From Isosphaeraceae bacterium EP7 (GTDB lineage: Bacteria; Planctomycetota; Planctomycetia; Isosphaerales; Isosphaeraceae), in contig CP151667.1 of assembly GCA_038400315.1 (NCBI GenBank), forward strand, positions 5,219,174 to 5,283,173: a stretch of 64,000 bases of DNA. The letters run 5' to 3'. Numbering within the stretch: position 1 is the stretch's first letter; each line of letters starts with the position of its first letter. The notes under the pieces were generated by a model. The model saw nothing but the letters and a program-made list of their open reading frames with translations. It was not told the origin of the DNA and made no database searches. Position numbers and translations under genes: made by a program. Shown one piece after another: positions 1-64,000 of this stretch.

Positions 1-287
1 AAGGCTCCGAGGAAGGGCGCTGGACCCTGATCGACTACGGCGACTTCGTCGTACACCTCTTCTCCGAGGACGCGCGGTCGTACTACGCCCTCGAAGACAT
101 CTGGAACGACGCCCCGCGCATCGACTGGCAGGACCCGTCGAGCGTCGTCGGCGAGCTGAAGGTGCGCCCCCTCAGGGGCCAGAAGCCCGCGACCGACGCG
201 CCCGCCGTTGACGAAGCGGAGACGGCCGTCGCCGACGAAACGGAAACGCCCGCCGCCGATGAGGCGGAGAGCCCCGTCGCCGAGTAA
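1..287 (+). CDS. rsfS: Ribosomal silencing factor RsfS (3' part)
   Basis: The reading frame enters at base 3, is open from the window edge and ends at TAA 285-287. The visible part matches the C-terminal half of the RsfS/Iojap/DUF143 family, with the conserved run WTLIDYGDFVVHLF followed by a tyrosine-rich helix and W-x-D-A-P. RsfS binds ribosomal protein uL14 and blocks subunit joining when nutrients are scarce. The family normally stops soon after this point. Here an acidic, low-complexity tail of about 45 residues follows, built from repeats such as DEAET and DETET. The tail is probably disordered. argS starts 81 bases downstream on the same strand, so the two may be co-transcribed. Confidence 0.88.
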   Translation, partial: GSEEGRWTLIDYGDFVVHLFSEDARSYYALEDIWNDAPRIDWQDPSSVVGELKVRPLRGQKPATDAPAVDEAETAVADETETPAADEAESPVAE

Positions 288-368
288 GTTTTCAACCGCC
301 CACCGGTGCCCTGCCCCGAACCGCCCGCCGTTCGCGGGCGGGCCACCCCCAGCCGCCGACCGGACCTC

Positions 369-2225
369 ATGAACGTCCTCCAACGCCTGCGCATCGCCTT
401 CGCCGCCGCCACCCCCGAGGGAGGCGACCCCGTCGCGTTTGCCGAGGCCGTGCGCCAGAGCACCGACGCCAAGTTCGGCGACTACCAGGCCAACGGCTGC
501 ATGGCCATCGCCAAGGCGGCCAAGCTCAACCCGCGCCAGGTCGCCCAGCAAGTGCTCGATGAAGTCAACCTTGCGCCGCTGGCCGGGCCCCCCGAGATCG
601 CCGGCCCTGGGTTCCTTAACGTCCGACTCTTCGACGAGTGGCTCGCCGGGGAACTCGGCACGCTGCTCGCCGACCCAAAGCTTGGGCTCGTCCCCCCGGC
701 GAACCCGCTCACCGTCGTCATCGACTACTCCTCCCCCAACGTCGCCAAGCCGATGCATGTCGGCCACGTCCGGTCGACCGTCATCGGCGAGTCCTTGGCG
801 CGGATCCACGAGGCCCTCGGCCACAACGTGATCCGCGACAATCATCTGGGCGACTGGGGCTCCCAGTTCGGCATGATCCTCTGGGGCTGGAAAAATCACC
901 GGGATGACGCCGCCTACGAGGCGAATCCGGTCGCCGAGCTGGCCCGGCTCTACCGCCTGGCGCAAGCCTCGATCAAGCCGGGCGAGACCTTGAGCGAGAC
1001 GTTCAAGAAGCCGCTTGAACTGAGCGCACTCGGGCAGGCCGAGCCCGCGGCGGCCCTCTTCGCCAAGCTCGCCGAGGGGACCGACATGACGCTTGAAGGG
1101 GTGAAGTCGCAGATCGCGGCCAGCCGCAAGGTGTCCGATGACACCAGGGCCGAAACCGCGAAGCTGCACTCAGGCGACCCCGAGAACCGGGCGCTCTGGG
1201 CCCAGTTCATGCCCCACTGCCTCAAGGCGCTCGAGGCCGTCTATGTACGCCTGGGCGTGAAGTTCGACGTCCAGCTCGGCGAGAGCTTCTACGACCCGAT
1301 GCTCGCCGATATCGTGGCCGACCTGGAGGCCGCCGGCCTGGCCGTCCCCAGCGAGGGGGCCACCGTCGTCTTCACCGAGGGGAGCAAGGCCCCCTTCATC
1401 GTCCGCAAGCGTGACGGCGCCTTCAACTACGCCACAACCGACCTGGCCACCATCCGATACCGCGACCGGACCTGGGACCCCGACCTCGTCCTCTACGTGG
1501 TCGACCATCGCCAGGGGGACCACTTCAAGCAGCTCTTCGCCGTATCCAGGAAATGGGGCCAGACCCGGGCCAGGCTCGAGCACGTCGCCTTCGGCACGAT
1601 CATGGGCCCCGACCGACGCCCCTACAAGACCCGCGACGGCGACGTCATCGGCCTGGAATCGTTGCTCGACGAGGCCGTCGTCGAGGCCCGTAAGGTCGTC
1701 GATGAGAGCAGCCCAGACCTCACCGCCGAAGAACGAGACCGCGTCTCCGAGGTCGTCGGCCTGGGGGGGATCAAATATGCCGACCTCTCGCAGAACCGGC
1801 TCAGCGATTATGTGTTCGACTGGTCCAAAATGATGGCCCGAAACGGGAACACTGGCGCCTATCTCCAGTATGCCTACGCCCGGATCCGTAGCATCTTCCG
1901 CAAGGGAGATTTCGCCCCGGAAGCGATCCGCGCCGCAGCCCCCGCAATCTACCTGTCCAACCCGGCCGAGCGAGCCCTCGGCCTGCGCCTTCTCCAGTTC
2001 CCCGAGGCGTTGGAATTAGCCGCGGCCGAGCTGAAGGCGAACATCCTGACCGACTACCTGTTCGACCTGGCCAACCGTTTCAGCTCCTTCTTCGAGGAAT
2101 GCCCTGTCTTGAAGGCCGAGTCCGCCGAGCGCCGGGACAGCCGCCTGGCCCTCTGCGACCTGACCGCCCGGACGTTGAAGTTTGGACTGAACCTGCTGGG
2201 GATCGAGGTCGTCGAGCGGATGTGA
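369..2225 (+). CDS. argS: Arginyl-tRNA synthetase
   Basis: Class I aminoacyl-tRNA synthetase that charges tRNA-Arg. The 618-residue product has the ArgS N-terminal Add-1 domain (about residues 1-90) and the HIGH signature as HVGH at residues 130-133 within KPMHVGHVRS. It continues through the Rossmann core with GDWGSQFG and ends in a DALR-type anticodon-binding domain with NRFSSFFEECPVL. As in many ArgS proteins there is no strict KMSK motif; the equivalent region reads PYKTRDGDVI. The ATG at 369 is preferred because homology begins there. An open frame reaches back to 306 but adds a Pro/Arg-rich stretch unlike ArgS. Length is slightly above the usual 550-600 residues. Confidence 0.97.
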   Translation: MNVLQRLRIAFAAATPEGGDPVAFAEAVRQSTDAKFGDYQANGCMAIAKAAKLNPRQVAQQVLDEVNLAPLAGPPEIAGPGFLNVRLFDEWLAGELGTLLADPKLGLVPPANPLTVVIDYSSPNVAKPMHVGHVRSTVIGESLARIHEALGHNVIRDNHLGDWGSQFGMILWGWKNHRDDAAYEANPVAELARLYRLAQASIKPGETLSETFKKPLELSALGQAEPAAALFAKLAEGTDMTLEGVKSQIAASRKVSDDTRAETAKLHSGDPENRALWAQFMPHCLKALEAVYVRLGVKFDVQLGESFYDPMLADIVADLEAAGLAVPSEGATVVFTEGSKAPFIVRKRDGAFNYATTDLATIRYRDRTWDPDLVLYVVDHRQGDHFKQLFAVSRKWGQTRARLEHVAFGTIMGPDRRPYKTRDGDVIGLESLLDEAVVEARKVVDESSPDLTAEERDRVSEVVGLGGIKYADLSQNRLSDYVFDWSKMMARNGNTGAYLQYAYARIRSIFRKGDFAPEAIRAAAPAIYLSNPAERALGLRLLQFPEALELAAAELKANILTDYLFDLANRFSSFFEECPVLKAESAERRDSRLALCDLTARTLKFGLNLLGIEVVERM

Positions 2226-2357
2226 CGCCGGCCGGGCCGGGCACCCCGGGTGGAGAAGACTCGACGGCCGGGATATGCTACTTGAAGCCGATCTCGACCT
2301 GATCGAACTCGCCCCGCCCCTCGCACTGCCCGTCCCGCCCACCCGGAGTCAACGGCG

Positions 2358-4178
2358 ATGCCCAGCCCGCAGTCCAGCCTCGGTCCGATCGGACGCACGC
2401 TCGCCGGATGGCTCCTGCTGACCCTCGCGGCCCAGGGCGCGGAAGCGCCGCATCGCTCGCCGGTCGCGCTTTCCCTGTCAACCGACGGTTCCAGGCTGCT
2501 GACCGCCAACCAGACCTCCGGCTCGGTCTCGCTGGTCGATCCCCGCGCCGGCGAGGTCCTGCACGAGCTCGCGACCGGCGACAAGCCCGCTGGGGTCGCC
2601 TTCTCCGCCGACGCGACCCGCGCCGCGGTGACCCACTGGTACGGCTATGACCTCGTCAGGCTCGACATCAAGGACGACCGGCTCGCTATCGGCGGAAGGG
2701 TCGAAGTCGGTCCCGAACCGCGCGGTGTGGTCGTCTCTCCCGACGGCAAGACCGCGTATGTGGCCGTGGGTGTCGCCAATGAGGTGGTCCGGGTCGACCT
2801 CGATGCGATGAAGGTCACCGGCCGCGTCGCCGTCGGTCGCGAGCCCCGATCGCTGGCCCTCACCCCGGATGGTTCTCGCCTGATCGCGGCCAACTCGCGG
2901 GGCAGGACGCTGAGCTTCATCGATCCGGCGACCTTCCAGGTCGTCAACATGGCCGAGACCGAGGGCGACAACCAGCGCCAGTTGGCCATCGATTCCAGGG
3001 GCGAATACGCCTACGTCGTCCACATGAAGAATCGCGGCTTCGCCACCACTCGCAACAGCATCGACCAGGGCTGGGTGCTCGGCCAGCGGCTGACACGCGT
3101 CAAGTTGACCGGGGATGAGACATTCGAGTCGCTGGCCCTCGACCCCCAGGGCGAGGCACTCGGCGATGTTCACGGCGTGGCGATCACACGCGACGGCTCG
3201 ACGGTCGCGGTCTCGGCCGGAGGCACCCACGAGGTTGTGATCCTGGGCGATGCCCGGACGCTCCCGTATCGCACGGGTGGCTCCCGCGACCTGATCCCCG
3301 GGTCGCTCCTTCGCGAGAAGGGCCGCGTGCGGCGGATCCCGCTGGGAGGACGTCCCACCGAGCTGGCCTTCGCCCCCGACGGGCCGACCCTCTACGCCGC
3401 GAATTACCTGTCCGACTCCGTCCAGGTCATCGACGCCGCAACCGGAACCCTGACGAAGACGATCGCGCTGGGAGGTCCCTCGGAACCGGGCCTGGCCCGA
3501 CGCGGCGAGATGCTGTTCCACGACGCCAAGCGCTCGTTCAACCAGTGGTACAGCTGCAACACCTGCCACAGCGACGGTCATACCAACGGGCTCGACTACG
3601 ACACGCTCAATGATGGCAGCCAGGACTTGAGCACCGCACACCTGCGGAGCCGCAAGAAGGCCCCCACGCTTCGAGGCGTCGCCTCAACCGGCCCCTGGAC
3701 CTGGCACGGCTGGCAGACAAGTCTGGAAGACGCGACGATCGAATCGTTCACCAAAAGCATGCAGGGCAAGGCCCCAACCGACGAAGAGGTCAAGGCCTTG
3801 GTCGCTTACCTTGGCACCCTGGATCATCCCAAGAACCCGAACCTCGCCCCCGACGGCTCGCTCACCGAGTCCGCACGTCGCGGCGAGGATATCTACCGAT
3901 CGCCCAAGGCGGCCTGCAACACCTGCCACGGCGGGGCGAACCTGACCGACGGCAAGGTCCACCTCACCGGCCTCGAAGAGCCCGGCGACGCCTACCGAGG
4001 CTACAACCCGCCCTCGCTCAAGGGGGCCTACGACAAGGCCCCCTACCTTCACGACGGCCGTTCCGAGACGCTGCGAGACGCCCTGAAAGGCCCACATAGC
4101 CCCGAAGAAGTGACCGGCCTGGGCGAGCTCACCGAGCAGGAACTCGACGACCTGATCGCCTATGTCAAGTCGCTCTGA
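2358..4178 (+). CDS. Exported beta-propeller/di-heme cytochrome c protein
   Basis: A 606-residue protein with an N-terminal signal peptide (LAGWLLLTLAAQGAEA). It has six or so YVTN/PQQ-type propeller blades up to about residue 360 (repeats of the type LTPDGSRLIAANS and FAPDGPTLYAANYLSDSVQVID). A C-terminal cytochrome c module carries two CNTCH heme-attachment motifs near residues 400 and 520. Distal ligands are not obvious, although a MauG/CcpA-like peroxidase arrangement is possible. The protein probably acts in the periplasm as an electron-transfer or redox enzyme. The substrate cannot be told from sequence. The gene converges on lgt and shares a terminator hairpin with it. Confidence 0.82.
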   Translation: MPSPQSSLGPIGRTLAGWLLLTLAAQGAEAPHRSPVALSLSTDGSRLLTANQTSGSVSLVDPRAGEVLHELATGDKPAGVAFSADATRAAVTHWYGYDLVRLDIKDDRLAIGGRVEVGPEPRGVVVSPDGKTAYVAVGVANEVVRVDLDAMKVTGRVAVGREPRSLALTPDGSRLIAANSRGRTLSFIDPATFQVVNMAETEGDNQRQLAIDSRGEYAYVVHMKNRGFATTRNSIDQGWVLGQRLTRVKLTGDETFESLALDPQGEALGDVHGVAITRDGSTVAVSAGGTHEVVILGDARTLPYRTGGSRDLIPGSLLREKGRVRRIPLGGRPTELAFAPDGPTLYAANYLSDSVQVIDAATGTLTKTIALGGPSEPGLARRGEMLFHDAKRSFNQWYSCNTCHSDGHTNGLDYDTLNDGSQDLSTAHLRSRKKAPTLRGVASTGPWTWHGWQTSLEDATIESFTKSMQGKAPTDEEVKALVAYLGTLDHPKNPNLAPDGSLTESARRGEDIYRSPKAACNTCHGGANLTDGKVHLTGLEEPGDAYRGYNPPSLKGAYDKAPYLHDGRSETLRDALKGPHSPEEVTGLGELTEQELDDLIAYVKSL

Positions 4179-4183
4179 CCCAC

Positions 4184-4221
4184 CGCAATCCCCGCAAGCT
4201 CAGACAGCTTGTGGGGTTGCG
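4184..4221. terminator. Bidirectional terminator hairpin between cytochrome gene and lgt
   Basis: The left arm CGCAATCCCCGCAAGCT pairs with AGCTTGTGGGGTTGCG across a five-base loop, with one or two bulges. It begins six bases after the cytochrome stop and overlaps the last codons of the convergent lgt gene. It could therefore terminate transcription from both sides. There is no clear U-tract. Confidence 0.6.
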
Positions 4222-5063
4222 ATCGGAGCGGGCATCTCGTCGTGAGGCTCGTTCGCATAGAGACGCTTCGGCTGACGCAGCAGATAAGCCCAGTAGAGGA
4301 CCGCGCCGGCAAGCAGCCCCACGCTCACCAGTTGCGAGATGGTCATCCCCATGAAGAAGACCCCCTCGTCATTGCGAAGGTGCTCGACCAGGAATCGCGA
4401 GATGGGGTAGAGGATCATGAGCACGCCCATGACCTCGCCATCCCGGCGACGGAGCGGGAAATACGCGTTCAGGATCAGGAGCAGGAATAGGCCGTCGACG
4501 GCCGCATAGATCTGGGTCGGATGCACCGGCAGCGACCGCAGCGCCGTGGGGCTGAGTAGACCTCGTGCGACCTGGCTCTCCCAGGGGCCGGTGCCCGCCG
4601 GGAAGGTCACACCGATTGGCAAGTCGCACGCATCTCCGTAGCAGCAGCCATTCAGGAAGCAGCCCATCCGGCCCAGCGCGATGCCGATTGCCAACGCCGG
4701 TGCGACCACGTCGAGCATCGGCCGCAGAGGGAACCGCCTGAGAAACCAGTAAAGGAAGAACGCCGCGGCGCCCCCCATGATGCTCCCGTAGAAGACGATG
4801 CCCCCCTGCCAGATCATGAAGATCTCCAGCGGGCTGCGGATCCGGGTCCCCCAGTACTGCCAGACGTAGAACGCCCGGGCACCGGCCAGGCCGCCGATGA
4901 ACAGCCAGAGCGCCAGGTCGTAGACGACGTCGACGTCGAGGTTCTCGCGCTTGGCTCGCCAGGCGGCAATCCTCATCGAGCCGAGGAAGGCCAGGAACAG
5001 CATCAGGCCGTAGCCGTAGATCTTGATCGGCGTGCCTGGGATCTGGAACAAGACCTGCCACAT
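4200..5063 (-). CDS. lgt: Prolipoprotein diacylglyceryl transferase
   Basis: Transfers a diacylglyceryl group from phosphatidylglycerol to the lipobox cysteine of prolipoproteins, in the inner membrane. The 287-residue product has the usual seven membrane segments. It opens with FQIPGTPIKIYGYGLMLFLAF and carries the Lgt signature region GRMGCFLNGCCYGDAC (family consensus GRxGNFxNGE-like) and HPTQIYAA. It is the last gene of the leftward pyrF-ferredoxin-panC-panD-lgt cluster, 29 bases after panD. The ATG at 5063 fits the family N-terminus. Confidence 0.96.
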   Translation of the reverse strand: MWQVLFQIPGTPIKIYGYGLMLFLAFLGSMRIAAWRAKRENLDVDVVYDLALWLFIGGLAGARAFYVWQYWGTRIRSPLEIFMIWQGGIVFYGSIMGGAAAFFLYWFLRRFPLRPMLDVVAPALAIGIALGRMGCFLNGCCYGDACDLPIGVTFPAGTGPWESQVARGLLSPTALRSLPVHPTQIYAAVDGLFLLLILNAYFPLRRRDGEVMGVLMILYPISRFLVEHLRNDEGVFFMGMTISQLVSVGLLAGAVLYWAYLLRQPKRLYANEPHDEMPAPIATPQAV

Positions 5064-5092
5064 GGCGTTGACTCTCCTCCGTGTCGTCTCGG

Positions 5093-5488
5093 TCAGGCCC
5101 AGGCGGGCACCACGTCGCCCACGGGGGGATAGTCGATCTGCTCGACGATCCGGTTCCTGAGATCCAGGGCCACCACCCTGGGCTGATGCCCGGGGACCTC
5201 GGATGGCTCCAACTCGGCGAAAGCCATCACGATGATCCGGTCGCCCACACCGCCCAGCCGGGCCATCGCGCCGTTCAGGCCGATCTCGCCCGAGCCCCGC
5301 CGTCCTGACAGCGCATACGTCTGCGCACGCAGGCCCGTCGCGGTATTGCTGACGAGGATCGCCTCGTAGGGATGCAGGCCCACGGCGTCCATCAGGTCGG
5401 GGTCGATCGTCAGGCTGCCATGATAGTGCAGGTCGGCCTGAGTCACGGTCGCCATGTGGAGCTTACTTTTCAGCAGCGTCAGCCGCAT
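5093..5488 (-). CDS. panD: Aspartate 1-decarboxylase precursor
   Basis: Pyruvoyl-dependent enzyme that converts L-aspartate to beta-alanine for pantothenate synthesis. The 131-residue proenzyme has the canonical opening LLKSKLHMATVTQADLHYHGS. The self-cleavage site is Gly24-Ser25, where Ser25 becomes the pyruvoyl group. The ATG at 5488 is chosen because it gives this N-terminus. It lies inside the 3' end of panC, a 26-base overlap that suggests translational coupling. The product made here is the co-substrate of the PanC enzyme encoded just upstream. Confidence 0.96.
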   Translation of the reverse strand: MRLTLLKSKLHMATVTQADLHYHGSLTIDPDLMDAVGLHPYEAILVSNTATGLRAQTYALSGRRGSGEIGLNGAMARLGGVGDRIIVMAFAELEPSEVPGHQPRVVALDLRNRIVEQIDYPPVGDVVPAWA

Positions 5489-6371
5489 CGCGTCTGGTCC
5501 CCGGCAAAATCGCGTTATCGATGAGCCGGGCGGGCCCGACCCGGACGGCCAGGAGCGCAACCGCCTCGCGGCCTTCCCCCAGCGTGGCCAGGGGCTCCAG
5601 CGTCTCGGCATCGGCCACTTCGGCGTAATCGAGCTTCGCCAGCCCTTCCGATTCTATCTCTTCCACCAAAATCTGTCGAACCCGGTCGGCCCGCCGCTCT
5701 CCCGACTGGGTCGCCTCCATCGCCAGGCCGAGGGCCCTCGATAAGACCACGGCCGCCCTACGTTCTTCGACATTCAGGTACCGATTGCGGCTACTCATCG
5801 CCAGGCCGTCGGCCTCGCGCACCGTGTCGACGCCCACGATTCGCACCGGCACGTCGAGGTCTGCGACCATTCGCCGGACGACGAGCAATTGCTGATAATC
5901 TTTCCTGCCGAAATGCGCCAGGTCGGGCCCGACGAGGTTCAGGAGCTTCATAACCACCGTCGCGACCCCTCGGAAATGCCCCGGCCGGCTCGCCCCTTCC
6001 AGCCGAGCGGTCACCCCGGGCACGTCGACGAACGTCGTCTCCGCCGTCCCTCTCGGATAGATCGCCTCGGCCAAGGGCGCGAAGACAACGTCGGCCCCGC
6101 CGAGCTCGCAGGCGGCGAGGTCGGCGTCGAGGGTCCTTGGATACTTCGTAAAGTCTTCGGTCGGGCCGAATTGGGTCGGATTCACGAAGACCGAAACGAC
6201 CACGAAGTCAGAGTCGGCACGGCAGCGGCGGATCAACTCGACGTGGCCGGCGTGCAGGGCACCCATCGTCGGCACGAGGCCGATCGATTTCCCCGCAGCT
6301 CGTGCCCGCGCAACCTGCTCGCGGACCTCGGCAACGCCACGAACCAGCGAGATCTTGGGCGTTTCGGCCAT
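5463..6371 (-). CDS. panC: Pantothenate synthetase
   Basis: Condenses pantoate and beta-alanine with ATP to give pantothenate. The 302-residue product has the nucleotidyl-transferase opening VPTMGALHAGHVELI (HxGH), FVNPTQFGPTEDF, the pantoate-binding GRKDYQQL, and the KMSKS-equivalent SSRNRYL. Its ATG at 6371 shares an ATGA with the stop of the upstream ferredoxin gene, and its 3' end overlaps panD. Translation of the three genes is probably coupled. Confidence 0.97.
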   Translation of the reverse strand: MAETPKISLVRGVAEVREQVARARAAGKSIGLVPTMGALHAGHVELIRRCRADSDFVVVSVFVNPTQFGPTEDFTKYPRTLDADLAACELGGADVVFAPLAEAIYPRGTAETTFVDVPGVTARLEGASRPGHFRGVATVVMKLLNLVGPDLAHFGRKDYQQLLVVRRMVADLDVPVRIVGVDTVREADGLAMSSRNRYLNVEERRAAVVLSRALGLAMEATQSGERRADRVRQILVEEIESEGLAKLDYAEVADAETLEPLATLGEGREAVALLAVRVGPARLIDNAILPGTRRDAADAAEK

Positions 6372-6733
6372 CAGATAGACGCCTTCGCCCGATGCGGGCA
6401 CGACGGGTTGTTCAGGCAGTCTTCGATGATGTGGAGATCTTCGACGATCTCGCCCCCCACGATCGTCCGGTCGACGATCCGGGCCGCGTCCTCGGGCCCG
6501 ACATGGCCGTACCAGATGTTCTGCGGATAGATCACGACAACCGGGCCGTGCTCGCACTGGTCCAGGCAGCCGGCGGGGTTGGCGCGCACGCTGGACCCGA
6601 CCCCTGCCGTCTTGAGCGCCTTCTTGAAGGCATCGCGCAGGACCTGCGATTGCTCGGTGCCGCAACTGCCCCGAGGGTGGTCAGTCGCGCGGGCATTGCC
6701 GCAGATGAAGATGTGGTGGGTGAACGATGCCAT
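6371..6733 (-). CDS. Thioredoxin-fold [2Fe-2S] ferredoxin
   Basis: A 120-residue protein of the thioredoxin-like [2Fe-2S] ferredoxin family. It opens with THHIFICGN. The four cluster cysteines are arranged as C-x12-C (CGNARATDHPRGSCG) and C-x3-C (GCLDQCEHGP), followed by the family pattern VVVIYPQNIWYG. It should be a soluble one-electron carrier. Its electron partner is unknown. The ATG at 6733 is chosen since homology starts there. The gene overlaps panC by ATGA, an unusual partner for pantothenate synthesis because PanC and PanD need no electrons. Confidence 0.88.
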   Translation of the reverse strand: MASFTHHIFICGNARATDHPRGSCGTEQSQVLRDAFKKALKTAGVGSSVRANPAGCLDQCEHGPVVVIYPQNIWYGHVGPEDAARIVDRTIVGGEIVEDLHIIEDCLNNPSCPHRAKASI

Positions 6734-6820
6734 CAGTCGATTCCAGAGGACCGCAATCGCCGGCCGCCACGTCGCGTCCGGCACCGCTCATCGTTCGCCC
6801 GAAAGTCGGGCGGGTCAAGC

Positions 6821-7765
6821 TCAGGCGGACGTCACCTTCAGGCGCGAGCACGACGTGTGGGCCGCCAGGTCATCGGCCATGTCACGGATTGCCCGCTCGA
6901 TGGCCCCCTGCCAGTTGGCGCGGAACGTCTCACGGTAAGCGGGGCGGTTGTAGGCGAACGTAAGCCCTCGAGAACTGTTGACGATCGCCCCCAGGCCTCG
7001 GTCGTCGAAGGCGCCGGCGACCTCGGCGGCGGTCCCCCCCTGGGCTCCGTAGCCTGGGACGAGGAACAGGACACCCGGCAAGGTCTCGCGAAGCTCAACG
7101 AGCTGCTCGGGATAGGTGGCACCGACAACCGCGCCGACCAGGCTGTAACCGCCCACGCCGCGCTGGGGCTCGGCCCAGCCGGCGAGGTGGTCGGCGACGT
7201 GGCGGTAGATCGGCTTGCCGTCGCAGATCAGGTCCTGAAAGTCGCCGGCCGACGCGTTGCTGGTCCTCACCAGCACGAAGAGGCCCTTCTCCTCGCGGGC
7301 TGCGACGTTGATGAACGGGTCGATCCCGTCCCGGCCCAGGTAAGGGTTCACCGTCAGCGCATCGGCCCACCAGCTCGATTCGAACCGATCGCCGAACGGG
7401 ACCTTGCCCAGGTAGGCCCGGGCGTAAGCCTCGGCCGTCGAGCCGATGTCGTTACGCTTGCCGTCGATCAGCACGATCAGGCCACGCTCATGCGCGTATT
7501 CGGCCGTCTCGTGCAGCGCCGTCATCCCCGCTGGGCCATAGGCCTCGTAGAACGCCGCCTGGAATTTGACGACCGGGGCCAGCGACGTGGCAACATCGAC
7601 GACCGACCGGCCGAACAACGCAAAGGCGGCCGCGATGCCCGCATGATCGGCGGAAAATCTGTCCAGAACGCCTGCGGGCAAGTCCTCGGGCCTTGGGTCG
7701 ATGCCCACGCAGACCGCGTTGCCGATCCGCCTGATGGCCCCTTCAAGTCGATCGGCGAAATGCAC
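6821..7765 (-). CDS. pyrF: Orotidine 5'-phosphate decarboxylase (subfamily 2)
   Basis: Last step of UMP synthesis, decarboxylating OMP. The 314-residue product is of the longer bacterial subfamily 2. It has VGIDPRPEDLP at the N-terminus, VVKFQAAFYEAYG, and the catalytic LIDGKRNDIGSTAEAYA (DxKxxD). PGYGAQGG and NSSRGL form the phosphate-binding end. The GTG at 7765 is preferred: GGAG lies seven bases upstream and the protein then opens VHFADRLEGAI. A TTG at 7807 would add 14 residues. It is the first gene of the leftward cluster, 87 bases before the ferredoxin gene. Confidence 0.94.
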   Translation of the reverse strand: MHFADRLEGAIRRIGNAVCVGIDPRPEDLPAGVLDRFSADHAGIAAAFALFGRSVVDVATSLAPVVKFQAAFYEAYGPAGMTALHETAEYAHERGLIVLIDGKRNDIGSTAEAYARAYLGKVPFGDRFESSWWADALTVNPYLGRDGIDPFINVAAREEKGLFVLVRTSNASAGDFQDLICDGKPIYRHVADHLAGWAEPQRGVGGYSLVGAVVGATYPEQLVELRETLPGVLFLVPGYGAQGGTAAEVAGAFDDRGLGAIVNSSRGLTFAYNRPAYRETFRANWQGAIERAIRDMADDLAAHTSCSRLKVTSA

Positions 7766-8157
7766 GACGATGCTCCGGTTCCGGCAGGACGAGGGAATGG
7801 ACGACAAACCAGGTGATTTTAGCTTCGAGGCATGCTGGCCGGTAGACCAACGGAGCCTGGGCGACGCCCAATCCCGGCCCGACCGCCCCGGATTGGGGGG
7901 GCAATCTAGTGCGGTGCTCTGATCGAAGTCCGAGATCGAAGCTCGATCGCGGCTCGAAGTTTGTGGTGGAGTGACGCATGTTCCCTTCGCGCGGGGACTG
8001 GCATCGGCGCGGACCCCGCCGCAATAATAGGAGGGTCACGTCTCCGGCCGGACCTTGAGGAAACTCTTGAAGTTCAGGCTCGGGGAGGCCTATTTTCTCT
8101 CGGCGTCGGCAGGCCGCGCGGGCTTTGAACCTGTCCGCGCGGGGGGAGTTTTTCTCG
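7766..8157. other. Divergent intergenic region, pyrF / FKBP
   Basis: About 390 bases between two divergent starts, so promoters for both directions should lie here. I see no convincing gene, RNA or strong sigma-70 pair. A GGGGGGAG run just before 8158 serves as the ribosome-binding site of the FKBP gene. Confidence 0.5.
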
Positions 8158-8736
8158 ATGATGCGGTGCAGGATTTTCTCGATCGCTTCGGCCGGGCTCC
8201 TGGCCTTTTCCGGCTGCGATGGTCCGCCCCAGATCGTGCCGGTGGGCCCTCCCGGCACGGAATTTGTCCGCGTCCCGGTGACACCCGACACCGATGCGGC
8301 CGCGCTGGGCGAGTCGGCCACTCAGGCGAAGTCGCTGCCCACCACGCCGGAAGCCTCAAACGTCCCGCCGGCATTGCCCACGAAAGTCGGCGAGACGGTC
8401 ACCCGCGACTCGGGCCTGAAATACACCACGCTCGTCGAGGGGACTGGGGCCGAGTGCAAGTCGGGCCAGACGATCTCGATCCACTATGTCGGCACCTTGG
8501 CGAGCAACGGCAACGAGTTCGATAGCTCGGTTGGCAGCGGCAAGCCGTTGTCGACCAGGATCGGCGTGGGCGCGGTCATCCCTGGCTGGGATGAGGGAGT
8601 CCCTGGGATGAAGGTCGGCGAGAAGCGCAAGCTCGAAATTCCCGCCAAGCTGGCCTACGGTGATCAGGCTCAGGGGGAGAAGATCCCGGCCAATTCGGAC
8701 CTCGTCTTCGTGGTCGAGCTGGTCAGCGTCCAGTAA
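8158..8736 (+). CDS. FKBP-type peptidyl-prolyl isomerase, lipoprotein
   Basis: A 192-residue exported prolyl isomerase. It has an MMRCRIFS n-region, a hydrophobic core and a lipobox LAFSGC, so it should be lipidated, fittingly via the Lgt encoded nearby. A Pro/Thr-rich linker of about 60 residues follows. The FKBP domain runs from about residue 80 to the end: SGLKYTTLVEGTG, SIHYVGTLASNGNEFDSS, VIPGWDEGVPGMKVGEKRKLEIP, LAYGDQ and SDLVFVVEL. It probably catalyses cis/trans proline isomerisation during folding of secreted proteins. The start is set by the GGGGGGAG eight to ten bases before ATG 8158. Confidence 0.92.
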   Translation: MMRCRIFSIASAGLLAFSGCDGPPQIVPVGPPGTEFVRVPVTPDTDAAALGESATQAKSLPTTPEASNVPPALPTKVGETVTRDSGLKYTTLVEGTGAECKSGQTISIHYVGTLASNGNEFDSSVGSGKPLSTRIGVGAVIPGWDEGVPGMKVGEKRKLEIPAKLAYGDQAQGEKIPANSDLVFVVELVSVQ

Positions 8737-8788
8737 GTACGATGCACCGGGCGGTCCGGGCGATCGACCTCGACCGGACACGCCTGGA

Positions 8789-9664
8789 TCATTCCCAGCC
8801 CGAGGCCAGGGCCATCAGGCCCACGCCGGCGAGCAACGCGGCCGACAGCTTGAGTCGATCGTGAGCGTGGAACTGGAGTTCCGGCAGCAGGTCGCTCAGC
8901 GCGATGCACAAGAATGTGCCCGCGGAGAAGGCCAATGCATTGGCCGTCAAGGCGTCCGACTTGCCGGGGCCGGTGAGCCCGATTCCCGCGAAGAAAAGCA
9001 GCACTCCCAGCGGGATCATCAGGGAGAAGCCCAGGTTGACCGTGTGGACCACGTTGCGTGGGACGCCCGCGCGGAGCATCAGGCTGACGATCGTCAGGGC
9101 GTCGGCCGGCTTGTGGAGCACGGTCGCGAGGAAGACGCCCCACGAAGTCATCCCCAGCCTCGTATCGCCGAGCGCATTGTCTGCGGCCACGGCGCTGGCC
9201 AGGGCGATCCCACCGGCGATTGTGTGGGCGGTCAGGCCGATCGCGGCAGCCCCCCAGTGGAGCGAAACTCCCTTGGTCCCCGGCCCGATGCCGCCTGGAG
9301 CAGCCTCGTCGACGAGCCCTGCGGCATGCCCGCGGCCGTCGCCATGCTCGTGGAGATGCGTCGGGCAGGGCTCGTGCGGGTCGGCCGGCGCTTCGTGATG
9401 GTGGAACGCGAAGAAGCGTTCCAGGAAGAAGAGCGAGAGCAGGCCCGCGGCCGTCCAGGCGAGCGCATTCTGATCGCCGCCGCCGGCCAGCTCGATGGCC
9501 TCGGGCAGCATGTGGAAGAAAACGGCTCCTAGCATCGTCCCAGCGGCGAAGCTCAGGTAGACCTGGAGCCTGGTGTGAGTGAGCGAGGCGGCCAGGGGGA
9601 AGCAGCCCCCGAAGAGGCTCGCCACGACCACCGAGACGCTGAAGAGCGCAAGCCGGGCCACCAT
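8789..9664 (-). CDS. ZIP family metal transporter
   Basis: A 291-residue integral membrane protein with about eight hydrophobic segments. ZIP signatures are visible: HMLPEAIELAGG in the first half, a His-rich cytoplasmic loop (FHHHEAP, HLHEHGDGRGH), and the paired metal-binding helices ALGLTAHTIAGGIALA-like and FLATVLHKPADALTI. It should carry Zn2+ or a similar divalent cation across the inner membrane. The ATG at 9664 gives a standard N-terminal membrane helix; a longer upstream open frame is Arg/Pro-rich and unlikely. It converges on the FKBP gene. Confidence 0.9.
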   Translation of the reverse strand: MVARLALFSVSVVVASLFGGCFPLAASLTHTRLQVYLSFAAGTMLGAVFFHMLPEAIELAGGGDQNALAWTAAGLLSLFFLERFFAFHHHEAPADPHEPCPTHLHEHGDGRGHAAGLVDEAAPGGIGPGTKGVSLHWGAAAIGLTAHTIAGGIALASAVAADNALGDTRLGMTSWGVFLATVLHKPADALTIVSLMLRAGVPRNVVHTVNLGFSLMIPLGVLLFFAGIGLTGPGKSDALTANALAFSAGTFLCIALSDLLPELQFHAHDRLKLSAALLAGVGLMALASGWE

Positions 9665-9888
9665 CGAACGAACTCCAAGCCGGCATCGATCGGTCGGAGG
9701 GGCGCCGCCCGTAGTCCGCCGCAAGCCGGTCCATTCGCGGGCACACCGGAGCTGTTGCCGGCTTCCCGGAGAAATCCACGACCGAATGTTCCCGGCCACG
9801 CCGGGAGGTCGAGGAACCTCGACGAATCGAGGACGATCGCCGGAACCCCGGGGCCGCGTTCGGCCCTGGGTCCCGGAATCTGCCCGCG

Positions 9889-10080
9889 TCAGGCGGGGCG
9901 CAGGGGGCCCGACTGGCCGGGGGCGAGTCTGCGATATTTGGTCTTGGGCAGGTTGTAGACGCCCTTCTCGGGGGTCCACTTGTCGTCCTCTTGCAGCAGG
10001 GCCATCCGCTCGGCCCGCTTCAGGACGTTGCGGGACCTGGCCAGGCCGCCCGCCTTCTTCAAGCTCTTGTCAATCGACAT
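9889..10080 (-). CDS. Small basic protein (Planctomycetes/Verrucomicrobia/Chlamydiae type)
   Basis: A 63-residue Lys/Arg-rich protein that opens MSIDKSLKKAGGLARSRNVL, continues RAERMALL, and ends with K-W-T-P...GVYNLPKTK. This matches the short 'small basic protein' family of the PVC bacteria (TIGR04137 as I recall it), which has no established function. The usual length is about 50-60 residues, so it looks complete. The ATG at 10080 is set by this conserved opening. It is a useful lineage marker for the window. Confidence 0.85.
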   Translation of the reverse strand: MSIDKSLKKAGGLARSRNVLKRAERMALLQEDDKWTPEKGVYNLPKTKYRRLAPGQSGPLRPA

Positions 10081-10270
10081 CGACCCCGACTCCCTCGCAA
10101 GCGACCCGGACACGGCCCGGCCTCGGTCATCGAAATGCGGGTGGCATCCTCGACCCGGCCGGCCGTCGAAACGAAGCGAACATTGTGTCACCCGCGGCAG
10201 ATCGATGCAAGCCGAACCCTTGAGCACGTTAAGCCCGATGTGCCGCGGAGGCCGGCCCGTCGACGCACGA

Positions 10271-10299
10271 AGGCCGCCGGGGAGAGTCCCCGGCGGCCT
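10271..10299 (-). terminator. Terminator hairpin after the secretin gene
   Basis: A perfect 13-base stem, AGGCCGCCGGGGA / TCCCCGGCGGCCT, with a three-base loop lies 45 bases beyond the stop of the leftward secretin-like gene. It has no strong U-tract, as is common in high-GC genomes. Confidence 0.6.
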
Positions 10300-10343
10300 G
10301 CCGCGTTGAGAAGAGTCAACCTGAGCCCGGCGGGCCCTCCACG

Positions 10344-13300
10344 TCAGTTGGAGAGCGTCGGCGGGATGCCCAGCTTCTCTTCCTCCTCCTCGAGGATCAC
10401 GATCCGGGGGGTGACCATGAGCATGAGGCTCTCAGTCGTCCGCCCGATCCCGATGTTGCGGAACAGGCGGTTGATCAGCGGGGTCTTGGCCAGCACGGGA
10501 ACGCCGTACTCCTTGCGTTCCTCACGCATCCGCTTCACACCACCCAGGAGAACCGTACCGCCGTCGGGCACGGTCACCGTGGTGCTGATCTGCGTGATGG
10601 TGATCACCGGCAGCTGAATCTGGCCGGTGATCGACCCGCCGCCGCCGGCGAGGCCGAAGCTTGCCACCGCGGCGGGGACCGGGAAGGTCTGGAACTCCGC
10701 GAAGGTCTGGAACGTCGGGGACATCGTCAGCCGGACGTAACGGCGGTCGGAGGAGACGACCGGGGTCACGCTCAGGAAGACGCCGTCGAGAAGCGGGGCG
10801 GGGGTCGGCAGGAAGGCGACCGAGCCGGCACCCACGACCGGGGTGACCTGGGCGACGTAGTAACGCGTCACGCTGTCGGTGATCGAGGCGAACGCACCGT
10901 TGAACGTCGTGATCTTGGGGGCCTGCACGATGTTCGACCGGGTGTCGCCCTGGGCGGCCGTGAGGAAGAGGAAGACCTCAAGGTCGCTGAGGAACGAGAT
11001 GCCGAAGGTCGCACCGGCGTTGGTCAGGGCGTTGAACGGCGAGATCAGGTTGGCACTCCCCTGGGTGAAGGGGATGGCCAGGTCCGGCGTAATGTTGCCC
11101 GGATCGCCCGAGCTTGCCCGGCCGACGACCAACGGGGCGTTGTTGCCGTAAGCGTGGTCTCGCTGGGTGTTGAGGATGTAGGGCTGAACTCCGGTCCCAC
11201 CGCCGGCTCCGCCCGCGGCCCCGCCGCCCGTGCCGAGCCCGCCGCCGACGCCGCCGACGCCGCCGGCCGCTCCGCCGCCGACTCCGCCGCCCGTGCCGCC
11301 GCCACCGACGCCGCCGCCGGTCCCGGCGTTACCGCCGATACCGCCCGTGCCGCCCGTGCCGCCACCGACGCCACCCGTGCCGCCGCCGACGCCGCCCGTG
11401 CCACCGCCTGCGGTGAATCCGGAGCCGTTGGGGATGGCGAAGGACGACTTCTTGCCGACGACGTCGGACTGGATGTTGAAGTCGAAGTCGACCCCGATCT
11501 CCTCGAAGAAGCTGTCACTGACGGTGATGAACCGGACTTCGATCGACACCTGCAGGTCCTGCAACTTACGGAGCTGGCGGAGCAGGTCTTCGATCTCGCC
11601 GTGCACCTCCGCCGTGTGGCGGATGATCAGGCTGATGCTGAGGAAGAAGGGCATGATCGAGCCGACCGGCTCGGGCGTGTCATTCAAGCCGCCCGCACCG
11701 CCGAACCCGCCGCCCAGCCCGTAGGCTGCGCTGTTCTCCTTGCCATTCTCGTCGTACACCCTCCAGGTGCCCGGCGCGACTGACGCGACGATCAGCTGGA
11801 TGAGCGGGGTCATGTCGGCGTTGGGCCGTTCACCGACCACCGGGGTGGTGCTGTTGTCCGCCATGCCGCCGACGGGCATCGCGAAGTTGGGGACCTTCTG
11901 ACCGTCGCCGCCGACGGCCGCGGCCGCCTGGTCGGGGCTGAGGGGGCCCTTCACCGGCATGACCAGGTCGCCGACATAGTGCGGCTGGGCGTAGGTAGCC
12001 TGAGTCATCGACTGAGGGCTGGTGATCATCAGCACGTCGTCGGTGACCTTGTAGGTCAGGCCGAGCGGGCCGAGCAGCAGCTTCAGGGCGCTCTTCAGGC
12101 GGATGTTGTTGACCTGAAGGTTGACGGGAGACTCGTTGGTCAGCCCCTCTTCCATCAGGGCCTTGCTGTCGGTGACGATGTTCAGGCCCGTGTACTTGCG
12201 GAGGAAGTCCACCGCCTCGCTCAGGGGCTGGTTGGCCATGTTCAGCGAGATCGACTCACCCAGCTTGGACTCGATGTCCAGGGTGCGCTGGTCACGCTTG
12301 GGAGCGGTGCGGGCCAGGAATTCGCGGCGACGCTTGGTGAGGTCGCCGAAGTCCTTGGCGAAGGCGAAGCCCTTCATCTGGACTTCGGGGTCCATGATGC
12401 TGGCGGCGTCGGCCTCCTGGAAGGCGACCATCGCACCCGCTTCCTTGTCACGCTTGATCTCCTCGTCCCGGGTGTAGCTCCGCTGGACGCGGGCCTTCCA
12501 GGCGATGGCGGTCGCGGTGACGTCGGTGGGATCGATTTCCACGGCGCGGCGGGCGAGGGTCTCGGCCTCCGCGTACTTGCCGTCGGCCAGGGCCTTCTGG
12601 GCCTTGTCCATCAGGCCCTTCATCTGCTCCTTCTTGGCCTTGTCGGCCTCGAGGATCCGCAGCCGCTTCCGCTCGATCTCGGCGCGGAAGGTCTTATCCT
12701 TCATCTTAACGTCGAAGGAGACCTTGTCCTTCTTGGCCAGCTCGATGGCGACCTCGAGCCTGCGGTTCATGGTCTTGGCGACCGAGGCGTCGATGTCGGC
12801 GGCCTTGACGGCCTCCCGCATCTCTTCGAGGGCCTTGATGGCCTTCTCGGGGTCGGTCTCGAGCAGGCGACGAGCCTCGGCGACCTTGGTGCCGACCTCG
12901 GCGTTCAGCTTCTGGGCGGCCAGGGCGTGGGCGTCGTCGCGGGCCAGGTCGGAGGCGGTTGCCTTGCCGGCGGGCTCGCCGTCCTTGGGCAGGGTGGCCA
13001 GCAGCTGCTGGACCTTCTGCGTGGTGGACTCGTCGATGGTGACGCCGCTGTTGGACAGCTCATTCAGGAGGGCACGGGCCCGGGAGGTGTCGCCCTTGCG
13101 GACGGCGTCGAGGGCGGCCTCGTACAGGCTGAGGGCACCACCCTGCTCGGAGAGGGCGATCTGGGCGATCAGCTCGTCGGCCGGGCCGTCGACCCCGCCG
13201 GCGGCCTTGGCCTGGGCGGCCTTGGCCTTAGCCTCGGCGAAGTTGCCCGCACCCAGCATCATCGTGGACTGTTCCAGCAGGACCTCGCCGGGCGAGGTGC

Positions 13301-14528
13301 CCGCGGGGGCCGCCGGTGCGGCTTCAGGGGCGTCGGTCGCGGGCGGGGCGACCGCGTCGGGGACGGCCAACGCAGCCGGGGCATCCAGCGGGGCCGGTGC
13401 CTCGGGGGTGGTCAGCGTCAGGGGCGCGGCGGCCACGTCCTCGGCGGTGGCCTGAACCTGGCGGACGGCCGGGTCGCTCGGCGTGGCGAACTTCGCCACG
13501 ACGGCGTCGCGGGAGGCGACCAGTTCCTGAGTCGGGGAGGCACCGCGAGCGCGGGCCATCTCGACGTCGTGCAGCACAGCTTCGGCGCGGTCGGCGTTCA
13601 GGGCCGGGGTCACGTCCATCAGCTGGGCCTTGCGGGCCTTCGTCTCGGCGTCGTCGAACTTGCCGGCCGCGACCAGCTCGCGGGACTCCTTCACCAGCAT
13701 CTCGTAGATGGCCAGGCTCGGCAGGTTCTTGGCCGACGTGTTGCGAGCCAGGTCACGCTTACGCAGGGCACGGGCGGCGGAGGCGACCTTCGCGGGGCTG
13801 TCCTCGACCAGGCCGTAGCTCAGGTTCCAGGTGCCAACCTCCAAGGCCAGGGCCTCGGCCTTCTCGTAGTCGTCCTTCGAGAGGAGCGTGCGGGCTTCCT
13901 TCAGCTTGGCGCGGGCCGCGACCTTCGCCTGGCGGGCGTCGGTCGGCTTCGCCGAGCCGCTCGCCGTCGGGCTGCCCGTCTTGGGCCTCGCCTTGGCCAG
14001 GGCCTCGGCGACCCGCGTCGGGGTGTCTCCGAAGAGGCCCCACTTGACGTTGAGGGCGCGGGCCTCGTTGAGCTTCTGCTCGGCCGCGTCATAATTGCCC
14101 GCACCGATCTGCTCGCGGGACGAGCGGAGCAGCCAGTCGGCTTTCTGCTTCGCGTCGGCCGTCGAGGTTCGGGGCTCGGCCGTGACGGTGGCCGCCGGGC
14201 TCGAGGGGCTCGGCGTCGTGGTCACCGTCGAGGCGGGAACCACCGCGGAGTCGGTCGGGGCCGGCATCTTGCTGAGGTAGTCGTCGAGGACGACCAGCTC
14301 ATTGGGGGTTAGCTGATCCCGATAGTCGGAGGCGGCCTTGAAATACTTCGCCGCGAGCGCGGACTGGCCCTTGTTGAAGAGCTGTGCCCCGGCCTCGAGG
14401 TACTTTGACGGTGGCACGGGTGCGGCCGGCCGCGTTGCCGGTGTGGCAGCATCGGGGGGCGCGCCATCCGTGGGCGCTCCCCAAGCGCCGAGAATCAAGA
14501 GGATTGCAGTCGTTCTGAGACTTCCCAA
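10344..14528 (-). CDS. Large TPR/coiled-coil protein with C-terminal secretin domain
   Basis: A 1394-residue exported protein. I place the start at TTG 14528 because a perfect AAGGAGGT lies four bases upstream and the product then opens with a signal peptide (LRTTAILLILGAWGAPTDGA). Upstream in-frame starts would bury that signal. Residues about 30-740 are Ala/Lys-rich helical repeats of TPR-like type (for example YFKAASDYRDQL, YAEAETLARRAVEIDP). About 755-840 is an STN/secretin N-domain (PLSEAVDFLRKYTGLNIV). Another N-domain follows near 1000 (HGEIEDLLRQLRKLQDLQVSIEVRFITV). After a Gly-rich insert, the secretin core ends with VPDGGTVLLGG and KTPLINRLF. It should form or belong to an outer-membrane ring of the type II/IV secretion class. 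No other secretion genes adjoin it. Confidence 0.85.
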   Translation of the reverse strand: MGSLRTTAILLILGAWGAPTDGAPPDAATPATRPAAPVPPSKYLEAGAQLFNKGQSALAAKYFKAASDYRDQLTPNELVVLDDYLSKMPAPTDSAVVPASTVTTTPSPSSPAATVTAEPRTSTADAKQKADWLLRSSREQIGAGNYDAAEQKLNEARALNVKWGLFGDTPTRVAEALAKARPKTGSPTASGSAKPTDARQAKVAARAKLKEARTLLSKDDYEKAEALALEVGTWNLSYGLVEDSPAKVASAARALRKRDLARNTSAKNLPSLAIYEMLVKESRELVAAGKFDDAETKARKAQLMDVTPALNADRAEAVLHDVEMARARGASPTQELVASRDAVVAKFATPSDPAVRQVQATAEDVAAAPLTLTTPEAPAPLDAPAALAVPDAVAPPATDAPEAAPAAPAGTSPGEVLLEQSTMMLGAGNFAEAKAKAAQAKAAGGVDGPADELIAQIALSEQGGALSLYEAALDAVRKGDTSRARALLNELSNSGVTIDESTTQKVQQLLATLPKDGEPAGKATASDLARDDAHALAAQKLNAEVGTKVAEARRLLETDPEKAIKALEEMREAVKAADIDASVAKTMNRRLEVAIELAKKDKVSFDVKMKDKTFRAEIERKRLRILEADKAKKEQMKGLMDKAQKALADGKYAEAETLARRAVEIDPTDVTATAIAWKARVQRSYTRDEEIKRDKEAGAMVAFQEADAASIMDPEVQMKGFAFAKDFGDLTKRRREFLARTAPKRDQRTLDIESKLGESISLNMANQPLSEAVDFLRKYTGLNIVTDSKALMEEGLTNESPVNLQVNNIRLKSALKLLLGPLGLTYKVTDDVLMITSPQSMTQATYAQPHYVGDLVMPVKGPLSPDQAAAAVGGDGQKVPNFAMPVGGMADNSTTPVVGERPNADMTPLIQLIVASVAPGTWRVYDENGKENSAAYGLGGGFGGAGGLNDTPEPVGSIMPFFLSISLIIRHTAEVHGEIEDLLRQLRKLQDLQVSIEVRFITVSDSFFEEIGVDFDFNIQSDVVGKKSSFAIPNGSGFTAGGGTGGVGGGTGGVGGGTGGTGGIGGNAGTGGGVGGGGTGGGVGGGAAGGVGGVGGGLGTGGGAAGGAGGGTGVQPYILNTQRDHAYGNNAPLVVGRASSGDPGNITPDLAIPFTQGSANLISPFNALTNAGATFGISFLSDLEVFLFLTAAQGDTRSNIVQAPKITTFNGAFASITDSVTRYYVAQVTPVVGAGSVAFLPTPAPLLDGVFLSVTPVVSSDRRYVRLTMSPTFQTFAEFQTFPVPAAVASFGLAGGGGSITGQIQLPVITITQISTTVTVPDGGTVLLGGVKRMREERKEYGVPVLAKTPLINRLFRNIGIGRTTESLMLMVTPRIVILEEEEEKLGIPPTLSN
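11190..11410 (-). repeat. Glycine-rich low-complexity tract inside the secretin-like gene
   Basis: About 220 bases encode roughly residues 1040-1113 of the secretin-like protein as imperfect GGGTGGVGG and GGTGGIGG units. The DNA is an irregular GCC/CCG/CCA repeat. It sits between the N-domains and the beta-barrel core and probably forms a flexible, disordered linker. Such tracts tend to vary in length by slippage. Confidence 0.75.
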
Positions 14529-14756
14529 CGCGACCTCCTTCCGCCGCACGCTCAGACGATCGCCGACTTCCGTGGCGACGATCTCTGACGAGTCCAAGCG
14601 TGTGACACGTAATGTGCGAACCATTGCTCGGGCCATCGCCCGCAGGGGCGGCGGCTGTCGTACCCGGTTTCACCCGAGGTGCGGATGGGCGTCGGGGGTG
14701 ATTCAAGGGTGAGGAAACAGGGGACGCGTCCGGGGACGGGGGAAAGTCGGTGCGGA

Positions 14757-14785
14757 CAATTACTCCGATCGCAAGATCCGGTCAA
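14757..14785 (-). promoter_or_regulatory. Possible sigma-70 promoter for the secretin-like gene
   Basis: On the minus strand TTGACC (14785-14780) and TAATTG (14762-14757) are 17 bases apart. They would give a leader of about 220 bases before the TTG start at 14528. This is motif matching only. The rest of the 430-base divergent gap between 14529 and 14959 shows no gene. Confidence 0.35.
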
Positions 14786-14959
14786 CCTGAGTTATCGTCA
14801 CAACCGGCCACGGACTTTCCCTTTCCTCCCGATTCGATGACCCGATTTCCGGGAAAGTCGACAAACTCGCGCACGTCGCCGTCGAGGCGAAGAGCTATCT
14901 TAAAGCGGAATGGATTCGCCAGCCGAAGCGGTCCACCGATCGACCGGGAGCCGGACCCG

Positions 14960-15967
14960 ATGACGACCAACGCCATGCTCAGCCGCCGCGCCGCCCTCAT
15001 CACAGGTTTCGCCACGCTTGCCTCGCCGTTTTCCAGGCTCGCGCGTGCGGACGCGCCCGACGAGACGGCGAAGCCCTCGACGCTCGACGCGGCCGGGCAA
15101 CTCGATCAGGTCCGCGAGATCGCCCGCAAGGAGAAGCTGGGCAAGCTCCACCTCGTCAAGAGCACCCTCTTCCAGGTGATCGGCGACGGCGACGCCCAGT
15201 TCCTCCGCAACACGGCCATCGACTGCGAGGCGGTGGCGTTCGACTTCGTCGAACATTACCGGGCCAAGGGGTTCCACGTCACACCCCCCAAGCAGCACCT
15301 GACCGTCGTCGCAGCCTCCGGCCGGCGATCGTTCGTCGCGTTCCTGGGAGCCAACCCCGGCCCCAGCGTCGGCGGGATCTACGATCGGGCCTCCAACCGG
15401 CTCATCGTCTTCGACTTCCGACCGGAAGGAGAGTCGGCCCCGCTCCGGCCCGGTTACGCCAATATGCTGACCCTCGCCCACGAGGCCACCCACCAGCTCA
15501 CCTACAACACCGGCATCCTCTCGCGCGAGGCCGATAACCCCTACGCGATCGTCGAGGGGATGGCCATGTATGGCGAGGTCCGCAAGTTCAGCGGGAGCAC
15601 GCCCCCGGGCGGGATCAACAATATGCGGATGGAGGACCTGGTTCGCCAGCGAAGGCTCAAGGGCAACGACTGGATCCCCCTGGACCGGATGCTCCGCAAC
15701 GACGACGTCCTCCGTGGTGTCGTCGGTACCATCGACCGGCGCCTCCAAGGCTATTCCCAGAGCTGGCTCCTCGTCTATCACCTCATGTCCGACCCCCAAT
15801 TGCTCCCCCGCTTCCGCGACCTGCTCGAAGCCCTCAAAGGGACCGATCCCAGGGCCAACCCAGATCGCCTGGCGCTCTGCTCCAAGTATCTGGGGCCGAT
15901 CGACCGGCTCGACGCCGATTTGCAGGAACTGGCGATCCGCTTGCTGAAGCGCAACCCGGGAGCGTGA
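14960..15967 (+). CDS. Exported DUF1570-type putative metalloprotease
   Basis: A 335-residue protein with a twin-arginine-like signal (SRRAALITGFATLASPFSRLARA). The central HEATH motif in MLTLAHEATHQLTYN is the HExxH zinc site of the DUF1570 / peptidase-MA-like family, widespread in planctomycetes. The third ligand may be the glutamate in IVEGMAMYGE about 30 residues later. It probably acts outside the cytoplasmic membrane. The substrate is unknown. ATG 14960 is chosen because the signal starts there; the frame is open further upstream but is Arg/Ser/Pro-rich. Confidence 0.78.
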   Translation: MTTNAMLSRRAALITGFATLASPFSRLARADAPDETAKPSTLDAAGQLDQVREIARKEKLGKLHLVKSTLFQVIGDGDAQFLRNTAIDCEAVAFDFVEHYRAKGFHVTPPKQHLTVVAASGRRSFVAFLGANPGPSVGGIYDRASNRLIVFDFRPEGESAPLRPGYANMLTLAHEATHQLTYNTGILSREADNPYAIVEGMAMYGEVRKFSGSTPPGGINNMRMEDLVRQRRLKGNDWIPLDRMLRNDDVLRGVVGTIDRRLQGYSQSWLLVYHLMSDPQLLPRFRDLLEALKGTDPRANPDRLALCSKYLGPIDRLDADLQELAIRLLKRNPGA

Positions 15968-16143
15968 GTTCCGCCCGGCCGACTAACCACGCTCGCCCTC
16001 GAGAATCGTGGCCTTCCCTTTCGAGCGGGAAGTTCCCATGATCCAGCGGTCGCTCGGGAGAGGATCCGGAATTGCCCGGTCCGCTCGCGCCCGCCCCATT
16101 CGTTCGCAGGCTCAAGGACGGCAGCCCGTCCCGAGACGTGCTC

Positions 16144-16866
16144 ATGATATCGTTTTATAACCGCATCGCGGGCCGGAGCGTCGAACGCCTGGCCGCGCTC
16201 AGCGACAGCATCTTTTCCGTGGCGATGACCCTTCTCGTCCTGGACCTGCACGTCCCCGAGATCGCCAACGTCCATTCCGAGCACGATCTGTGGGTGGCGC
16301 TCACCGCACTCACACCCCGCCTGATCATGTTCGCCATGAGCTTCATCACGCTCGGCATCTTCTGGACGAGCCAGCAGACTCAGCTCAATCAGTTCGCCCA
16401 GTGCGACCGCCATCTCGCCTGGATCCACATGAGCTACCTCTTCGGCGTCTCGATCATGCCGTTCTCGACCAAGCTCCTGTCCGAGTTTCACGACTACCGG
16501 ATTGCCCTGGTCCTTTACTGGCTCAACATTCTCTCACTCGGACTTCTGCTGCTCACGAGCTGGGCCTATGCCACCGGGGCCGGCCACCTCAAGCCCGGCA
16601 TCGACCCTCAAATCCGACCGGCCATCTACAATCGGCTTATCAGCTCGCAACTGCTCTATGCCCTGGGGGCCCTGCTCTGCCTGTTTGACAACGCCTTCAG
16701 TATTGGCTTCATCATCCTGATCCAGCTCGCCTATGCCTTCGGCCCGGGACTTCGAGGAATCAGGCTGTTCTCCGAGTCCGCGACCGAACCGACCCCTGCC
16801 GGCCGAATCCCGACCGTGGACGAGGCATTCTCGCAAAGCCCGCCGACTCAAGGCCCTCGTTCCTAG
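16144..16866 (+). CDS. TMEM175/DUF1211-like ion channel
   Basis: A 240-residue membrane protein with about six hydrophobic segments. Its first segment, RLAALSDSIFSVAMTLLVLDL, matches the hallmark FSD-containing helix of the TMEM175 (DUF1211) family. Bacterial members form potassium-conducting channels. The rest (FITLGIFWTSQQTQLNQF, WIHMSYLFGVSIMPFSTKLL) fits the six-helix fold. The start could be TTG 16072, which adds 24 residues. ATG 16144 gives the usual short N-terminus but has a weak ribosome-binding site. Confidence 0.82.
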   Translation: MISFYNRIAGRSVERLAALSDSIFSVAMTLLVLDLHVPEIANVHSEHDLWVALTALTPRLIMFAMSFITLGIFWTSQQTQLNQFAQCDRHLAWIHMSYLFGVSIMPFSTKLLSEFHDYRIALVLYWLNILSLGLLLLTSWAYATGAGHLKPGIDPQIRPAIYNRLISSQLLYALGALLCLFDNAFSIGFIILIQLAYAFGPGLRGIRLFSESATEPTPAGRIPTVDEAFSQSPPTQGPRS

Positions 16867-17017
16867 GCCCCGAATCAAGGTCCGCGAACCCAGGAGTAGC
16901 CCGAGACGGAAGGCCTTCCGGGCTGCACAAATCCTGGAACGACAAAATCGCCCCAATCCCCCCGCTCTTCCCAATTTTACGTGCTAGATTTGGGTGCCAA
17001 CACCAGGAGTGACACCC

Positions 17018-17314
17018 ATGATCTCGTCCGCACGCACTCAACCGACCGTCATGTCGACTCAGTCGGTCGATGAAGCCTCCGTCCCCGCCGAGCTCATGGC
17101 TTTGCGCGAGCGAATTGCCGCGCTTCCCGCAGAATGGACCAGGGATTTGCAGCCCCTCATTGATGAGGTCTGCGACGACGCCCGTTTCCGAGGCCGTGTG
17201 CTGGCCGTGGCAAAGGCCGCCCTGGAAAATCTCCACCTCGAACTTTCGGCCGCCAGATTCGATCTGGAAGTCACCCGTCGGGAACGTGATGCCCTGCGAC
17301 GGGGCGGACGTTGA
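17018..17314 (+). CDS. Small helical protein of unknown function
   Basis: A 98-residue, mostly helical, charged protein (ELMALRERIAALPAEW, AALENLHLELSAARFDLEVTRRERDALRR). The C-terminal 40 residues have heptad character and could form a coiled coil. I recognise no family. The ATG at 17018 follows AGGAG by eight bases, which makes it a credible gene. A GTG at 16994 would add eight residues. Confidence 0.55.
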   Translation: MISSARTQPTVMSTQSVDEASVPAELMALRERIAALPAEWTRDLQPLIDEVCDDARFRGRVLAVAKAALENLHLELSAARFDLEVTRRERDALRRGGR

Positions 17315-17515
17315 ATTTCGTCGGGCAGTTCGCGACTCCCTCAAGGGCTCATTCCAATCTGCGGGCGGCAGTGCGAATTCGAGGAACAGAACGTTGCTCG
17401 GGAAAGGCGGTGTTGCTGATCACGTCAATCATTCACACGGCGATCTCGTCCTGATCGGGCGTGCCGCCTCTGATTTCTCACCCTTGATCTTCCACGTTAC
17501 CTTGATGTCCCGACC

Positions 17516-17674
17516 TTAGCCTCCGTGCGACGCCCGGCCCCCGTTGCGGTCAATCTCTCGCTGGCCTTCGGGGTCCATCGCGGCGAACCCTAGGCGATTG
17601 TGCTCGGGGGCGCTTCGACTGAGTTCGTGGGCGGCGCGAGCGTTCCTGTGGCCCGGCTCGTTGTCACCTGCCTG
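17516..17674 (-). pseudogene. Second, decayed KGG unit, in frame after the KGG gene stop
   Basis: The 52 codons after the TAA at 17677-17675 stay open in the same frame until TAA 17518-17516. They read as another KGG unit: GHRNARAAHEL resembles SHRNGGAHEF of the intact gene, and LGFAAMDPEGQREIDRNG resembles RGFAAMDPEQQREIAREG. There is no start codon or ribosome-binding site of its own before the ATG in FAAM. It looks like the tail of a once longer repeat protein cut off by the stop, or a decayed tandem duplicate. Confidence 0.65.
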
Positions 17675-17953
17675 TTAACGCTTGGCAGCCTTCCGGTAAC
17701 GGTGTGTGGCCGACTCGTGGTGGGGCGTGGCGTCGTGGTGCGAAGCCTCGCCTCCTTTTCGTCCGATCTCCGCCATGTGCCGACGGTCCCGGCTCACGAC
17801 CTCGCCGCCGCGGCGACCGGCCTCGGACGCTTCCTGCGAGTCGAACTCGTGTGCCCCCCCATTGCGGTGCGAGGCGCGGCCGCCCTCCCTGGCAATCTCA
17901 CGCTGCTGTTCGGGATCCATCGCGGCAAAACCGCGTTTGCTCTTCTCAGCCAT
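17675..17953 (-). CDS. KGG-repeat stress-induced protein
   Basis: A 92-residue, very hydrophilic protein made of KGG-type repeats: KRGFAAMDPEQQREIAREGGRASH, then EASEAGRRGGEVVSRD and MAEIGRKGGEASHHD. This is the PF10685 family of general stress proteins (Bacillus GsiB, E. coli YciG), linked to desiccation or stationary-phase survival. The ATG at 17953 is followed by the conserved AEKSKRGFAAMDPE. It ends in a His/Arg-rich tail. A second KGG unit continues in frame beyond its stop. Confidence 0.88.
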   Translation of the reverse strand: MAEKSKRGFAAMDPEQQREIAREGGRASHRNGGAHEFDSQEASEAGRRGGEVVSRDRRHMAEIGRKGGEASHHDATPHHESATHRYRKAAKR

Positions 17954-18480
17954 GGGACCGAACTCCCTTCATTGCGCCCCCCAAGCCGAGTCTAAACGCT
18001 CGGCCAAGGCGCGACGTCCTCCACCGCTCGGACCCACTGAGGGATGAGGGACGACATTCCTGAAAATCCGCGATTCGCGATCGAACCGGCGCGTCTGATC
18101 GAGGCGAAAGCACGCCTCTTCCTGCCCATTTCATGGGAGGCAACGACCAACTTCAGGTTGGGGAGGAACGAGCTCGCTACTCGTCGGCGTAAACGACCGC
18201 AAAGTCCATACCATTCCAGCACGGTTTAGATTGGTCACCTGTCTTTGCATCAGAATGCAAGATTTCATCAGCCCCCACAAGGAGCGATGTCGCCGAGAGA
18301 CGAAACAACCTGCGACGAGCCCCGGCGCGTCAAGCGACCCCGGGACGATGCAGTCGGACTACGGCTGCGGCACAGGCAAGCGTCACTCCCCCGTTCTCCG
18401 CATCAACCGAGTAAGGCCCGCCTCAGGAGCCCAGTCGCCGCGTCCTCACGACCGCACAGGGCCGTCTCGGAACTCGGCGG
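17954..18480. other. Intergenic region with no recognisable gene
   Basis: About 530 bases between the KGG gene and the end of the M28 peptidase gene. Open frames here are short, Arg/Pro/Ser-rich and lack homology signals. A small hairpin, TTGCAT-CAGA-ATGCAA, lies at 18245-18260. Promoters for the leftward KGG gene should lie near 17960-18050. Confidence 0.5.
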
Positions 18481-19500
18481 TCAGCGTCGACGGGTCGTCT
18501 TGGGTAACGCGAGCCAGGCCGTCACGACCCGGCCGACTTCTTCCAGGCTCTCGGCCGAGCACTTGTCAGGCGTGTCCTTGGCCGTGTGCCAGTGCGGGTA
18601 GTCGAAGTCGATGATGTCGATGGCCGGGATCCCGGCATTATTCAGGGGGAGATGGTCGTCCATCACGGCCTGCCCAACCCTGGTCTTGAACGACTTCGCA
18701 CGGAGGCGAGTCGCGACCGACCAGACGCTCCGGACGAGGTTGGGGGCGAACTCCAGGCTGTAAGGCTCCTGGTTGATGAGCAGGTCCTTGTCGCCGATCA
18801 TGTCGAGCACCAGCGCCGCGACATAATGGGGCTGCCCGGCCTTGGTCCGGTCGACCTCGGCATACTTCTTGGCGAACTCTTTCGAGCCCAGGAAGTAATC
18901 GCCTTCCTGGTCATAGACGAGCTCTTCGCCGTCGAAGAGGACGAGGTCAACACCCCAGGGTGTGTCCATCGTCTTGAGGTGCTCGGCGATCTCCATGAGC
19001 AGGGCAACGCCCGAGGCCCCGTCATTGGCGCCCAGGAACGGTCCTTTGCGCTTGACCGGATCCTGGTCCATGTCGGGATGAGGTCGGGTGTCGTAGTGCA
19101 CGCCGAGCAGCACCCGCTCGGTCCGCTCGGGGAACCACGAGCCGATCAGGTTCGCCATGCGGACGTCCTTGCCGCTCAACGGATCCTTCGCCGTGAACGG
19201 CTGCTCGCGCACGGCCCCACCGAGCTTGGTGAAATGGGCCGCGACCAGCGCACGCTGGGCCGTGTTGGCCGCGGTCCCGGCGATCCTGGGCCCCATCGCG
19301 CAGATGTCGACGAGATGCTTGTAGGCCCGCTTGCCGTCGATGGGGGCGGGTGCCATCATCGCGACGGATTCCGGATCAAACATGATCGAACTCGATTCGA
19401 CGGCCGTGGGCCGCAGCGACAGGGAGAGCAAGCCGAGCAGGCCCACGGCCAGGCTCAGTGCGGCCAGGCGAGACCAGGTAAGTACGCGGCTCTGTCCCAT
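18481..19500 (-). CDS. M28 family zinc peptidase / glutaminyl-cyclase-like
   Basis: A 339-residue protein with an N-terminal membrane anchor or signal (LAALSLAVGLLGLLSLSL). Zinc ligands of the M28 family can be followed: H in LLGVHYDTRPHPD, D in FLGANDGASGV, E in LFDGEELVYD, D in LDMIGD, and H in YPHWHTAKDTPDKC. The last motif and the spacing resemble the glutaminyl-peptide cyclotransferase branch as much as the aminopeptidases. It should be periplasmic. ATG 19500 is preferred over none better; maf follows 60 bases upstream on the same strand. Confidence 0.88.
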   Translation of the reverse strand: MGQSRVLTWSRLAALSLAVGLLGLLSLSLRPTAVESSSIMFDPESVAMMAPAPIDGKRAYKHLVDICAMGPRIAGTAANTAQRALVAAHFTKLGGAVREQPFTAKDPLSGKDVRMANLIGSWFPERTERVLLGVHYDTRPHPDMDQDPVKRKGPFLGANDGASGVALLMEIAEHLKTMDTPWGVDLVLFDGEELVYDQEGDYFLGSKEFAKKYAEVDRTKAGQPHYVAALVLDMIGDKDLLINQEPYSLEFAPNLVRSVWSVATRLRAKSFKTRVGQAVMDDHLPLNNAGIPAIDIIDFDYPHWHTAKDTPDKCSAESLEEVGRVVTAWLALPKTTRRR

Positions 19501-19560
19501 GTCGTCCCATCCCCGCTCATGATCGCTATTTGACCTTCCCGGATCCCGATGATAGCCGGT

Positions 19561-20160
19561 TCAGGCCCCCGGCGTCACGCCCGACCACGACCTCAGCAGC
19601 CCGGCCAGCCGTTCCATGGGCAAACCGACAACGTTCGACCAGCTCCCCCGAACGACACGGACGAATGGATCGTCATCCTGCACCCCATAAGCCCCAGCCT
19701 TGCCCTCCCAGCGCCCGGTGTCGAGGAACGCCTCGCGCTCGGAGTCGCTCAGAACCAGGAACCGGCAGATGCTGACCTCGATCGCGCCTGTCCACTCATG
19801 CGTCCCAGCCCGGTAAAGGCACATCCCGGTCAGAACCTCGGTGTCCCGCCCCTCCTGGAGCCGGATCATCCGCCTGGCATCGTCGCGGTCGACCGGCTTG
19901 TTGAGGATCTGCCCCTCGACGGAGCAGGCCGTATCCGCGGCCACTACCAACCCCGTTCCACGCCGCAAGGCCACCGACCGCGCCTTCTTCCACGCCAGAT
20001 CGGCCACATACCAGGCCACGTCCGTCCCCGCGGGCGGCTCGGGCTCGGGGATGTCCGAGGGGTCAATCTCGAAGGCATACCCCGCCTCCAGCAAAAGCTG
20101 CCTTCTCCTGGGTGACGCGCTGGCAAGGATGAAGGACGGCACAGCCACAATATCACCCAC
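19561..20160 (-). CDS. maf: Maf-like nucleotide pyrophosphatase
   Basis: A 199-residue Maf/YceF family protein that hydrolyses non-canonical or UTP/dTTP-type nucleoside triphosphates. Signatures are the opening FILASASPRRRQLLLEAG, AADTACSVEGQILNKP (the conserved D-T...KP block), and GAYGVQDDDPFVRVVRGSWSNVVGLP. The start is GTG 20160; shorter GTG starts in the next few codons are possible. It lies directly upstream of the M28 peptidase gene on the minus strand. Confidence 0.92.
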   Translation of the reverse strand: MGDIVAVPSFILASASPRRRQLLLEAGYAFEIDPSDIPEPEPPAGTDVAWYVADLAWKKARSVALRRGTGLVVAADTACSVEGQILNKPVDRDDARRMIRLQEGRDTEVLTGMCLYRAGTHEWTGAIEVSICRFLVLSDSEREAFLDTGRWEGKAGAYGVQDDDPFVRVVRGSWSNVVGLPMERLAGLLRSWSGVTPGA

Positions 20161-20284
20161 GCATGCAAATTGTCCAAGAATCAGTGACCCTCGATTCTCC
20201 CCTCGCCCCCGGCTAGAATCAAGCCGAACCTTGCCGTTACGAAACGAACCCGGCGCGTCCTAACCCCTTGCCCGGCACCAACCA

Positions 20285-21367
20285 ATGCGCGAGATCCTGA
20301 GACAACTGATCGCCGCCCTGGAGCAAGGCAAGGAGCGGTTGGTCTGCCAGGTCGTCGAGACCAAGGGCTCGACCCCGCAGAAGGCCGGCGCCTTGATGGT
20401 CGTCGATCCCGATGGTGGGCAGCTTGGGACCCTGGGTGGCGGCTGCGTCGAGGCCGAGGTCAAGCAATCGGCCATGCGTCGCCTCGGCCGCACAGGCGTC
20501 GAGCTCTCCAGCTTCGTGCTTGACCACGACTACGCCTGGGCCGACGGCTTGATCTGCGGCGGCAAGATGGTCATCCTGACCGAAGCCCTCCGCGGCCCCG
20601 TCCCCCTGCCCTATCTCCGCGCCCATCAAGGGCTGCTGGAAGCCGGCGAGGGCTACACCGAGGCCGTGATTGTGGATCCCGCCCGAGCCGGCGGCGTCCT
20701 GGGCTCGCGGTTCCTCTTCGGATTCGACGGCCAGCTTGCCGGCGCATGGCCGGCCCAGGACGGCTCGAATTCGGCCTCGGAGCAGCTCGTGCCGCTCGCC
20801 GACCGCCCTCGACCCACTTGCCGGGCAGGAGTCGCCATGCTGCCGACCCTGCCGAGGATTCGCCTGGTGATCGTGGGAGCCGGCCACGTCGGCCAGGCCG
20901 TCGCTGAACTCGCCGCGCGCGCCGATTTCGATGTCTGGGTCGTCGACGACCGTCGTCAGTACGCCAACCCCGAGCGCTTTCCCACCGCCGAGCGATGCCT
21001 CGTCGGTCCGATCGAGATCACCCTCGGATCGCTGGAGGTCACCCTCAATACCTACGCGCTCATCGTGACCAGAGGCCATGGTCACGACCAGGAAGCATTG
21101 CACCTGCTGGCCCCAACGATCGCCCCTTATGTCGGCTTGATCGGTAGCTCTCGCAAGATCAGGATGATTTTCGAGGCCCTGCGCGACGCGGGGATCGACG
21201 AGGCGAGCCTGGCCCGGGTCTCGTCGCCGGTGGGGCTTGATATCGGCTCGCAGACCGTCCCCGAGATCGCCATCAGCATCGTTGCCGAGCTGATCGCCCG
21301 CCGAAATCTCGGGGCTGTCCCGGCCTCGGCCGGCCGCCACCTTCCCCCCGGCGCGGTCCGCGCATGA
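20285..21367 (+). CDS. XdhC-family molybdenum-enzyme maturation factor
   Basis: A 360-residue XdhC/CoxF family protein. Members bind molybdenum cofactor and help load sulfurated cofactor into xanthine dehydrogenase-type hydroxylases. The N-terminal domain has VETKGSTPQKAGALMVV and GTLGGGCVEAEV. The C-terminal Rossmann domain has LVIVGAGHVGQAVAELA and VVDDRRQYANPERFP. Its TGA overlaps the ATG of the next gene (ATGA at 21364-21367). No molybdenum hydroxylase is in the window, so the client enzyme must be encoded elsewhere. Confidence 0.92.
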   Translation: MREILRQLIAALEQGKERLVCQVVETKGSTPQKAGALMVVDPDGGQLGTLGGGCVEAEVKQSAMRRLGRTGVELSSFVLDHDYAWADGLICGGKMVILTEALRGPVPLPYLRAHQGLLEAGEGYTEAVIVDPARAGGVLGSRFLFGFDGQLAGAWPAQDGSNSASEQLVPLADRPRPTCRAGVAMLPTLPRIRLVIVGAGHVGQAVAELAARADFDVWVVDDRRQYANPERFPTAERCLVGPIEITLGSLEVTLNTYALIVTRGHGHDQEALHLLAPTIAPYVGLIGSSRKIRMIFEALRDAGIDEASLARVSSPVGLDIGSQTVPEIAISIVAELIARRNLGAVPASAGRHLPPGAVRA

Positions 21368-21969
21368 TCGCCGCGGTGGTGGCCGCGGCCGGCAAGAGCC
21401 TTCGAATGGGCCGGCCCAAGCTGATCCTCCCCCTCGCCGGCCGCTCCGTCATCGGCCGACTGATTCATGCATTGAAGGAAGGCGGAGCGGACCCCGTCCT
21501 CGCCGTCGTCCCGCCCAATGGCGACGAGATCGAGGCCGAGTGCCTCGGCGCCGGGGCCCAGACCTTGAGGCTGGCAAGCCCGACGGCCGACATGAGGGCC
21601 ACGATCGAGGCTGGTCTTCGTTTGCTCATGTCGCGAGCCGAGACTCCCGAGGCCATCCTCATCTGCCCTGGCGATAGCCCCGGGACCACGGCCCGCCTCG
21701 TCTCAAACCTGATCGCCCACTGGCACGAGTCCCCTGCTTCGATCGTGATGCCGGAACACCAGGGCAAGCGTGGCCATCCGCTCCTGCTGCCCTGGTCGGT
21801 TGCCCTGGAAATCCAGGCGTTGCCACATGATGTCGGCATCAATACCCTCGTCCGGAACCATTCCTCGATCGCCCGGCCGCTCCAGGTCGGTGACGACCTG
21901 GCCGCGGCCGATCTAGACACCCCCGAGGACTACTTGAAGTGGCAGGACAGGCTCGGCGACGCCCCGTGA
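21364..21969 (+). CDS. MobA/MocA-like nucleotidyltransferase
   Basis: A 201-residue GT-A fold nucleotidyltransferase. It has the opening VVAAAGKSLRMGRPKLILPL, the acidic pair region ILICPGDSPG, and HQGKRGHPLLL. This pattern is typical of MocA-type molybdenum cofactor cytidylyltransferases, which make the dinucleotide cofactor for XdhC-served enzymes. The four-base overlap with xdhC supports the shared role. The metal-binding residues are somewhat divergent (PGDSP rather than the usual DQP), so specificity is uncertain. Confidence 0.88.
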   Translation: MIAAVVAAAGKSLRMGRPKLILPLAGRSVIGRLIHALKEGGADPVLAVVPPNGDEIEAECLGAGAQTLRLASPTADMRATIEAGLRLLMSRAETPEAILICPGDSPGTTARLVSNLIAHWHESPASIVMPEHQGKRGHPLLLPWSVALEIQALPHDVGINTLVRNHSSIARPLQVGDDLAAADLDTPEDYLKWQDRLGDAP

Positions 21970-22054
21970 ACGCGGCCCTTTCCGTCGCGATGGGGTGAGG
22001 TTAGACTGTTGTCATTGACCCCCATTCGATCGGGCGAAGAACGAGGGACGCACC

Positions 22055-24685
22055 TTGCGAACGAGAGCGTGTCGATCTCGCTTGGCCCTGCCCTCCTGGC
22101 TCCTCCTCGGCCTCGTCGCGCTGGCGCCCGCCGCGACAGCCCAGATCACCGAGCAGGAGGAACAGCTTCTTCAAAAACTCGGCGATGCACCGATCAAGGA
22201 GACCGCGGAGCAGGTGAAGCTGCGGGCCCCATTCGAGGTCTTCCGCACCCAGGTCGCGCCGTTCGACGTCCTGCCCTACGTCAAGCCCTCTCATTGGAGC
22301 ACCCTGAGCGTCGAGTTGCGGGCCAATCACGATGATTACGATGGGCTGGTCCAGACGGCCGAGATTCCCCTGCTCGGCCTACCCACAGCCATGGTCTATC
22401 GCCGCGACGCCAGGCTCGTCAGAGAAGCGAGGTCGCGGGTCAGTTTCCAGGCGTTCCTTCCCATTGTGCCCAAGGAGCTGAGCCTCGCGCTGGTCAGACC
22501 CGACTCGGTGAGACCCGACGAGCAGTGGCTCTCGCCGATGAAGGTTCTCGAGCCGCATCAGATGGTCATCGTGGTCATGAGCCGCGAGACCACCGACGGC
22601 TATGCCCGCTGGAATCAGTTCCGCGCGCTCCAGCCCCTCTATCTCGAAGACCCGACCAATGCCACCGCCGTCGAGGCCGCCCGCTATTACCGGCTTGTGC
22701 TCCCCCTGGAAGCCGGCAAGCCGCTGGTCTCGCCGCATCCCGGATCGTGGTCAACCATCAGCCACATCCTCTGGGACAACATGGCTCCCGAGGCCCTGAG
22801 CCCCGCGCAGCAGCAGGCGATGCTCGACTGGCTCCACTGGGGGGGGCAGCTCATCCTCCTCGGCGGGTCGGGACCTTCGTTTGGCTCGCTCCGCGACAGC
22901 TTCCTCCAGCCCTATCTCCCAGGCGAGTCGTCCGGCGAGAGCGCGCTGCTTAACGCCGCCGACCTGAAGCCGCTCTCCGAGGCCTACCAGCCATTGAACC
23001 GGCCCAGCGACCTCGATGACCCGCAACCGCAGCCGCTCTCGCCGCAAGAGGCGATCGAGCGAATGGGGAGCCAGTACCGCGAACCTGTCCCGATCTTGCC
23101 GGCCAGCAACCGGCCGATCTTCCTCGATCTTATCAAGCCAAGGCCCGGTGCGACTCCGATTGCGCTGGATGCTAGCACGGGGCGGATCATAGGCGCCGAG
23201 CATCGCGTTGGCCGCGGGCGGGTCTTGATGCTGGGGCTCCACCCCACCGACCCGGCGATGATCGCCTGGCCCGGGCTCGACACCTTCGTCCGACGGGTCA
23301 TCCTCCGCAGACCCGACGAAATCAAGATCGACCATCAGCCACGGTTCACGCCCTCGGGCGAGCTTCTGGCGCCGCGATATCGTCACCTGGCCGGCGGCGA
23401 TCTGAGCTGGTATCGGATCCTGGCGAGAGACGCGTCCGCCCCGACCGAGATCCGGGCAGAGCTATTCCCGCAATCCAAGCGAATCTCCAGCCCTGGGGAA
23501 TCCGCTCCCGGCAATGTTCCGATCGTGCCTCCACAATCCGATGGATCGTTCCTTTCGCGCCTCAGCCCGACCTGGGCACAGGGAATGTCGGCCACGGAAC
23601 GACCCACAACGGAGCCCCCGGTGGCGTCCTGGATCGATGCGAACGACTTCCCCAGGCTCTGTCGGTCGAGCCTCGAGACCGCCTCAGGAATCTCGATCCC
23701 GAGTTCCCGGTTCGTGCTCAAGATCGTCGTCTCCTACATCCTGGCCGTCATCCCTTTGAACTGGCTGCTATGCCGGTTCGTGCTGAAGCGGAAGGAGTGG
23801 GCCTGGCTGTTCGTGCCGATCCTCGCCCTTGGCTTTGCAGTCGGAGTCGAGCGGGCCGCAGCCTACGACCTGGGCTATGACCTGGCCTGCGATGAGATCA
23901 ACCTGATCGAGGTCCAACCCGGATACACCCGAGCCCACCTGACGCGGATCGGCAGCCTGTCGACGAGCGGTCGAGTCCGGTTCTCGATGAGCTTTCCCAA
24001 CGATCCCCTGGCGCTCGCCCTTCCGTTCGACCACGGCCGATCGCTGCGTGGCGAGGAGGTGACCGAGTCGATCTGGCAGTCCAGCCCCGTGCCCCTGCTC
24101 GGCGAAATCCGCGTCCAGCCGAGGACACTCTCGATGTTCCGTGCCGAGCAGTACGTGGACCTGGGCGGATCGATCCGGATCGTGGCCGACGGCAAGGGTC
24201 GGAGGATCGACAACGGATCGGGTCTGGAACTGAAGGACGCCCGGGTCCTTGAAAAGACTGAGGCTGGAAGTCGCAGCTTCCCGGTCGGAACGCTTGCGCC
24301 AGGCGCATCGGCGGTACTGCCTGAGGCCGGTGAAGAGGGTGACACGCCGGCGAAATTCGACGGCCCCCTCGATCCCAACCCCTATCTCCGTCTCCTCGGC
24401 CACTCGATCGGCGAACGGCCTGAGGAAAGGGGTGAGGTCCGGCTGGTCGCCTGGCTGCCTGGCCATCAACCTGGCTCCAGGCTCGATCCCGAGGTCGACC
24501 GTCACCGTGGCCTGACGATGGTCGTCGTCCATCTGGCCTATCCGGCCGTCCCGGGCCCCGACGGGCCTCGATTCGACGGCCGGATGATATCGACGATTGC
24601 GGAGCCGCCCGCCGAACAGGAACCCGAGCCCAGGATCCAGGATCACGTGGCCGAGCCCGATCCAAACTCGAAGATCGTCCCATGA
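22055..24685 (+). CDS. Large exported membrane protein of an ABC export operon
   Basis: An 876-residue protein with a signal peptide (LPSWLLLGLVALAPAATAQ) and two C-terminal transmembrane segments around residues 555-615 (KIVVSYILAVIPLNWLLCRF and WLFVPILALGFAVGV). A long extracytoplasmic part precedes them. It includes a region like class-I-glutamine-amidotransferase-type folds (MLDWLHWGGQLILLGGSGPS, VGRGRVLMLGLHPTDPAM), as in GldG/DUF4350-like auxiliary proteins of ABC-2 systems. I infer a partner subunit of the exporter encoded next. The start is TTG 22055, with GAGGG seven bases upstream. It is followed by the ATPase gene after 69 bases. Confidence 0.7.
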   Translation: MRTRACRSRLALPSWLLLGLVALAPAATAQITEQEEQLLQKLGDAPIKETAEQVKLRAPFEVFRTQVAPFDVLPYVKPSHWSTLSVELRANHDDYDGLVQTAEIPLLGLPTAMVYRRDARLVREARSRVSFQAFLPIVPKELSLALVRPDSVRPDEQWLSPMKVLEPHQMVIVVMSRETTDGYARWNQFRALQPLYLEDPTNATAVEAARYYRLVLPLEAGKPLVSPHPGSWSTISHILWDNMAPEALSPAQQQAMLDWLHWGGQLILLGGSGPSFGSLRDSFLQPYLPGESSGESALLNAADLKPLSEAYQPLNRPSDLDDPQPQPLSPQEAIERMGSQYREPVPILPASNRPIFLDLIKPRPGATPIALDASTGRIIGAEHRVGRGRVLMLGLHPTDPAMIAWPGLDTFVRRVILRRPDEIKIDHQPRFTPSGELLAPRYRHLAGGDLSWYRILARDASAPTEIRAELFPQSKRISSPGESAPGNVPIVPPQSDGSFLSRLSPTWAQGMSATERPTTEPPVASWIDANDFPRLCRSSLETASGISIPSSRFVLKIVVSYILAVIPLNWLLCRFVLKRKEWAWLFVPILALGFAVGVERAAAYDLGYDLACDEINLIEVQPGYTRAHLTRIGSLSTSGRVRFSMSFPNDPLALALPFDHGRSLRGEEVTESIWQSSPVPLLGEIRVQPRTLSMFRAEQYVDLGGSIRIVADGKGRRIDNGSGLELKDARVLEKTEAGSRSFPVGTLAPGASAVLPEAGEEGDTPAKFDGPLDPNPYLRLLGHSIGERPEERGEVRLVAWLPGHQPGSRLDPEVDRHRGLTMVVVHLAYPAVPGPDGPRFDGRMISTIAEPPAEQEPEPRIQDHVAEPDPNSKIVP

Positions 24686-24754
24686 ATCAGGGCTTCCCCA
24701 GACTGACGACGCCTTCGCCCCCAGATCTCCGATGCGCCTGGAGTCGCACAACCT

Positions 24755-25687
24755 ATGATCGAGGTGACCCATTTCACCAAGCGCTACGGAGACTTCCTCG
24801 CCGTCGACGATCTGAACCTGTCGATCGGCAAGGGCGAGGTCTTCGGCTTCATCGGCCCTAACGGCGCCGGCAAGAGCACGACGATCCGGTTCCTGGCCAC
24901 GCTCCTGCGACCCACGTCGGGCGAGGGTCACATCGGTGGCCACTCGGTCGTCGACGATCCGATGGCCGTACGCAGGCTGATCGGCTTCATGCCCGACGAC
25001 TTCGGCGTCTACGACGGGATGAAGGTCTGGGAATTCCTCGATTTCTTCGCCGTCGCCTATGAGATCCCCCGCGCCCGCCGCAAACCGATCATCGCGCAGG
25101 TGCTCGAGTTGCTCGACCTGACCCACAAGCGAGATGACTACGTCAATGGGCTGTCGAAGGGGATGAAGCAGCGGCTCTGCCTGGCCAAGACGCTGGTCCA
25201 CGACCCGCCCGTCCTGATCCTCGACGAGCCGGCCTCGGGACTCGATCCTCGTGCCCGGTTGGAGATGAAGGCCTTGCTCAGCGAGCTGAGAGGCATGGGC
25301 AAGACGATCCTCATCTCCAGCCATATTCTCTCGGAGCTTGCCGACTTCTGCACGTCGATCGGTATCATCGAGCGAGGGAGGCTCCTGGCCGCCGGCAGCA
25401 TCGCCGACATCACCCGCCAGCTGCGAAATCATCGGGTCTTGCGGGTCAAGATCGGCCATCAGGTGACCACCGATGCCGCCGCGGCCATCCTACGCGACGA
25501 CGGCCGGGTGCGCGAGATCAAGTCGTTCGACCACACCCTCACCGCCGAGTTCGAAGGCGAAGAGGGGGAGATGGCCGACCTTCTGATGCGACTCGTCGGC
25601 GCGGGGGTCCCCGTGAGCTCATTCTCCGAGGAGCAGCTCTCGCTCGAGGAGGTGTTCATGATGATCACCAAGGGCATCGTCAATTGA
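24755..25687 (+). CDS. ABC-2 type transporter ATP-binding protein
   Basis: A 310-residue ABC ATPase. Walker A is GPNGAGKST at residues 34-42, the signature is LSKGMKQRLCLAK, Walker B is VLILDEPASGLDP, and the switch histidine lies in LISSHILSELADF. A C-terminal extension of about 90 residues is typical of ATPases that serve ABC-2 exporters. It is 22 bases upstream of its likely permease. Confidence 0.95.
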   Translation: MIEVTHFTKRYGDFLAVDDLNLSIGKGEVFGFIGPNGAGKSTTIRFLATLLRPTSGEGHIGGHSVVDDPMAVRRLIGFMPDDFGVYDGMKVWEFLDFFAVAYEIPRARRKPIIAQVLELLDLTHKRDDYVNGLSKGMKQRLCLAKTLVHDPPVLILDEPASGLDPRARLEMKALLSELRGMGKTILISSHILSELADFCTSIGIIERGRLLAAGSIADITRQLRNHRVLRVKIGHQVTTDAAAAILRDDGRVREIKSFDHTLTAEFEGEEGEMADLLMRLVGAGVPVSSFSEEQLSLEEVFMMITKGIVN

Positions 25688-25709
25688 CCACGACGGGCAT
25701 GGGGCACGC

Positions 25710-27440
25710 ATGATCTTCCGCGACAACCCGGTCCTGATCCGCGAGCTGCTGGTCAATCTGCGATCCCCTCGCGCATTCCTCCTGCAACTGGCCTACGTGC
25801 TCTTCCTGGGCGCGGTGGTCTACTTCGCCTGGCCGGCCGGCGAGGAGGGATCCAGGCAGGTCGGTGCCGGTGCGGCCCAGCGCCTCTTCGACCTCTTCTT
25901 CCTGGGCCAGTTCTTCCTGGTCGCCCTGGTCGCGCCCACCTTCGCCGCGGGCAGCATCACCGGCGAGAAAGAACGAAAGACCTATGAGATGCTCCTGGCC
26001 AGCCCCCTCGAACCCCCTCGGATCCTGGTAGGCAAGCTGCTCAGCTCGTTGACCTACCTGGTCATCCTGATCCTCTCCAGCCTGCCGCTGATGATCCTCT
26101 GCTTCCTGCTCGGCGGGATCTTGATGTCCGAGATCGTCCGCGCCTACCTGCTTTTGATCCTCGCCGCGGGGACGTTCGGCCTGCTGAGCGTCGCCTGCTC
26201 GAGCGTCTTCAGCCGGACAAGCTCGGCCCTGCTCGTCAGCTACCTGGTCATCCTGCCGCTCGCCGTGACCTCGGTCGCCCTGACCCGCACCGATGACACC
26301 GTGGCGCGTGACTTCGTCTCGATCGCCATCCTTCCGCCGTGGTGCCTGGCCATCTGGACCGTGCTGGTCATCGCCATCAATCGCCGCCTCCTCAGGCCGC
26401 CCGACGTGGGCAGCGAGGGGAAGGATGTGGTCGACGAAGAGCAGGAGATGAAGTTCGCCATCGGCGTGATCATCGACCGGGACATGTTCCCGGATAAGCT
26501 CTTCGCGCCAGCAAAGCGCACCGACCTGATGCCCGACGGCACCAATCCGGTGCTCGACAAGGAGCTGCGTAGCGAGATCTTCGCCCAGGGCACCTTGATG
26601 CTCCGGGTAGTCATCCAGGTGAGCATGCTTCTGTCGATCCCCCTGATGGCGGCCCTGCTCTTCCTCAGACCGCAAAACACGGGCTACTACGTTGCCTATG
26701 TTCTCACCTTCAACTTCCTCGTCGGCCCCGTCTTCTCGGCCGGGAGCATCACCCAGGAACGAGAGCGCCAGACGCTCGGCCTGCTGCTGACGACTCTCCT
26801 GACGCCCGGCAAGATCATCTTCGCCAAGCTGATCGCGGCACTCCGGGTCTCGACCGTCCTGACGTTCCTCCTGGTCGAGCAACTGGTGCTGGCCTATCTC
26901 CTGGTGCAAGAGCTACGCGACCGTCCCTGGACGTTCTTCGTCTACCTGCTCATCATCGCCACCACCTGCCTGGTGACGACCTCCATCGGCCTGCTCTGCT
27001 CGTCGCTGGCGCGCAAGACCAGCGCGGCCCTTGTGATGACGTACATGACGCTCCTGGTCCTGTTCGCCGGGCCGGTAGGTCTGAGCCAGTTCCTGCTCGG
27101 CTTCACCGAGATCAACGAAGAGCGGCTCGCCGGCCTGACGATGATCAGCCCCTTTGCCGCCGCCCTGAGCGTCCCCGCCACCGCCGACCGTCCCACTGTC
27201 TACGTGACCTTGGCTCCTCCCTGGGAGCAGCCTTCGCGGCGAAATGGGCCCGATAACGCTTCGCAGGATTCAGGAATTGTGAACACGGCGACGGCCCGCC
27301 CCGGGGCATTGATCAGTGATGGTTCGTGGCGGATCCCGGTCTGGGTCGGGTTCCTCGCCATCTATCCTCCCGCATGCCTTGTGCTCTACGGGATCACCTA
27401 CCAGGTCTTCCGATGGCGATGGTGGCGGGCCTCGGCCTGA
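25710..27440 (+). CDS. ABC-2 type permease with two tandem permease halves
   Basis: A 576-residue membrane protein with at least eleven hydrophobic segments. It reads as two ABC-2 domains in series. Each begins with an amphipathic NPV(L)-x-x-E-L helix (NPVLIRELLVN near residue 5, NPVLDKELRSE near residue 278). Each then has the conserved coupling motif: AGSITGEKERKTYEMLLASPL and AGSITQERERQTLGLLLTTLL. A single polypeptide may therefore supply both permease halves of the exporter. The substrate is unknown. Confidence 0.88.
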   Translation: MIFRDNPVLIRELLVNLRSPRAFLLQLAYVLFLGAVVYFAWPAGEEGSRQVGAGAAQRLFDLFFLGQFFLVALVAPTFAAGSITGEKERKTYEMLLASPLEPPRILVGKLLSSLTYLVILILSSLPLMILCFLLGGILMSEIVRAYLLLILAAGTFGLLSVACSSVFSRTSSALLVSYLVILPLAVTSVALTRTDDTVARDFVSIAILPPWCLAIWTVLVIAINRRLLRPPDVGSEGKDVVDEEQEMKFAIGVIIDRDMFPDKLFAPAKRTDLMPDGTNPVLDKELRSEIFAQGTLMLRVVIQVSMLLSIPLMAALLFLRPQNTGYYVAYVLTFNFLVGPVFSAGSITQERERQTLGLLLTTLLTPGKIIFAKLIAALRVSTVLTFLLVEQLVLAYLLVQELRDRPWTFFVYLLIIATTCLVTTSIGLLCSSLARKTSAALVMTYMTLLVLFAGPVGLSQFLLGFTEINEERLAGLTMISPFAAALSVPATADRPTVYVTLAPPWEQPSRRNGPDNASQDSGIVNTATARPGALISDGSWRIPVWVGFLAIYPPACLVLYGITYQVFRWRWWRASA

Positions 27441-27462
27441 GCCGAACTCCGACGAGGTCCGA

Positions 27463-28017
27463 ATGCGAATCTCCGCCTCGATGCAGCTGATCCTCGCCCT
27501 GGCACTGGGACTGACCCTCGCGACTGGCCAGGCGACCGAGCCGGTCATGCTGGCCCAGCTCCGGGGCGCCCCGCTCGGCGCCTGGTTGAGGGTCCTCGGC
27601 GGGAACATGCTCACCGCAGCGGCGATCGTCGGAGGCCTGAGCCTCGCCGTCGAGTTCCTCAGAGGGCAGTTCCCCGTGTCGTGGGGCCTCGGTCGATGGA
27701 CATGGTCGATGGCGATGATCTATGCCGGCTTGAACATCGGGACCATCGTTGCGGCCATCGTCGCCAGCCAGGTAAGAAGGCGTGGCGAGTGCCCCACCTG
27801 GGAGGTCCTCCGACGAGTCTCGCTCCAGGCTTCGACCGACCAGTTCCTCGGCCCATTCGCCTGGGCCTGGCTGGCCTTCGTCCTCACCGCTCGACTCGCC
27901 GGGGGTCCTGGGGGCTCTCCGACGAACGACCTCCGCGAGCGGCTCGGCTTCGAATTTGGGGCACTCACCGCTGCGACGGCCTTGATCGTCCGGGCCTTCG
28001 AGTCCGTCGGCATCTGA
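27463..28017 (+). CDS. Membrane protein, last gene of the ABC operon
   Basis: A 184-residue protein with about four hydrophobic segments (LILALALGLTLATG, GGNMLTAAAIVGGLSLAVEFL, MIYAGLNIGTIVAAIVASQV, FAWAWLAFVLTARL). I recognise no family. It starts at ATG 27463, 22 bases after the permease stop, with GAGG upstream. It probably works with the exporter. It converges on the next gene with only nine bases between stops. Confidence 0.62.
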   Translation: MRISASMQLILALALGLTLATGQATEPVMLAQLRGAPLGAWLRVLGGNMLTAAAIVGGLSLAVEFLRGQFPVSWGLGRWTWSMAMIYAGLNIGTIVAAIVASQVRRRGECPTWEVLRRVSLQASTDQFLGPFAWAWLAFVLTARLAGGPGGSPTNDLRERLGFEFGALTAATALIVRAFESVGI

Positions 28018-28026
28018 GTGCGGACC

Positions 28027-28866
28027 TCAGCCCTTTGGAAGTGTCCCGTCGTCTAGATACCACATCCGGTCCGGCCCGCGCACCAGGCTGGCGCTTCCCT
28101 TGACCACCTCAATCGGCCCGTCGGCCCGCTTCCCCCGGAGGAAAACCGCAACCTGATACGTCGCGTTGATCTCCGTCTCCCCCGCGCTCTTGGCCGCCTT
28201 GAAATTCTGGAGTTCGAACTGTACCGGAGTCCAACTCGACGCACGACCATGACGCATCCTCGTCAGCGTCTCATTCCAATACGCCTTGAACCCCTCAAAC
28301 GAACCGAATCGGGTCCCCGTCCGGCCTTCGTTGCTCAAGAGCAGCCACATCCGGCGAAAATGCGGCCTGTGATGTGACAGGGCTTCGTAGTAATCCTTCA
28401 AAGCCTGTTCCGGCGTGATCCGAACGGGTCGTTCCAGAGTGATGAGCACGGGATAGGCCAGCCACATCAGCAACAGGCCGCCGACGACCAGGATCAGCAA
28501 GGCCAGGCCGATCTCGCCCGACAAGACCATATTCCCAAAGAGATAGAGAATTGGCAGAAATACGAGCACGATCTTGACGAAATCTCCCCCCGACTCACCC
28601 CAGCGGCTCCAGACCTCTCCCACCGTTTCCTCAGCCTCAAGACCCCGACGACGGGGCTTGCTCGCTCGGGAATCGGTACGTTCCGAAGGTTCCTCACTCC
28701 GAGCCTGCTGGGCCCGCGCCGGGATCGGAGGAACAATCGGCGTGACGTCCTCTTCATCGATCGGGTCGGGCCCTTCGAGATCGTAGCCACCGCCGCTCGA
28801 GTCGGGACCGGGCGATTGGTTGAACTTCCCTTGCACGTCGCTCCCCTTCGCTGAAAACGCGGGCAT
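28027..28866 (-). CDS. Membrane protein with C-terminal NTF2-like domain, unknown function
   Basis: A 279-residue protein. The first 85 residues are Pro/Ser/Glu-rich and likely disordered and cytoplasmic. Two adjacent membrane helices follow (FVKIVLVFLPILYLFGNMV and IGLALLILVVGGLLLMWLAY). Residues about 150-279 (PEQALKDYYEALSHHRPHFRRMWLLLS ... YLDDGTLPKG) have the look of an exported NTF2-like sheet-and-helix domain. No close family is recognised. Confidence 0.6.
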   Translation of the reverse strand: MPAFSAKGSDVQGKFNQSPGPDSSGGGYDLEGPDPIDEEDVTPIVPPIPARAQQARSEEPSERTDSRASKPRRRGLEAEETVGEVWSRWGESGGDFVKIVLVFLPILYLFGNMVLSGEIGLALLILVVGGLLLMWLAYPVLITLERPVRITPEQALKDYYEALSHHRPHFRRMWLLLSNEGRTGTRFGSFEGFKAYWNETLTRMRHGRASSWTPVQFELQNFKAAKSAGETEINATYQVAVFLRGKRADGPIEVVKGSASLVRGPDRMWYLDDGTLPKG

Positions 28867-29037
28867 TCACGCCGTCTTGACTCGAAGACGACCAGATCAT
28901 CGAACGACCCCATCGCGGGCCCAGGACAAATGACTCACGAGCAATGATCCTCCAACGATGACAACGCGCGACCCTCGCGAAGGCAAGCGGAGAGTGTTGA
29001 ACACGCCCCTCAGACCGAAACTTGGTCACCTCGACCT

Positions 29038-29065
29038 TGACAATCATGGGGATCTGGACGAAACT
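29038..29065 (+). promoter_or_regulatory. Possible promoter of the tRNA-Gln gene
   Basis: A perfect TTGACA at 29038-29043 lies 16 bases before a weak GAAACT -10 box (29060-29065) and 12 bases further from the tRNA 5' end at 29078. The -35 box is convincing; the -10 box is weak. Confidence 0.4.
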
Positions 29066-29077
29066 AGCCCTGCAAAT

Positions 29078-29148
29078 TGGGGATTGGTGTAACGGTAGCA
29101 CGACTGACTCTGAATCAGTTAGTCCAGGTTCGAATCCTGGATCCCCAA
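29078..29148 (+). tRNA. tRNA-Gln (anticodon CTG)
   Basis: The acceptor arms TGGGGAT and ATCCCCA pair perfectly. The D-arm region reads TTGGTGTAACGGTAGCACG. The anticodon stem ACTGA/TCAGT encloses CTCTGAA with anticodon CTG, which reads CAG glutamine codons. The T-arm is TCCAGGTTCGAATCCTGGA. The discriminator is A, and CCA is not encoded. An integrase gene begins about 65 bases downstream, so this tRNA is the probable attachment site of the island that follows. Confidence 0.95.
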
Positions 29149-29213
29149 CTACTGACAGCGTAGGGAGTTGCGGCCGGCGACGGCTGGGGCGACGGCTCCC
29201 AAGTGCAGGAAAA

Positions 29214-30296
29214 GTGCAGGAACCCTGGTTCCGCAAGCAGACCAACGCTTGGTACGTCGAGATCGACGGCGTCCAGACCAGGCTCGGCCCGCATCCCGCC
29301 GATCGCCCGCCCGTCAAGGGCAAGCGCGGCTGGGCCCCGCCGCCGGAGATCGTCGAGGCCTGGCACGTCCGGATGCGCGAGGGGGGCCTGGCCCCCGCCA
29401 CCAAGGCGATCAACGCCGCCCGACTCTTCGACGAGTTCCTCGCTTTCGTCGACGAGACCGGCAAGGCCAAGACCCGGGACTGGTACCGGTTCTTCCTCCA
29501 GGACTTCAAGGACCGGCACCCGGCGATCGACGCCGCGGCCGTCGACGAGTCCCACGTCGAGCGCTGGCTCCGCGCCAAGCGGAAGCGGACCTGGGGTCAG
29601 TCGACCCGCCGGGGCGCAATCACCGCGCTGAAGCGGGTCATGAGCTGGGCAGTCAAGACCCGTCGCCTGACCGAGAGCCCCATCGCCCACATGAGCCGCC
29701 CGGCAGTCGTGCGTCGCGAGCGAATCCTCACCGCGCCCGAGCGGGGCGACATCCTCGCCCTATACCCCGAGGGCGACCCCTTCTGAGACCTGCTCGTCGC
29801 GCTGGCCGAGTCGGGGGCACGCTCCGGGGAGGTCATCCGCCTGACCGCCGCCGACGTCGACCTCCCCGGCGGCGTGGCCACCCTGGCCGACCACAAGACC
29901 GGCGGCAAGACCGGGGCGGCCCGGTTCATCTACCTGACCGCGGACCTCGCCGCGGTCCTCGCCCGCCTGGTCATCCTGCACCCGTCGGGCCTGCTCTTCC
30001 GCAACGCCGTCGGCAACCCCTGGACCCTGCAGGCGATCAACTGCCGGTTCCGCCGCAAGCGGGCCCGCAAGGTCGACCCCCTGGACGCCGATGTGACCGC
30101 CTACGTCTACCGCTCCAGCTGGACGACCGACGCCCTCGAGAACGAGGTGCCCATCGCCACCGTCGCGGAGCTGCTGGGCCACACCAGCACCGCGATGGTC
30201 TCGAAGCACTACTCGAAGCTCGCCGCCAAGAAGGACTACCTGCGGAGGGCGGCCCAGCAGGCGGTCAAGAAGCCCGGCGGCGACCCGCCTACTTGA
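29214..30296 (+). pseudogene. Tyrosine recombinase/integrase interrupted by one TGA
   Basis: The frame runs from GTG 29214 to TGA 30294-30296 but is cut by TGA at 29784-29786, inside EGDPF*DLLVALAESGARSGEVIRL. Homology continues without a shift on both sides. The N-terminal part has an Arm/AP2-like opening (PWFRKQTNAWYVEIDG) and a SAM-like core-binding domain. The catalytic part has the arginine in SGARSGEVIRL, a YRSSWTTDALE box where the usual H-x-x-R histidine is Tyr, and ELLGHTSTAMVSKHYSKL with the tyrosine nucleophile. A CGA to TGA change is the simplest cause. As it stands the enzyme is probably dead unless the stop is read through. Confidence 0.85.
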
Positions 30297-30492
30297 TCCA
30301 CTTCAGCGGCCCGACGGCGTCGACCTCGGCGCCGCGGGTGTAGGCCGTCAGGTGCTCGTCGGTGATCCGGATCGTCCCCCGGCCCAGGCCGTGCCGCGCG
30401 CACCTCAGCCGCTTCGACCGGATCAGCGCGTAGACCGTGCCGACGCTGATCTCAAGCTTCTCCGCCGCCTGCTTCACCCGCATCGTCGCCAT
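30289..30492 (-). CDS. Excisionase-like small HTH DNA-binding protein
   Basis: A 67-residue protein of the MerR-like/HTH_17 excisionase type: MRVKQAAEKLEISVGTVYAL, IRSKRLRCARHG, TIRITDEHLTAYT. It converges on the integrase gene with an eight-base overlap. Such pairs are common in tRNA-associated elements, where the small protein directs excision. The start may be ATG 30492 or ATG 30483. Confidence 0.78.
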   Translation of the reverse strand: MATMRVKQAAEKLEISVGTVYALIRSKRLRCARHGLGRGTIRITDEHLTAYTRGAEVDAVGPLKWIK

Positions 30493-30771
30493 CCTCCCGG
30501 GGGTCCACTCCGTTCACATCTTCAACGATAGCGCCCCTTCGCGGCACGCGCAAGCTCGCCCCGTAATCAATACCTGCGAGCCACTGGCATTGAGGCCGAT
30601 GCCTGCAATGCCGCCCTCGCCGATGCCGCGGCCGTCCCCGCCCACGTCGAGGGCTTCCACGCCGGCCAGCAGGCCCTCTCCCAGCTCACCCCCGAGGCCG
30701 TCGCCACCCAGGCAGCTACCCCCGAGGGCAAGGCCCAGCTAGAGTCCACCGTCAAGCAGAGCATCACCAAG

Positions 30772-31485
30772 ATGCTGCCGGCGCTGGAGACCTCGACCGG
30801 GAAGAAGGGCCCGGAGATCCTCGACAACTTCATGAAGGAGGGCCCCGAGAAGGCCATGCAGCGGGCGGTCGCCTCCACCAGCCCCGACGAGATGGCCAAG
30901 CAGTTCCAAGCCGTCGGCTACGACACCAGCAAGGCTCAGGACGGCGGCGACCTGACCAAGATGTTCGACGACTTCTTCGGCAAGATGGACGGCCCCAGCC
31001 AGCTGGCCGTGTCGCTGGGCATCCCCCTGGCCGTAGTCGGCCTGATCAGCTCATTCATGGGCGGCGGACTGATGTCGATGCTCGGCGGCGGCGCGGCCGT
31101 CGCGGGCGGCACCGGCCTGCTCACCCAGCTGATGGGCGGGTCCGAGGGCGCACCCGCGGCCAGCGCGGCGGCTCCTGGCCCTGCGGCCGCCGCGCCCCAG
31201 ACTGCCGCACAGCCCCCGACCCAGGACGCCACCGACGCGGCCTACGTCAAGGGGCTGCCCGTGGCCGACCAGACGAACCTGATCAACTTCTCGCAGGAGC
31301 AGGACCCGGTCAAGCTCGAGGCCCTGCGTGCCCAGGTCGCCCCCCACCTGGACAAGATCAACCACGGCTGGCTGCCGACGAGCTGGGGAGGGAGCGGCGA
31401 CATTCAGCAGCGGATGCTCCCCAGGGTCCGCGCGCTCAAGGCCGAGCAGGGCCCCCTGCTGGAGGCCCTCAACAAGGTCAAGTGA
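30772..31485 (+). CDS. Gly/Ala-rich island protein of unknown function, 5' end unclear
   Basis: From ATG 30772 the product has 237 residues. The first 75 are helical and charged (ILDNFMKEGPEKAMQRAV, DEMAKQFQAVGYD). A hydrophobic Gly/Met-rich stretch follows (LGIPLAVVGLISSFMGGGLM, AVAGGTGLLTQLMGG), then an Ala/Pro/Gln linker and a helical C-terminus. The same frame is open and coding-like from 30532, with no ATG, GTG or TTG before 30772. The gene may have lost its true start. The hydrophobic stretch could insert in a membrane. No family is recognised. Confidence 0.5.
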   Translation: MLPALETSTGKKGPEILDNFMKEGPEKAMQRAVASTSPDEMAKQFQAVGYDTSKAQDGGDLTKMFDDFFGKMDGPSQLAVSLGIPLAVVGLISSFMGGGLMSMLGGGAAVAGGTGLLTQLMGGSEGAPAASAAAPGPAAAAPQTAAQPPTQDATDAAYVKGLPVADQTNLINFSQEQDPVKLEALRAQVAPHLDKINHGWLPTSWGGSGDIQQRMLPRVRALKAEQGPLLEALNKVK

Positions 31486-31678
31486 CCGGGTCGGGGTCGA
31501 CGCGCTGGGAGTAGCGACCCATCGCGAAGATCCCCGCGGCGGCGACGTAGCAGAGGCCGCCTGTCGGCGCGCGCCAACTGCCCGGCATGCCGTATCGTGC
31601 CGCGAGGAACATGGCGACGAGCTGTAGCGCAATGGCGCCCCAGAGCAGCATCGTCTTCTTCCGGATCGTCAACGTCAT
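31478..31678 (-). CDS. Small two-helix membrane protein
   Basis: A 66-residue protein with two hydrophobic segments (TMLLWGAIALQLVAMFLAARYG and GLCYVAAAGIFAMGRYS) and a basic N-terminus (MTLTIRKK). It converges on the preceding gene with an eight-base overlap. No family is recognised. In mobile elements such proteins can be holin-like or toxins, but nothing here decides it. Confidence 0.5.
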   Translation of the reverse strand: MTLTIRKKTMLLWGAIALQLVAMFLAARYGMPGSWRAPTGGLCYVAAAGIFAMGRYSQRVDPDPVT

Positions 31679-31769
31679 CGGTGACCGTCCCCGTCGTCTG
31701 CCTGATCTCGAGGCGCGGCCATTGTAAACCGGACGACCGGTTGCACATATGGCGTTGCCTGGAAACCCC

Positions 31770-31811
31770 AAACGACAACGCCCCGGGGCTCTACCCGGGG
31801 CGTTGTCGTTT
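31770..31811. terminator. Perfect 18-bp inverted repeat, likely bidirectional terminator
   Basis: AAACGACAACGCCCCGGG (31770-31787) pairs perfectly with CCCGGGGCGTTGTCGTTT (31794-31811) over a six-base loop. The A-run before and T-run after suit intrinsic termination in both directions. It separates the promoter side of the small membrane protein gene from the 3' end of the next leftward gene. Confidence 0.75.
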
Positions 31812-31847
31812 GTCGTAAGACCGTACAGGTCAACCTATTGCCGGCAA

Positions 31848-32897
31848 TCAGGCGTTCGCCTCGGCCAGCGCCTGCTCGTGCTCCTTCACGTAACGCTCGC
31901 GCTCCGCCGGCGTCCACCTCGGCGGGAACTGGGCCGTCGGGTCGCCCTTGAAGTAGCGGGCGAGCCGGACCTTGTCGTCGCGGCTCGACGCGTCGTAGCC
32001 GCCCACCTCTGTGTAGAAGAAGGGGAAGTCCCTGATCAGGTCGTCGTGGTCCATCGGGATGAAGCCCTCGGCGGTCTGCGCCCCGGGGTCCGAGCCGATG
32101 GCACAGTCGGGCCGATCGGCGTCGTCCTCGAAGGTGATCTGGGCGGGGACGTCGAAGCTGGCAACGAGCCTGGGGCCGGCGGGCACCACGAAGGGGTGAC
32201 GGGTCGCGGCGATGCTGCCGAGGGTCTCGGTGCAGTCCTGCTTCTTCCGGCGCTGGGTCGCCAGCGTGTCCCAGAGCTGGCCGAGGCGGGCGCGGATCCG
32301 GTCGTTCTCGACCTTCGCGGCCTGCCTCAGGTCCGCCTCTTCCTTCGCGCGGGCCGCAGCCGCGGCCGCGGCGGCCAGGGCCTCCCGCTCCTCGGCGGGC
32401 AGCTCGTCGACCTTGGCCTTCTCCTCGAGGATCGACCTCAGCTTGGTCACGTGGTACGGGGCGATGGAGTCGGGCTTGCTCGAGCCGAGGGGCAGGTCGT
32501 CGACGACGGCAGCGGCCTCCGAGGCCGCCTGCGGGACGGGCCTGTCGATCAGGTCCCAGCAGCCGTCGACCTGACGGACGGTCTTGCCTTTCTGGCGACC
32601 CAGGTAGGTCGAAGCCCGCTTCCTGCGGACGGCGAGGTCCTCCAGCCCCGGATAATCCAAGGCGTGGACGGCGTCGTCGACGGCCGGAGAGGTAAGAGGA
32701 CCGCCCGCGGCCGTGAGCGCGGCGACGATCGCCTCCGGCCACCAGCTGCCGCTCTTTCTGGGCTCCGAGGGCCTCTCGTCGTCCTCGGCGGAGCGCTCAA
32801 TGTGGGCCCCGTCGGCCAGGTAGCCGACGAGCTCGGCGCGGAACAGGTCCAGTCTCCTGAGCATCTCGGCGCAGCGGGCCGCGAAGGCGTCGGGCAT
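31848..32897 (-). CDS. Island protein with possible winged-helix N-domain and coiled coil
   Basis: A 349-residue protein. Residues about 50-120 (PEAIVAALTAAGGPLTSPAV, RRKRASTYLGRQKGKTVRQV, DGCWDL) have the pattern of a winged helix-turn-helix unit. Residues about 150-215 form an Ala/Glu-rich coiled coil. The C-terminal part contains FIPMDHDDLIRDFPFFYTEV and a charged tail. I recognise no family. Its position in the island suggests a regulatory or replication/maintenance role, but this is inference only. Confidence 0.55.
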   Translation of the reverse strand: MPDAFAARCAEMLRRLDLFRAELVGYLADGAHIERSAEDDERPSEPRKSGSWWPEAIVAALTAAGGPLTSPAVDDAVHALDYPGLEDLAVRRKRASTYLGRQKGKTVRQVDGCWDLIDRPVPQAASEAAAVVDDLPLGSSKPDSIAPYHVTKLRSILEEKAKVDELPAEEREALAAAAAAAARAKEEADLRQAAKVENDRIRARLGQLWDTLATQRRKKQDCTETLGSIAATRHPFVVPAGPRLVASFDVPAQITFEDDADRPDCAIGSDPGAQTAEGFIPMDHDDLIRDFPFFYTEVGGYDASSRDDKVRLARYFKGDPTAQFPPRWTPAERERYVKEHEQALAEANA

Positions 32898-33308
32898 CGT
32901 TTGATCCAGCGTACGTGTCGAGGAATGGCGGGCGGATCGCCAGTAGAGCGCTATCAGGACACACCGCGCAAGGCCCCAATGGAATTACCTGTGATCTGGG
33001 CCGGACATGTTGAATCATGGATACATCGTAAATCTAACCAGTCGAACGAGTTGGGCACGTGGACACACCAGGACACTGGGACCGCGATCAATCTGGGGCC
33101 AGGACGTGATTGGTTGTGGGCAACCTGTGGTTAGGGCGTGATCGCCGCGTGGTTGCGTGCGGTCAGAGGTGTGAACGGCACAGTCATATCGGCATGCAAC
33201 TGGTCCAAAGGCGGTGAAATCGGGCCAGGGCATCACCAGCACCAGGTAAATGCTTATGGTATGGAAAGTGATCATGCACGCGTTCACTTTTACGCGCCCG
33301 CGCGTTTT

Positions 33309-33327
33309 TCTAGTATTTCATACTAGA
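33309..33327. repeat. Short inverted repeat TCTAGTAT/ATACTAGA
   Basis: A perfect 8-base stem with loop TTC lies directly before a GGACACCCACC...GGTGGTGTGCC imperfect hairpin ending near 33357. It is AT-rich against a GC-rich background, which suggests a binding site or an RNA stem. Confidence 0.55.
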
Positions 33328-33411
33328 AAGGACACCCACCTCGGGGGGTGGTGTGCCCATCCCATCCAGAGTCTTGGAAGAGAGATTAAGAAAAGAATTC
33401 TGAGGACGCAG

Positions 33412-33457
33412 TTGCTGATCCCCTCTCTCGGCCTGCGGCCTTCGAGGGGATCAGCAA
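33412..33457. repeat. Perfect 14-bp inverted repeat with nested hairpin
   Basis: TTGCTGATCCCCTC (33412-33425) pairs with GAGGGGATCAGCAA (33444-33457). The 18-base spacer contains GGCC-TGC-GGCC, which can form an inner stem. The whole 46-base unit folds as one long, interrupted hairpin. It is not next to any gene end, so simple termination does not explain it. Confidence 0.65.
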
Positions 33458-33654
33458 CCCGTAGGGTGGGTGCAGGGTGCCCGCCTCGGTGACTGCCCCG
33501 CCCACCGTTCCTCTGATTCTGGCCACGGCCCACTGGTCACCAGGTTAGCCGGCGGCACGAGCAAACGCCCTGCTCCTGTGCTGGTGGGCGCACGATCACC
33601 TCCGACGCACAGCTAGACGTCCGACCTCGCCAGCGCCACCACGGGCCTCCCAGG

Positions 33655-33674
33655 GCCTTTCCCGGGCATACCTA
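33655..33674 (+). repeat. Direct repeat, left copy
   Basis: GCCTTTCCCGGGCATACCTA. It matches the copy at 34851-34870 at 18 of 20 positions. The two copies bracket the toxin-antitoxin segment. Confidence 0.55.
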
Positions 33675-33795
33675 AATAATCGTCGTTTGCGGGGCATCTA
33701 TGGTTTCGACCGCCGTCGTCGTCATCAACAGGTCTAGACAACGCGGATTGTGGCCGGGGTGGGTCCACCTAAATCCGCTAAGTCATCCTATTTAC

Positions 33796-33816
33796 GATAT
33801 CCGCATGCGTGATATC
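33796..33816. promoter_or_regulatory. Palindromic operator candidate before the HigBA module
   Basis: GATATC-CGCATGCG-T-GATATC is a near-perfect dyad: two GATATC half-sites around the palindrome CGCATGCG. It lies about 140 bases before the toxin start and 20 bases before a small open frame. Antitoxins of the HigA class repress their own promoters through such dyads, so this is a plausible operator. Confidence 0.45.
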
Positions 33817-33834
33817 CCGGCCCCCGGAGATCCA

Positions 33835-33960
33835 ATGGATGGTGAGGCAATCGAAAAGGTTTCCCGGTTACGCTGCACATTGGAAACCTTTCCTTGGATT
33901 ATCGCGAATTGCGATTATATTACCAATGGGCCCCTCGGGGAGCCGATCAGACTCGCATGA
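33835..33960 (+). CDS. Possible 41-residue leader peptide before higB
   Basis: ATG 33835 follows GGAG by five bases. The frame ends at TGA 33958-33960, which overlaps the toxin ATG as ATGA. The peptide (MDGEAIEKVSRLRCTLETFP ...) has no recognised family. The coupling suggests it is translated; it may be a remnant of a longer frame that is open from 33700. Confidence 0.3.
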   Translation: MDGEAIEKVSRLRCTLETFPWIIANCDYITNGPLGEPIRLA

Positions 33961-34298
33961 AGATCACCGGTAGGTCTTGAATCGAGGACTTCCTCGGCCT
34001 GCGCATTGCCGACTCACGGCGGGCGCGCATCGATTTCGACAGCTGGATCGCCATCGCCAAGGACGTGTCCTGGTCGAACTGGGGCCAGCTGAAGCAGACT
34101 TTCGGTAAGACCGACGCTGTCGGTCATTGCATCGTTTTTGACGTCGTCAACAACAGGTACAGGTTGATCGCACGCGTCGATTACCGGGCCCAGCAGATCC
34201 ATGTCTGCGCGGCGATGGACCACGCCGAGTACGACAAGCGACGCTGGTTGACCCGATGCAGTTGCTACGAGCCCGCCGACAAACCAGGGACTGTCTGA
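33957..34298 (+). pseudogene. higB: HigB-type toxin with TGA at codon 8
   Basis: From ATG 33957 the frame reads MKITGRS, then TGA at 33978-33980, then continues open to TGA 34296-34298. The distal part is a clear HigB/RelE-fold mRNA interferase: WSNWGQLKQTFGKTDAV, HCIVFDVVNNRYRLIARVDY, QQIHVCAAMDHAEYDKRRW. Length without the stop (113 codons) suits the family. The antitoxin follows in the usual order. The toxin is probably inactivated, or restarts at GTG 34056-34058 or ATG-less internal sites that would remove the first strand and helix. Confidence 0.8.
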
Positions 34299-34346
34299 GC
34301 CCAGGGGCATCGGCCCCGGGTTCCTAAAAGCGATAGGACGTGCGCT

Positions 34347-34763
34347 ATGGCGACGGCGATCGAAAACTACGCTCCGACCAATACTTACATCGCGCTGGTG
34401 AACGACTTTAAGCTCGCCCATATTCGCGACGCCGCGCACTTGGCGGCGGCCCTGGGCGTCGTGGACGGCCTCCTCTGTTGCGAGCTCGACGAGGGGGGCC
34501 GGGAGTATCTCGGCGCGCTTACCGACCTGATCGAGGTCTACGAGAATGCGACCATTCCCTCGCCGACGGCAGCCGTCCACGAGGTCATCCGCGCGCTAGT
34601 CGAGGGCAGCGACAGGAGCCAGGCCGAGCTGGCCGACGAGCTCGATATCTCCCAGTCGACGATCTCCGCGCTCGTCCGCGGGCAGCGGGCACCGACCTCC
34701 GAGCACATCGCCGTCCTCTCGAAGCGGTTCGGTGTCTCGCCGCGACTGCTCCTGCCCCGCTGA
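34347..34763 (+). CDS. higA: HigA-type antitoxin, XRE-family HTH
   Basis: A 138-residue protein. The C-terminal XRE HTH is clear: SQAELADELDISQSTISALV, RGQRAPTSEHIAVLSKRFGV, SPRLLLP. The N-terminal 75 residues would bind the toxin. It starts at ATG 34347 with AGGA eight bases upstream, 48 bases after the broken higB. It is intact and ends shortly before a strong terminator. Such proteins neutralise HigB and repress the operon. Confidence 0.88.
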   Translation: MATAIENYAPTNTYIALVNDFKLAHIRDAAHLAAALGVVDGLLCCELDEGGREYLGALTDLIEVYENATIPSPTAAVHEVIRALVEGSDRSQAELADELDISQSTISALVRGQRAPTSEHIAVLSKRFGVSPRLLLPR

Positions 34764-34788
34764 TTGAGATGAGCTGAGCCGATTCACG

Positions 34789-34824
34789 AAGGCCGCCAGC
34801 CCCCACCCAGGGGCTGGCGGCCTT
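34789..34824 (+). terminator. Intrinsic terminator of the higBA module
   Basis: AAGGCCGCCAGCCCC (34789-34803) pairs perfectly with GGGGCTGGCGGCCTT (34810-34824), followed by a T-rich tail (TCTTCGTTTC). It is the best intrinsic terminator in the window and begins 26 bases after the higA stop. Confidence 0.85.
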
Positions 34825-34850
34825 TCTTCGTTTCAAACCCGCCCGATAAC

Positions 34851-34870
34851 GCCCTTCCCGGGCACACCTA
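34851..34870 (+). repeat. Direct repeat, right copy
   Basis: GCCCTTCCCGGGCACACCTA, matching 33655-33674 at 18 of 20 positions. Its final TA is the left target duplication of the IS630 element. Confidence 0.55.
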
Positions 34871-35916
34871 GAGCGGTTTCACTTTGACTGAGCCGGTTGT
34901 CCCTTGTTATCCCTTCCTGGATGGAGGGCATGGGGATGAAGGCTTATTCGACCGACCTGCGCGAGCGGGTCCTCGCCGCCTGCGACCGGCGCGACGGCAC
35001 CCGCGAGCAGATCGCCGCGCGGTTCTCCGTCAGCGTCACCTGGATTGGCAAGCTGGTGCGGCCGCGGCGCGACACCGGCTCGATCGCCCCCCGGCCGCAC
35101 GGCGGCGGGCGGGCCCCGGCCTTCGACGGCGAGGCCGCGGGGCGACTCCGCGAGGCGGTCCGGGCCGACGACGACGCCACGCTCGCGCCGTTGGCCGAGG
35201 CCGCCGGCGTGGGCTGCTGCCCGTCGGCCGTGCACCGGGCGCGGAGGCGACTGGGCATCACGCCGCCAAAAAAGTCGCGGCGGGCGGCCGAGCGGGATCG
35301 CCCCGAGTTGAAGGCGCACCGGCGGGCCTGGCGCGAGGAGTTCGCCGCGGTCAACCCGGGGCGGCTGGTCTTCCTCGACGAGAGCGGCGCCAGCACGGCG
35401 ATGGACCGTACCCACGGCCGGGCCCCCAGCGGGGTCCGCGTCGACGGCCCGGTGCCGCACGGCCACTGGAAGGTCACGACGCTGACCGCCGCGGTTCGCC
35501 TCGACGGCGTGCCGGCGGCGGCCTGCCTGGCCTTCGACGGGGCGACCAACGCCGCCTGCTTCGAGGCCGACATCGGCCGGTGCCTGGCCCCGACGCTCCG
35601 TCCGGGCGACGTCGTGATCATCGACAACTTGCCGTGCCACAAGACGGCCGAGGTCGGCCGGCTGATCGCGGCGGCCGGGGCCGAGGTGCGGTACCTGCCG
35701 CCGTACAGTCCGGACCTCAGCCCGATCGAGTCGATGTTCTCCAAGCTGAAGCCGCACCTGAGGTCGGCCAAGGCGCGGACGGCCGAGGCGCGGATCGGTG
35801 CGATGGGCGACGGCCTGAGGGCCGTCGAGCCGGGCGACCTCCGCGGCTGGTTCGGCCACTGCGGATACCGGAGCGGGGTAGAGGCGTCAACCGACACGCT
35901 CAAAGGAAAACCGGGC
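34871..35916 (+). mobile_element. IS630-family insertion sequence, copy A
   Basis: A 1046-base element flanked by TA (34869-34870 and 35917-35918), the IS630/Tc1 target. The terminal inverted repeats are imperfect: left GAGCGGTTTCACTTTGACTG, right (reverse complement) GCCCGGTTTTCCTTTGAGCG, and both continue to a shared CGGTTG. One transposase gene fills it. It inserted just after the higBA terminator, within or at the end of the right direct repeat. Confidence 0.85.
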
Positions 35917-35919
35917 TAG
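34936..35919 (+). CDS. IS630 transposase
   Basis: A 327-residue DDE transposase. The N-terminal HTH part opens MKAYSTDLRERVLAACDRRDG. The catalytic aspartates lie in RLVFLDESGASTAM and DVVIIDNLPCHK, and the glutamate in PPYSPDLSPIESMFSKLK. ATG 34936 has GGAGGG seven bases upstream. The last codon GGC is the last triplet of the element, and the TAG stop is made from the right-hand TA target duplication plus the next base. It looks intact. Confidence 0.93.
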   Translation: MKAYSTDLRERVLAACDRRDGTREQIAARFSVSVTWIGKLVRPRRDTGSIAPRPHGGGRAPAFDGEAAGRLREAVRADDDATLAPLAEAAGVGCCPSAVHRARRRLGITPPKKSRRAAERDRPELKAHRRAWREEFAAVNPGRLVFLDESGASTAMDRTHGRAPSGVRVDGPVPHGHWKVTTLTAAVRLDGVPAAACLAFDGATNAACFEADIGRCLAPTLRPGDVVIIDNLPCHKTAEVGRLIAAAGAEVRYLPPYSPDLSPIESMFSKLKPHLRSAKARTAEARIGAMGDGLRAVEPGDLRGWFGHCGYRSGVEASTDTLKGKPG

Positions 35920-36169
35920 GATCGTCCGTCGCCTCGAAGTCCTCAACCTCTCCGCCCTTGCACGATCCGTAGGACCCGACAATCGACCGTCAGAATCACC
36001 CGCCGGACGCACGATGGGTCTGGAGCGGTTCCCCGGCGACCTTCACACAAGGGAAGAGCGGGGCAGGCACCTTCGCTTCACCGCGGAGCCGGTCCCCTTT
36101 TCTTTGACCGCGCCAAGCAACCTGGAACTGCTCCGATGGCCTGGGCTGGGGCGGAAGACACGGAGGCCA

Positions 36170-37345
36170 TTAAACGCCCCTCGCCCTACCCCTGGTGGTG
36201 GAGATGTCGTGGGAGGCGGCCCATAGACCGAGGTCGCTCCGCGAGAGGGCGGCCCCCATCAGGTCCGGGAAGAGATCCGGCGTGCAGGCGAAGACCGGGA
36301 TGCCCAGGTCGGCCATACTCTGCGCGTTGGCGTGGTCGTAGCTCGGCGCGCCTTCGTCGTTCAGGGCGAGGAGCCCGATGGCCTGGACACCCGAAGCGAC
36401 AAGGCCGCCGAGGAGTTTGAGCATCTCCTCGCTCCCCGACCCTTCGTACAGGTCGCTGATCAGGATCAGGATCGTCTCCGCCGGGCGGGTGATCAGGCCG
36501 GCGCAATACGTCAGTGCCCTCGGCGTGTCGTTTCCCCCCCCGAGCTGAGTGCCGAAGAGGAGGTCGACCGGGTCGTGCAGTTCGGCCGTCAGGTCCACGA
36601 CGGCCGTGTCGTAGACGACGACGTGGGTCTTAAGCGCGGGCAGGCTCGCGAGGACCGCGCCGAAGATCCCCGCGTAGACGACCGAGGTCGCCATCGAGCC
36701 GCTTTGGTCGATGCAGAGGATCACCTCACGCATGGCCCGCCGCCTGCGGCCGAAGCCGATCCGCGTCTCGGGGATGATCGTGCGGTACTCGGCCTGGTAA
36801 TGCCGGAGATTCGCCCGGATCGTCCGGTTCCAGTCGATCTCGTGATGCCGGGGCCGCCGGCTGCGCGAGGATCGGTCGAGGCTGCCCGAGACCGCCTGGC
36901 GCATCGGCTCGGCGAGCCTGCGCTCCAGTTGGTCGACGACCGTGCGGACGACCGACCGGGCCGTCTCCCGGGCTTCGGGCGGGAGCACCGATCGCAAGGA
37001 GAGGAGGTTCGCGACGAGGTGCACGTCGGGCTGCACAGCGCGGAGCAACTCGGGCTGCTTGAGCATCTGCCGCAGGTCCAGCCTCTCCAGCGCGTCCTTC
37101 TGGAGCATCTGCACGACCGACGTCGGGAAGAACTTGCGGATGTCGCCCAGCCAGCGTGCGACCTTTGGCGCGGACTTGCTCATGCCGACGCGGCCCGACT
37201 TGTCGGCGTCGTAGAGCAGGGACAGGGCGCCGTCCATCGCCAAGTCGTCGTCGCCCAGGGCGATGCCGGTGCCGTCGGCCGAGTCGCCGCCGAGGATCAG
37301 CCGCCAGCGTCGAAGGCGTTCGTCATTGGATGGCGGGCCGCTCAT
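36170..37345 (-). CDS. VWA-domain protein of the YehP type
   Basis: A 391-residue protein, last gene of the four-gene leftward operon. The first 190 residues are helical and charged. The C-terminal half is a von Willebrand A domain with the MIDAS motif CIDQSGSMATS (DxSxS), a threonine in GGGNDTPRALTYC, and the final aspartate in LILISDLYEGS. VWA proteins of this kind partner with MoxR ATPases to remodel or load metal into target proteins. The ATG at 37345 overlaps the stop of the DUF5682 gene as ATGA. Confidence 0.88.
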   Translation of the reverse strand: MSGPPSNDERLRRWRLILGGDSADGTGIALGDDDLAMDGALSLLYDADKSGRVGMSKSAPKVARWLGDIRKFFPTSVVQMLQKDALERLDLRQMLKQPELLRAVQPDVHLVANLLSLRSVLPPEARETARSVVRTVVDQLERRLAEPMRQAVSGSLDRSSRSRRPRHHEIDWNRTIRANLRHYQAEYRTIIPETRIGFGRRRRAMREVILCIDQSGSMATSVVYAGIFGAVLASLPALKTHVVVYDTAVVDLTAELHDPVDLLFGTQLGGGNDTPRALTYCAGLITRPAETILILISDLYEGSGSEEMLKLLGGLVASGVQAIGLLALNDEGAPSYDHANAQSMADLGIPVFACTPDLFPDLMGAALSRSDLGLWAASHDISTTRGRARGV

Positions 37346-39621
37346 CGATCCGTCCCTCCGCCCAGGCCCAGGAGCTTCGCGACCAGGGGGAGCACGGTCG
37401 CGGCCCGCTCGACGTCGAGGTCGACCGCCGGGGTCGCCGAAGGACGCGAGGAAGTTGACGGCGAAATGGACCCTTTCGCCCGTTCGCCCAGGCTGCGGCG
37501 GAGCGGGGAGTCGAACGTGCCGAAGGTCCGGCGGAGCATCGGCAAGAGGATCGGGAACGCCTCGGGAGAGAGCGCGGCGAGCCAGCCGTCGAAGATGCCG
37601 AACAGGGCGTCGTCGTGATAGAGGACCTCGCCGCTCTGACGTAGGAACCCCTCGATCCAGGCGGCTGCGCGGGGCGGATCGGCGGCCGGAGAGACGGCCA
37701 GGTTCATCAGCCGGGCCGCCTCATCGGCGTCCCGCTCGCGGGCGTCGAGCAGGATTCGCACGCTGCGTCCGGCGATGAGCCCGTGGATCGTGTCGGAATC
37801 GGCGAGCCTCGCGAACGTGGTGTGCCAGGCCTCCCGGTCCTGTGCCTCGTCCATTAAGCCGATCGCCGCGTCGGCGCGGAGGATCGCGTCGAACATCGCC
37901 GAGGCCGCTGAATCGTCGAGCGACGAGCAGGCCAGCGGCAGGCCGACGCAGATCCTCGCGACCATGCCCGAAGCGGCGTGCCCCACCATTGCCGAATCGG
38001 TCCTGCGCACGCTGCCGTAGCGCGTCAGATTCGCCAGCGGCGGAAGTGCGTCCATCAGCTGTGTCACGTCGGCAGCGACCGCAGCCTGCGACTCGACCCT
38101 CGTCATGATCGACTCGGTGGCGGCGGGGAGGTCGGCGAGAATCGCTCGGTCGAGCAGGGCCGTCAACGCTGGCAGTTCCTCCTCGCGGCCGGCGCGGTCC
38201 GCGGCCAGTGCCGTCGCGGCATCCTCGACGGTCGCTCCCCAGATGCTTGCCTCGATCAAGGAGACAGCAAGCTCGGGCTTCCACTGGAGTTGCCAGGCTT
38301 CCTTGAACGTGCCCTTCCCCGAGACATGCGCCGGCGACCCCCAGGCGATGCCCAGTAGAGAAAGCCGATGCAGGAGGCGGCTGCGCTCTAGGTCCGTCGG
38401 CTCGCGCAGGTCGAGCGTCTTCGTCGTTTGCGAGGGTTCGGGGGCGAGCTTCAATCGCTTTTGGAGACGGTTGAGGTCCTGCTGCAACGGGACCGACGGG
38501 GTCTCCGCGGGCACGGCTCCGAGACGTTCGCCGACGACGAGCTTCCGGCGGATCAGTCGCATCGGTGCTTCCTCGCCCGAGCAGAGGACGGACCGAGTCG
38601 CCTCGTCCAGGTCGGACAAGTCGGGCAGCGGACGGCCGCGCATCGTCGCCAGGGCATCAGCCAGGCGGACCGCCTCGATCACCGAGGCCGAGGAAGCATC
38701 CAGGCGCTCGTCCCTGAGAAGGCGGGCGACCCGGGTCAGCCATCGCTCGATCACCTGATCCGGGGCGGTCCAGAGGTGGTCATACCAGCCCGGCGACACG
38801 ATGCCCGCACCGTAGCCGCTGTCGCGCATCAGTCGGCCGTAAGTCCAAGGCACCCAGGTGGCGGCGACCTTCGTCCTGGGGAGGCCCTTTAACAAGGCCG
38901 CATCGTCCCTGGCGGGTGGCCAGGCCTCGACGGCGAGCGCCGGGGCATGCCACGCGCCGCAGATGACGGCGATCGAGCGATGGCCTTCGCCTTGCGCACC
39001 ACGGATGGTCTGTCGCATGTGGGCCTCGCGTCGGATTTCCCTCAGATCGTTCTCAACGGGGACGCTGGACCGGACCTCCGCCATCGCGTCGAGGATCGCG
39101 GCGAACAGGTCCGCGCCGTCTCGGCGGCCCTCGACGACATACTCCCACCATCGCTCGCCATCGTCGAACCCGGCGGCCTGGGCGAGCATCCCGAGCGGAT
39201 CGACGGGACGGCGCGTGGGGGGCGACGGCTCGCCTGCAGTGGCCGGCTCGGACGCTTCGTCCTTCCCCTCGCCGAGTTGATGGGCGATGGGTAGGTCCAT
39301 GAACCGGGCGGGGATACCGCGATCAAGCGCGTATTTGAGCGCCTGCCATTCGGGCGAGAACTCTGCGAACGGGTAGTAGACCGAATCCCTCGGCTGGTCG
39401 GGACGGTACACCAGCAACGCGACCGGCGGGATCATCTCAGGATGGACCAGGAGCGGGATCATCGCGTCGGCGTCGGGCGGGCCTTCGACGAGAACGATGT
39501 CAGGCTCGATCGCCTCGAGCGCTCTGCATACGCTCCGGGCCGAGCCAGGGCCGTGGTGACGCACACCGAGGACGTGGATGACGGGGGCGGTCGTCGACCG
39601 CGAGGGTGTGAGGGTGGTCAT
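37342..39621 (-). CDS. DUF5682 family protein (YehM type)
   Basis: A 759-residue cytoplasmic protein. The N-terminal domain is the DUF5682 signature: VIHVLGVRHHGPGSARSVC, PDIVLVEGPPDADAMI, then FMDLPIAHQ and IAVICGAWHAPAL. The H-H-G-P-G and EGPPD motifs resemble a TraB/PrgY/ChaN-like fold with potential catalytic or metal-binding residues. Residues about 330-759 are helical repeats. The function of the family is unknown. It sits between the AAA+ gene (21-base gap) and the VWA gene (4-base overlap). Confidence 0.85.
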   Translation of the reverse strand: MTTLTPSRSTTAPVIHVLGVRHHGPGSARSVCRALEAIEPDIVLVEGPPDADAMIPLLVHPEMIPPVALLVYRPDQPRDSVYYPFAEFSPEWQALKYALDRGIPARFMDLPIAHQLGEGKDEASEPATAGEPSPPTRRPVDPLGMLAQAAGFDDGERWWEYVVEGRRDGADLFAAILDAMAEVRSSVPVENDLREIRREAHMRQTIRGAQGEGHRSIAVICGAWHAPALAVEAWPPARDDAALLKGLPRTKVAATWVPWTYGRLMRDSGYGAGIVSPGWYDHLWTAPDQVIERWLTRVARLLRDERLDASSASVIEAVRLADALATMRGRPLPDLSDLDEATRSVLCSGEEAPMRLIRRKLVVGERLGAVPAETPSVPLQQDLNRLQKRLKLAPEPSQTTKTLDLREPTDLERSRLLHRLSLLGIAWGSPAHVSGKGTFKEAWQLQWKPELAVSLIEASIWGATVEDAATALAADRAGREEELPALTALLDRAILADLPAATESIMTRVESQAAVAADVTQLMDALPPLANLTRYGSVRRTDSAMVGHAASGMVARICVGLPLACSSLDDSAASAMFDAILRADAAIGLMDEAQDREAWHTTFARLADSDTIHGLIAGRSVRILLDARERDADEAARLMNLAVSPAADPPRAAAWIEGFLRQSGEVLYHDDALFGIFDGWLAALSPEAFPILLPMLRRTFGTFDSPLRRSLGERAKGSISPSTSSRPSATPAVDLDVERAATVLPLVAKLLGLGGGTDR

Positions 39622-39642
39622 CGGCGATCGGTCCTCGATTGC

Positions 39643-40794
39643 TCAGACGACCTCACGGCACGCCCTGTACAAGTCCTTCCAGCCGTCCCGCTCCTTCACG
39701 ACCGTCTCCAGGTATTCGAGCCAGACGACGCGATCCTGCACGGGATCCTTGACGACCGCGCCGACGAGGCCCGAGGCGAGGTCGGCCGATCGCATGACTC
39801 CGTCGCCGAAGTGGGCGGCCAAGGCGAGCCCCTGATTCATGACGGAGATTGCCTCGGCCGTGCTCATCGTGCCGCTCGGCTGCTTGACCTTCACCTTGCC
39901 GTCGGCCGTCTGTCCCTCCCGCAGCTCGCGGAAGATCGTGACGACGCGGAGGAGCTCCTGAAGTCCCGGCGGCTCGGCCGGGAACGCCAGCGCTCGGCCG
40001 AGCGACTCGACACGGAGTCGGACGATCTCCACCTCCTCGTCGGCCGTCTCTGGTGTGGGAAGCACAACCGTATTGAACCGCCGCTTCAGGGCGCTCGACA
40101 GCTCATTGACCCCCTTGTCGCGATTGTTCGCCGTGGCGATCAGGTTGAAGCCCTTCGATCCCTGGACCTCGGAATTCAGCTCGGGGACGGGCAGCGTCTT
40201 CTCGGAGAGGATCGTGATCAAAGAGTCTTGGACGTCCGCCGGAATGCGCGTCAGCTCCTCGACGCGGGCGATCTTCCCTTCTTTCATGGCTCTCATCATC
40301 GGGCTCGGGACGAGGGCCTTCATGGACGGGCCTTCGGCGAGCAGGAGGGCGTAATTCCAGCCGTAGCGGATCGCCTCCTCGCTCGTCCCGGCCGTCCCCT
40401 GCACCAGCAGGGTCGAGTCGCCCGCGATAGCCGCCGCGATGTGCTCGGAGACCCAGCTCTTGGCCGTGCCTGGCACGCCGAGGAGCAGCAGGGCGCGATC
40501 GGTCGCGAGGGTGGCGACGGCGACCTCCATCAGGCGACGATTGCCGATGTATTTGGGCGTGACCTTGAAGCCGTCGTCCAGAGTCCCGCCGAGCAGATAG
40601 GTCGAGACGGCCCAGGGCGAGAGCTTCCATCGCGGCGGGCGCGGCCGGGTGTCGCCCCTGGCGAGCGCCTCCAGTTCCTCGGCGAACTGCTCCTCGGCAT
40701 GGCGGCGCAGAACAGTCGACAACGAGTCGTCCTGCCCGTTCGCAGCCGGGGTATCGGACCCGGGGGCGCCCGCACCGCTCTTGGTCCGGCTCAT
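39643..40794 (-). CDS. MoxR-type AAA+ ATPase (YehL type)
   Basis: A 383-residue AAA+ protein. Walker A is LLGVPGTAKSWVSEH. The Walker B region reads KIARVEELTRIP, with EE in place of a DE pair, followed by Sensor 1 LIATANNRDKG and the arginine-rich ALKRRFNTVVLP. A MoxR-like lid follows with SAEAISVMNQGL-type helices. MoxR ATPases act as chaperones with VWA partners. The ATG at 40794 shares ATGA with the stop of the SWIM gene. A longer open frame upstream is antisense noise inside the SWIM gene. Confidence 0.88.
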   Translation of the reverse strand: MSRTKSGAGAPGSDTPAANGQDDSLSTVLRRHAEEQFAEELEALARGDTRPRPPRWKLSPWAVSTYLLGGTLDDGFKVTPKYIGNRRLMEVAVATLATDRALLLLGVPGTAKSWVSEHIAAAIAGDSTLLVQGTAGTSEEAIRYGWNYALLLAEGPSMKALVPSPMMRAMKEGKIARVEELTRIPADVQDSLITILSEKTLPVPELNSEVQGSKGFNLIATANNRDKGVNELSSALKRRFNTVVLPTPETADEEVEIVRLRVESLGRALAFPAEPPGLQELLRVVTIFRELREGQTADGKVKVKQPSGTMSTAEAISVMNQGLALAAHFGDGVMRSADLASGLVGAVVKDPVQDRVVWLEYLETVVKERDGWKDLYRACREVV

Positions 40795-43700
40795 GAGTCG
40801 AACTCCCTGTGCATGTCGCGGCGGAATCGGAGTCGGTCGATCATCGTCGCATAGGCGGCGGCGTATGCGCCACGCGGGCCTTCTTCGTCGCCCACCCCAC
40901 CGGCGGCCTCGTCGGCGAGCTCGAACGGGAGGACCTCGGCCAGGGCATGGATCAACGCGATCGTCGGATGGTCGTGATACTGCGGATCGTACTCCCGGCC
41001 CGACCATTTCTGCAGCGTCGCCATGCGAGCGGGATCGGCGAACCGTACGCGCTGCTCGCCGACGATCGGCCGCACTCGCCCGAGGATCTCGCGGGCGACC
41101 GGCACTCCGACCGGGCCGTTGAGCGAACCGACTAGGCCGAAGGCCGGGTGTGAAGGGCGGAGGGGACCGGGCTCGGCCCGGAGGCGGCGTAACAGGAACG
41201 CATCCCGACGATCGGGCGGCAGGACCGCGAGGAGTCCCTGGTCTTGCGAGTGCCCGCCGAGGTCCGAGGGCTTGCCGGGACCGGCCTCCAGCAGCGCCTC
41301 GGCCCACTCCGCGTCGCGCTGGCGGATCGCCGAGGTCGCCCAGGCCGTCCGCAGGACTACCTCCCATTCCCCGCCGCGGTTCGCCTCGACGACCTGCGCT
41401 GGCCCGTGCTCCAGGATCGCGGCGATCGCCTTCGTCGGGACGCTTGACACGATCTCGTGCAGCCACCAGCCCCGCTCGCCAAGCTTGAGATAGGCCGGCG
41501 GCTTCGGCTCCACGCCATCGCGGATCGTCGCCTTGTCGCAGGATGTCGGGGGGGCGACGACGAGGGTCCCGCGTCCCAGCCCGAGCATCGCGCGTTTCCA
41601 GTCCAATGCGACTCGGGCACGATCAATCATGCGGAGGCAGAGCCTCGACTCCGGTAGGCTCCGCAAATGTTCGGCGGCCTGGCGACGGACCTCCTTGCTC
41701 CGGTCGTCGAGCGCGGCCTCGAGGAACGGCTCGTCCTCCATCGACAGGCCGCGCGCGAACTCTCCGACGAACGCGGCGCGGCGGTCGGCTGCATCCGCCG
41801 TGAAGGTCGAGGCGACGAGTTCGCGGGCGCGTCCGGGGTCGCTGGCACGCAGGCCCCTAAGGACGGCCATCCGCTCGTGCAATGCGCCGGTCTCCCAGGT
41901 GATCGTCGGGTCGGCGGCCTCGTCGCTCCGCGCGTGCTTCCTCCACCTGGGACGCTTCGCCGCGAGCCAGCCGCCCCGGACGCCCAGGATTTCTCTCAAC
42001 GACTTCGGGGCGACCTCGTGATTCTCGCACCAGGAGAGCACCCCCACGATCGCGTCGTCGTTCAGCCTCCTGCCCGAGGCCGCCAGTCGCTCGATCCAGT
42101 CGGGCAGACATTCCGGGTGATCACCCCCTAACATCCTCCGCAGCCTTGCGGCAGCTGCCGGCTGGCACGCAGGCTGGTCATCGGTCGGGCAGACGTCGGG
42201 CGGGGATGACGGGTCGATCGCGGGCTTGCGGCCGACGCGGCCGTAGAGGCTCGAAGCCACCGCGATGGATAGAAGGCGAGAGGGAAGATCCTTCGCGTCC
42301 AGCCCTGGGAGTGCCCGACCGATCGGGTCGTCGGCCGAGGGCAATGGGGGCGGCCGTCGATCGATCCCCAGCAGCGCCGAAGCTGTCGCCTCGTCCATCA
42401 GCGGGAGGGGAACCGGCGTCGAGCTCGCCGAGGACGGCGATGGGGACGTCTCCGGAGTGACCAGAGGCAAGAACCTTCCGCCCGCCCGGGCGCCCAGGGG
42501 ATCGAGCGTTGTGCCGTCGAACTCGCCACAGATCGTCAGCGGCCCGCCGCCTTCGAGGGCCAGCAGGTCCCAGCCCCCCTGGAATCGCTTCGAGAGGGGG
42601 ACGACCGCTCCCGAGATATCTCGCGCCGACCACGTCCCGTCGACCTCTTGGAGCACGACATCGTCGAGGATGATCGGATAAAGCTCCAGCCAGGGGTTCT
42701 GCGCCAGTGCAACACCGTAGGCCGCGAAGGCCGAGGCGATCGTCGCCCCGGCGGAGAGAGCTTCGAAGGGCGTCGGCGTTGCGTGGCGTTCTTTCACCAG
42801 GGCCCGGAGCGGAGCCGAGCCCGGGAAAAAGGCGAGTTCTGCGTCGATCAGGACTCCGGGCGGAAGGCTCAGGTCAAGCGGCCTTCCGCCGGCGGAGAAG
42901 TCGAGAACCAGCGCAGGGCGGCCCGTGTCGCGACCAATCATCCACGTACGTAGGATCGTCAACTGATCTTCGATCGAGACGGCCCGGCCGATGACCTGCC
43001 AGCGATCTCGGACCCCGAACCCGGCGCGGATCACGTCAAGGTCGGCGGTGTACCCGATCGCGGCGCGAACGTCCTCGGCGACCTCGGTTGGTAGCTCGGC
43101 CAGCCTCCGGAACCCCTCGACGAGGAGGTGGATTCGCGACAGATGGTCGAGAAGATTGGCCTGCCAGCCCTCGCCGGCCATGGACATCGCGTCGACCTGT
43201 CTGAGCCTCCTTGCCACGCCGGGCGCCTGGGCGTCGATCATCCGACGGGCCCGGTCCTCCCAGAGATTCCCGGACTTCGCGCCGAGCGAGGCGAACCCCT
43301 GACGAACGAGGTCCGCGATCCAGAGTGAGAGGTCGTCGAGCCCGGCTGCGACCTTGGCGTTGCGGGCCGCGTCGCGCTTCGCCCTGGCGGCGAGGTCGGC
43401 GGGAGCCGGCCCACGCTCCGACTTCGACTTCGCCTGCTCGGCCTTCTTCTCGCGGTTCTCCTTCCAGGAGATGACCCATGCAGGGGGCGCCCCCCGGGTG
43501 AACGAGGCCGGCTCGGATGCCCAGATTAGTGACAGCCCGAGGCCGTGCTTGCACGGGAATTTGCGGCTCGGGCAGGAGCAGGAGAATGCCGGACCGTCCA
43601 GGTCGACCTTAGTCTGATAAGGGTTCGCGCCGCTGCCATGGCACTCGCCCCAGATCAGGCCGTCGCCCGCCCCGAGGCTCGCCCATTTCCTCGCGGAGGC

Positions 43701-43859
43701 CAGGCCCTGCCCCGCCTTGGCCGATGCTGGGTCAGGCGCCAGCGCCAAAACCGTTGCCTCGTCCCAGTTGGACGTCACGAGGATTCCTCGCGGCTCGAGC
43801 GCTGGGGTCGCGTGAGAATCCCAATTTGCGACGAAAGGGCCGATCCGGGCGAGCCGCAT
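40791..43859 (-). CDS. SWIM zinc-finger protein fused to DUF5691 (YehQ-like)
   Basis: A 1022-residue protein, first gene of the operon. The SWIM motif CSCPSRKFPCKHGLGL (CxCx6CxH) lies at about residues 92-105, after an N-terminal region with W-G-E-C-H-G-S-G. SWIM fingers bind DNA or proteins. From about residue 560 the sequence reads as DUF5691: LGVRGGWLAAKRPRWR, TWETGALHERMAVLRGLRAS and FLEAALDDRSKEVRRQAAEH, a HEAT-like pattern. In E. coli the SWIM partner YehQ lacks such a length, so I read this gene as a fusion. The ATG at 43859 follows a 318-base upstream gap. Confidence 0.83.
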   Translation of the reverse strand: MRLARIGPFVANWDSHATPALEPRGILVTSNWDEATVLALAPDPASAKAGQGLASARKWASLGAGDGLIWGECHGSGANPYQTKVDLDGPAFSCSCPSRKFPCKHGLGLSLIWASEPASFTRGAPPAWVISWKENREKKAEQAKSKSERGPAPADLAARAKRDAARNAKVAAGLDDLSLWIADLVRQGFASLGAKSGNLWEDRARRMIDAQAPGVARRLRQVDAMSMAGEGWQANLLDHLSRIHLLVEGFRRLAELPTEVAEDVRAAIGYTADLDVIRAGFGVRDRWQVIGRAVSIEDQLTILRTWMIGRDTGRPALVLDFSAGGRPLDLSLPPGVLIDAELAFFPGSAPLRALVKERHATPTPFEALSAGATIASAFAAYGVALAQNPWLELYPIILDDVVLQEVDGTWSARDISGAVVPLSKRFQGGWDLLALEGGGPLTICGEFDGTTLDPLGARAGGRFLPLVTPETSPSPSSASSTPVPLPLMDEATASALLGIDRRPPPLPSADDPIGRALPGLDAKDLPSRLLSIAVASSLYGRVGRKPAIDPSSPPDVCPTDDQPACQPAAAARLRRMLGGDHPECLPDWIERLAASGRRLNDDAIVGVLSWCENHEVAPKSLREILGVRGGWLAAKRPRWRKHARSDEAADPTITWETGALHERMAVLRGLRASDPGRARELVASTFTADAADRRAAFVGEFARGLSMEDEPFLEAALDDRSKEVRRQAAEHLRSLPESRLCLRMIDRARVALDWKRAMLGLGRGTLVVAPPTSCDKATIRDGVEPKPPAYLKLGERGWWLHEIVSSVPTKAIAAILEHGPAQVVEANRGGEWEVVLRTAWATSAIRQRDAEWAEALLEAGPGKPSDLGGHSQDQGLLAVLPPDRRDAFLLRRLRAEPGPLRPSHPAFGLVGSLNGPVGVPVAREILGRVRPIVGEQRVRFADPARMATLQKWSGREYDPQYHDHPTIALIHALAEVLPFELADEAAGGVGDEEGPRGAYAAAYATMIDRLRFRRDMHREFDS

Positions 43860-44178
43860 CCCCGCTTACTTACCTGGAGCGAGCCCCGAGCCCGCCACGA
43901 TAACATATTTCGACGCCCTGATCGGGAAGTCACCGGTGGGTCCCATCCCGCGGCCATGCTCGCCTCGCCCGTAGATCCAGCGGGTAGTTGAAGCGACGGG
44001 ATGGCTCGATTCAAGAGAATTCCTGCCGACCCTCTCAAGAGTTCGTCGTCACCATGCCGGCCGGAAGTTTGGTTTCGATCCCCTCGATATCACGAAGGCT
44101 GTGGTTCGCGGGACCTTTCCGCCGCCGTGTGTCTCTTCGATCGATATTGGGTCCGCTAGGTCGAGCAAGCCGAAGTTA
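43860..44178. other. Upstream region of the SWIM/MoxR/DUF5682/VWA operon
   Basis: About 320 bases between the operon start and the left end of an IS630 element. It must carry the operon promoter unless the element displaced it. I see no gene and no strong hairpin. The insertion 318 bases upstream may have cut off distal regulatory sites. Confidence 0.45.
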
Positions 44179-45287
44179 TTGTCCTTTCAGGTAGTCAGGT
44201 TTTTGTTTCGTCGGCATCTCGCCCGTAACGTCTTGGGATGCCAAGCACCCGATCTCCGTCCGAGCTCGAGGCCCGACGCCGCCTGGCGGTGACGCGGGTC
44301 AATGAGGGCTGGAAGCAGAAGGATGTCGCCGCGTTCCTGGGCGTCTCGCTCAAGGCCGTCGGCAAGTGGATGGCCGCCTATCGCGCCGCCGGCGAGGACG
44401 GTCTCAAGGGCAAGCCGCACCCGGGGCCCGCTCCGAAGCTGTCGCGCAGGCAGGAGCGGTCGGTCTTGTCCTGGCTGGCCGTCAGCCCCGAGGCCTTCGG
44501 CGACAAGACCCAGCTCTGGACCACCCGCAGGCTGGCCGAGGTGATCGCCCAGCGGTACGGCGTCCGCTTCAACTCCAACTGCCTGGCCGAGTGGCTCAGC
44601 CGCCGCGGCCACTCGCCGCAGAAGCCCGTGACCACGGCGGTGGAGCGCGACAACCCGGCCATCGCCCGCTGGGCCGCCGAGGACTGGCCGCGGATCAAAA
44701 AAAAGCCCGGGACGAGCGGGCCCACGTCGTCCTGATCGACGAGAGCGGGTTCTTCCTCAACCCGACGCTACGTCGGACCTGGGCGCCGAGGGGCCGGACA
44801 CCGGTGCTGACGGGGTTCGGCCGGCACCGCGACAAGGTCTCGACGATTGCGGCGATCTCCGTCGCCCCGCGGCGACGCCGTGTCGGCCTCTACTGGCGGA
44901 CCGACCCGGCGCATTACATCGACGGGGCGGCGGTCGTGGCATTCCTGCGCGATCTGCTGCGGCACCTGCGCGGCGCGGTCGTGGTGATCTGGGACGGCGG
45001 CAGCAACCACAAGGGGCCATTGATGCGGGGTCTCCTGTCGGAGTTCCCCCGGCTGCACCTGGAGCGGCTGCCGGGGTACGCCCCGGACCTCAACCCGGTG
45101 GAGAGGATCTGGGGCTACCTGAAGCACGGCCTGCTGGCGAACTTCGTGCCCCGCGACGTGGGCCACCTCGACCGGGTCGTCCGCGCTCACCTGGCCGAAC
45201 TCCGCGGCCATCCGGCACGGATCCGGGCCCTCTGGGCGGGGTCAAAGCTGCCCTACCCCGACAAGAACCTGGCAACCTGAAGGTCAA
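44179..45287 (+). mobile_element. IS630-family insertion sequence, copy B (different subtype)
   Basis: A 1109-base element flanked by TA at 44177-44178 and 45288-45289. Inverted ends: left TTGTCCTTTCAGGTAGTCAG, right (reverse complement) TTGACCTTCAGGTTGCCAGG, continuing to a shared GTT(T/C)TTGT. Its transposase is only distantly related to that of copy A, so this is a separate arrival. Confidence 0.82.
44238..45280 (+). CDS. IS630 transposase in two frames joined at an A8 run
   Basis: Frame one (44238-44735) encodes the HTH region: WKQKDVAAFLGVSLKAVGKW and the linker to about residue 154. Frame two, the -1 frame, continues from the run of eight A at 44697-44704 to TGA 45278-45280. It holds the DDE core: VVLIDESGFFLNP, AVVVIWDGGSNHKG and LPGYAPDLNPVERIWGYLK. 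A -1 slip at A-AAA-AAG restores one product of about 347 residues. Programmed frameshifting at such runs is known in several IS630 elements, so the element may be active rather than broken. Confidence 0.8.
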
Positions 45288-45312
45288 TAACCAGCTAACG
45301 GAGTAGCATTAG

Positions 45313-46205
45313 AAATCGTTTCATAACGGTCGCATCGTGATCAGCATGCAGGCCAGGTGAAAGAACGCCCGGTACATCCGCGGCGTCCGCTCGTGCCGGA
45401 CCAGCAGCCGGCGGAAGTTGCCCAGCCAGGCGAACGTCCGCTCCACCCGCCACCGCCGCCTGTAGTAACGACGCAGCCGGCCCGCCCGCTGAGTCGCCGG
45501 CCTCCTGCGGTTCCTGCGGTGCGGGCAGACCATCTCGATCCCCCGCGCGGCCAGCCGGTCCCGCAGCGGGTCGCTCTCGTAGGCCCGGTCCAGGATCAGC
45601 AGCCTCGGGCGTGGCGTCGTCCCATCCCGCCGGCGCTTGATGCTCACGTTGTCGAGCGTCCGCTCCACCTCCGATGGGCGGGCCGAGTCGAGGTGGCAGG
45701 CCAGCGGGACGCCGTCGCCGTCGACGACGAGCATCCACTTGGTCCCCTTGCCCTTCTTGGTGGGACCGACGCCGCCGCCCCCTTCTTCGCCGGGGCGAAG
45801 GACCCATCGGCGCAGCACTCGTCCCATCGCAGCCGCATCCGGTCGTCGAGCGCGCCGAGGAAGGCCCGCCGGGCGGCGACCCAGGTGCCGTCGGCCTCGC
45901 ACGCGGAGATCCGTCGCCGGCGCCGGGAAGCCCTCGGGCATCGCCCTCCATCGGGCGCCGTTGCGGAGGATCCAGAGGATGCCCTCGACGACCGGGCGGT
46001 TGGGGACCGGCCTGGGACCGGCCCTGGCCGAGGCCCGGGGCTCGGGGAGGTGGGGTGCGAGCAGGGCCCATTCCTCGTCGGCCAGCTCGGGCTGGCGGAT
46101 GCAGATGATGCGTTTGCGGGCCATGCGACGCCTCCCGGGGTAGAGACATCGTACGCAAGGGGTCGGTGTGACTGAAGTTGCGTGCAGACGGTTAGGAAAC
46201 GACCT
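45313..46205 (-). mobile_element. IS5-like insertion sequence, full-length copy
   Basis: About 893 bases with imperfect inverted ends: TCGTTTCATAACGGTC at the left and, reverse complemented, TCGTTTCCTAACCGTC at the right. The ends are defined by comparison with the shortened copy at 52943-53414. The left end lies 23 bases from the right TA of the IS630 copy B, so the two elements are nested side by side. No clear target duplication was found; exact ends are uncertain by a few bases. Confidence 0.78.
45321..46124 (-). pseudogene. IS5-family transposase with two compensating frameshifts
   Basis: From ATG 46124 the frame reads MARKRIICIRQPELADEEWA as expected for an IS5-family (IS427-like) transposase. 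At about 45910 it leaves the ancestral frame. Some 45 residues that read EADGTWVAARRAFLGALDDR and WDECCADGSFAPAKKG are then in another frame. It returns at about 45775. All three catalytic residues lie in the restored frame: D in MLVVDGDGVPL, D in LLILDRAYESD, E in RRWRVERTFAWL. The open frame is continuous, but the scrambled middle probably impairs it. Confidence 0.75.
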
Positions 46206-46363
46206 GCTTCGGCAAGGAATCCCAGGATGAGGATCACGAGGGAGAATCCGAGCACCGGTAGCGTTCCGGAAGGCTAAGTGTACGCGTTTACGAGTTGAGG
46301 AGAGAGGCCCCACTGCATACGAATACGCTGATATTGGGAGGGGGACGGCAGTGGCGTCCGGCC

Positions 46364-46660
46364 TCATTCGGCATGAAAAGCAAAGTTCCAAAGCCAGTCT
46401 TCGACTGCTTGCACTATCTCTGCCTTCGAGCAGCGCTCCAACATTCTCAGCGGATTAGCCCAAGAAGCTCGCATTTCCTCGTCGTTGGGGCATCTCCGAA
46501 TCGCGAGAAGGCGGAAGGTGCCATTCGGGTCGCCGTCAGGATACCACCCAAGGTCGAGCAGGACCGAATTCCGCTCATGTGATAGTTGGAGGAGATCCTC
46601 GCCGAATCCAATCAAAGCCTGATCGCCGGCTTCAAACCTGGTCTCGGTATCAAGGAACAT
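46364..46660 (-). CDS. Small protein of unknown function
   Basis: A 98-residue acidic protein (for example LLDLGWYPDGDPNGTFRLL, CSKAEIVQAVEDWLWNFAF). The ATG at 46660 follows GGGAGG by about ten bases. Size, acidity and position among small accessory genes would suit an immunity-type protein, but I recognise no family. Confidence 0.5.
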   Translation of the reverse strand: MFLDTETRFEAGDQALIGFGEDLLQLSHERNSVLLDLGWYPDGDPNGTFRLLAIRRCPNDEEMRASWANPLRMLERCSKAEIVQAVEDWLWNFAFHAE

Positions 46661-47175
46661 ATTTCATTCAACCTCCCAGCCGGTTGGAATCCGGAGCGGC
46701 TGGAGAGGCGGGTCCGTCCTGATAGGCATCATGCGTTCCTCCGATGCAAGCACAGCCCTGGCGGAGAGCTATGAGCCCCTCGTTAATAGCGAGGGAGCGG
46801 CATTGCTTCCCAGGTGGGCTCGGCGGGAGGCAACTGACGGCTGGGACAAGTCATGGTGCGAACGGCTAGGGCCAGGAGGTCGCCCGCAAGTTCCGACAAA
46901 GGCGGGCGAAGTCGTGATGGATGACAAACACGTCGCCCCTTTGCAGCGACCTGGCTCCGCTACCAGCCTGACGGCAAGGCGTCGGAGTGCGAAGCGATCG
47001 CCGGTTAGATGCCCAACACCGAAATCCTGAATTTTCTGGCGAATCGGTGAATTTTACCTGATCCACAGAGTCGACTTAATCCGAAGTATCACACTACAGG
47101 AAACTTCGCCGCATCCCGAGCAGGCGGGGAGCTGTGTCGCGAATTTAGCAACCCCCGAAATGACGAGATCGTTCC
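46661..47175. other. Intergenic region with no recognisable gene
   Basis: About 515 bases. Open frames are short and Arg/Ser-rich. A run near 47030-47100 is AT-rich and probably holds the promoter of the SGNH hydrolase gene. Confidence 0.45.
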
Positions 47176-48519
47176 ATGTTACGCATTTTGACAGGCCGAT
47201 CCTCCGTCATTCGACCTGCGGTCCGGAAGCGTCGCTCGTTTCTGTCCCTGGAAAATCTGGAGACGCGGGAACTCCTCAGCACTGGAGCCGTGATTTCCTG
47301 GGAGATGGCCCCACGAATTGCTCTCAACCCGGCACATGGCAATGCTCCCGCCCTCCCCAATACCTCGGCCTACGCGAGCCCTGCCGGCGGGTATCAGGTC
47401 CTGCTCGACGCCTCAAAGACCCAAGCGTTGAAGGCGAACTCGACCTTCACTTGGACGATCAGCGAGTCGGGCCAGGCCGTCGCCAGCGTTCGAGGGAAGA
47501 AACCAAGCGTGACCCTGCCCGAAGGCCAATACTCCGTCCAGCTCACCGTGAATGGCGTGCGAGGGGCTTCCGGCCCCGTGGTTGCCGAGCAGGACATCGT
47601 GATCAAAAATGTCCTGATCGTTTCGATCGGCGATTCCTATGCCTCGGGGGAGGGCAATCCGGTCGTCAACGGATTGTATTTCCTCAGGTCGCCGGAGTGG
47701 GCCTATTCTCCGGATCCGGCCATGAATCTCCAGAACGCCAAGGCTCACCGGTCGACCCTTTCCGCCCCGGCTCAATTTGCCCTGGCTCTTGAAAAGAGCG
47801 ATCCGCACACGTCAGTCACCTTTATCTCGGTGGCTGATTCAGGGGCGACGATCGACGAGGGGCTGCTTGCACCGATGGCCAGCGTCGTCGACCCAGCTTA
47901 CACGCTACCGGGTCAGATCGCGCAAGCTCGCCAGATCGTCGGCTCGCAACCCATCGATGTCCTGACGATTTCCATTGGGGGGAACGATATCGGTTTCTCG
48001 ACCAGGATCGAAGATCTGGCCTCCAACACGCTCAACGAGACGACGCCATTGTCCGAGATCCAGAGTCAGGTGAGCACCGACCTGGCGACTCTCCCTCAGA
48101 AATACGAGTCGTTGGGCCAGGCGATCCAGGGCCTCGACCCCGACAAAGTCCTCATCACGCAGTACCCCGATCTGACCCGGAACCAGCGTGGTCAATTTGC
48201 CCCGATCAGATTTGCGGGCATCGAGGCCATCAGCAAGGCGAATGTCCAGTTCGCGTACCAGAACATCCTCCTCCCTCTCAACCAAAGCATCGCGACAGCG
48301 GCCGCCGCCAATGGCTGGACTGCCGTGGGGGATCCGAACGAGTCGTTCCGAACCCATGGATACTCCTCGACCGATTCCTGGTTCCGAAGTGTCGGAGAAT
48401 CCCTGAGGTACGAGTCGGCCAGAATCGGCGCTTTTCATCCCAACGTCAAGGGACACCAGGCAATCGCTAACCAACTCCTTTCGGTGTACAGTCAGACAAT
48501 AGTCTCGGCAAAGAATTAA
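47176..48519 (+). CDS. Surface-type SGNH/GDSL hydrolase with planctomycete N-terminal motif
   Basis: A 447-residue protein. The N-terminus is basic and carries FLSLENLETRELLS, a variant of the LEPR-x-LLS motif found at the N-terminus of many large planctomycete surface proteins. A beta-rich domain follows to about residue 145. Then comes the SGNH hydrolase: block I VSIGDSYASGEGNP, block II-like SVADSGATI, block III ISIGGNDIGFS, and a C-terminal HPNVKGH with the catalytic histidine. It is probably an exported esterase or lipase. Substrate unknown. Confidence 0.85.
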   Translation: MLRILTGRSSVIRPAVRKRRSFLSLENLETRELLSTGAVISWEMAPRIALNPAHGNAPALPNTSAYASPAGGYQVLLDASKTQALKANSTFTWTISESGQAVASVRGKKPSVTLPEGQYSVQLTVNGVRGASGPVVAEQDIVIKNVLIVSIGDSYASGEGNPVVNGLYFLRSPEWAYSPDPAMNLQNAKAHRSTLSAPAQFALALEKSDPHTSVTFISVADSGATIDEGLLAPMASVVDPAYTLPGQIAQARQIVGSQPIDVLTISIGGNDIGFSTRIEDLASNTLNETTPLSEIQSQVSTDLATLPQKYESLGQAIQGLDPDKVLITQYPDLTRNQRGQFAPIRFAGIEAISKANVQFAYQNILLPLNQSIATAAAANGWTAVGDPNESFRTHGYSSTDSWFRSVGESLRYESARIGAFHPNVKGHQAIANQLLSVYSQTIVSAKN

Positions 48520-48695
48520 ATACCTTTGATATGACACGAATCAACTCAAGGGCCGAGGCGGCTTCGTCTCGGTTCACGAAGAGCCCGCCCGGACGCTCAA
48601 GCTCAGATCCAAGTGAACCAAACGACGCCTCCCTCGTCTCCTCCTCACCGCCCTCATCCCGGTTAGAATCAAGGCCATGACCTCGGAGGGTAACG

Positions 48696-49052
48696 ATGGA
48701 ACTGGTCACTCTCGAGGATGGCGGCCTGACAATCGAAGAAGGCCAGCCCGGCGAGGCCTTCATTACCGGCCCCGGCGACGTCGACCTCATCATCGAAGCC
48801 TGCTTCGCGTCCGGTGCCCGCGCAGCACTCCTCTACGCGGAGAACCTGCCCGTCGGGCTCTTCGACCTCAGCTCCTGTCAAGCCGGTTCCATCCTCCAGA
48901 AGCTGCGGCAGTACCGCATCCGTCTGGCGGTCGTGGGCGGTTTCGAGCGCTTCAGCTCCCGCTTCGGCGAGATGGTCGCCGAGGAGAGCAAGGGCAGCGA
49001 CTTTAGGGTGTTCGAGACGCGGGAGGCGGCGAGGGAGTGGTTGCTGGGGTAA
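48696..49052 (+). CDS. DUF4180-like protein
   Basis: A 118-residue protein. Features such as ADL-type IIEACFASGARAALLYAENL, PVGLFDLSSCQAGSILQKLR, YRIRLAVVGGFERFSSRFGE and DFRVFETREAAREWL match the DUF4180 family, which has a STAS/SpoIIAA-like alternating pattern. Function unknown. GGAGG lies six bases before ATG 48696. It is typical accessory cargo. Confidence 0.72.
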   Translation: MELVTLEDGGLTIEEGQPGEAFITGPGDVDLIIEACFASGARAALLYAENLPVGLFDLSSCQAGSILQKLRQYRIRLAVVGGFERFSSRFGEMVAEESKGSDFRVFETREAAREWLLG

Positions 49053-49218
49053 CGAACCCGCCTCGCCCGATGGTCCACGCCAGGCGGAGGCCTGGATCAT
49101 CTGATCGAAGCGAAGCCCCGGCTAACCGGTCCCCAAACACCTTCTGGAATTCAGTCAGACACAGTGGGACCATGTAGCTCAAATTGAGCCGTGTTGCCGC
49201 CGGATCCAGGCGCCTGCC

Positions 49219-49698
49219 ATGCCAGACCCCGTCGTGCTCAGCCCCGGACGCCTGAAATGGGCCGCCGTCGGGCTGCTCTTCATCCTGCTCACGGGTGTTG
49301 GCGTCTGGATTGGTATGACGGGCGACAAGTTCGGCTGGTGGATCGCCGCCTTCTTCGGTCTTGGGATACTCCTCACTGTCGTCGTCCTGCTTCCCGGCGC
49401 GATCTACCTGAATCTCACGGACGAGGACTTCACCATGTGCACCCTATATCGGTACCACACCTAAGGCTGGGACGACGTCTCCGGGTTCGAGGTCGGCTGC
49501 GTGATCCGGAACAAGATGGTGATGTTCAACTTCGAGCCGGGCTATCAGAGGGCTCCCGGCCTGCGATCGACGAACGTCGGCCTGGTCGGGTACTACGCGG
49601 GCCTCCCCGACAATTACGGGCTCTCACACGCAAAACTCGCGGACCTGATGAACCAGTTCAAAGCCGCCCACGAGCTTCAGCGTTCGACGGGGAGCTGA
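49219..49698 (+). pseudogene. Membrane-anchored protein gene broken by TAA
   Basis: From ATG 49219, 81 codons encode two membrane helices (WAAVGLLFILLTGVGVWIGM and WWIAAFFGLGILLTVVVLL) and YLNLTDEDFTMCTLYRYHT. TAA 49462-49464 interrupts. The same frame continues to TGA 49696-49698 with GWDDVSGFEVGCVIRNKMVM and FAAHELQRSTG-like sequence. The layout (two helices, then a PH-like sheet domain) resembles STM3941/YcxB-like membrane proteins. A single base change explains the break. Confidence 0.72.
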
Positions 49699-49744
49699 GG
49701 CCTGCGTTCCGTGCAGTGAGTCTCGTCCTTCGGCAAGGAGTATC

Positions 49745-49951
49745 ATGCGACGTATTGGCTTCAGCCTCCTCGGGACGATCGGTGGCTATATTCTCGGGGC
49801 CGTGGCAGGGTACGTGCTGATCTCCCGGGCTTCCGGCAACACACACGACAGCCCGGTCGAGGCGGCAATGACGGGTGCCTTCGTTACCGCGCCGCTCGGC
49901 GTGATTGTGGGTGGTGTGGCCGGATTTCTGCTCGGGAGGCGGCGGGGCTAA
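49745..49951 (+). CDS. Small Gly-rich membrane protein
   Basis: A 68-residue protein with two membrane helices (FSLLGTIGGYILGAVAGYVLI and TAPLGVIVGGVAGFLLG), each rich in glycine as in glycine-zipper proteins. It ends GRRRG. AAGGAG lies just before ATG 49745. No function can be assigned. Confidence 0.6.
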   Translation: MRRIGFSLLGTIGGYILGAVAGYVLISRASGNTHDSPVEAAMTGAFVTAPLGVIVGGVAGFLLGRRRG

Positions 49952-49978
49952 ATCCTCGGCGGCCTCGCCAATGGATCG

Positions 49979-50386
49979 TCACTCAATCGGGATGCCGAGT
50001 TGCAAGATCCAACAAGCCCGGTCCCAGTACCCTTGCTGGTACCGGATCTGCCCCTCGACGACGTGAAAGAAGCCGCAACCCCTGAGCTTGAACGTCTTCC
50101 CGTTCGGTTGTCTTCTTGAGAATTCTCCTCGCCATGTCGCCCCACCCGACCATTCGATCATGACAAAATCCCCGTCCTGGTGCATGGCCTCCAAGGTCGT
50201 GTAGCTATCCGGGAAGGCCGCGAAGAATCCCCGCGAGTCGCTGATGATGGCATCGCGCCCGACCACGGGCTCCCCGGCTGCCACTTGGTGGTTCGTCGCG
50301 TCAGGATGGTAGAGGGGAATCAGGGCATCCGCGTCCCGTCGGTTGAACGCATCGACCCAGGCAAGCAGCACGTCTTTGGCGTTCAT
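49979..50386 (-). CDS. SnoaL/NTF2-like protein
   Basis: A 135-residue single-domain protein of the SnoaL-like NTF2 fold. It opens DVLLAWVDAFNRRDADALIPLYHPDATNH and has GRDAIISDSRGFFAAFPDSY, FVMIEWSGGATWRGEF, and ends in the sheet RGCGFFHVVEGQIRYQQGYWD. Family members are small-molecule hydrolases, cyclases or binding proteins. The substrate is not evident. Confidence 0.82.
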   Translation of the reverse strand: MNAKDVLLAWVDAFNRRDADALIPLYHPDATNHQVAAGEPVVGRDAIISDSRGFFAAFPDSYTTLEAMHQDGDFVMIEWSGGATWRGEFSRRQPNGKTFKLRGCGFFHVVEGQIRYQQGYWDRACWILQLGIPIE

Positions 50387-50579
50387 GGATCACCCCGATT
50401 TTTCTGATGAATTCCGGGACACTCGCGGCGATTCGGTGGTTCGCCAGATGGGGAGATACCCCGGACAAAATGCAGGAAAAGAGGATTGCGGCCCGCACTG
50501 CCACCGACCCGATTCCCCCGGCTACCCGCTTTGATATCATCCGAGTTGACCGCTCTCCAGGTCGAACACGGAGCCGCCG

Positions 50580-51404
50580 ATGAACCGATTGATCTGCCTG
50601 ATCGCCCTCGCATGGGCCCCGATAGCTAACTCTCAGGCGCCTTCAGAGATTCCCCTATACCCTGGTACTGCCCCGGGTTCGGAGAAATGGGACTGGCAGG
50701 AGAAGTCCGTCACCACGGGCAACGGCCTGCCGATCGTCACAGACGTCGTGAAGCCTGTCCTGATCCACTATCCGGCCGAGAAGGGCAAGGCCGTGGGAAC
50801 GGCCATGATCGTCGCCCCCGGCGGCGGGTTCCGCGCCCTGATGATGAGCTACGAAGGGGCGGATATCGCCAAACGGCTCAACGCGATGGGCGTCGATGCC
50901 TTCGTCCTGAAATACCGGCTCGTTCACAATGCCCCGGGGGCCCCCACGAGGGAGGAAGTCGTCAAGCTGGCGGCCGAGGACGGACGACAGGCTGTGAAGT
51001 TTGTCCGAGAAAAGGCCGACGAGTTCGGCTACCAACCGGAGCGGGTCGGCATGATCGGCTTCTCGGCGGGTGGCATGGTCACGTCCGAGGCGCTCTTCGG
51101 TCCGAAGGAAACGCGGCCGGACTTCGTGGCGCTCATTTACGGGATTCGCGAGATAAAGGAGATCCCGGACCCCGCACCGCCGCTCTTCCTGGCGGTCGCG
51201 GCCGATGATGCCGGTTTCGTCGCCCAGTCGGTCGATCTGTTCACCGCCTACCGCAAGGCGAAGGGGCAGGCCGAGCTGCACGTCTTCCAGTCGGGCGCGC
51301 ACGGCTTCGTGAACAAGGGCGGCGGAGCCGACCACTTCATGGACCGGCTTGAGGAGTGGCTGCGGGTTAACAAGCTTCTGATGAAGCCCGGGGATGGCAA
51401 GTGA
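50580..51404 (+). CDS. Exported alpha/beta hydrolase, acetyl-xylan-esterase/dienelactone-hydrolase type
   Basis: A 274-residue protein with a short signal peptide (LICLIALAWAPIANSQA). It has the oxyanion region MIVAPGGGFRAL, the nucleophile elbow GFSAGG, an aspartate in LAVAADDAGF and the histidine in SGAHGF. This order is typical of BD-FAE/Axe-type carbohydrate esterases common in planctomycetes. It probably removes acetyl or similar groups from polysaccharides in the periplasm. The next gene follows 26 bases after its stop. Confidence 0.85.
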   Translation: MNRLICLIALAWAPIANSQAPSEIPLYPGTAPGSEKWDWQEKSVTTGNGLPIVTDVVKPVLIHYPAEKGKAVGTAMIVAPGGGFRALMMSYEGADIAKRLNAMGVDAFVLKYRLVHNAPGAPTREEVVKLAAEDGRQAVKFVREKADEFGYQPERVGMIGFSAGGMVTSEALFGPKETRPDFVALIYGIREIKEIPDPAPPLFLAVAADDAGFVAQSVDLFTAYRKAKGQAELHVFQSGAHGFVNKGGGADHFMDRLEEWLRVNKLLMKPGDGK

Positions 51405-51430
51405 CCGACTTCCAGGCCGGAGGACGCACC

Positions 51431-51937
51431 ATGGGCGAGGTGAAGCGCATACTCGCGGAACTCATGGAACGGGACGTCGGCCAGCGGCGTGAGCACGACC
51501 CCGAATGGCCCTCGCCGTGCGAATACGGTGAGATTGATAGCGAGGGAATGACCCGTTGGCGGCCGGTCGAGATGATCCCGCCGCCCGACTTCCGCGACGT
51601 CGAGGAAGCGACCGGTGTGGTCTTGTCCCAAGACATCAGGGAGGTCTTCGGCAGCTACCACGGCTGGACGGAGAAGAGTGGGTTTCGGGGAATGTCGGTC
51701 TCGCTCTATACGAGCTGGAACCCGGAAGAATTCGCGAACTTCAAGCGGAAGATTATCCAGCACATCCGGCTCTGTCCGTCGATCCCTGCACTCTTGAGCG
51801 TCTATTTCGCCAATACCGACTCCGACCCTTTCTACAGCGTCGATCTCGCGACGGGAGAGATCTTGCTGGAGGAACCCGACTGGCCACGGACGACGGTAAT
51901 CGCCCCCTCGCTTGCGGCCTTCCTCAGCGAGCTATAG
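51431..51937 (+). CDS. Syd-like protein
   Basis: A 168-residue protein whose layout matches E. coli Syd, the SecY-interacting protein of the SUKH superfamily. It has EWPSPC near the N-terminus, then W-R-P, DVEEATGVVLSQDIREVFGSY, VSLYTSWNPEEFANFKRKII, LLSVYFANTDSDPFYSVDLA and APSLAAFLSEL. In enterobacteria Syd binds SecY. SUKH-fold relatives serve as immunity proteins against secreted nucleases. Here, without a toxin gene nearby, the role is open. ATG 51431 has GGAGG seven bases upstream; a GTG at 51401 would overlap the esterase stop. Confidence 0.75.
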   Translation: MGEVKRILAELMERDVGQRREHDPEWPSPCEYGEIDSEGMTRWRPVEMIPPPDFRDVEEATGVVLSQDIREVFGSYHGWTEKSGFRGMSVSLYTSWNPEEFANFKRKIIQHIRLCPSIPALLSVYFANTDSDPFYSVDLATGEILLEEPDWPRTTVIAPSLAAFLSEL

Positions 51938-51973
51938 CCACCCCGTGGTCGATAACCGAAAAGGAGGGGGTCG

Positions 51974-52468
51974 ATGACGGAGGACGAGTGGTGGGCCTGC
52001 CGCAACCCGGATTTGATGGTACCCCTGATCCCAGTCGAGCGTTACCAGCGCGAACTCCGGCGCTTTGCCACTGCCTGCGTTTGCAGGATCTGGCATCTGC
52101 TCCCCGAAGCCTCCAGGTCGGCAGTAGAGGCTTCTGAGCGATTCGCGGTTGGAGAGATCGACGAGGCGGAGCTGGGCAAGCTGATAGTCGAGGCGATGGA
52201 GGTCAGTGAGGCTGCATTCCCCGGCCATTCGGCCCCCGATGCTCTGGCTTATGCGACCTCGGCAGCGGCCGATGCATCGTCCGTGTGGCCTCGGACGGCC
52301 TCGAATGTCCTGGCGTCCACGTCATGCGCCGCGTCTGCGGCCGGGTGCGCTGCAGGCGAGGCCGTGACCGATGAATCGGAATACGACGCGGCGTGCGAGT
52401 CGGAGATGCGAGAGGAACTGGCGGTCCAGGCGAGCTTGTTGCGCGGACTCGTAGAATTCCCCGGATAA
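51974..52468 (+). CDS. Planctomycete-type SMI/TIGR02996-like small protein
   Basis: A 164-residue protein. The opening MTEDEWWACRNPDLMVPLIP, then RRFATACVCRIWHLLPEASR and AVEASERFAVGEIDEAELGK, is the N-terminal module that recurs in many Gemmata/Isosphaera proteins, often in repeat-containing genes. The C-terminal half is Ala/Ser-rich. Function unknown. Confidence 0.65.
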   Translation: MTEDEWWACRNPDLMVPLIPVERYQRELRRFATACVCRIWHLLPEASRSAVEASERFAVGEIDEAELGKLIVEAMEVSEAAFPGHSAPDALAYATSAAADASSVWPRTASNVLASTSCAASAAGCAAGEAVTDESEYDAACESEMREELAVQASLLRGLVEFPG

Positions 52469-52579
52469 TCGGTTCTCCTCAGTCCTCCCTCCGCACCCGC
52501 TCCACCCTGAGCAGTTCTAGCACCCAGAACGGCACCGGCGTCTTGCCCGGCGCCCAGCGGCGGACGGTGCTACCCACTC

Positions 52580-52918
52580 TCACGCCGCCCTCTGCTTCTC
52601 CAGCTTCGCCGAGATCTGCTCGATAGCAGCCTCCAGCGAGGCCTTGCTGTCGAGCGTCACGTCCGAATCGTCAAACTCTCCGATCGAGATCGTGATGCTG
52701 GCTCCCTGCTGCTTGAGCCATGCATCCCCGTTGAACTCATCGTCGGCGGATTCGGAGAAATCGCTGCCGCATGATGGTCGTAGGTATTTGCCATTGTCCG
52801 CAATTGGTTTCTGCACACGGATATGATCCGGGTGCGAAAAAACCGCCGCCTTGGACATCCCTGAATGGTACATCTCACGCTGCATCACCGCGGCGTAGCC
52901 TTGTAGAGGAATTGCCAC
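52580..52918 (-). CDS. Hypothetical protein next to an IS remnant
   Basis: A 112-residue open frame from GTG 52918, or a shorter one from ATG 52885. The C-terminal half (ASITISIGEFDDSDVTLDSK, ASLEAAIEQISAKLEKQRAA) looks coding. The N-terminal part is less convincing and ends 25 bases from the deleted IS5 copy, so the 5' end may have been altered by the insertion. Confidence 0.4.
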   Translation of the reverse strand: MAIPLQGYAAVMQREMYHSGMSKAAVFSHPDHIRVQKPIADNGKYLRPSCGSDFSESADDEFNGDAWLKQQGASITISIGEFDDSDVTLDSKASLEAAIEQISAKLEKQRAA

Positions 52919-52942
52919 ACCTGGCTTACTGATTCAGAGTAG

Positions 52943-53414
52943 AAGTCGATTCATAACGGTCGCATCGTGATCAGCATGCAGGCCAGGTGAAAGAACGCCC
53001 GGTACATCCGCGGCGTCCGCTCGTGCCGGACCAGCAGCCGGCGGAAGTTGCCCAGCCAGGCGAACGTCCGCTCCACCCGCCACCGCCGCCTGTAGTAACG
53101 ACGCAGCCGGCCCGCCCGCTGAGTCGCCGGCCTCCTGCGGTTCCTGCGGTGCGGGCAGACCATCTCGATCCCCCGCGCGGCCAGCCGGTCCCGCAGCGGG
53201 TCGCTCTCGTAGGCCCGGTCCAGGGACCGCCCCTGGCCGAGGCCCGGGGCTCGGGGAGGTGGGGTGCGAGCAGGGCCCATTCCTCGTCGGTCAGCTCGGG
53301 CTGGCGGATGCAGATGGTGCGTTTGCGGGCCATGCGACGCCTCCAGGGGTAAAGACATCGTACGCAAGGGGTCGGTGTGACGGAAGTTGCGTGCAGACGG
53401 TTAGGAAACGACCT
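52943..53414 (-). mobile_element. Internally deleted copy of the IS5-like element
   Basis: About 472 bases that match both ends of the 45313-46205 element with only scattered differences, but lack about 420 internal bases. The break joins GTCCAGG of the distal part to GACC(G)CCCCTGGCC of the proximal part at about 53224. The remaining frames encode the transposase N-terminus (MARKRTICIRQPELTDEEWA) and C-terminus (RRWRVERTFAWLG) out of register. It keeps both inverted ends, so it could be moved in trans like a MITE. Confidence 0.82.
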
Positions 53415-53464
53415 CTATTTCTCCCAGATTGTGCATATCTGGACTTTGCCAGTAGTGAAGCCGG

Positions 53465-54848
53465 TCATCCGGCCAGCCGTGTGATGCGATCGAACAGCGG
53501 CATGATTTTCTCCCTGAGCGTGTTCGGGACGCCCAGGCGCCGATATTCTTCCCGCCACATGGCTTGCCGCAACGCTCGGCGACGATCCGCATGCGAGGGG
53601 CGGCGGTTCGCATCATCCCACGGCCGATCCCGCCGGTCGCTGAGCTCCGAGGTGGCCTGCTTCCAGGCCCACACCTCCGTCAGCGTGTGGACCCACATTC
53701 CCAGGTGGAACGCCCCCACGTTGGCCCACACCCGACGCAACTGCACCTCGCCAACCCGCTCGACCTGCTTCAAGTCCCGGTAGTTCGCCTCGATACTCCA
53801 GCGGTCATGCACCGCCTGGACGATCGACTCGACGCTGGCATCCCGGTCGGTGCTCAGGAAGGCCCGCCACGAGTCGTCTTCGCCTTGAGGATCACCCCCG
53901 GATCACCTCGCCGGCCGGTCGCCACGTCGCCAGGAACGTCTTGAAACACTCGGTCACCTCTCGGCCCGAGGCGGTGGTGCTCTTCAGCTCGGCCCAGCCT
54001 CGCTTCTGGCCGGCTCGTTTGGCCAGGCTCACGACATTCTTGCCGTAGATCGGCGGGCGGCCACGGGCCCGCTTGGTCCCCGGCGCCAGGACGGGTGGTA
54101 GGTCCGTGAGGGCGGCGTCCTTGCGGAGTCGGGCCACGACGTCGAAGCCGGCCATGAAGGCCGGCTTGAGGAACTCCCGGTTGGCATAGGCGCCATCGAC
54201 GACAACCCGGGGTCGGTGATCGGACTTGGGCAGCCCCGAGGCCATGGCCGTGAGCATCTCGGCGGCCTGCCGAAGCTTGGTGCGGAAGAGGATCTTGGCC
54301 AGCTCGGGGAGCTTGGGGACATCGGCCTTACGGACGTACAACCGGGCCAGCAGCGGCAGGCCGATGACGCCGACGAGGGTCTGACGCACGACTCGGCTGA
54401 GGGTCACCCAGTTGTGACCCTAGAGGAACCTCGAGCCGGCCGTCCCCGGGGTGGGGTTGTGGTGGATGCCGGCCCCCTGGACCTTGGGGCCGTACCGCCT
54501 GGTGGGCGTGTCATCCAGGGCGAAGAGCAACGGTTTCGAGTCGAGGACCTCCCGGGCGACGAGACGCAGCAGCACCAGGGCGATGGCGTCGGCGTTGTGT
54601 CCCACGGCATCGAGGAAGTAGTAATAGGACCTCAAGCCCGTGGCGATCCGGGCGACTCGCCACCAACTCGTGGCGGTGCGTCGGCCCGAGGCCAGGACCA
54701 GGCCGGTGACGACGATCGGCAGCCGCCAGGCGAGCCGGCGATGCAACGGGACGGCCAGGGCGGCGACCCAGCCCCGCCACGAGTCGAGCAAGATCCAGGC
54801 AGACACCCTCGTCCCTCTTCGGTGTGACCGTGGCCGTGTAGCAACCAA
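53465..54848 (-). pseudogene. IS701/IS4-like DDE transposase, broken
   Basis: Read leftward from about 54848. The first part carries the first aspartate in LFALDDTPTRRYGPKVQG. TAG 54422-54420 then replaces the expected Tyr in FL*GHNWVTLS. The second part has the second aspartate in RVVVDGAYANREF and stops at about 53892 after a frameshift. The third part, in another frame, has HDRWSIEANYRDLKQ with the catalytic glutamate. One stop and at least one shift make it inactive. I found no clear terminal repeats. Confidence 0.8.
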
Positions 54849-54889
54849 GATCGTGCCGGGAGGGCGGGGGCTAACTCAAGGGGTAGGCG

Positions 54890-55212
54890 ATGGCCAAGTC
54901 TCGCCTGCGCGATTTCTTCGACCCGGGAGCGGACATCTGCCTCTGGTCGTCGAACGATGCGGCAAATCAGGAGTTCGGCTACGCCGTCGATGCCCGGACT
55001 CTGCCACTGCCCGAGAACATTGGCGTCGGGTCACATACATCAACGCCTGGTGGGACACGGACATCGATTGGAACTACCCGCCCGGCCCGTCGCGTTGGGG
55101 TGATGCGGAGCGGCAGCGATTCAATGCCGAAGCCCGCAAGCTGCTGGCGATCCTGAGGGAACAGTTGGGTCCGGAGTTCGAGATCGAGGACGAGTCTGGC
55201 ACAGCCGGGTAG
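54890..55212 (+). pseudogene. Small gene broken by a frameshift
   Basis: The frame from ATG 54890 (MAKSRLRDFFDPGADICLWS, then NQEFGYAVDARTLPLPE) loses coding character near 55020. A second frame then gives RVTYINAWWDTDIDWNYPPG, RWGDAERQRFNAEARKLLAI and a stop at 55210-55212. Together they would form one protein of about 107 residues. No family is recognised. The break fits the general decay of this region. Confidence 0.6.
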
Positions 55213-55384
55213 CAGGACTCAGACCTTCGTCAGAACTGGCAAAGTGCAGGCATATGGTAATGAGCGTTTTCCGGGTCGGTTTATACTCCATCGCCGGACC
55301 TGGTCCCCTTCCCCGCCTGAATTACGTCGGATTGTTCGGTCCGGCCTGGGAGAAAAGTCAACTTGTGGTAAGCGATCGCCAGGA

Positions 55385-58300
55385 TCAGGCCACAACTTCC
55401 TCGCGACGCCCCGGGCCCGGGTTGAACCACGGGTAGATCGCCGGAAGGACGATCAGCTTCAGCAGCGTCGAGGTCAGCAGGCCGCCGATCACCACCGTAG
55501 CCAGGGGACGCTGAACCTCGGCGCCCGAGCCGTGCGAGAACGCCATGGGGACGAATCCGAGGCTGGCCACCAGGCCGGTCATCAGGATCGGCCGCAGCCG
55601 AGACATCGACGCTTCGAAGACCGACTCCCTGACCGGCCTGCCGTCTTCGATCAAACCGCGGATCGCCGACACCAGCACCAGGCCGTCGAGGACCGCCACG
55701 CCCGAGAGCGCGATGAATCCGACGCCTGCGGAGATGCTGAAGTTCAGGTCGCGGAGCCACAATGCCAGGATACCGCCGATGGCCCCGAGGGGGACAGACA
55801 CGAAGATCAGCAGGCCCAGCTTGACCGACTGGAAGGTCGCATACAGCAAGAGGAAGATTAGCATCAGGGCCACCGGCACCACGATCGTCAGCCGCTTAGT
55901 TGCCGATTGGAGGTTCTCGAACGTGCCGCCCCACTCCACTCGATATCCCCTCGGCATCTCGACCTGGCTAGCGACCGCGGCCTGAGCCTCCGCTACGAAA
56001 CCGGCCAGGTCACGGCCGCGTACGTTGGATTGAACCATGATCCGACGCTCGCGATCCTTCCGCCAGATCTCGTAGACGCCATTCTCCACGGAGATGTCGG
56101 CCATTTCCTCGAGGGGGATCAGCCGACCCTGCGGATCGCCGACCCTGAGCCGTTTGATCGCTTCGACGTCGTTGCGTGTCGTGGGGTCGAATCGCACCTG
56201 GAGGTCGAACCGCCGCTGTCCCTCGACCACCTGACCCACGACCTTACCCCCTAGCGTCGCGCCGACGTCGAGCGTCTCGGCGACGTTGATCCCGAAGCGG
56301 GCCATGCGGTCGCGGTCGATCTCGACCCTGAGAAACGGCAGCCCCTCGACATTTTGAGCTTTCACGTCGGTCGCGCCCGGGACTTTGGACAGGACCGTTG
56401 CCAGGGCGTTAGCCTTCTCCTGGAGTACGCCGAGGTCGGCGCCGAAGAGGCTCAGCCCCACGTCGGCACGGACGCCGGCCAACAGGTCATTGAACCTCAG
56501 CTCAATCGGCTGGGTGAAATTCAGGAATGTCCCGGGCAGAACCTCGCCGGCGATCCGCTCGATCTTGACGATCAACTCTTCGCGAGAGTGCACCTTGTTC
56601 CAGCGCTCAGGCGGGTGCAGCAGGACGAACACGTCAGTGAGGTTGACTCCCGCCGGGTCGATGCCAATCTCGGGGCGTCCCGTGCGGCTGACGACGGTGC
56701 GGATCTCGTCGGGCAGGCCGGAACGCAATGCCTTCTCGAACCGGGTCGTGTCCTCCAGACCCTCGTCGAGCGACGCGCTCGGGGGACGGACCAGGACAAC
56801 GACGAGGTCACCCTCGTCGAGCTTGGGGATGAATTCGCCCCCTAGACTCATCGCGAAAGGGATGCAGCATGCGAACGCCATCAATGCCAACAGGGCCACG
56901 CGTCGCGGGCGATGCGTCGTCCAATTCAGGGTCGGCTCGTAAAGCCGCTTGGCCAGGCGGATGGGCAGCGTGTCCTTCTCGGCGAGCCCTGGCTTCAGGA
57001 AGAAGGACGCCAGCACCGGTGTGGCCGTCAGCGAAAGCAACAGAGAACCGGTCAGGGCGAAGATCACCGTCAACGCCATCGGCCGGAACATCTTCCCCTC
57101 GACCCCCTCAAGGGCCAGCAAAGGCAGGTGCACAATCGTAATGATTCCGACGCCGAAAACGACCGGCTTACGTACCTCAAGCGTCGCCCGCCGCACCACT
57201 TCGCGCGACGACTCGCCCGGGTTCGCGTGAGCGAGACGTGTGACGCAGTTCTCGATGACAATAACTCCGCTGTCAACGATCAATCCGAAGTCAATAGCCC
57301 CGAGACTCATCAGACTACCTGCGACCCCCGATGCGACCATCAGGTTGCCTGCAAAGAGCATGGACAGCGGGATAGCAAGGGCGACGATCAGCCCGGCTCT
57401 GAGGTTGCCCAGGAGGACCAGGAGCACGGCGACGACCAGGACTCCGCCCTCGGCCAGATTCCGGGCCACTGTCGCGATCGTCCGCTCGATGAGCGCCGCG
57501 CGGTCGTAGAAGAGGTCGACCTCGACACCCGGAGGAAGGCCGGCGCGGATCTGCTCGAGCTTCGCTTTTACTCGGTCGACGACCAGACGTGAATTCTCGC
57601 CGGAGAGCATTAGCACAGTCGCGGTGGCGGCCTCGCCCCGCCCGTCGCGGGTCACGGCGCCATTGCGGATCATCGGCGCCAGCATCGCCTTGCCTACGTC
57701 GCGGATAAAAATCGCCGTTCCGTCGGAGTTGACTGCGAGGACCACCGACTCGAGGTCCTGGATGGAATCGACCAGGCCGACGAAGCGAATCACCCGCTGC
57801 TCTCCATTCTTCTGGATATAGCCGCCGCCGGAATTGCCATTGTTGGCGCGGATCGCCTCAATGACCCGGCCGATCGAGATCCCTCGTGAGGTCAGCCGGA
57901 CCGGGTCGAGCCGGACTTCATAGGTCTTCAACTCACCACCGAAGGCATTGACCTCGACGACCCCTGGCACGCTCTTGAGCGGTCGGGCGACCTCCCAGTC
58001 GAGGATCGTTCTCAGATCCATTAAGGACCTAGGCTCCTCGGCGTCGGCGGCGTTGCGGACCTCGAATTGGATCACCTCGCCCAGGCCCGTTGCAATCGGC
58101 CCCATCTCGGGCTGGCCGAACTCCGCCGGGATCTGCGACCTGACCTGCGCCAGCCGCTCACCGACCTGCTGGCGGGCCCAGTAGATGTCGGTGCCGTCCT
58201 CGAAGATGACGGTCACCCCCGAGATGCCATATTGCGAGAACGATCGGACCTCCTTGACGGAGGGGATGCCATTCATTGCGTTCTCGACCGGCACTGTGAT

Positions 58301-58492
58301 GAACTGCTCAATCTCCTCCGGGCCGAGCGCCGAGGCATTGGTCAGAGCCATCACCTGAACGTTGGTGATATCGGGCACGGCGTCGATCGGCAGCACGAAC
58401 AGCGAATAGCTGCCCGTTCCGACGAGCGCCACAATCGCCAGAAAGACGAGCGCGCGAGCGCGGAGGGATGCCTCGATCAGGCGGTCGAACAT
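55385..58492 (-). CDS. Heavy-metal efflux RND pump, CzcA/CusA type
   Basis: A 1035-residue inner-membrane RND protein, full length for the HME subfamily. It has the N-terminal helix followed by DAVPDITNVQVMALTNASAL, the central proton-relay helix AIDFGLIVDSGVIVIEN (D, D and E as in CzcA/CusA), twelve membrane helices, and FVSVPLGAIGGILALWLR near the end. It should export divalent or monovalent metal ions by proton antiport. No membrane-fusion (CzcB) or outer-membrane (CzcC) partner adjoins it. The ATG at 58492 gives the standard MFDRLIEASLRAR opening. Confidence 0.94.
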   Translation of the reverse strand: MFDRLIEASLRARALVFLAIVALVGTGSYSLFVLPIDAVPDITNVQVMALTNASALGPEEIEQFITVPVENAMNGIPSVKEVRSFSQYGISGVTVIFEDGTDIYWARQQVGERLAQVRSQIPAEFGQPEMGPIATGLGEVIQFEVRNAADAEEPRSLMDLRTILDWEVARPLKSVPGVVEVNAFGGELKTYEVRLDPVRLTSRGISIGRVIEAIRANNGNSGGGYIQKNGEQRVIRFVGLVDSIQDLESVVLAVNSDGTAIFIRDVGKAMLAPMIRNGAVTRDGRGEAATATVLMLSGENSRLVVDRVKAKLEQIRAGLPPGVEVDLFYDRAALIERTIATVARNLAEGGVLVVAVLLVLLGNLRAGLIVALAIPLSMLFAGNLMVASGVAGSLMSLGAIDFGLIVDSGVIVIENCVTRLAHANPGESSREVVRRATLEVRKPVVFGVGIITIVHLPLLALEGVEGKMFRPMALTVIFALTGSLLLSLTATPVLASFFLKPGLAEKDTLPIRLAKRLYEPTLNWTTHRPRRVALLALMAFACCIPFAMSLGGEFIPKLDEGDLVVVLVRPPSASLDEGLEDTTRFEKALRSGLPDEIRTVVSRTGRPEIGIDPAGVNLTDVFVLLHPPERWNKVHSREELIVKIERIAGEVLPGTFLNFTQPIELRFNDLLAGVRADVGLSLFGADLGVLQEKANALATVLSKVPGATDVKAQNVEGLPFLRVEIDRDRMARFGINVAETLDVGATLGGKVVGQVVEGQRRFDLQVRFDPTTRNDVEAIKRLRVGDPQGRLIPLEEMADISVENGVYEIWRKDRERRIMVQSNVRGRDLAGFVAEAQAAVASQVEMPRGYRVEWGGTFENLQSATKRLTIVVPVALMLIFLLLYATFQSVKLGLLIFVSVPLGAIGGILALWLRDLNFSISAGVGFIALSGVAVLDGLVLVSAIRGLIEDGRPVRESVFEASMSRLRPILMTGLVASLGFVPMAFSHGSGAEVQRPLATVVIGGLLTSTLLKLIVLPAIYPWFNPGPGRREEVVA

Positions 58493-58675
58493 GGGGGGAC
58501 CTCGGACGAGTGAGTCGGAAGGGAGGACTCGCGCATGATTCCGTGAGAGGAACCCAGCCCGAGGCGTGCGACGTCGGGCGGGGAACCGCGGCCCGCGCCG
58601 AGGGGCGACGGCCCGGATCACGCGCAGCATGGTGCCCGGCCAAGAACGAGCGAGAAGAAGCGCCCGGTCATCGGC

Positions 58676-59173
58676 TTAGCAGCGGATCGCCACCGAACGC
58701 GAGCGGAGGGTGCAGAATTGAGGAGCAGGAGGGGGGGAAACGGACAGGGCGAGGGGCAGCCCGGACGGGATCAGCGTGAGGAAGTCCAGGAAGGACAAGG
58801 CTGTCGCCGTGAAGGACTTCAGCCGCCGTTGCCTCAGATCGAGCGTGTCGTCGGGGGAGACGGAATCGTCGGTCGAAGCCGGCTCACACTCGACTTCGTC
58901 GTCATCGGGCGTGCTGGAGGTCTGGCCTCGGGTCCAGATTCCGGCGGGGTCGAGTTGGACCGGTACGTCGAGACCCGGCAACCCTACGATCGCATTGCCG
59001 ATCGATTCCAGCCCAAGAATCGTATTAATGGGACGGGAGGTGTTGCTGTAAGGGACCAATCCTGACGGCTGGACTCGGGCATGGTGGGTGGAGAACTGCG
59101 TGAGGCCGCCGTCGACCATCATCAAGATGGTCAGTGCGAGCTTCGCCAGCCAGCAGTTCCGGGGGTTCACCAT
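58676..59173 (-). CDS. Possible exported small protein upstream of the RND gene
   Basis: A 165-residue frame on the same strand as the pump, ending 183 bases before it. It opens MVNPRNCWLAKLALTILMMV, a plausible signal or anchor, then has THHARVQPSGLVPYSNTSRP, and a strongly acidic stretch (DDDEVECEPASTDDSVSPDD) that might bind metal. A hydrophobic segment SFLDFLTLIPSGLPLALSV lies near the end. No family is recognised. It may be a pump accessory. Confidence 0.5.
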   Translation of the reverse strand: MVNPRNCWLAKLALTILMMVDGGLTQFSTHHARVQPSGLVPYSNTSRPINTILGLESIGNAIVGLPGLDVPVQLDPAGIWTRGQTSSTPDDDEVECEPASTDDSVSPDDTLDLRQRRLKSFTATALSFLDFLTLIPSGLPLALSVSPPPAPQFCTLRSRSVAIRC

Positions 59174-59322
59174 TGTCCTCGAGCTTCGGGGGTTGGAGGG
59201 CGCGAGGTGCTTGAGAGTAATTTGAAACACGGATCGCCGTCAAGCGATTGGACTCACACCCTGGTGCTCCAGTTACACTTGAAGTTGCGGCCTCAAAACG
59301 TGTTAAATCTGGTGGCCGAATC

Positions 59323-59715
59323 ATGTCACCCAAGCCGACGGCGATGGACATATGCCATCGAGCCGATGAGGTAGTCGCCTTGGACGATCGGCTGGCCTGC
59401 TGCTTCGCCCGGTCCGAGCCGCGGAAGCGGGCCCTCAGTCTCTCCGAGGACTGCTCTCTGGCGTCGATCGCAAGTACAGCTGAAAGCTCACCGAGCAGAC
59501 CGCTGGCTCGTCGCGCCAGGACATCCAACACTTGGTCGGCCGCATCGACTGGGACGCTGCCAATCGGGGCCGCGACGACTTGGCGGCCTATCTCCGCGAC
59601 ACCTGGCCGAATCGCGCGGCGAGTTGATCATGGACCAGACCGAGGTCCTCAAGAAGAGGAACACGTCCCCCGGACTGCAGTGGCACGATTCGCCAGGGCG
59701 AGGCGGGAGCGGGCC
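59323..59715 (+). pseudogene. 5' remnant of an IS701-family transposase
   Basis: Three pieces in order match an IS701 transposase N-terminus. VALDDRLACCFARSEPRKRAL is in one frame. LLSGVDRKYS*KLTEQTAGS and QDIQHLVGRIDWDAANRGRD are in a second frame with one TGA. IMDQTEVLKKRN, holding the first catalytic aspartate, comes next. The rest of the gene is absent. Decay is advanced, so this is an old insertion. Confidence 0.7.
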
Positions 59716-59806
59716 GTCACCGCTGGGGTGCGGGCGGTCCAGCACTGCTCGTGAACATCAAGTTGACGCCCGTCTGTAACCAGCCCTCCTGTGTGACCAC
59801 CATCGG

Positions 59807-61657
59807 TCAATCGAGGTCCCAGGGGAATGCCAAGGAAGGCGAGTTGATGTAACGCTTTACCTTAAATTTGAGCCTGGTGCCTGCACCGGGAGAGAGACGG
59901 ACGGTGAGGTCGGGACCGCCGATTGGAGTCGATATCCCTTCGACCATCACGGATTCCCAGAGGTGTTCGGCATAGGCGCCCGCGTGGATGACGACTTCGC
60001 GGGAGTCGGACTGATCGACATTCACGAGAGTCAGGACGGTCTCGTCGACCGAGAGCTCCTCGACCAGCGCGGCGACGTCGGGGGGAAGCCCGGCGCGACG
60101 TTGTGCAGGGTCGAAGTAGCGGACACGGGAATGCAACGCATTCGTCATGTTACCCACGGGAAGACCACCGAGCGTCAGGCGAACGAGCGCGTCGACGGTC
60201 GCCGGGTTGAACGGAAGCGGGTCATCGGCCAGTCTCGTGTCGGGAGTAGACGAGTCGACGCGCATTGAGGCGACTTTGCCCCGGATCGACTCGAGGTCGG
60301 ATAGCAATGCACGCTCGGGATAGCCTGGATCCTTGCGGTCGAGGAAGGCAATCCATGGGTCGTCAGCAACGCGGGCTCGGTCGTCGGCTCGCATCGACCA
60401 GAAAGCGATCTCGCTCGCCCCGTGTTGATATTTCTTCGGCGTGAAATGATACCATCCCTGGTCACCGAACATCGTCGGGTATTGAAGCTGGCCGTCGACC
60501 AACTTTGCTTGTGCGTTAATTTGATCGATTTGCTTGCGCCACGGGTCGAGGAATCGATCGTCGCCTGTGAGCAGATAGGCATTGCCGAATCCGATCAGGG
60601 CGAGATGATGGAGGTTCCGATGCACCGGACGCTTCGTCGCGGGGTCGATCACGCTGAATCCCCAGCCGTAAACGCCTCCATACCATTTGCCACCCGCGGT
60701 GCTGCCGATCTTACCGTCGAGGCCGATATTCGTGGGGATGATCCCGCCGTTGTCGGCCATCCGCCCTCGCCAGGCATCCATATAGCCGATGAGCCAGTCC
60801 TTGTATTTTCCCTCCTGCGTGAGCATAAAGGCATTGAGGGGCAAGCATGTGGCGACGAGATTCTCGGGGTGGTCACCGACGATGTCATTGTAGTCCCGGA
60901 AGTGCTCGATCATCTGTGCGTAGGAACTCTCGCCGTGGCGAGGCCTGAACCGATTCGCAACCTCGATCGGATCGCCAGCCCAATCGAGCGCGGTCGCCTT
61001 CCGGAGCAGCGGGCCTCGGCTGCCGGTGAAAAGGCTCCGGATGATCTTGCGTTCGGGGTCATAGTTGGGTGCGCTCGGATCTTCGTTCAGATAGAATCCG
61101 GCGTAGCGGACCACACGGCGCCGAAATTGGGCGTCATCGGGGTCGGAAAGCCCCTGCTGCTGGAACGGGCCGAGCCCCTCGCCGTTGTGAAGCCAATCGA
61201 ACATCACAGGAAATTCTTTGAAATACATCCCTTCTCGCGCGAATGGGACATCCGTCGTCCTGGCCGCCGCGAACTGTCGTAGGTGACCCTCCCAGCCTTT
61301 CTTATATGCGAGAAGGACCGAGTCCGCCGCGCCGAGCGCGTGCAGGACCGTCCAGTTGGTGAAATTCTCGCTCGCGTCATCCGGGCCATCGTCTCCCCCC
61401 CAGCGTTCGACGCATTCGAGGAACCCTCGGTCGTCGAAGTAGCGGTTGAAAAACTCTTCGCAGGCCTTCTCGTTGGCCCGGAAGAGTTGTCGTTCCAGGA
61501 GCGCCCAGGCCGGTGGTGCCATCGGGCGATCCACATAAATTGCGACCGTCCCCCGCGTGCGATCCCCTGCCCAGGCTGTTGAGGTCGCTTGTAACTCCGC
61601 AGAGAATAGGACCGCAATAAGTAGCCCCAAGACCCTCGCCCCGTCCCTGCGCTTCAT
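59807..61657 (-). CDS. Large exported protein, alpha/alpha-toroid glycosidase-like
   Basis: A 616-residue protein with a signal peptide (VLGLLIAVLFSAELQATSTA). ATG 61657 is set by GGAGG eight bases upstream. The body is helical with many W, Y, G and D residues (WTVLHALGAADSVLLAYKKG, GGIIPTNIGLDGKIGSTAGG, HLALIGFGNAYLLTGDDRFL), a pattern typical of (alpha/alpha)6-toroid glycoside hydrolases or lyases. A beta-rich C-terminal domain follows. I cannot name a GH or PL family. It is likely a periplasmic carbohydrate-active enzyme. Confidence 0.68.
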   Translation of the reverse strand: MKRRDGARVLGLLIAVLFSAELQATSTAWAGDRTRGTVAIYVDRPMAPPAWALLERQLFRANEKACEEFFNRYFDDRGFLECVERWGGDDGPDDASENFTNWTVLHALGAADSVLLAYKKGWEGHLRQFAAARTTDVPFAREGMYFKEFPVMFDWLHNGEGLGPFQQQGLSDPDDAQFRRRVVRYAGFYLNEDPSAPNYDPERKIIRSLFTGSRGPLLRKATALDWAGDPIEVANRFRPRHGESSYAQMIEHFRDYNDIVGDHPENLVATCLPLNAFMLTQEGKYKDWLIGYMDAWRGRMADNGGIIPTNIGLDGKIGSTAGGKWYGGVYGWGFSVIDPATKRPVHRNLHHLALIGFGNAYLLTGDDRFLDPWRKQIDQINAQAKLVDGQLQYPTMFGDQGWYHFTPKKYQHGASEIAFWSMRADDRARVADDPWIAFLDRKDPGYPERALLSDLESIRGKVASMRVDSSTPDTRLADDPLPFNPATVDALVRLTLGGLPVGNMTNALHSRVRYFDPAQRRAGLPPDVAALVEELSVDETVLTLVNVDQSDSREVVIHAGAYAEHLWESVMVEGISTPIGGPDLTVRLSPGAGTRLKFKVKRYINSPSLAFPWDLD

Positions 61658-61991
61658 GCAACAATCCTCCCGTTGGTGCTGCCTACCGATTGTCAAAGAT
61701 TGATGGGGCGAGAATAGCCCGAGCGGAGGACATGCTCAAGCGCCGCGATCCCCGGTGTCTGTGACTCCAACCAGCCCTCAGCCCGGTGCGACCGGAAGCG
61801 AAGCGAGCCCCGCAACTCGCTCTTGCACGGTCGATGTGAACAGTTAAGGTGCCTCGGATTCTTCGTCTGTCCACCGAAGCGGGCTTGTTGAAAGACCCAG
61901 ATTTGCCATCCTCGGCCCGCCGGCGTCGCTTCTCCGATTGGTCGAAGCGTCTGCCAAGATGACACGCATCAGAGCGTTCCGGTCGCATGCA

Positions 61992-62651
61992 TCACGACCG
62001 AGAGCCGAAATAAAATCCGACGAACGACGCCAGGAGATGCTCCGGGCCGAACCGCCCGAAGTGGATCCACCTCGCGAACAGTGCGTCGGCTTGTTCCGGC
62101 GGAAAGTAGGGGAACAGTCGGTTCCAGACCAAACCGACAAGTGCGACAGCCGCCGCCATCGCGCCCAGGGCCCGCACGTCCTCGAAACCCCGGTGACGCA
62201 GGTGGCCCCGCTCCCTCCATCGTGTGGCCAGCCCGTTGGCGACCACGCCGATGAGGAATCCTCCGACCAGCAGTAGCGTGACCACTCCTGGGTTACGATC
62301 CACCTCCGTCAATTGGCCACGCCGGTAGAGCAAGGCGGCCACCGCCGCGCAACCCGCCAGGAGCACCAATCGGATGGTCCCGCTGGGGAGCCAGAGTGGC
62401 GGGGGCCCGGATTCCGGCTCCTGGCCGTGCTCGGCGCGGTGTCGGCTCGCGAAGTAGTGCCCCATGATAATGAAGAGAAGGTTGGCCAGATAATCCGGCA
62501 CCTCCTGCGACGGCCTGAGCACCAGCATGCCCCAGGTCGTTGCGAAGATCATGACCGCGAGCAGCGCCCGGATGCTTCCCGATGGCAGTCCTAACGCGTG
62601 GATCCGCCGCCAGTCGTCGGCGGATCGGTTTCCCTGACTTCCGTCGCCCAT
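61992..62651 (-). CDS. Multi-helix membrane protein of unknown function
   Basis: A 219-residue protein with five or six hydrophobic segments (IRALLAVMIFATTWGMLVL, LVLLAGCAAVAALLY, VVTLLLVGGFLIGVVANGL, ALGAMAAAVALVGLVW, LLASFVGFYFGSRS). The twin LPSGSIRALLAV and LPSGTIRLVLLA at residues about 20 and 88 show an internal repeat. ATG 62651 follows GAGGGG by seven bases. No family is recognised. Confidence 0.62.
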   Translation of the reverse strand: MGDGSQGNRSADDWRRIHALGLPSGSIRALLAVMIFATTWGMLVLRPSQEVPDYLANLLFIIMGHYFASRHRAEHGQEPESGPPPLWLPSGTIRLVLLAGCAAVAALLYRRGQLTEVDRNPGVVTLLLVGGFLIGVVANGLATRWRERGHLRHRGFEDVRALGAMAAAVALVGLVWNRLFPYFPPEQADALFARWIHFGRFGPEHLLASFVGFYFGSRS

Positions 62652-63010
62652 AGATTCGCCCCTCGTTCCCATCTCATCAAGGTGAGCGACCCCGCCCCTT
62701 GCGCATTGCGATTCGCTCGCACCCCGGTTTTATTGAACGATGTCACATCATGGGTCGCTTGTCGCGGGCCGGGGTAATGTTCCGAACCGACGCCCCAATA
62801 TTTGCGACCTCTTTCCATCTTATGGATGGAGAGGTGTCTGCTAAGCTTGATCGTGACCACTGGGGACTATCTCCGATCCCCGATGGTCGCGGTCACCTCA
62901 CATTAACGCCCGAGTCCGTGTCGCATTCGCTTCGAAAGTCGATCACTTGAGTCGAGCATAGGCCTCCGCTACTCTTGCCTCTGCCTGAATTGAGAGGAAG
63001 GGGTGGTGAA
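62652..63010. other. Divergent intergenic region
   Basis: About 360 bases between two divergent starts. One short open frame (62699-62950) lacks a ribosome-binding site and coding character. GAGAGGAAGGGG at 62992-63003 serves as the ribosome-binding region of the next gene. Confidence 0.5.
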
Positions 63011-64000
63011 ATGACGGCGACGATCCTGATTCTGGTTACCTGCGTGTCGGCCTACCCGGCGGAGGACCGAGACTTACCGAAGCCGGAAGCCAGCCGCGCC
63101 GCCGTCGCGAAGGCTTTGCCCCTGCTCCTGAGGAGCACGGGGCAGTACCCGGAGAGCCGCGACTGCTTCTCGTGTCACCATCAGGCAGTCCCGGTCCTCG
63201 CCCTCGTGACGGCGAAGGGGCATGGCTTCGTCGTTCCGGATGGGGCAATCGAGGATCCGGTGGAGCTTACCGAGACTGACCTTCGCGGCGCAATGGACAG
63301 CTACCGCAAGGGAAACGGTCAGGGAGGCGGCGTCACCAGGGCGGGATATGCCCTGCTCACCATGGAGGTCGGCGGCAAGGCGGCCGGCGAGTTAACCGAC
63401 ACCGTGGCCGGATACTTGCTGCAGAAGGACGAATCCCGCGATCACTGGCGGGGCTCGTCGGACCGCCCGCCGTCGGAGGCGAGCGATTTCACCGCGACCT
63501 ACCTCGCCCTCCGCGCCCTGGCGGCTTACGGCAAGGAGAGCCAGAAAGATCGGATTGAAGCCCGCGTGAGCAAGGCGAGGCGATGGTTGGAAGCGACCGC
63601 TCCGAAGGACACGGAGGACCGGGTGTTCCGCCTGATGGCGATGAAAGCGGCCTCCTCTCCGGAAGAACTCATCCGGAAGGCGGCCGACGATCTGCTCGCG
63701 ACCCGGCGCGACGACGGGGGTTGGTCGCAACTCGACGGCGGCTCCTCGGACGCCTACGCGACGGGCTCGGCCCTCGTCGCACTCCAGTGGTCGGGGCGGC
63801 TGGCGACGGATAGTCCAGAATATCGGGGCGGGTTGGCATTCCTTATTGCCGACCAACGCGCGGACGGGTCGTGGTTCGTCGTCTCGCGAAGCAAGCCATT
63901 CCAACCCTACTTTGAAAGCGGGTTCCCCTATGGAAAGGATCAATTTATCTCGATGGCGGCGACCTCATGGGCGGTCACGGCGTTATCGCTTGCATGCTCG
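63011..64000 (+). CDS. Squalene-cyclase-fold protein with a CxxCH motif (5' part)
   Basis: Open from ATG 63011 to the window edge, 330 codons. A short signal-like opening (TATILILVTCVSAYPA) is followed by DCFSCHHQAVPVLAL, where C52, C55 and H56 form a single heme-c attachment motif. The rest shows prenyltransferase/squalene-oxidase repeats: TRAGYALLTMEVGGK, FTATYLALRALAAYG, ADDLLATRRDDGGWSQLDGG, GLAFLIADQRADGSWFVVSR. The QRADGSW-type QW motifs are typical of this alpha/alpha toroid. Cyclase catalytic DxDD is not seen so far. The 3' end lies outside. Confidence 0.8.
   Translation, partial: MTATILILVTCVSAYPAEDRDLPKPEASRAAVAKALPLLLRSTGQYPESRDCFSCHHQAVPVLALVTAKGHGFVVPDGAIEDPVELTETDLRGAMDSYRKGNGQGGGVTRAGYALLTMEVGGKAAGELTDTVAGYLLQKDESRDHWRGSSDRPPSEASDFTATYLALRALAAYGKESQKDRIEARVSKARRWLEATAPKDTEDRVFRLMAMKAASSPEELIRKAADDLLATRRDDGGWSQLDGGSSDAYATGSALVALQWSGRLATDSPEYRGGLAFLIADQRADGSWFVVSRSKPFQPYFESGFPYGKDQFISMAATSWAVTALSLACS

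Follow-up and report, generated by a model that had tools for sequence, protein, structure and literature searches.

The four leftward genes at 36170-43859 of the window (the whole 64,000-nucleotide stretch of contig CP151667.1 from Isosphaeraceae bacterium EP7) encode, in open reading frames throughout, a SWIM-DUF5691 protein, a MoxR ATPase, a DUF5682 protein and a CoxE-type VWA protein, and we put at about even odds (probability roughly 0.5) that they form one machine in which the MoxR-VWA pair acts as a motor that activates DUF5682, a Tiki-type hydrolase, or feeds it, and the SWIM-DUF5691 protein recruits the target. An earlier sequence-only reading had proposed a single operon of yehLMPQ-type genes, and the layout bears this out: the ATGA overlaps that it claimed are present at 40791-40794 and 37342-37345, as is the claimed 21-base gap from the MoxR stop to the DUF5682 start (39622-39642). 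Pfam profiles for SWIM, DUF5691, AAA_5, DUF5682 and VWA_CoxE all matched the four proteins (Table 1), and relatives of the genes occur together in other genomes. A scan of 35900-44300 returned no promoters (0.4 expected) and one terminator-like site, on the opposite strand (3.0 expected). The same reading had placed the operon between two mobile segments, which holds in the narrow sense that transposase genes lie on both sides; the insertion sequences do exist, but their presence seems incidental.

Table 1. Features of the operon and its flanks, in coordinates of the window.
Feature	Position	Strand	Basis or note
SWIM-DUF5691 fusion protein, 1022 aa, proposed recruiter	40791..43859	-	ORF and Pfam
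SWIM zinc ligands CSCPSRKFPCKH, residues 94-105	43545..43580	-	CxCxnCxH motif
DUF5691 region, residues 492-1020, helical repeat	40800..42386	-	Pfam 1.2e-113
MoxR-type AAA+ ATPase, 383 aa, proposed motor	39643..40794	-	AAA_5 9e-38
DUF5682 protein, 759 aa, proposed enzyme	37342..39621	-	Pfam 3.5e-275
Tiki/TraB/ChaN-like domain of DUF5682, approximately residues 14-260	38842..39582	-	contains H22, E46, R198, H225
CoxE-type VWA protein, 391 aa, proposed adaptor	36170..37345	-	VWA_CoxE 8.4e-51
DDE_3 transposase	34897-35919		flank of operon
DDE_3 transposase	44366-45280		flank of operon
IS4/5-type transposase	45321-46391		flank of operon

The set is retained as a unit across distant genomes. In a co-occurrence check, SWIM, DUF5691, MoxR, DUF5682 and VWA stood in the same order on one strand in 65 of the 80 best relatives, and the relatives sharing this order belonged to 13 taxonomic groups; MoxR and VWA genes adjoined DUF5682 in 29 of 31 planctomycetal stretches. 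Among 12 genomes in which the genes were not adjacent, the partners were located elsewhere in the genome (VWA in 12/12, MoxR in 10/12, and SWIM or DUF5691 in 9/12), so that genomes with scattered genes mostly retain the set, and a search of several divergent loci found no SWIM gene there. Two genomes carry a natural fusion of DUF5682 with VWA_CoxE in a single open frame, which favours direct contact between these two proteins. Clustering of the 727 flanking ORFs of 80 loci gave clusters present in 11, 8 and 5 loci, plus smaller ones; we take the two largest, judged by reading their sequences, for GAF/kinase and ABC ATPase proteins and thus for generic neighbours, and the flank clusters were rejected as further recurrent partners. 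DUF4132 was likewise rejected as an obligate partner, being near the operon in only 7 of the 80 loci and far away from it in the window's genome.

The protein types match those of E. coli as had been claimed (yehL, AAA_5; yehM, DUF5682; yehP, VWA_CoxE; yehQ, SWIM), and yehLMPQ is a divergent version of the module that is core in E. coli, with 5162 out of 5426 genomes carrying at least 80% of its length. In both versions the MoxR, DUF5682, VWA_CoxE and SWIM genes adjoin on one strand; the E. coli version differs in its order (L-M-P-Q, with SWIM last), in YehQ, where SWIM is present and DUF5691 gave no match at E 0.01, and in the DUF4132 genes (yehI and kin) that adjoin yehLMPQ but not the operon in the window. 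The two DUF5682 proteins are about 25% identical. According to a passage in PMC10652928, a genome-reduced E. coli is viable without the operon; this, the YehQ without a DUF5691 match and the divergent loci without a SWIM match count against the proposed machine. In the open-licence literature, no function turned up for MoxR ATPases of the YehL subfamily; among the matches listed, mentions of yehM were mostly unrelated and SWIM was not found alongside MoxR, VWA or YehL terms.

The motor pair announced by the sequence-only reading, a MoxR ATPase with a VWA protein, is supported by the profile matches and by the motifs of both proteins. Walker A and sensor 1 were each present in 70 of 71 MoxR relatives and the arginine-finger motif in 67 of 71, the window protein carrying all three, and the MIDAS motif DxSGSM was present in 71/71 VWA relatives (DQSGSM at residue 213 in the window). 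With phmmer, a YehL query recovered the window-type MoxR at 1e-70, and the reverse direction gave 7e-71; YehL is one of seven MoxR subfamilies named in a portion of PMC3893208. The operon has the marks of a YehL-type MoxR system, namely the MoxR motifs, an adjoining VWA_CoxE gene with MIDAS and an adjoining DUF5682 gene.

The N-terminal domain of DUF5682 resembles the Tiki/TraB/ChaN hydrolase superfamily, with sequence evidence for kinship. Alignment of this domain with hhalign gave 86% for ChaN (E 4.6e-6) and 21% for TraB (E 0.001), controls (MoxR, VWA and two shuffled ones) remaining at noise (<0.3%), and the whole family gave 75% and 6%, respectively; the profile comparison favours ChaN, and TraB more weakly. 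The 34 confident columns were confined to a stretch ending at the second GxxH of DUF5682. TraB and ChaN were also the most frequent non-self Pfam families among 22 DUF5682 members, with single profile matches lying under the curated cut-offs (3 and 2 of the 22), and the sole match of the TraB profile in 40 related genomes fell within a DUF5682 gene. Against the sequences of solved structures, the DUF5682 profile gave noise (best E 0.065) and the ChaN profile matched 2g5g_X. With the whole AlphaFold2 model (mean pLDDT 91.1), Foldseek results were dominated by helical-repeat proteins, and ChaN and TraB were not named among the matches listed. In this repeat-dominated search of the whole model, chain 7w5z_E of Tetrahymena complex IV aligned with residues 9-237 (Z 9.3, rmsd 4.5, 186 aligned). 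Ciliate complex IV contains a TraB-family subunit, according to a figure legend in PMC10060162; sequence searches with the TraB profile and one TraB protein missed 7w5z_E, and the word TraB is absent from the text of PMC10227065, so we do not call this chain TraB. No paper naming DUF5682 was found in the open-licence literature, nor any combining three of DUF5682, DUF5691, DUF4132, SWIM zinc finger, MoxR and vWA, and the placement of DUF5682 in the Tiki superfamily appears to be a new result that would make it a previously unrecognised enzyme.

DUF5682 shares with Tiki/TraB/ChaN/Ere proteins the layout strand-GxxH, strand-Glu, Arg helix, strand-GxxH. The first motif, G19-V-R-H22, follows strand 14-20 of the model and has the consensus [G/P][V/I]RH (G in 14, P in 8 and H in all of 22 divergent members); E46, after strand 42-45, falls in a forced alignment on the Glu that ChaN and TraB conserve; and the second motif, G222-A-W-H225, after strand 216-222, is preceded by R198. 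H22, E46, E91, R198, G222 and H225 were invariant in 22/22 divergent members, the candidate catalytic residues among them; one of the 80 relatives, a metagenome bin (L126), reads GIRRHG, with loss of H22. This variant, the Pro in the first motif, the absent Glu of GExH, the short stretch of confident columns, the low whole-family value for TraB and the Pfam matches under cut-off count against the kinship. The enzymatic use that had been suggested for the HHGPG and EGP motifs gains support from this arrangement, in which both would be parts of a probable active site. DUF5682 differs from the superfamily in the long helical repeat behind the domain, in its linkage to MoxR-VWA and in lacking the Glu of the GExH form of ChaN and Ere, where V20 or I20 is followed by R21. 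The missing first-motif Glu would fit an inactive Tiki fold whose sole use is to give MoxR-VWA a surface to bind; there is precedent for Tiki folds without activity in PMT, which lacks the catalytic residues (a section of PMC6254334). TraB proteins also lack this Glu, however (GTxH), so that its absence excludes the ChaN and Ere subfamilies for DUF5682, not the superfamily, and the unvarying H22, E46, E91, R198 and H225 tell against a mere scaffold; we judge this explanation improbable.

In the proposed machine, SWIM-DUF5691 would catch the target, its zinc finger serving as the head and a HEAT/ARM-like region as the arm. The DUF5691 match was strong and the SWIM match barely above its cut-off (5.5e-4; 19.9 bits versus 19.6), but the protein has both the CxCxnCxH motif and the SWIM fold: the zinc motif was present in 65 of 66 relatives, the remaining one being a truncated ORF, and residues 30-123 of the AlphaFold2 model (mean pLDDT 85.6, pTM 0.64) gave as best structural match ZSWIM8, 9rwz_N (Z 10.3, rmsd 2.4, 93 aligned). 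The zinc-finger partner expected from the first reading is borne out. ZSWIM8 is a eukaryotic CUL3 ubiquitin-ligase receptor, and the comparison concerns the SWIM domain alone; the matched structure shows the receptor in complex with an AGO2-RNA target. Structure lists for DUF5691 had HEAT/ARM-type proteins on top, at values usual for repeats.

The MoxR protein would assemble as an ATPase ring, the VWA protein would serve it as adaptor and hold a peptide through the MIDAS site, and DUF5682 would be the effector, a hydrolase-like Tiki/TraB/ChaN/Ere enzyme with a long helical repeat behind. ATP-driven remodelling might either activate DUF5682, for example by seating a metal or opening the active site, or hand it a remodelled target. 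A MoxR ATPase with a VWA partner is also the plan of NorQ-NorD and CoxD-CoxE (parts of PMC13036017 and PMC7159879), and a possible but rather unlikely alternative is that the MoxR and CoxE-type VWA proteins insert metal or haem in the same manner; DUF5682 would then resemble ChaN in binding or carrying metal or haem, or in being the client, and hydrolysis would be beside the point. The VWA protein is indeed CoxE-type, NorQD drives metal insertion through remodelling of NorD (a passage in PMC13036017), ChaN, the nearest match of DUF5682, is placed by Pfam in a haem-binding Tiki family, and yehM was among many genes mutated in E. coli under copper exposure (an excerpt of PMC12409786). Clustering and reading of the 727 flanking ORFs, however, revealed no recurrent metalloenzyme gene near the operon, and no target metalloenzyme was found adjoining it, whereas the operon has dedicated extra partners, DUF5682 and SWIM-DUF5691, that NorQ-NorD and CoxD-CoxE lack; moreover, DUF5682 has both the His and the Glu residues expected for a catalytic Tiki set.

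The conflict or protection role that the sequence-only reading had entertained fared poorly. MoxR-vWA pairs do occur in ternary conflict systems, planctomycetes included (per portions of PMC7159879), and the operon shares with them MoxR, vWA and a third component. That component is DUF5682 rather than VMAP, iSTAND, FtsH or a beta-propeller (VMAP and iSTAND were not among the Pfam matches of the four proteins), the partners are fixed rather than variable, no variable effector was seen at a fixed place, and the terms yeh, SWIM, EreA and DUF56 are absent from the main text of that paper. Flanking insertion sequences could be counted in favour of a conflict system, as could 50 PADLOC models that matched some flanking ORF of relatives at 1e-10, a raw count without baseline taken from 109 of 293 eligible ORFs at low-GC loci only; the models among those listed look generic (kinases, MotA/ExbB-like). 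The four proteins themselves gave no PADLOC match better than E 0.014, bpMoxR, the MoxR profile of the beta-propeller ternary type, fell below its cut-off (21.9 versus 27 bits), and a scan of viral contigs confirmed no relative. MoxR evolves slowly, with proteins in 10 genomes of other lineages 70-80% identical to that of the window. Because the set is old, with its fixed gene order, core in E. coli and with no confirmed viral relative, a phage-conflict role is not supported, and we regard an anti-phage or other conflict system as very improbable.

YehL-type genes belong to the E. coli core and have the same neighbours in different phyla, and placing DUF5682 in the Tiki superfamily leads to a specific biochemical prediction, with named residues, an assayable enzyme and a motor-adaptor-enzyme complex, which would turn a group of unstudied genes into a testable machine. 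If the proposed machine is real, MoxR-VWA chaperones would be tied to a hydrolase, a link that we did not find in the open-licence literature. More tentatively, and well below even odds, the operon may represent a hydrolase machine of a new class, driven by ATP, in which MoxR-VWA remodels a SWIM-HEAT-caught target for a Tiki-type protease or other hydrolase; this would be a machine analogous to the AAA+ proteases, with components unrelated to theirs, that is conserved in different bacterial phyla.

The four leftward genes of the operon belong to a 7.2-Mb genome (window at G000:C1:5219174-5283173), and their joining by ATGA overlaps and a 21-base gap, described in the sequence-only reading, was borne out on the window sequence, as were its four protein types by Pfam (table below). 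The SWIM assignment is firm because two results beyond Pfam support it: the CxCx6CxH motif is retained in 65 of 66 relatives, and residues 30-123 of the SWIM-DUF5691 model matched ZSWIM8 in structure comparison (Z 10.3, rmsd 2.4, 93 residues). The predicted model of DUF5691 is a helical repeat, for which the top structure matches were HEAT/ARM-type proteins with values typical of repeats. Among relatives, MoxR retained Walker A (70/71), sensor 1 (70/71) and the arginine-finger motif (67/71), and the VWA MIDAS was present in all 71. At the Walker B place, residues 175-183 of the window MoxR read IARVEELTR, with Glu at the position where MoxR proteins usually have Asp; [VI]EELTR forms recur there (53 of 71 relatives fit the search pattern), and E. 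coli YehL reads EEITR.

Features of the operon, natural fusions and a phage-collection record
Feature	Position	Direction	Evidence or remark
SWIM-DUF5691	40791-43859	leftward	ORF; Pfam DUF5691 1.2e-113; SWIM 19.9 bits (cut-off 19.6)
MoxR	39643-40794	leftward	ORF; Pfam AAA_5 9e-38
DUF5682	37342-39621	leftward	ORF; Pfam DUF5682 3.5e-275
VWA	36170-37345	leftward	ORF; Pfam VWA_CoxE 8.4e-51
Natural DUF5682-VWA fusion	L033:7467-12410		beside MoxR gene
Natural DUF5682-VWA fusion	L059:7851-11498		beside MoxR gene
"Unverified bacteriophage" scaffold (MT835988.1)	L189:166-4876		MoxR, DUF5682 and VWA genes

A scan of a species-genome collection for DUF5682 gave at least 589 confirmed relatives, of which only the best 80 were retained, so that this set is skewed to the window's own type. 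SWIM, DUF5691, MoxR, DUF5682 and VWA occurred in this order on a single strand in 65 of these 80 best loci, upholding the earlier expectation that the homologues are found together in other genomes. One of the 65 had a DUF4132 gene between DUF5682 and VWA, and SWIM and DUF5691 were fused as one ORF in three of the 80 loci as well as in the window; the remaining 15 comprised seven with DUF5682 alone and eight without one or more parts, some at contig ends. A DUF4132 gene adjoins the operon in the Bacteroidota loci L095, L101, L117, L119, L121, L129 and L133, comparable to the E. coli arrangement in which yehI neighbours yehL. A tree was built from the MoxR sequences of 71 of the 80 loci plus the window (13 taxonomic groups); in it the nearest named relative of the window was an Isosphaeraceae bacterium (Planctomycetota). 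The tree required 19 label changes, compared with 47.2 after shuffling and a minimum of 12, a pattern of mostly vertical descent inside groups plus some transfer or paralogy. MoxR and VWA adjoined DUF5682 in 29 of 31 longer planctomycetal stretches (the window included; 31 of the 32 DUF5682 places found); in three of these 29, DUF5682 has diverged to the point of being detected by the Pfam profile alone. DUF5682 stood alone in L037 and L038, where no MoxR or VWA neighbour of the gene (L037:8671-11145; L038:8732-11248) was detectable. MoxR, DUF5682 and VWA look like the core of the module, because divergent operon types retain these three, whereas a SWIM gene was detectable by the search used in only some of them. 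One divergent type (L039, L040, L063) is ordered VWA, MoxR, DUF5682, with DUF5682 matched in pieces.

Co-retention was assessed in 149 genomes drawn from the window's phylum, 18 of which carried DUF5682 above cut-off. DUF5691 at E < 1e-20, a threshold chosen after the match list was known, occurred in eight genomes, each of which also carried DUF5682 (hypergeometric 8.8e-9; 7/7 and 7.3e-8 with the window excluded; kinship ignored in both). By the curated cut-off, 8 of 10 genomes with DUF5691 also had DUF5682, the exceptions (G115, G191) being short partial matches; seven more genomes held DUF5691 fragments below cut-off. In genome G037 both genes were retained ~345 kb apart on one contig. In 12 genomes picked for a DUF5682 locus without a partner, some of them reflecting contig-end cuts or partners missed by the first search, VWA was recovered in every genome (best-match identity 58-67%), MoxR in 10 (identity 70-80%) and SWIM or DUF5691 in 9. 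Given their long flanks, the genes of L068, L100, L102 and L110 look truly dispersed; no SWIM-DUF5691 match was found in the L068 genome. Gene fusions usually mean that partner proteins touch, and in two genomes a single open frame encodes both DUF5682 and VWA_CoxE (Pfam 4.6e-145 and 1.3e-50 in one, 5.3e-143 and 2e-53 in the other), motifs intact in both. The two fusions may represent one event because both genomes lie within the window's family.

An alignment of 22 divergent DUF5682 members (23-78% identity to the window protein) left few invariant residues, including R21-H22, E46, S89-P90-E91, D109, R198, G222 and H225. In the AlphaFold2 model (mean pLDDT 91.1), strands 14-20, 42-45 and 216-222 lead to H22, E46 and H225, respectively, and a long helical region follows. 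The modelled strand and motif arrangement is the layout of the Tiki superfamily, whose active members rely on two His and two Glu close to a conserved basic residue (PMC6254334). The spacings are in agreement, with 24 in DUF5682 versus 28 in the superfamily from His to Glu, and 27 versus 29 from Arg to the second His. Differences were also evident: the first motif begins with Pro in 8/22 unlike the Tiki-superfamily motif, the ChaN GExH Glu is absent, and H22 is lost in 1 of 80 relatives (metagenomic L126). Non-self Pfam matches among the 22, weak by themselves, were led by TraB_PrgY_gumN (3/22, best 1e-4) and ChaN/Tiki (2/22, best 0.0011), with AAA_lid_2 and EthR_C in two each (0.017 and 0.027) and ELYS in one (0.0017). 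In hhalign, the N-domain matched ChaN at 86% (E 4.6e-6) and TraB at 21% (E 0.001; both single-comparison E-values), versus 57% for the accepted relatives TraB and ChaN, <0.3% for controls (MoxR, VWA and two column-shuffled) and <0.1% for the C-domain. Confident columns, 34 in all, were confined to the Arg helix and the second GxxH; when the alignment was forced over the full length, the first motif and Glu fell in register too. Whole families gave 75% (A1) and 52% (A3) against ChaN and 6% against TraB. Searching 40 related genomes with the TraB profile gave a single hit (E 2.3e-4, below cut-off), which lies within a DUF5682 gene. The three sequence tests thus agree in pointing to DUF5682-Tiki kinship. 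A structure search with the whole DUF5682 model returned mainly helical-repeat proteins.

A conflict role, earlier suggested beside protection or maturation, is unlikely: a viral-contig scan gave 14 pattern matches and no confirmed relative, 5162 of 5426 E. coli genomes contain at least 80% of the operon's length (median one place; 5320 chromosomal places, two on plasmids), and the best PADLOC match to any of the four proteins was at 0.014. The single phage-collection record with MoxR, DUF5682 and VWA together, an unverified scaffold from faeces, is probably bacterial DNA, and relatives occurred in 36 of 72,556 plasmid records, some on replicons millions of bases long. The transposases adjoining the window's copy need not be part of the system. 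The first adjoins a small antitoxin-like HTH_3 protein (34347-34763; 5.1e-13); the second, a DDE_3 transposase at 44238-45280, is split into overlapping HTH (44238-44735) and DDE (44366-45280) frames, as in a frameshifted or programmed-frameshift insertion sequence. Approximately 7 kb from the operon, a tRNA-Gln (29078-29149) is directly followed by an integrase-like ORF in the 29022-29786 region (Phage_int_SAM_1 0.0031, below cut-off), possibly a tRNA-borne mobile element.

Databases already show this gene set, and one of the named MoxR subfamilies is YehL (PMC3893208), so this kind of locus is not new. In the literature searched, no description was found of DUF5682 as a Tiki-superfamily member, of DUF5691 as HEAT-like or of the machine as a whole. 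In studied systems the VWA protein binds a peptide through its MIDAS, and whatever is bound there is remodelled by the MoxR ring (PMC7159879), a mechanism that NorQD is described as using for metal insertion (PMC13036017). The main rival reading is a machine for cofactor insertion in which DUF5682 would be a ChaN-like binder; yehM mutations reported in copper-exposed E. coli (PMC12409786) lend it thin support. Beyond the demonstrated kinship and co-retention of the parts, we infer complex formation, hydrolysis and the direction of ATP work for a machine in which, from the domain, motif and kinship results and from studied MoxR-VWA systems, MoxR would be the motor, VWA the adaptor, DUF5682 the enzyme and SWIM-DUF5691 the recruiter.
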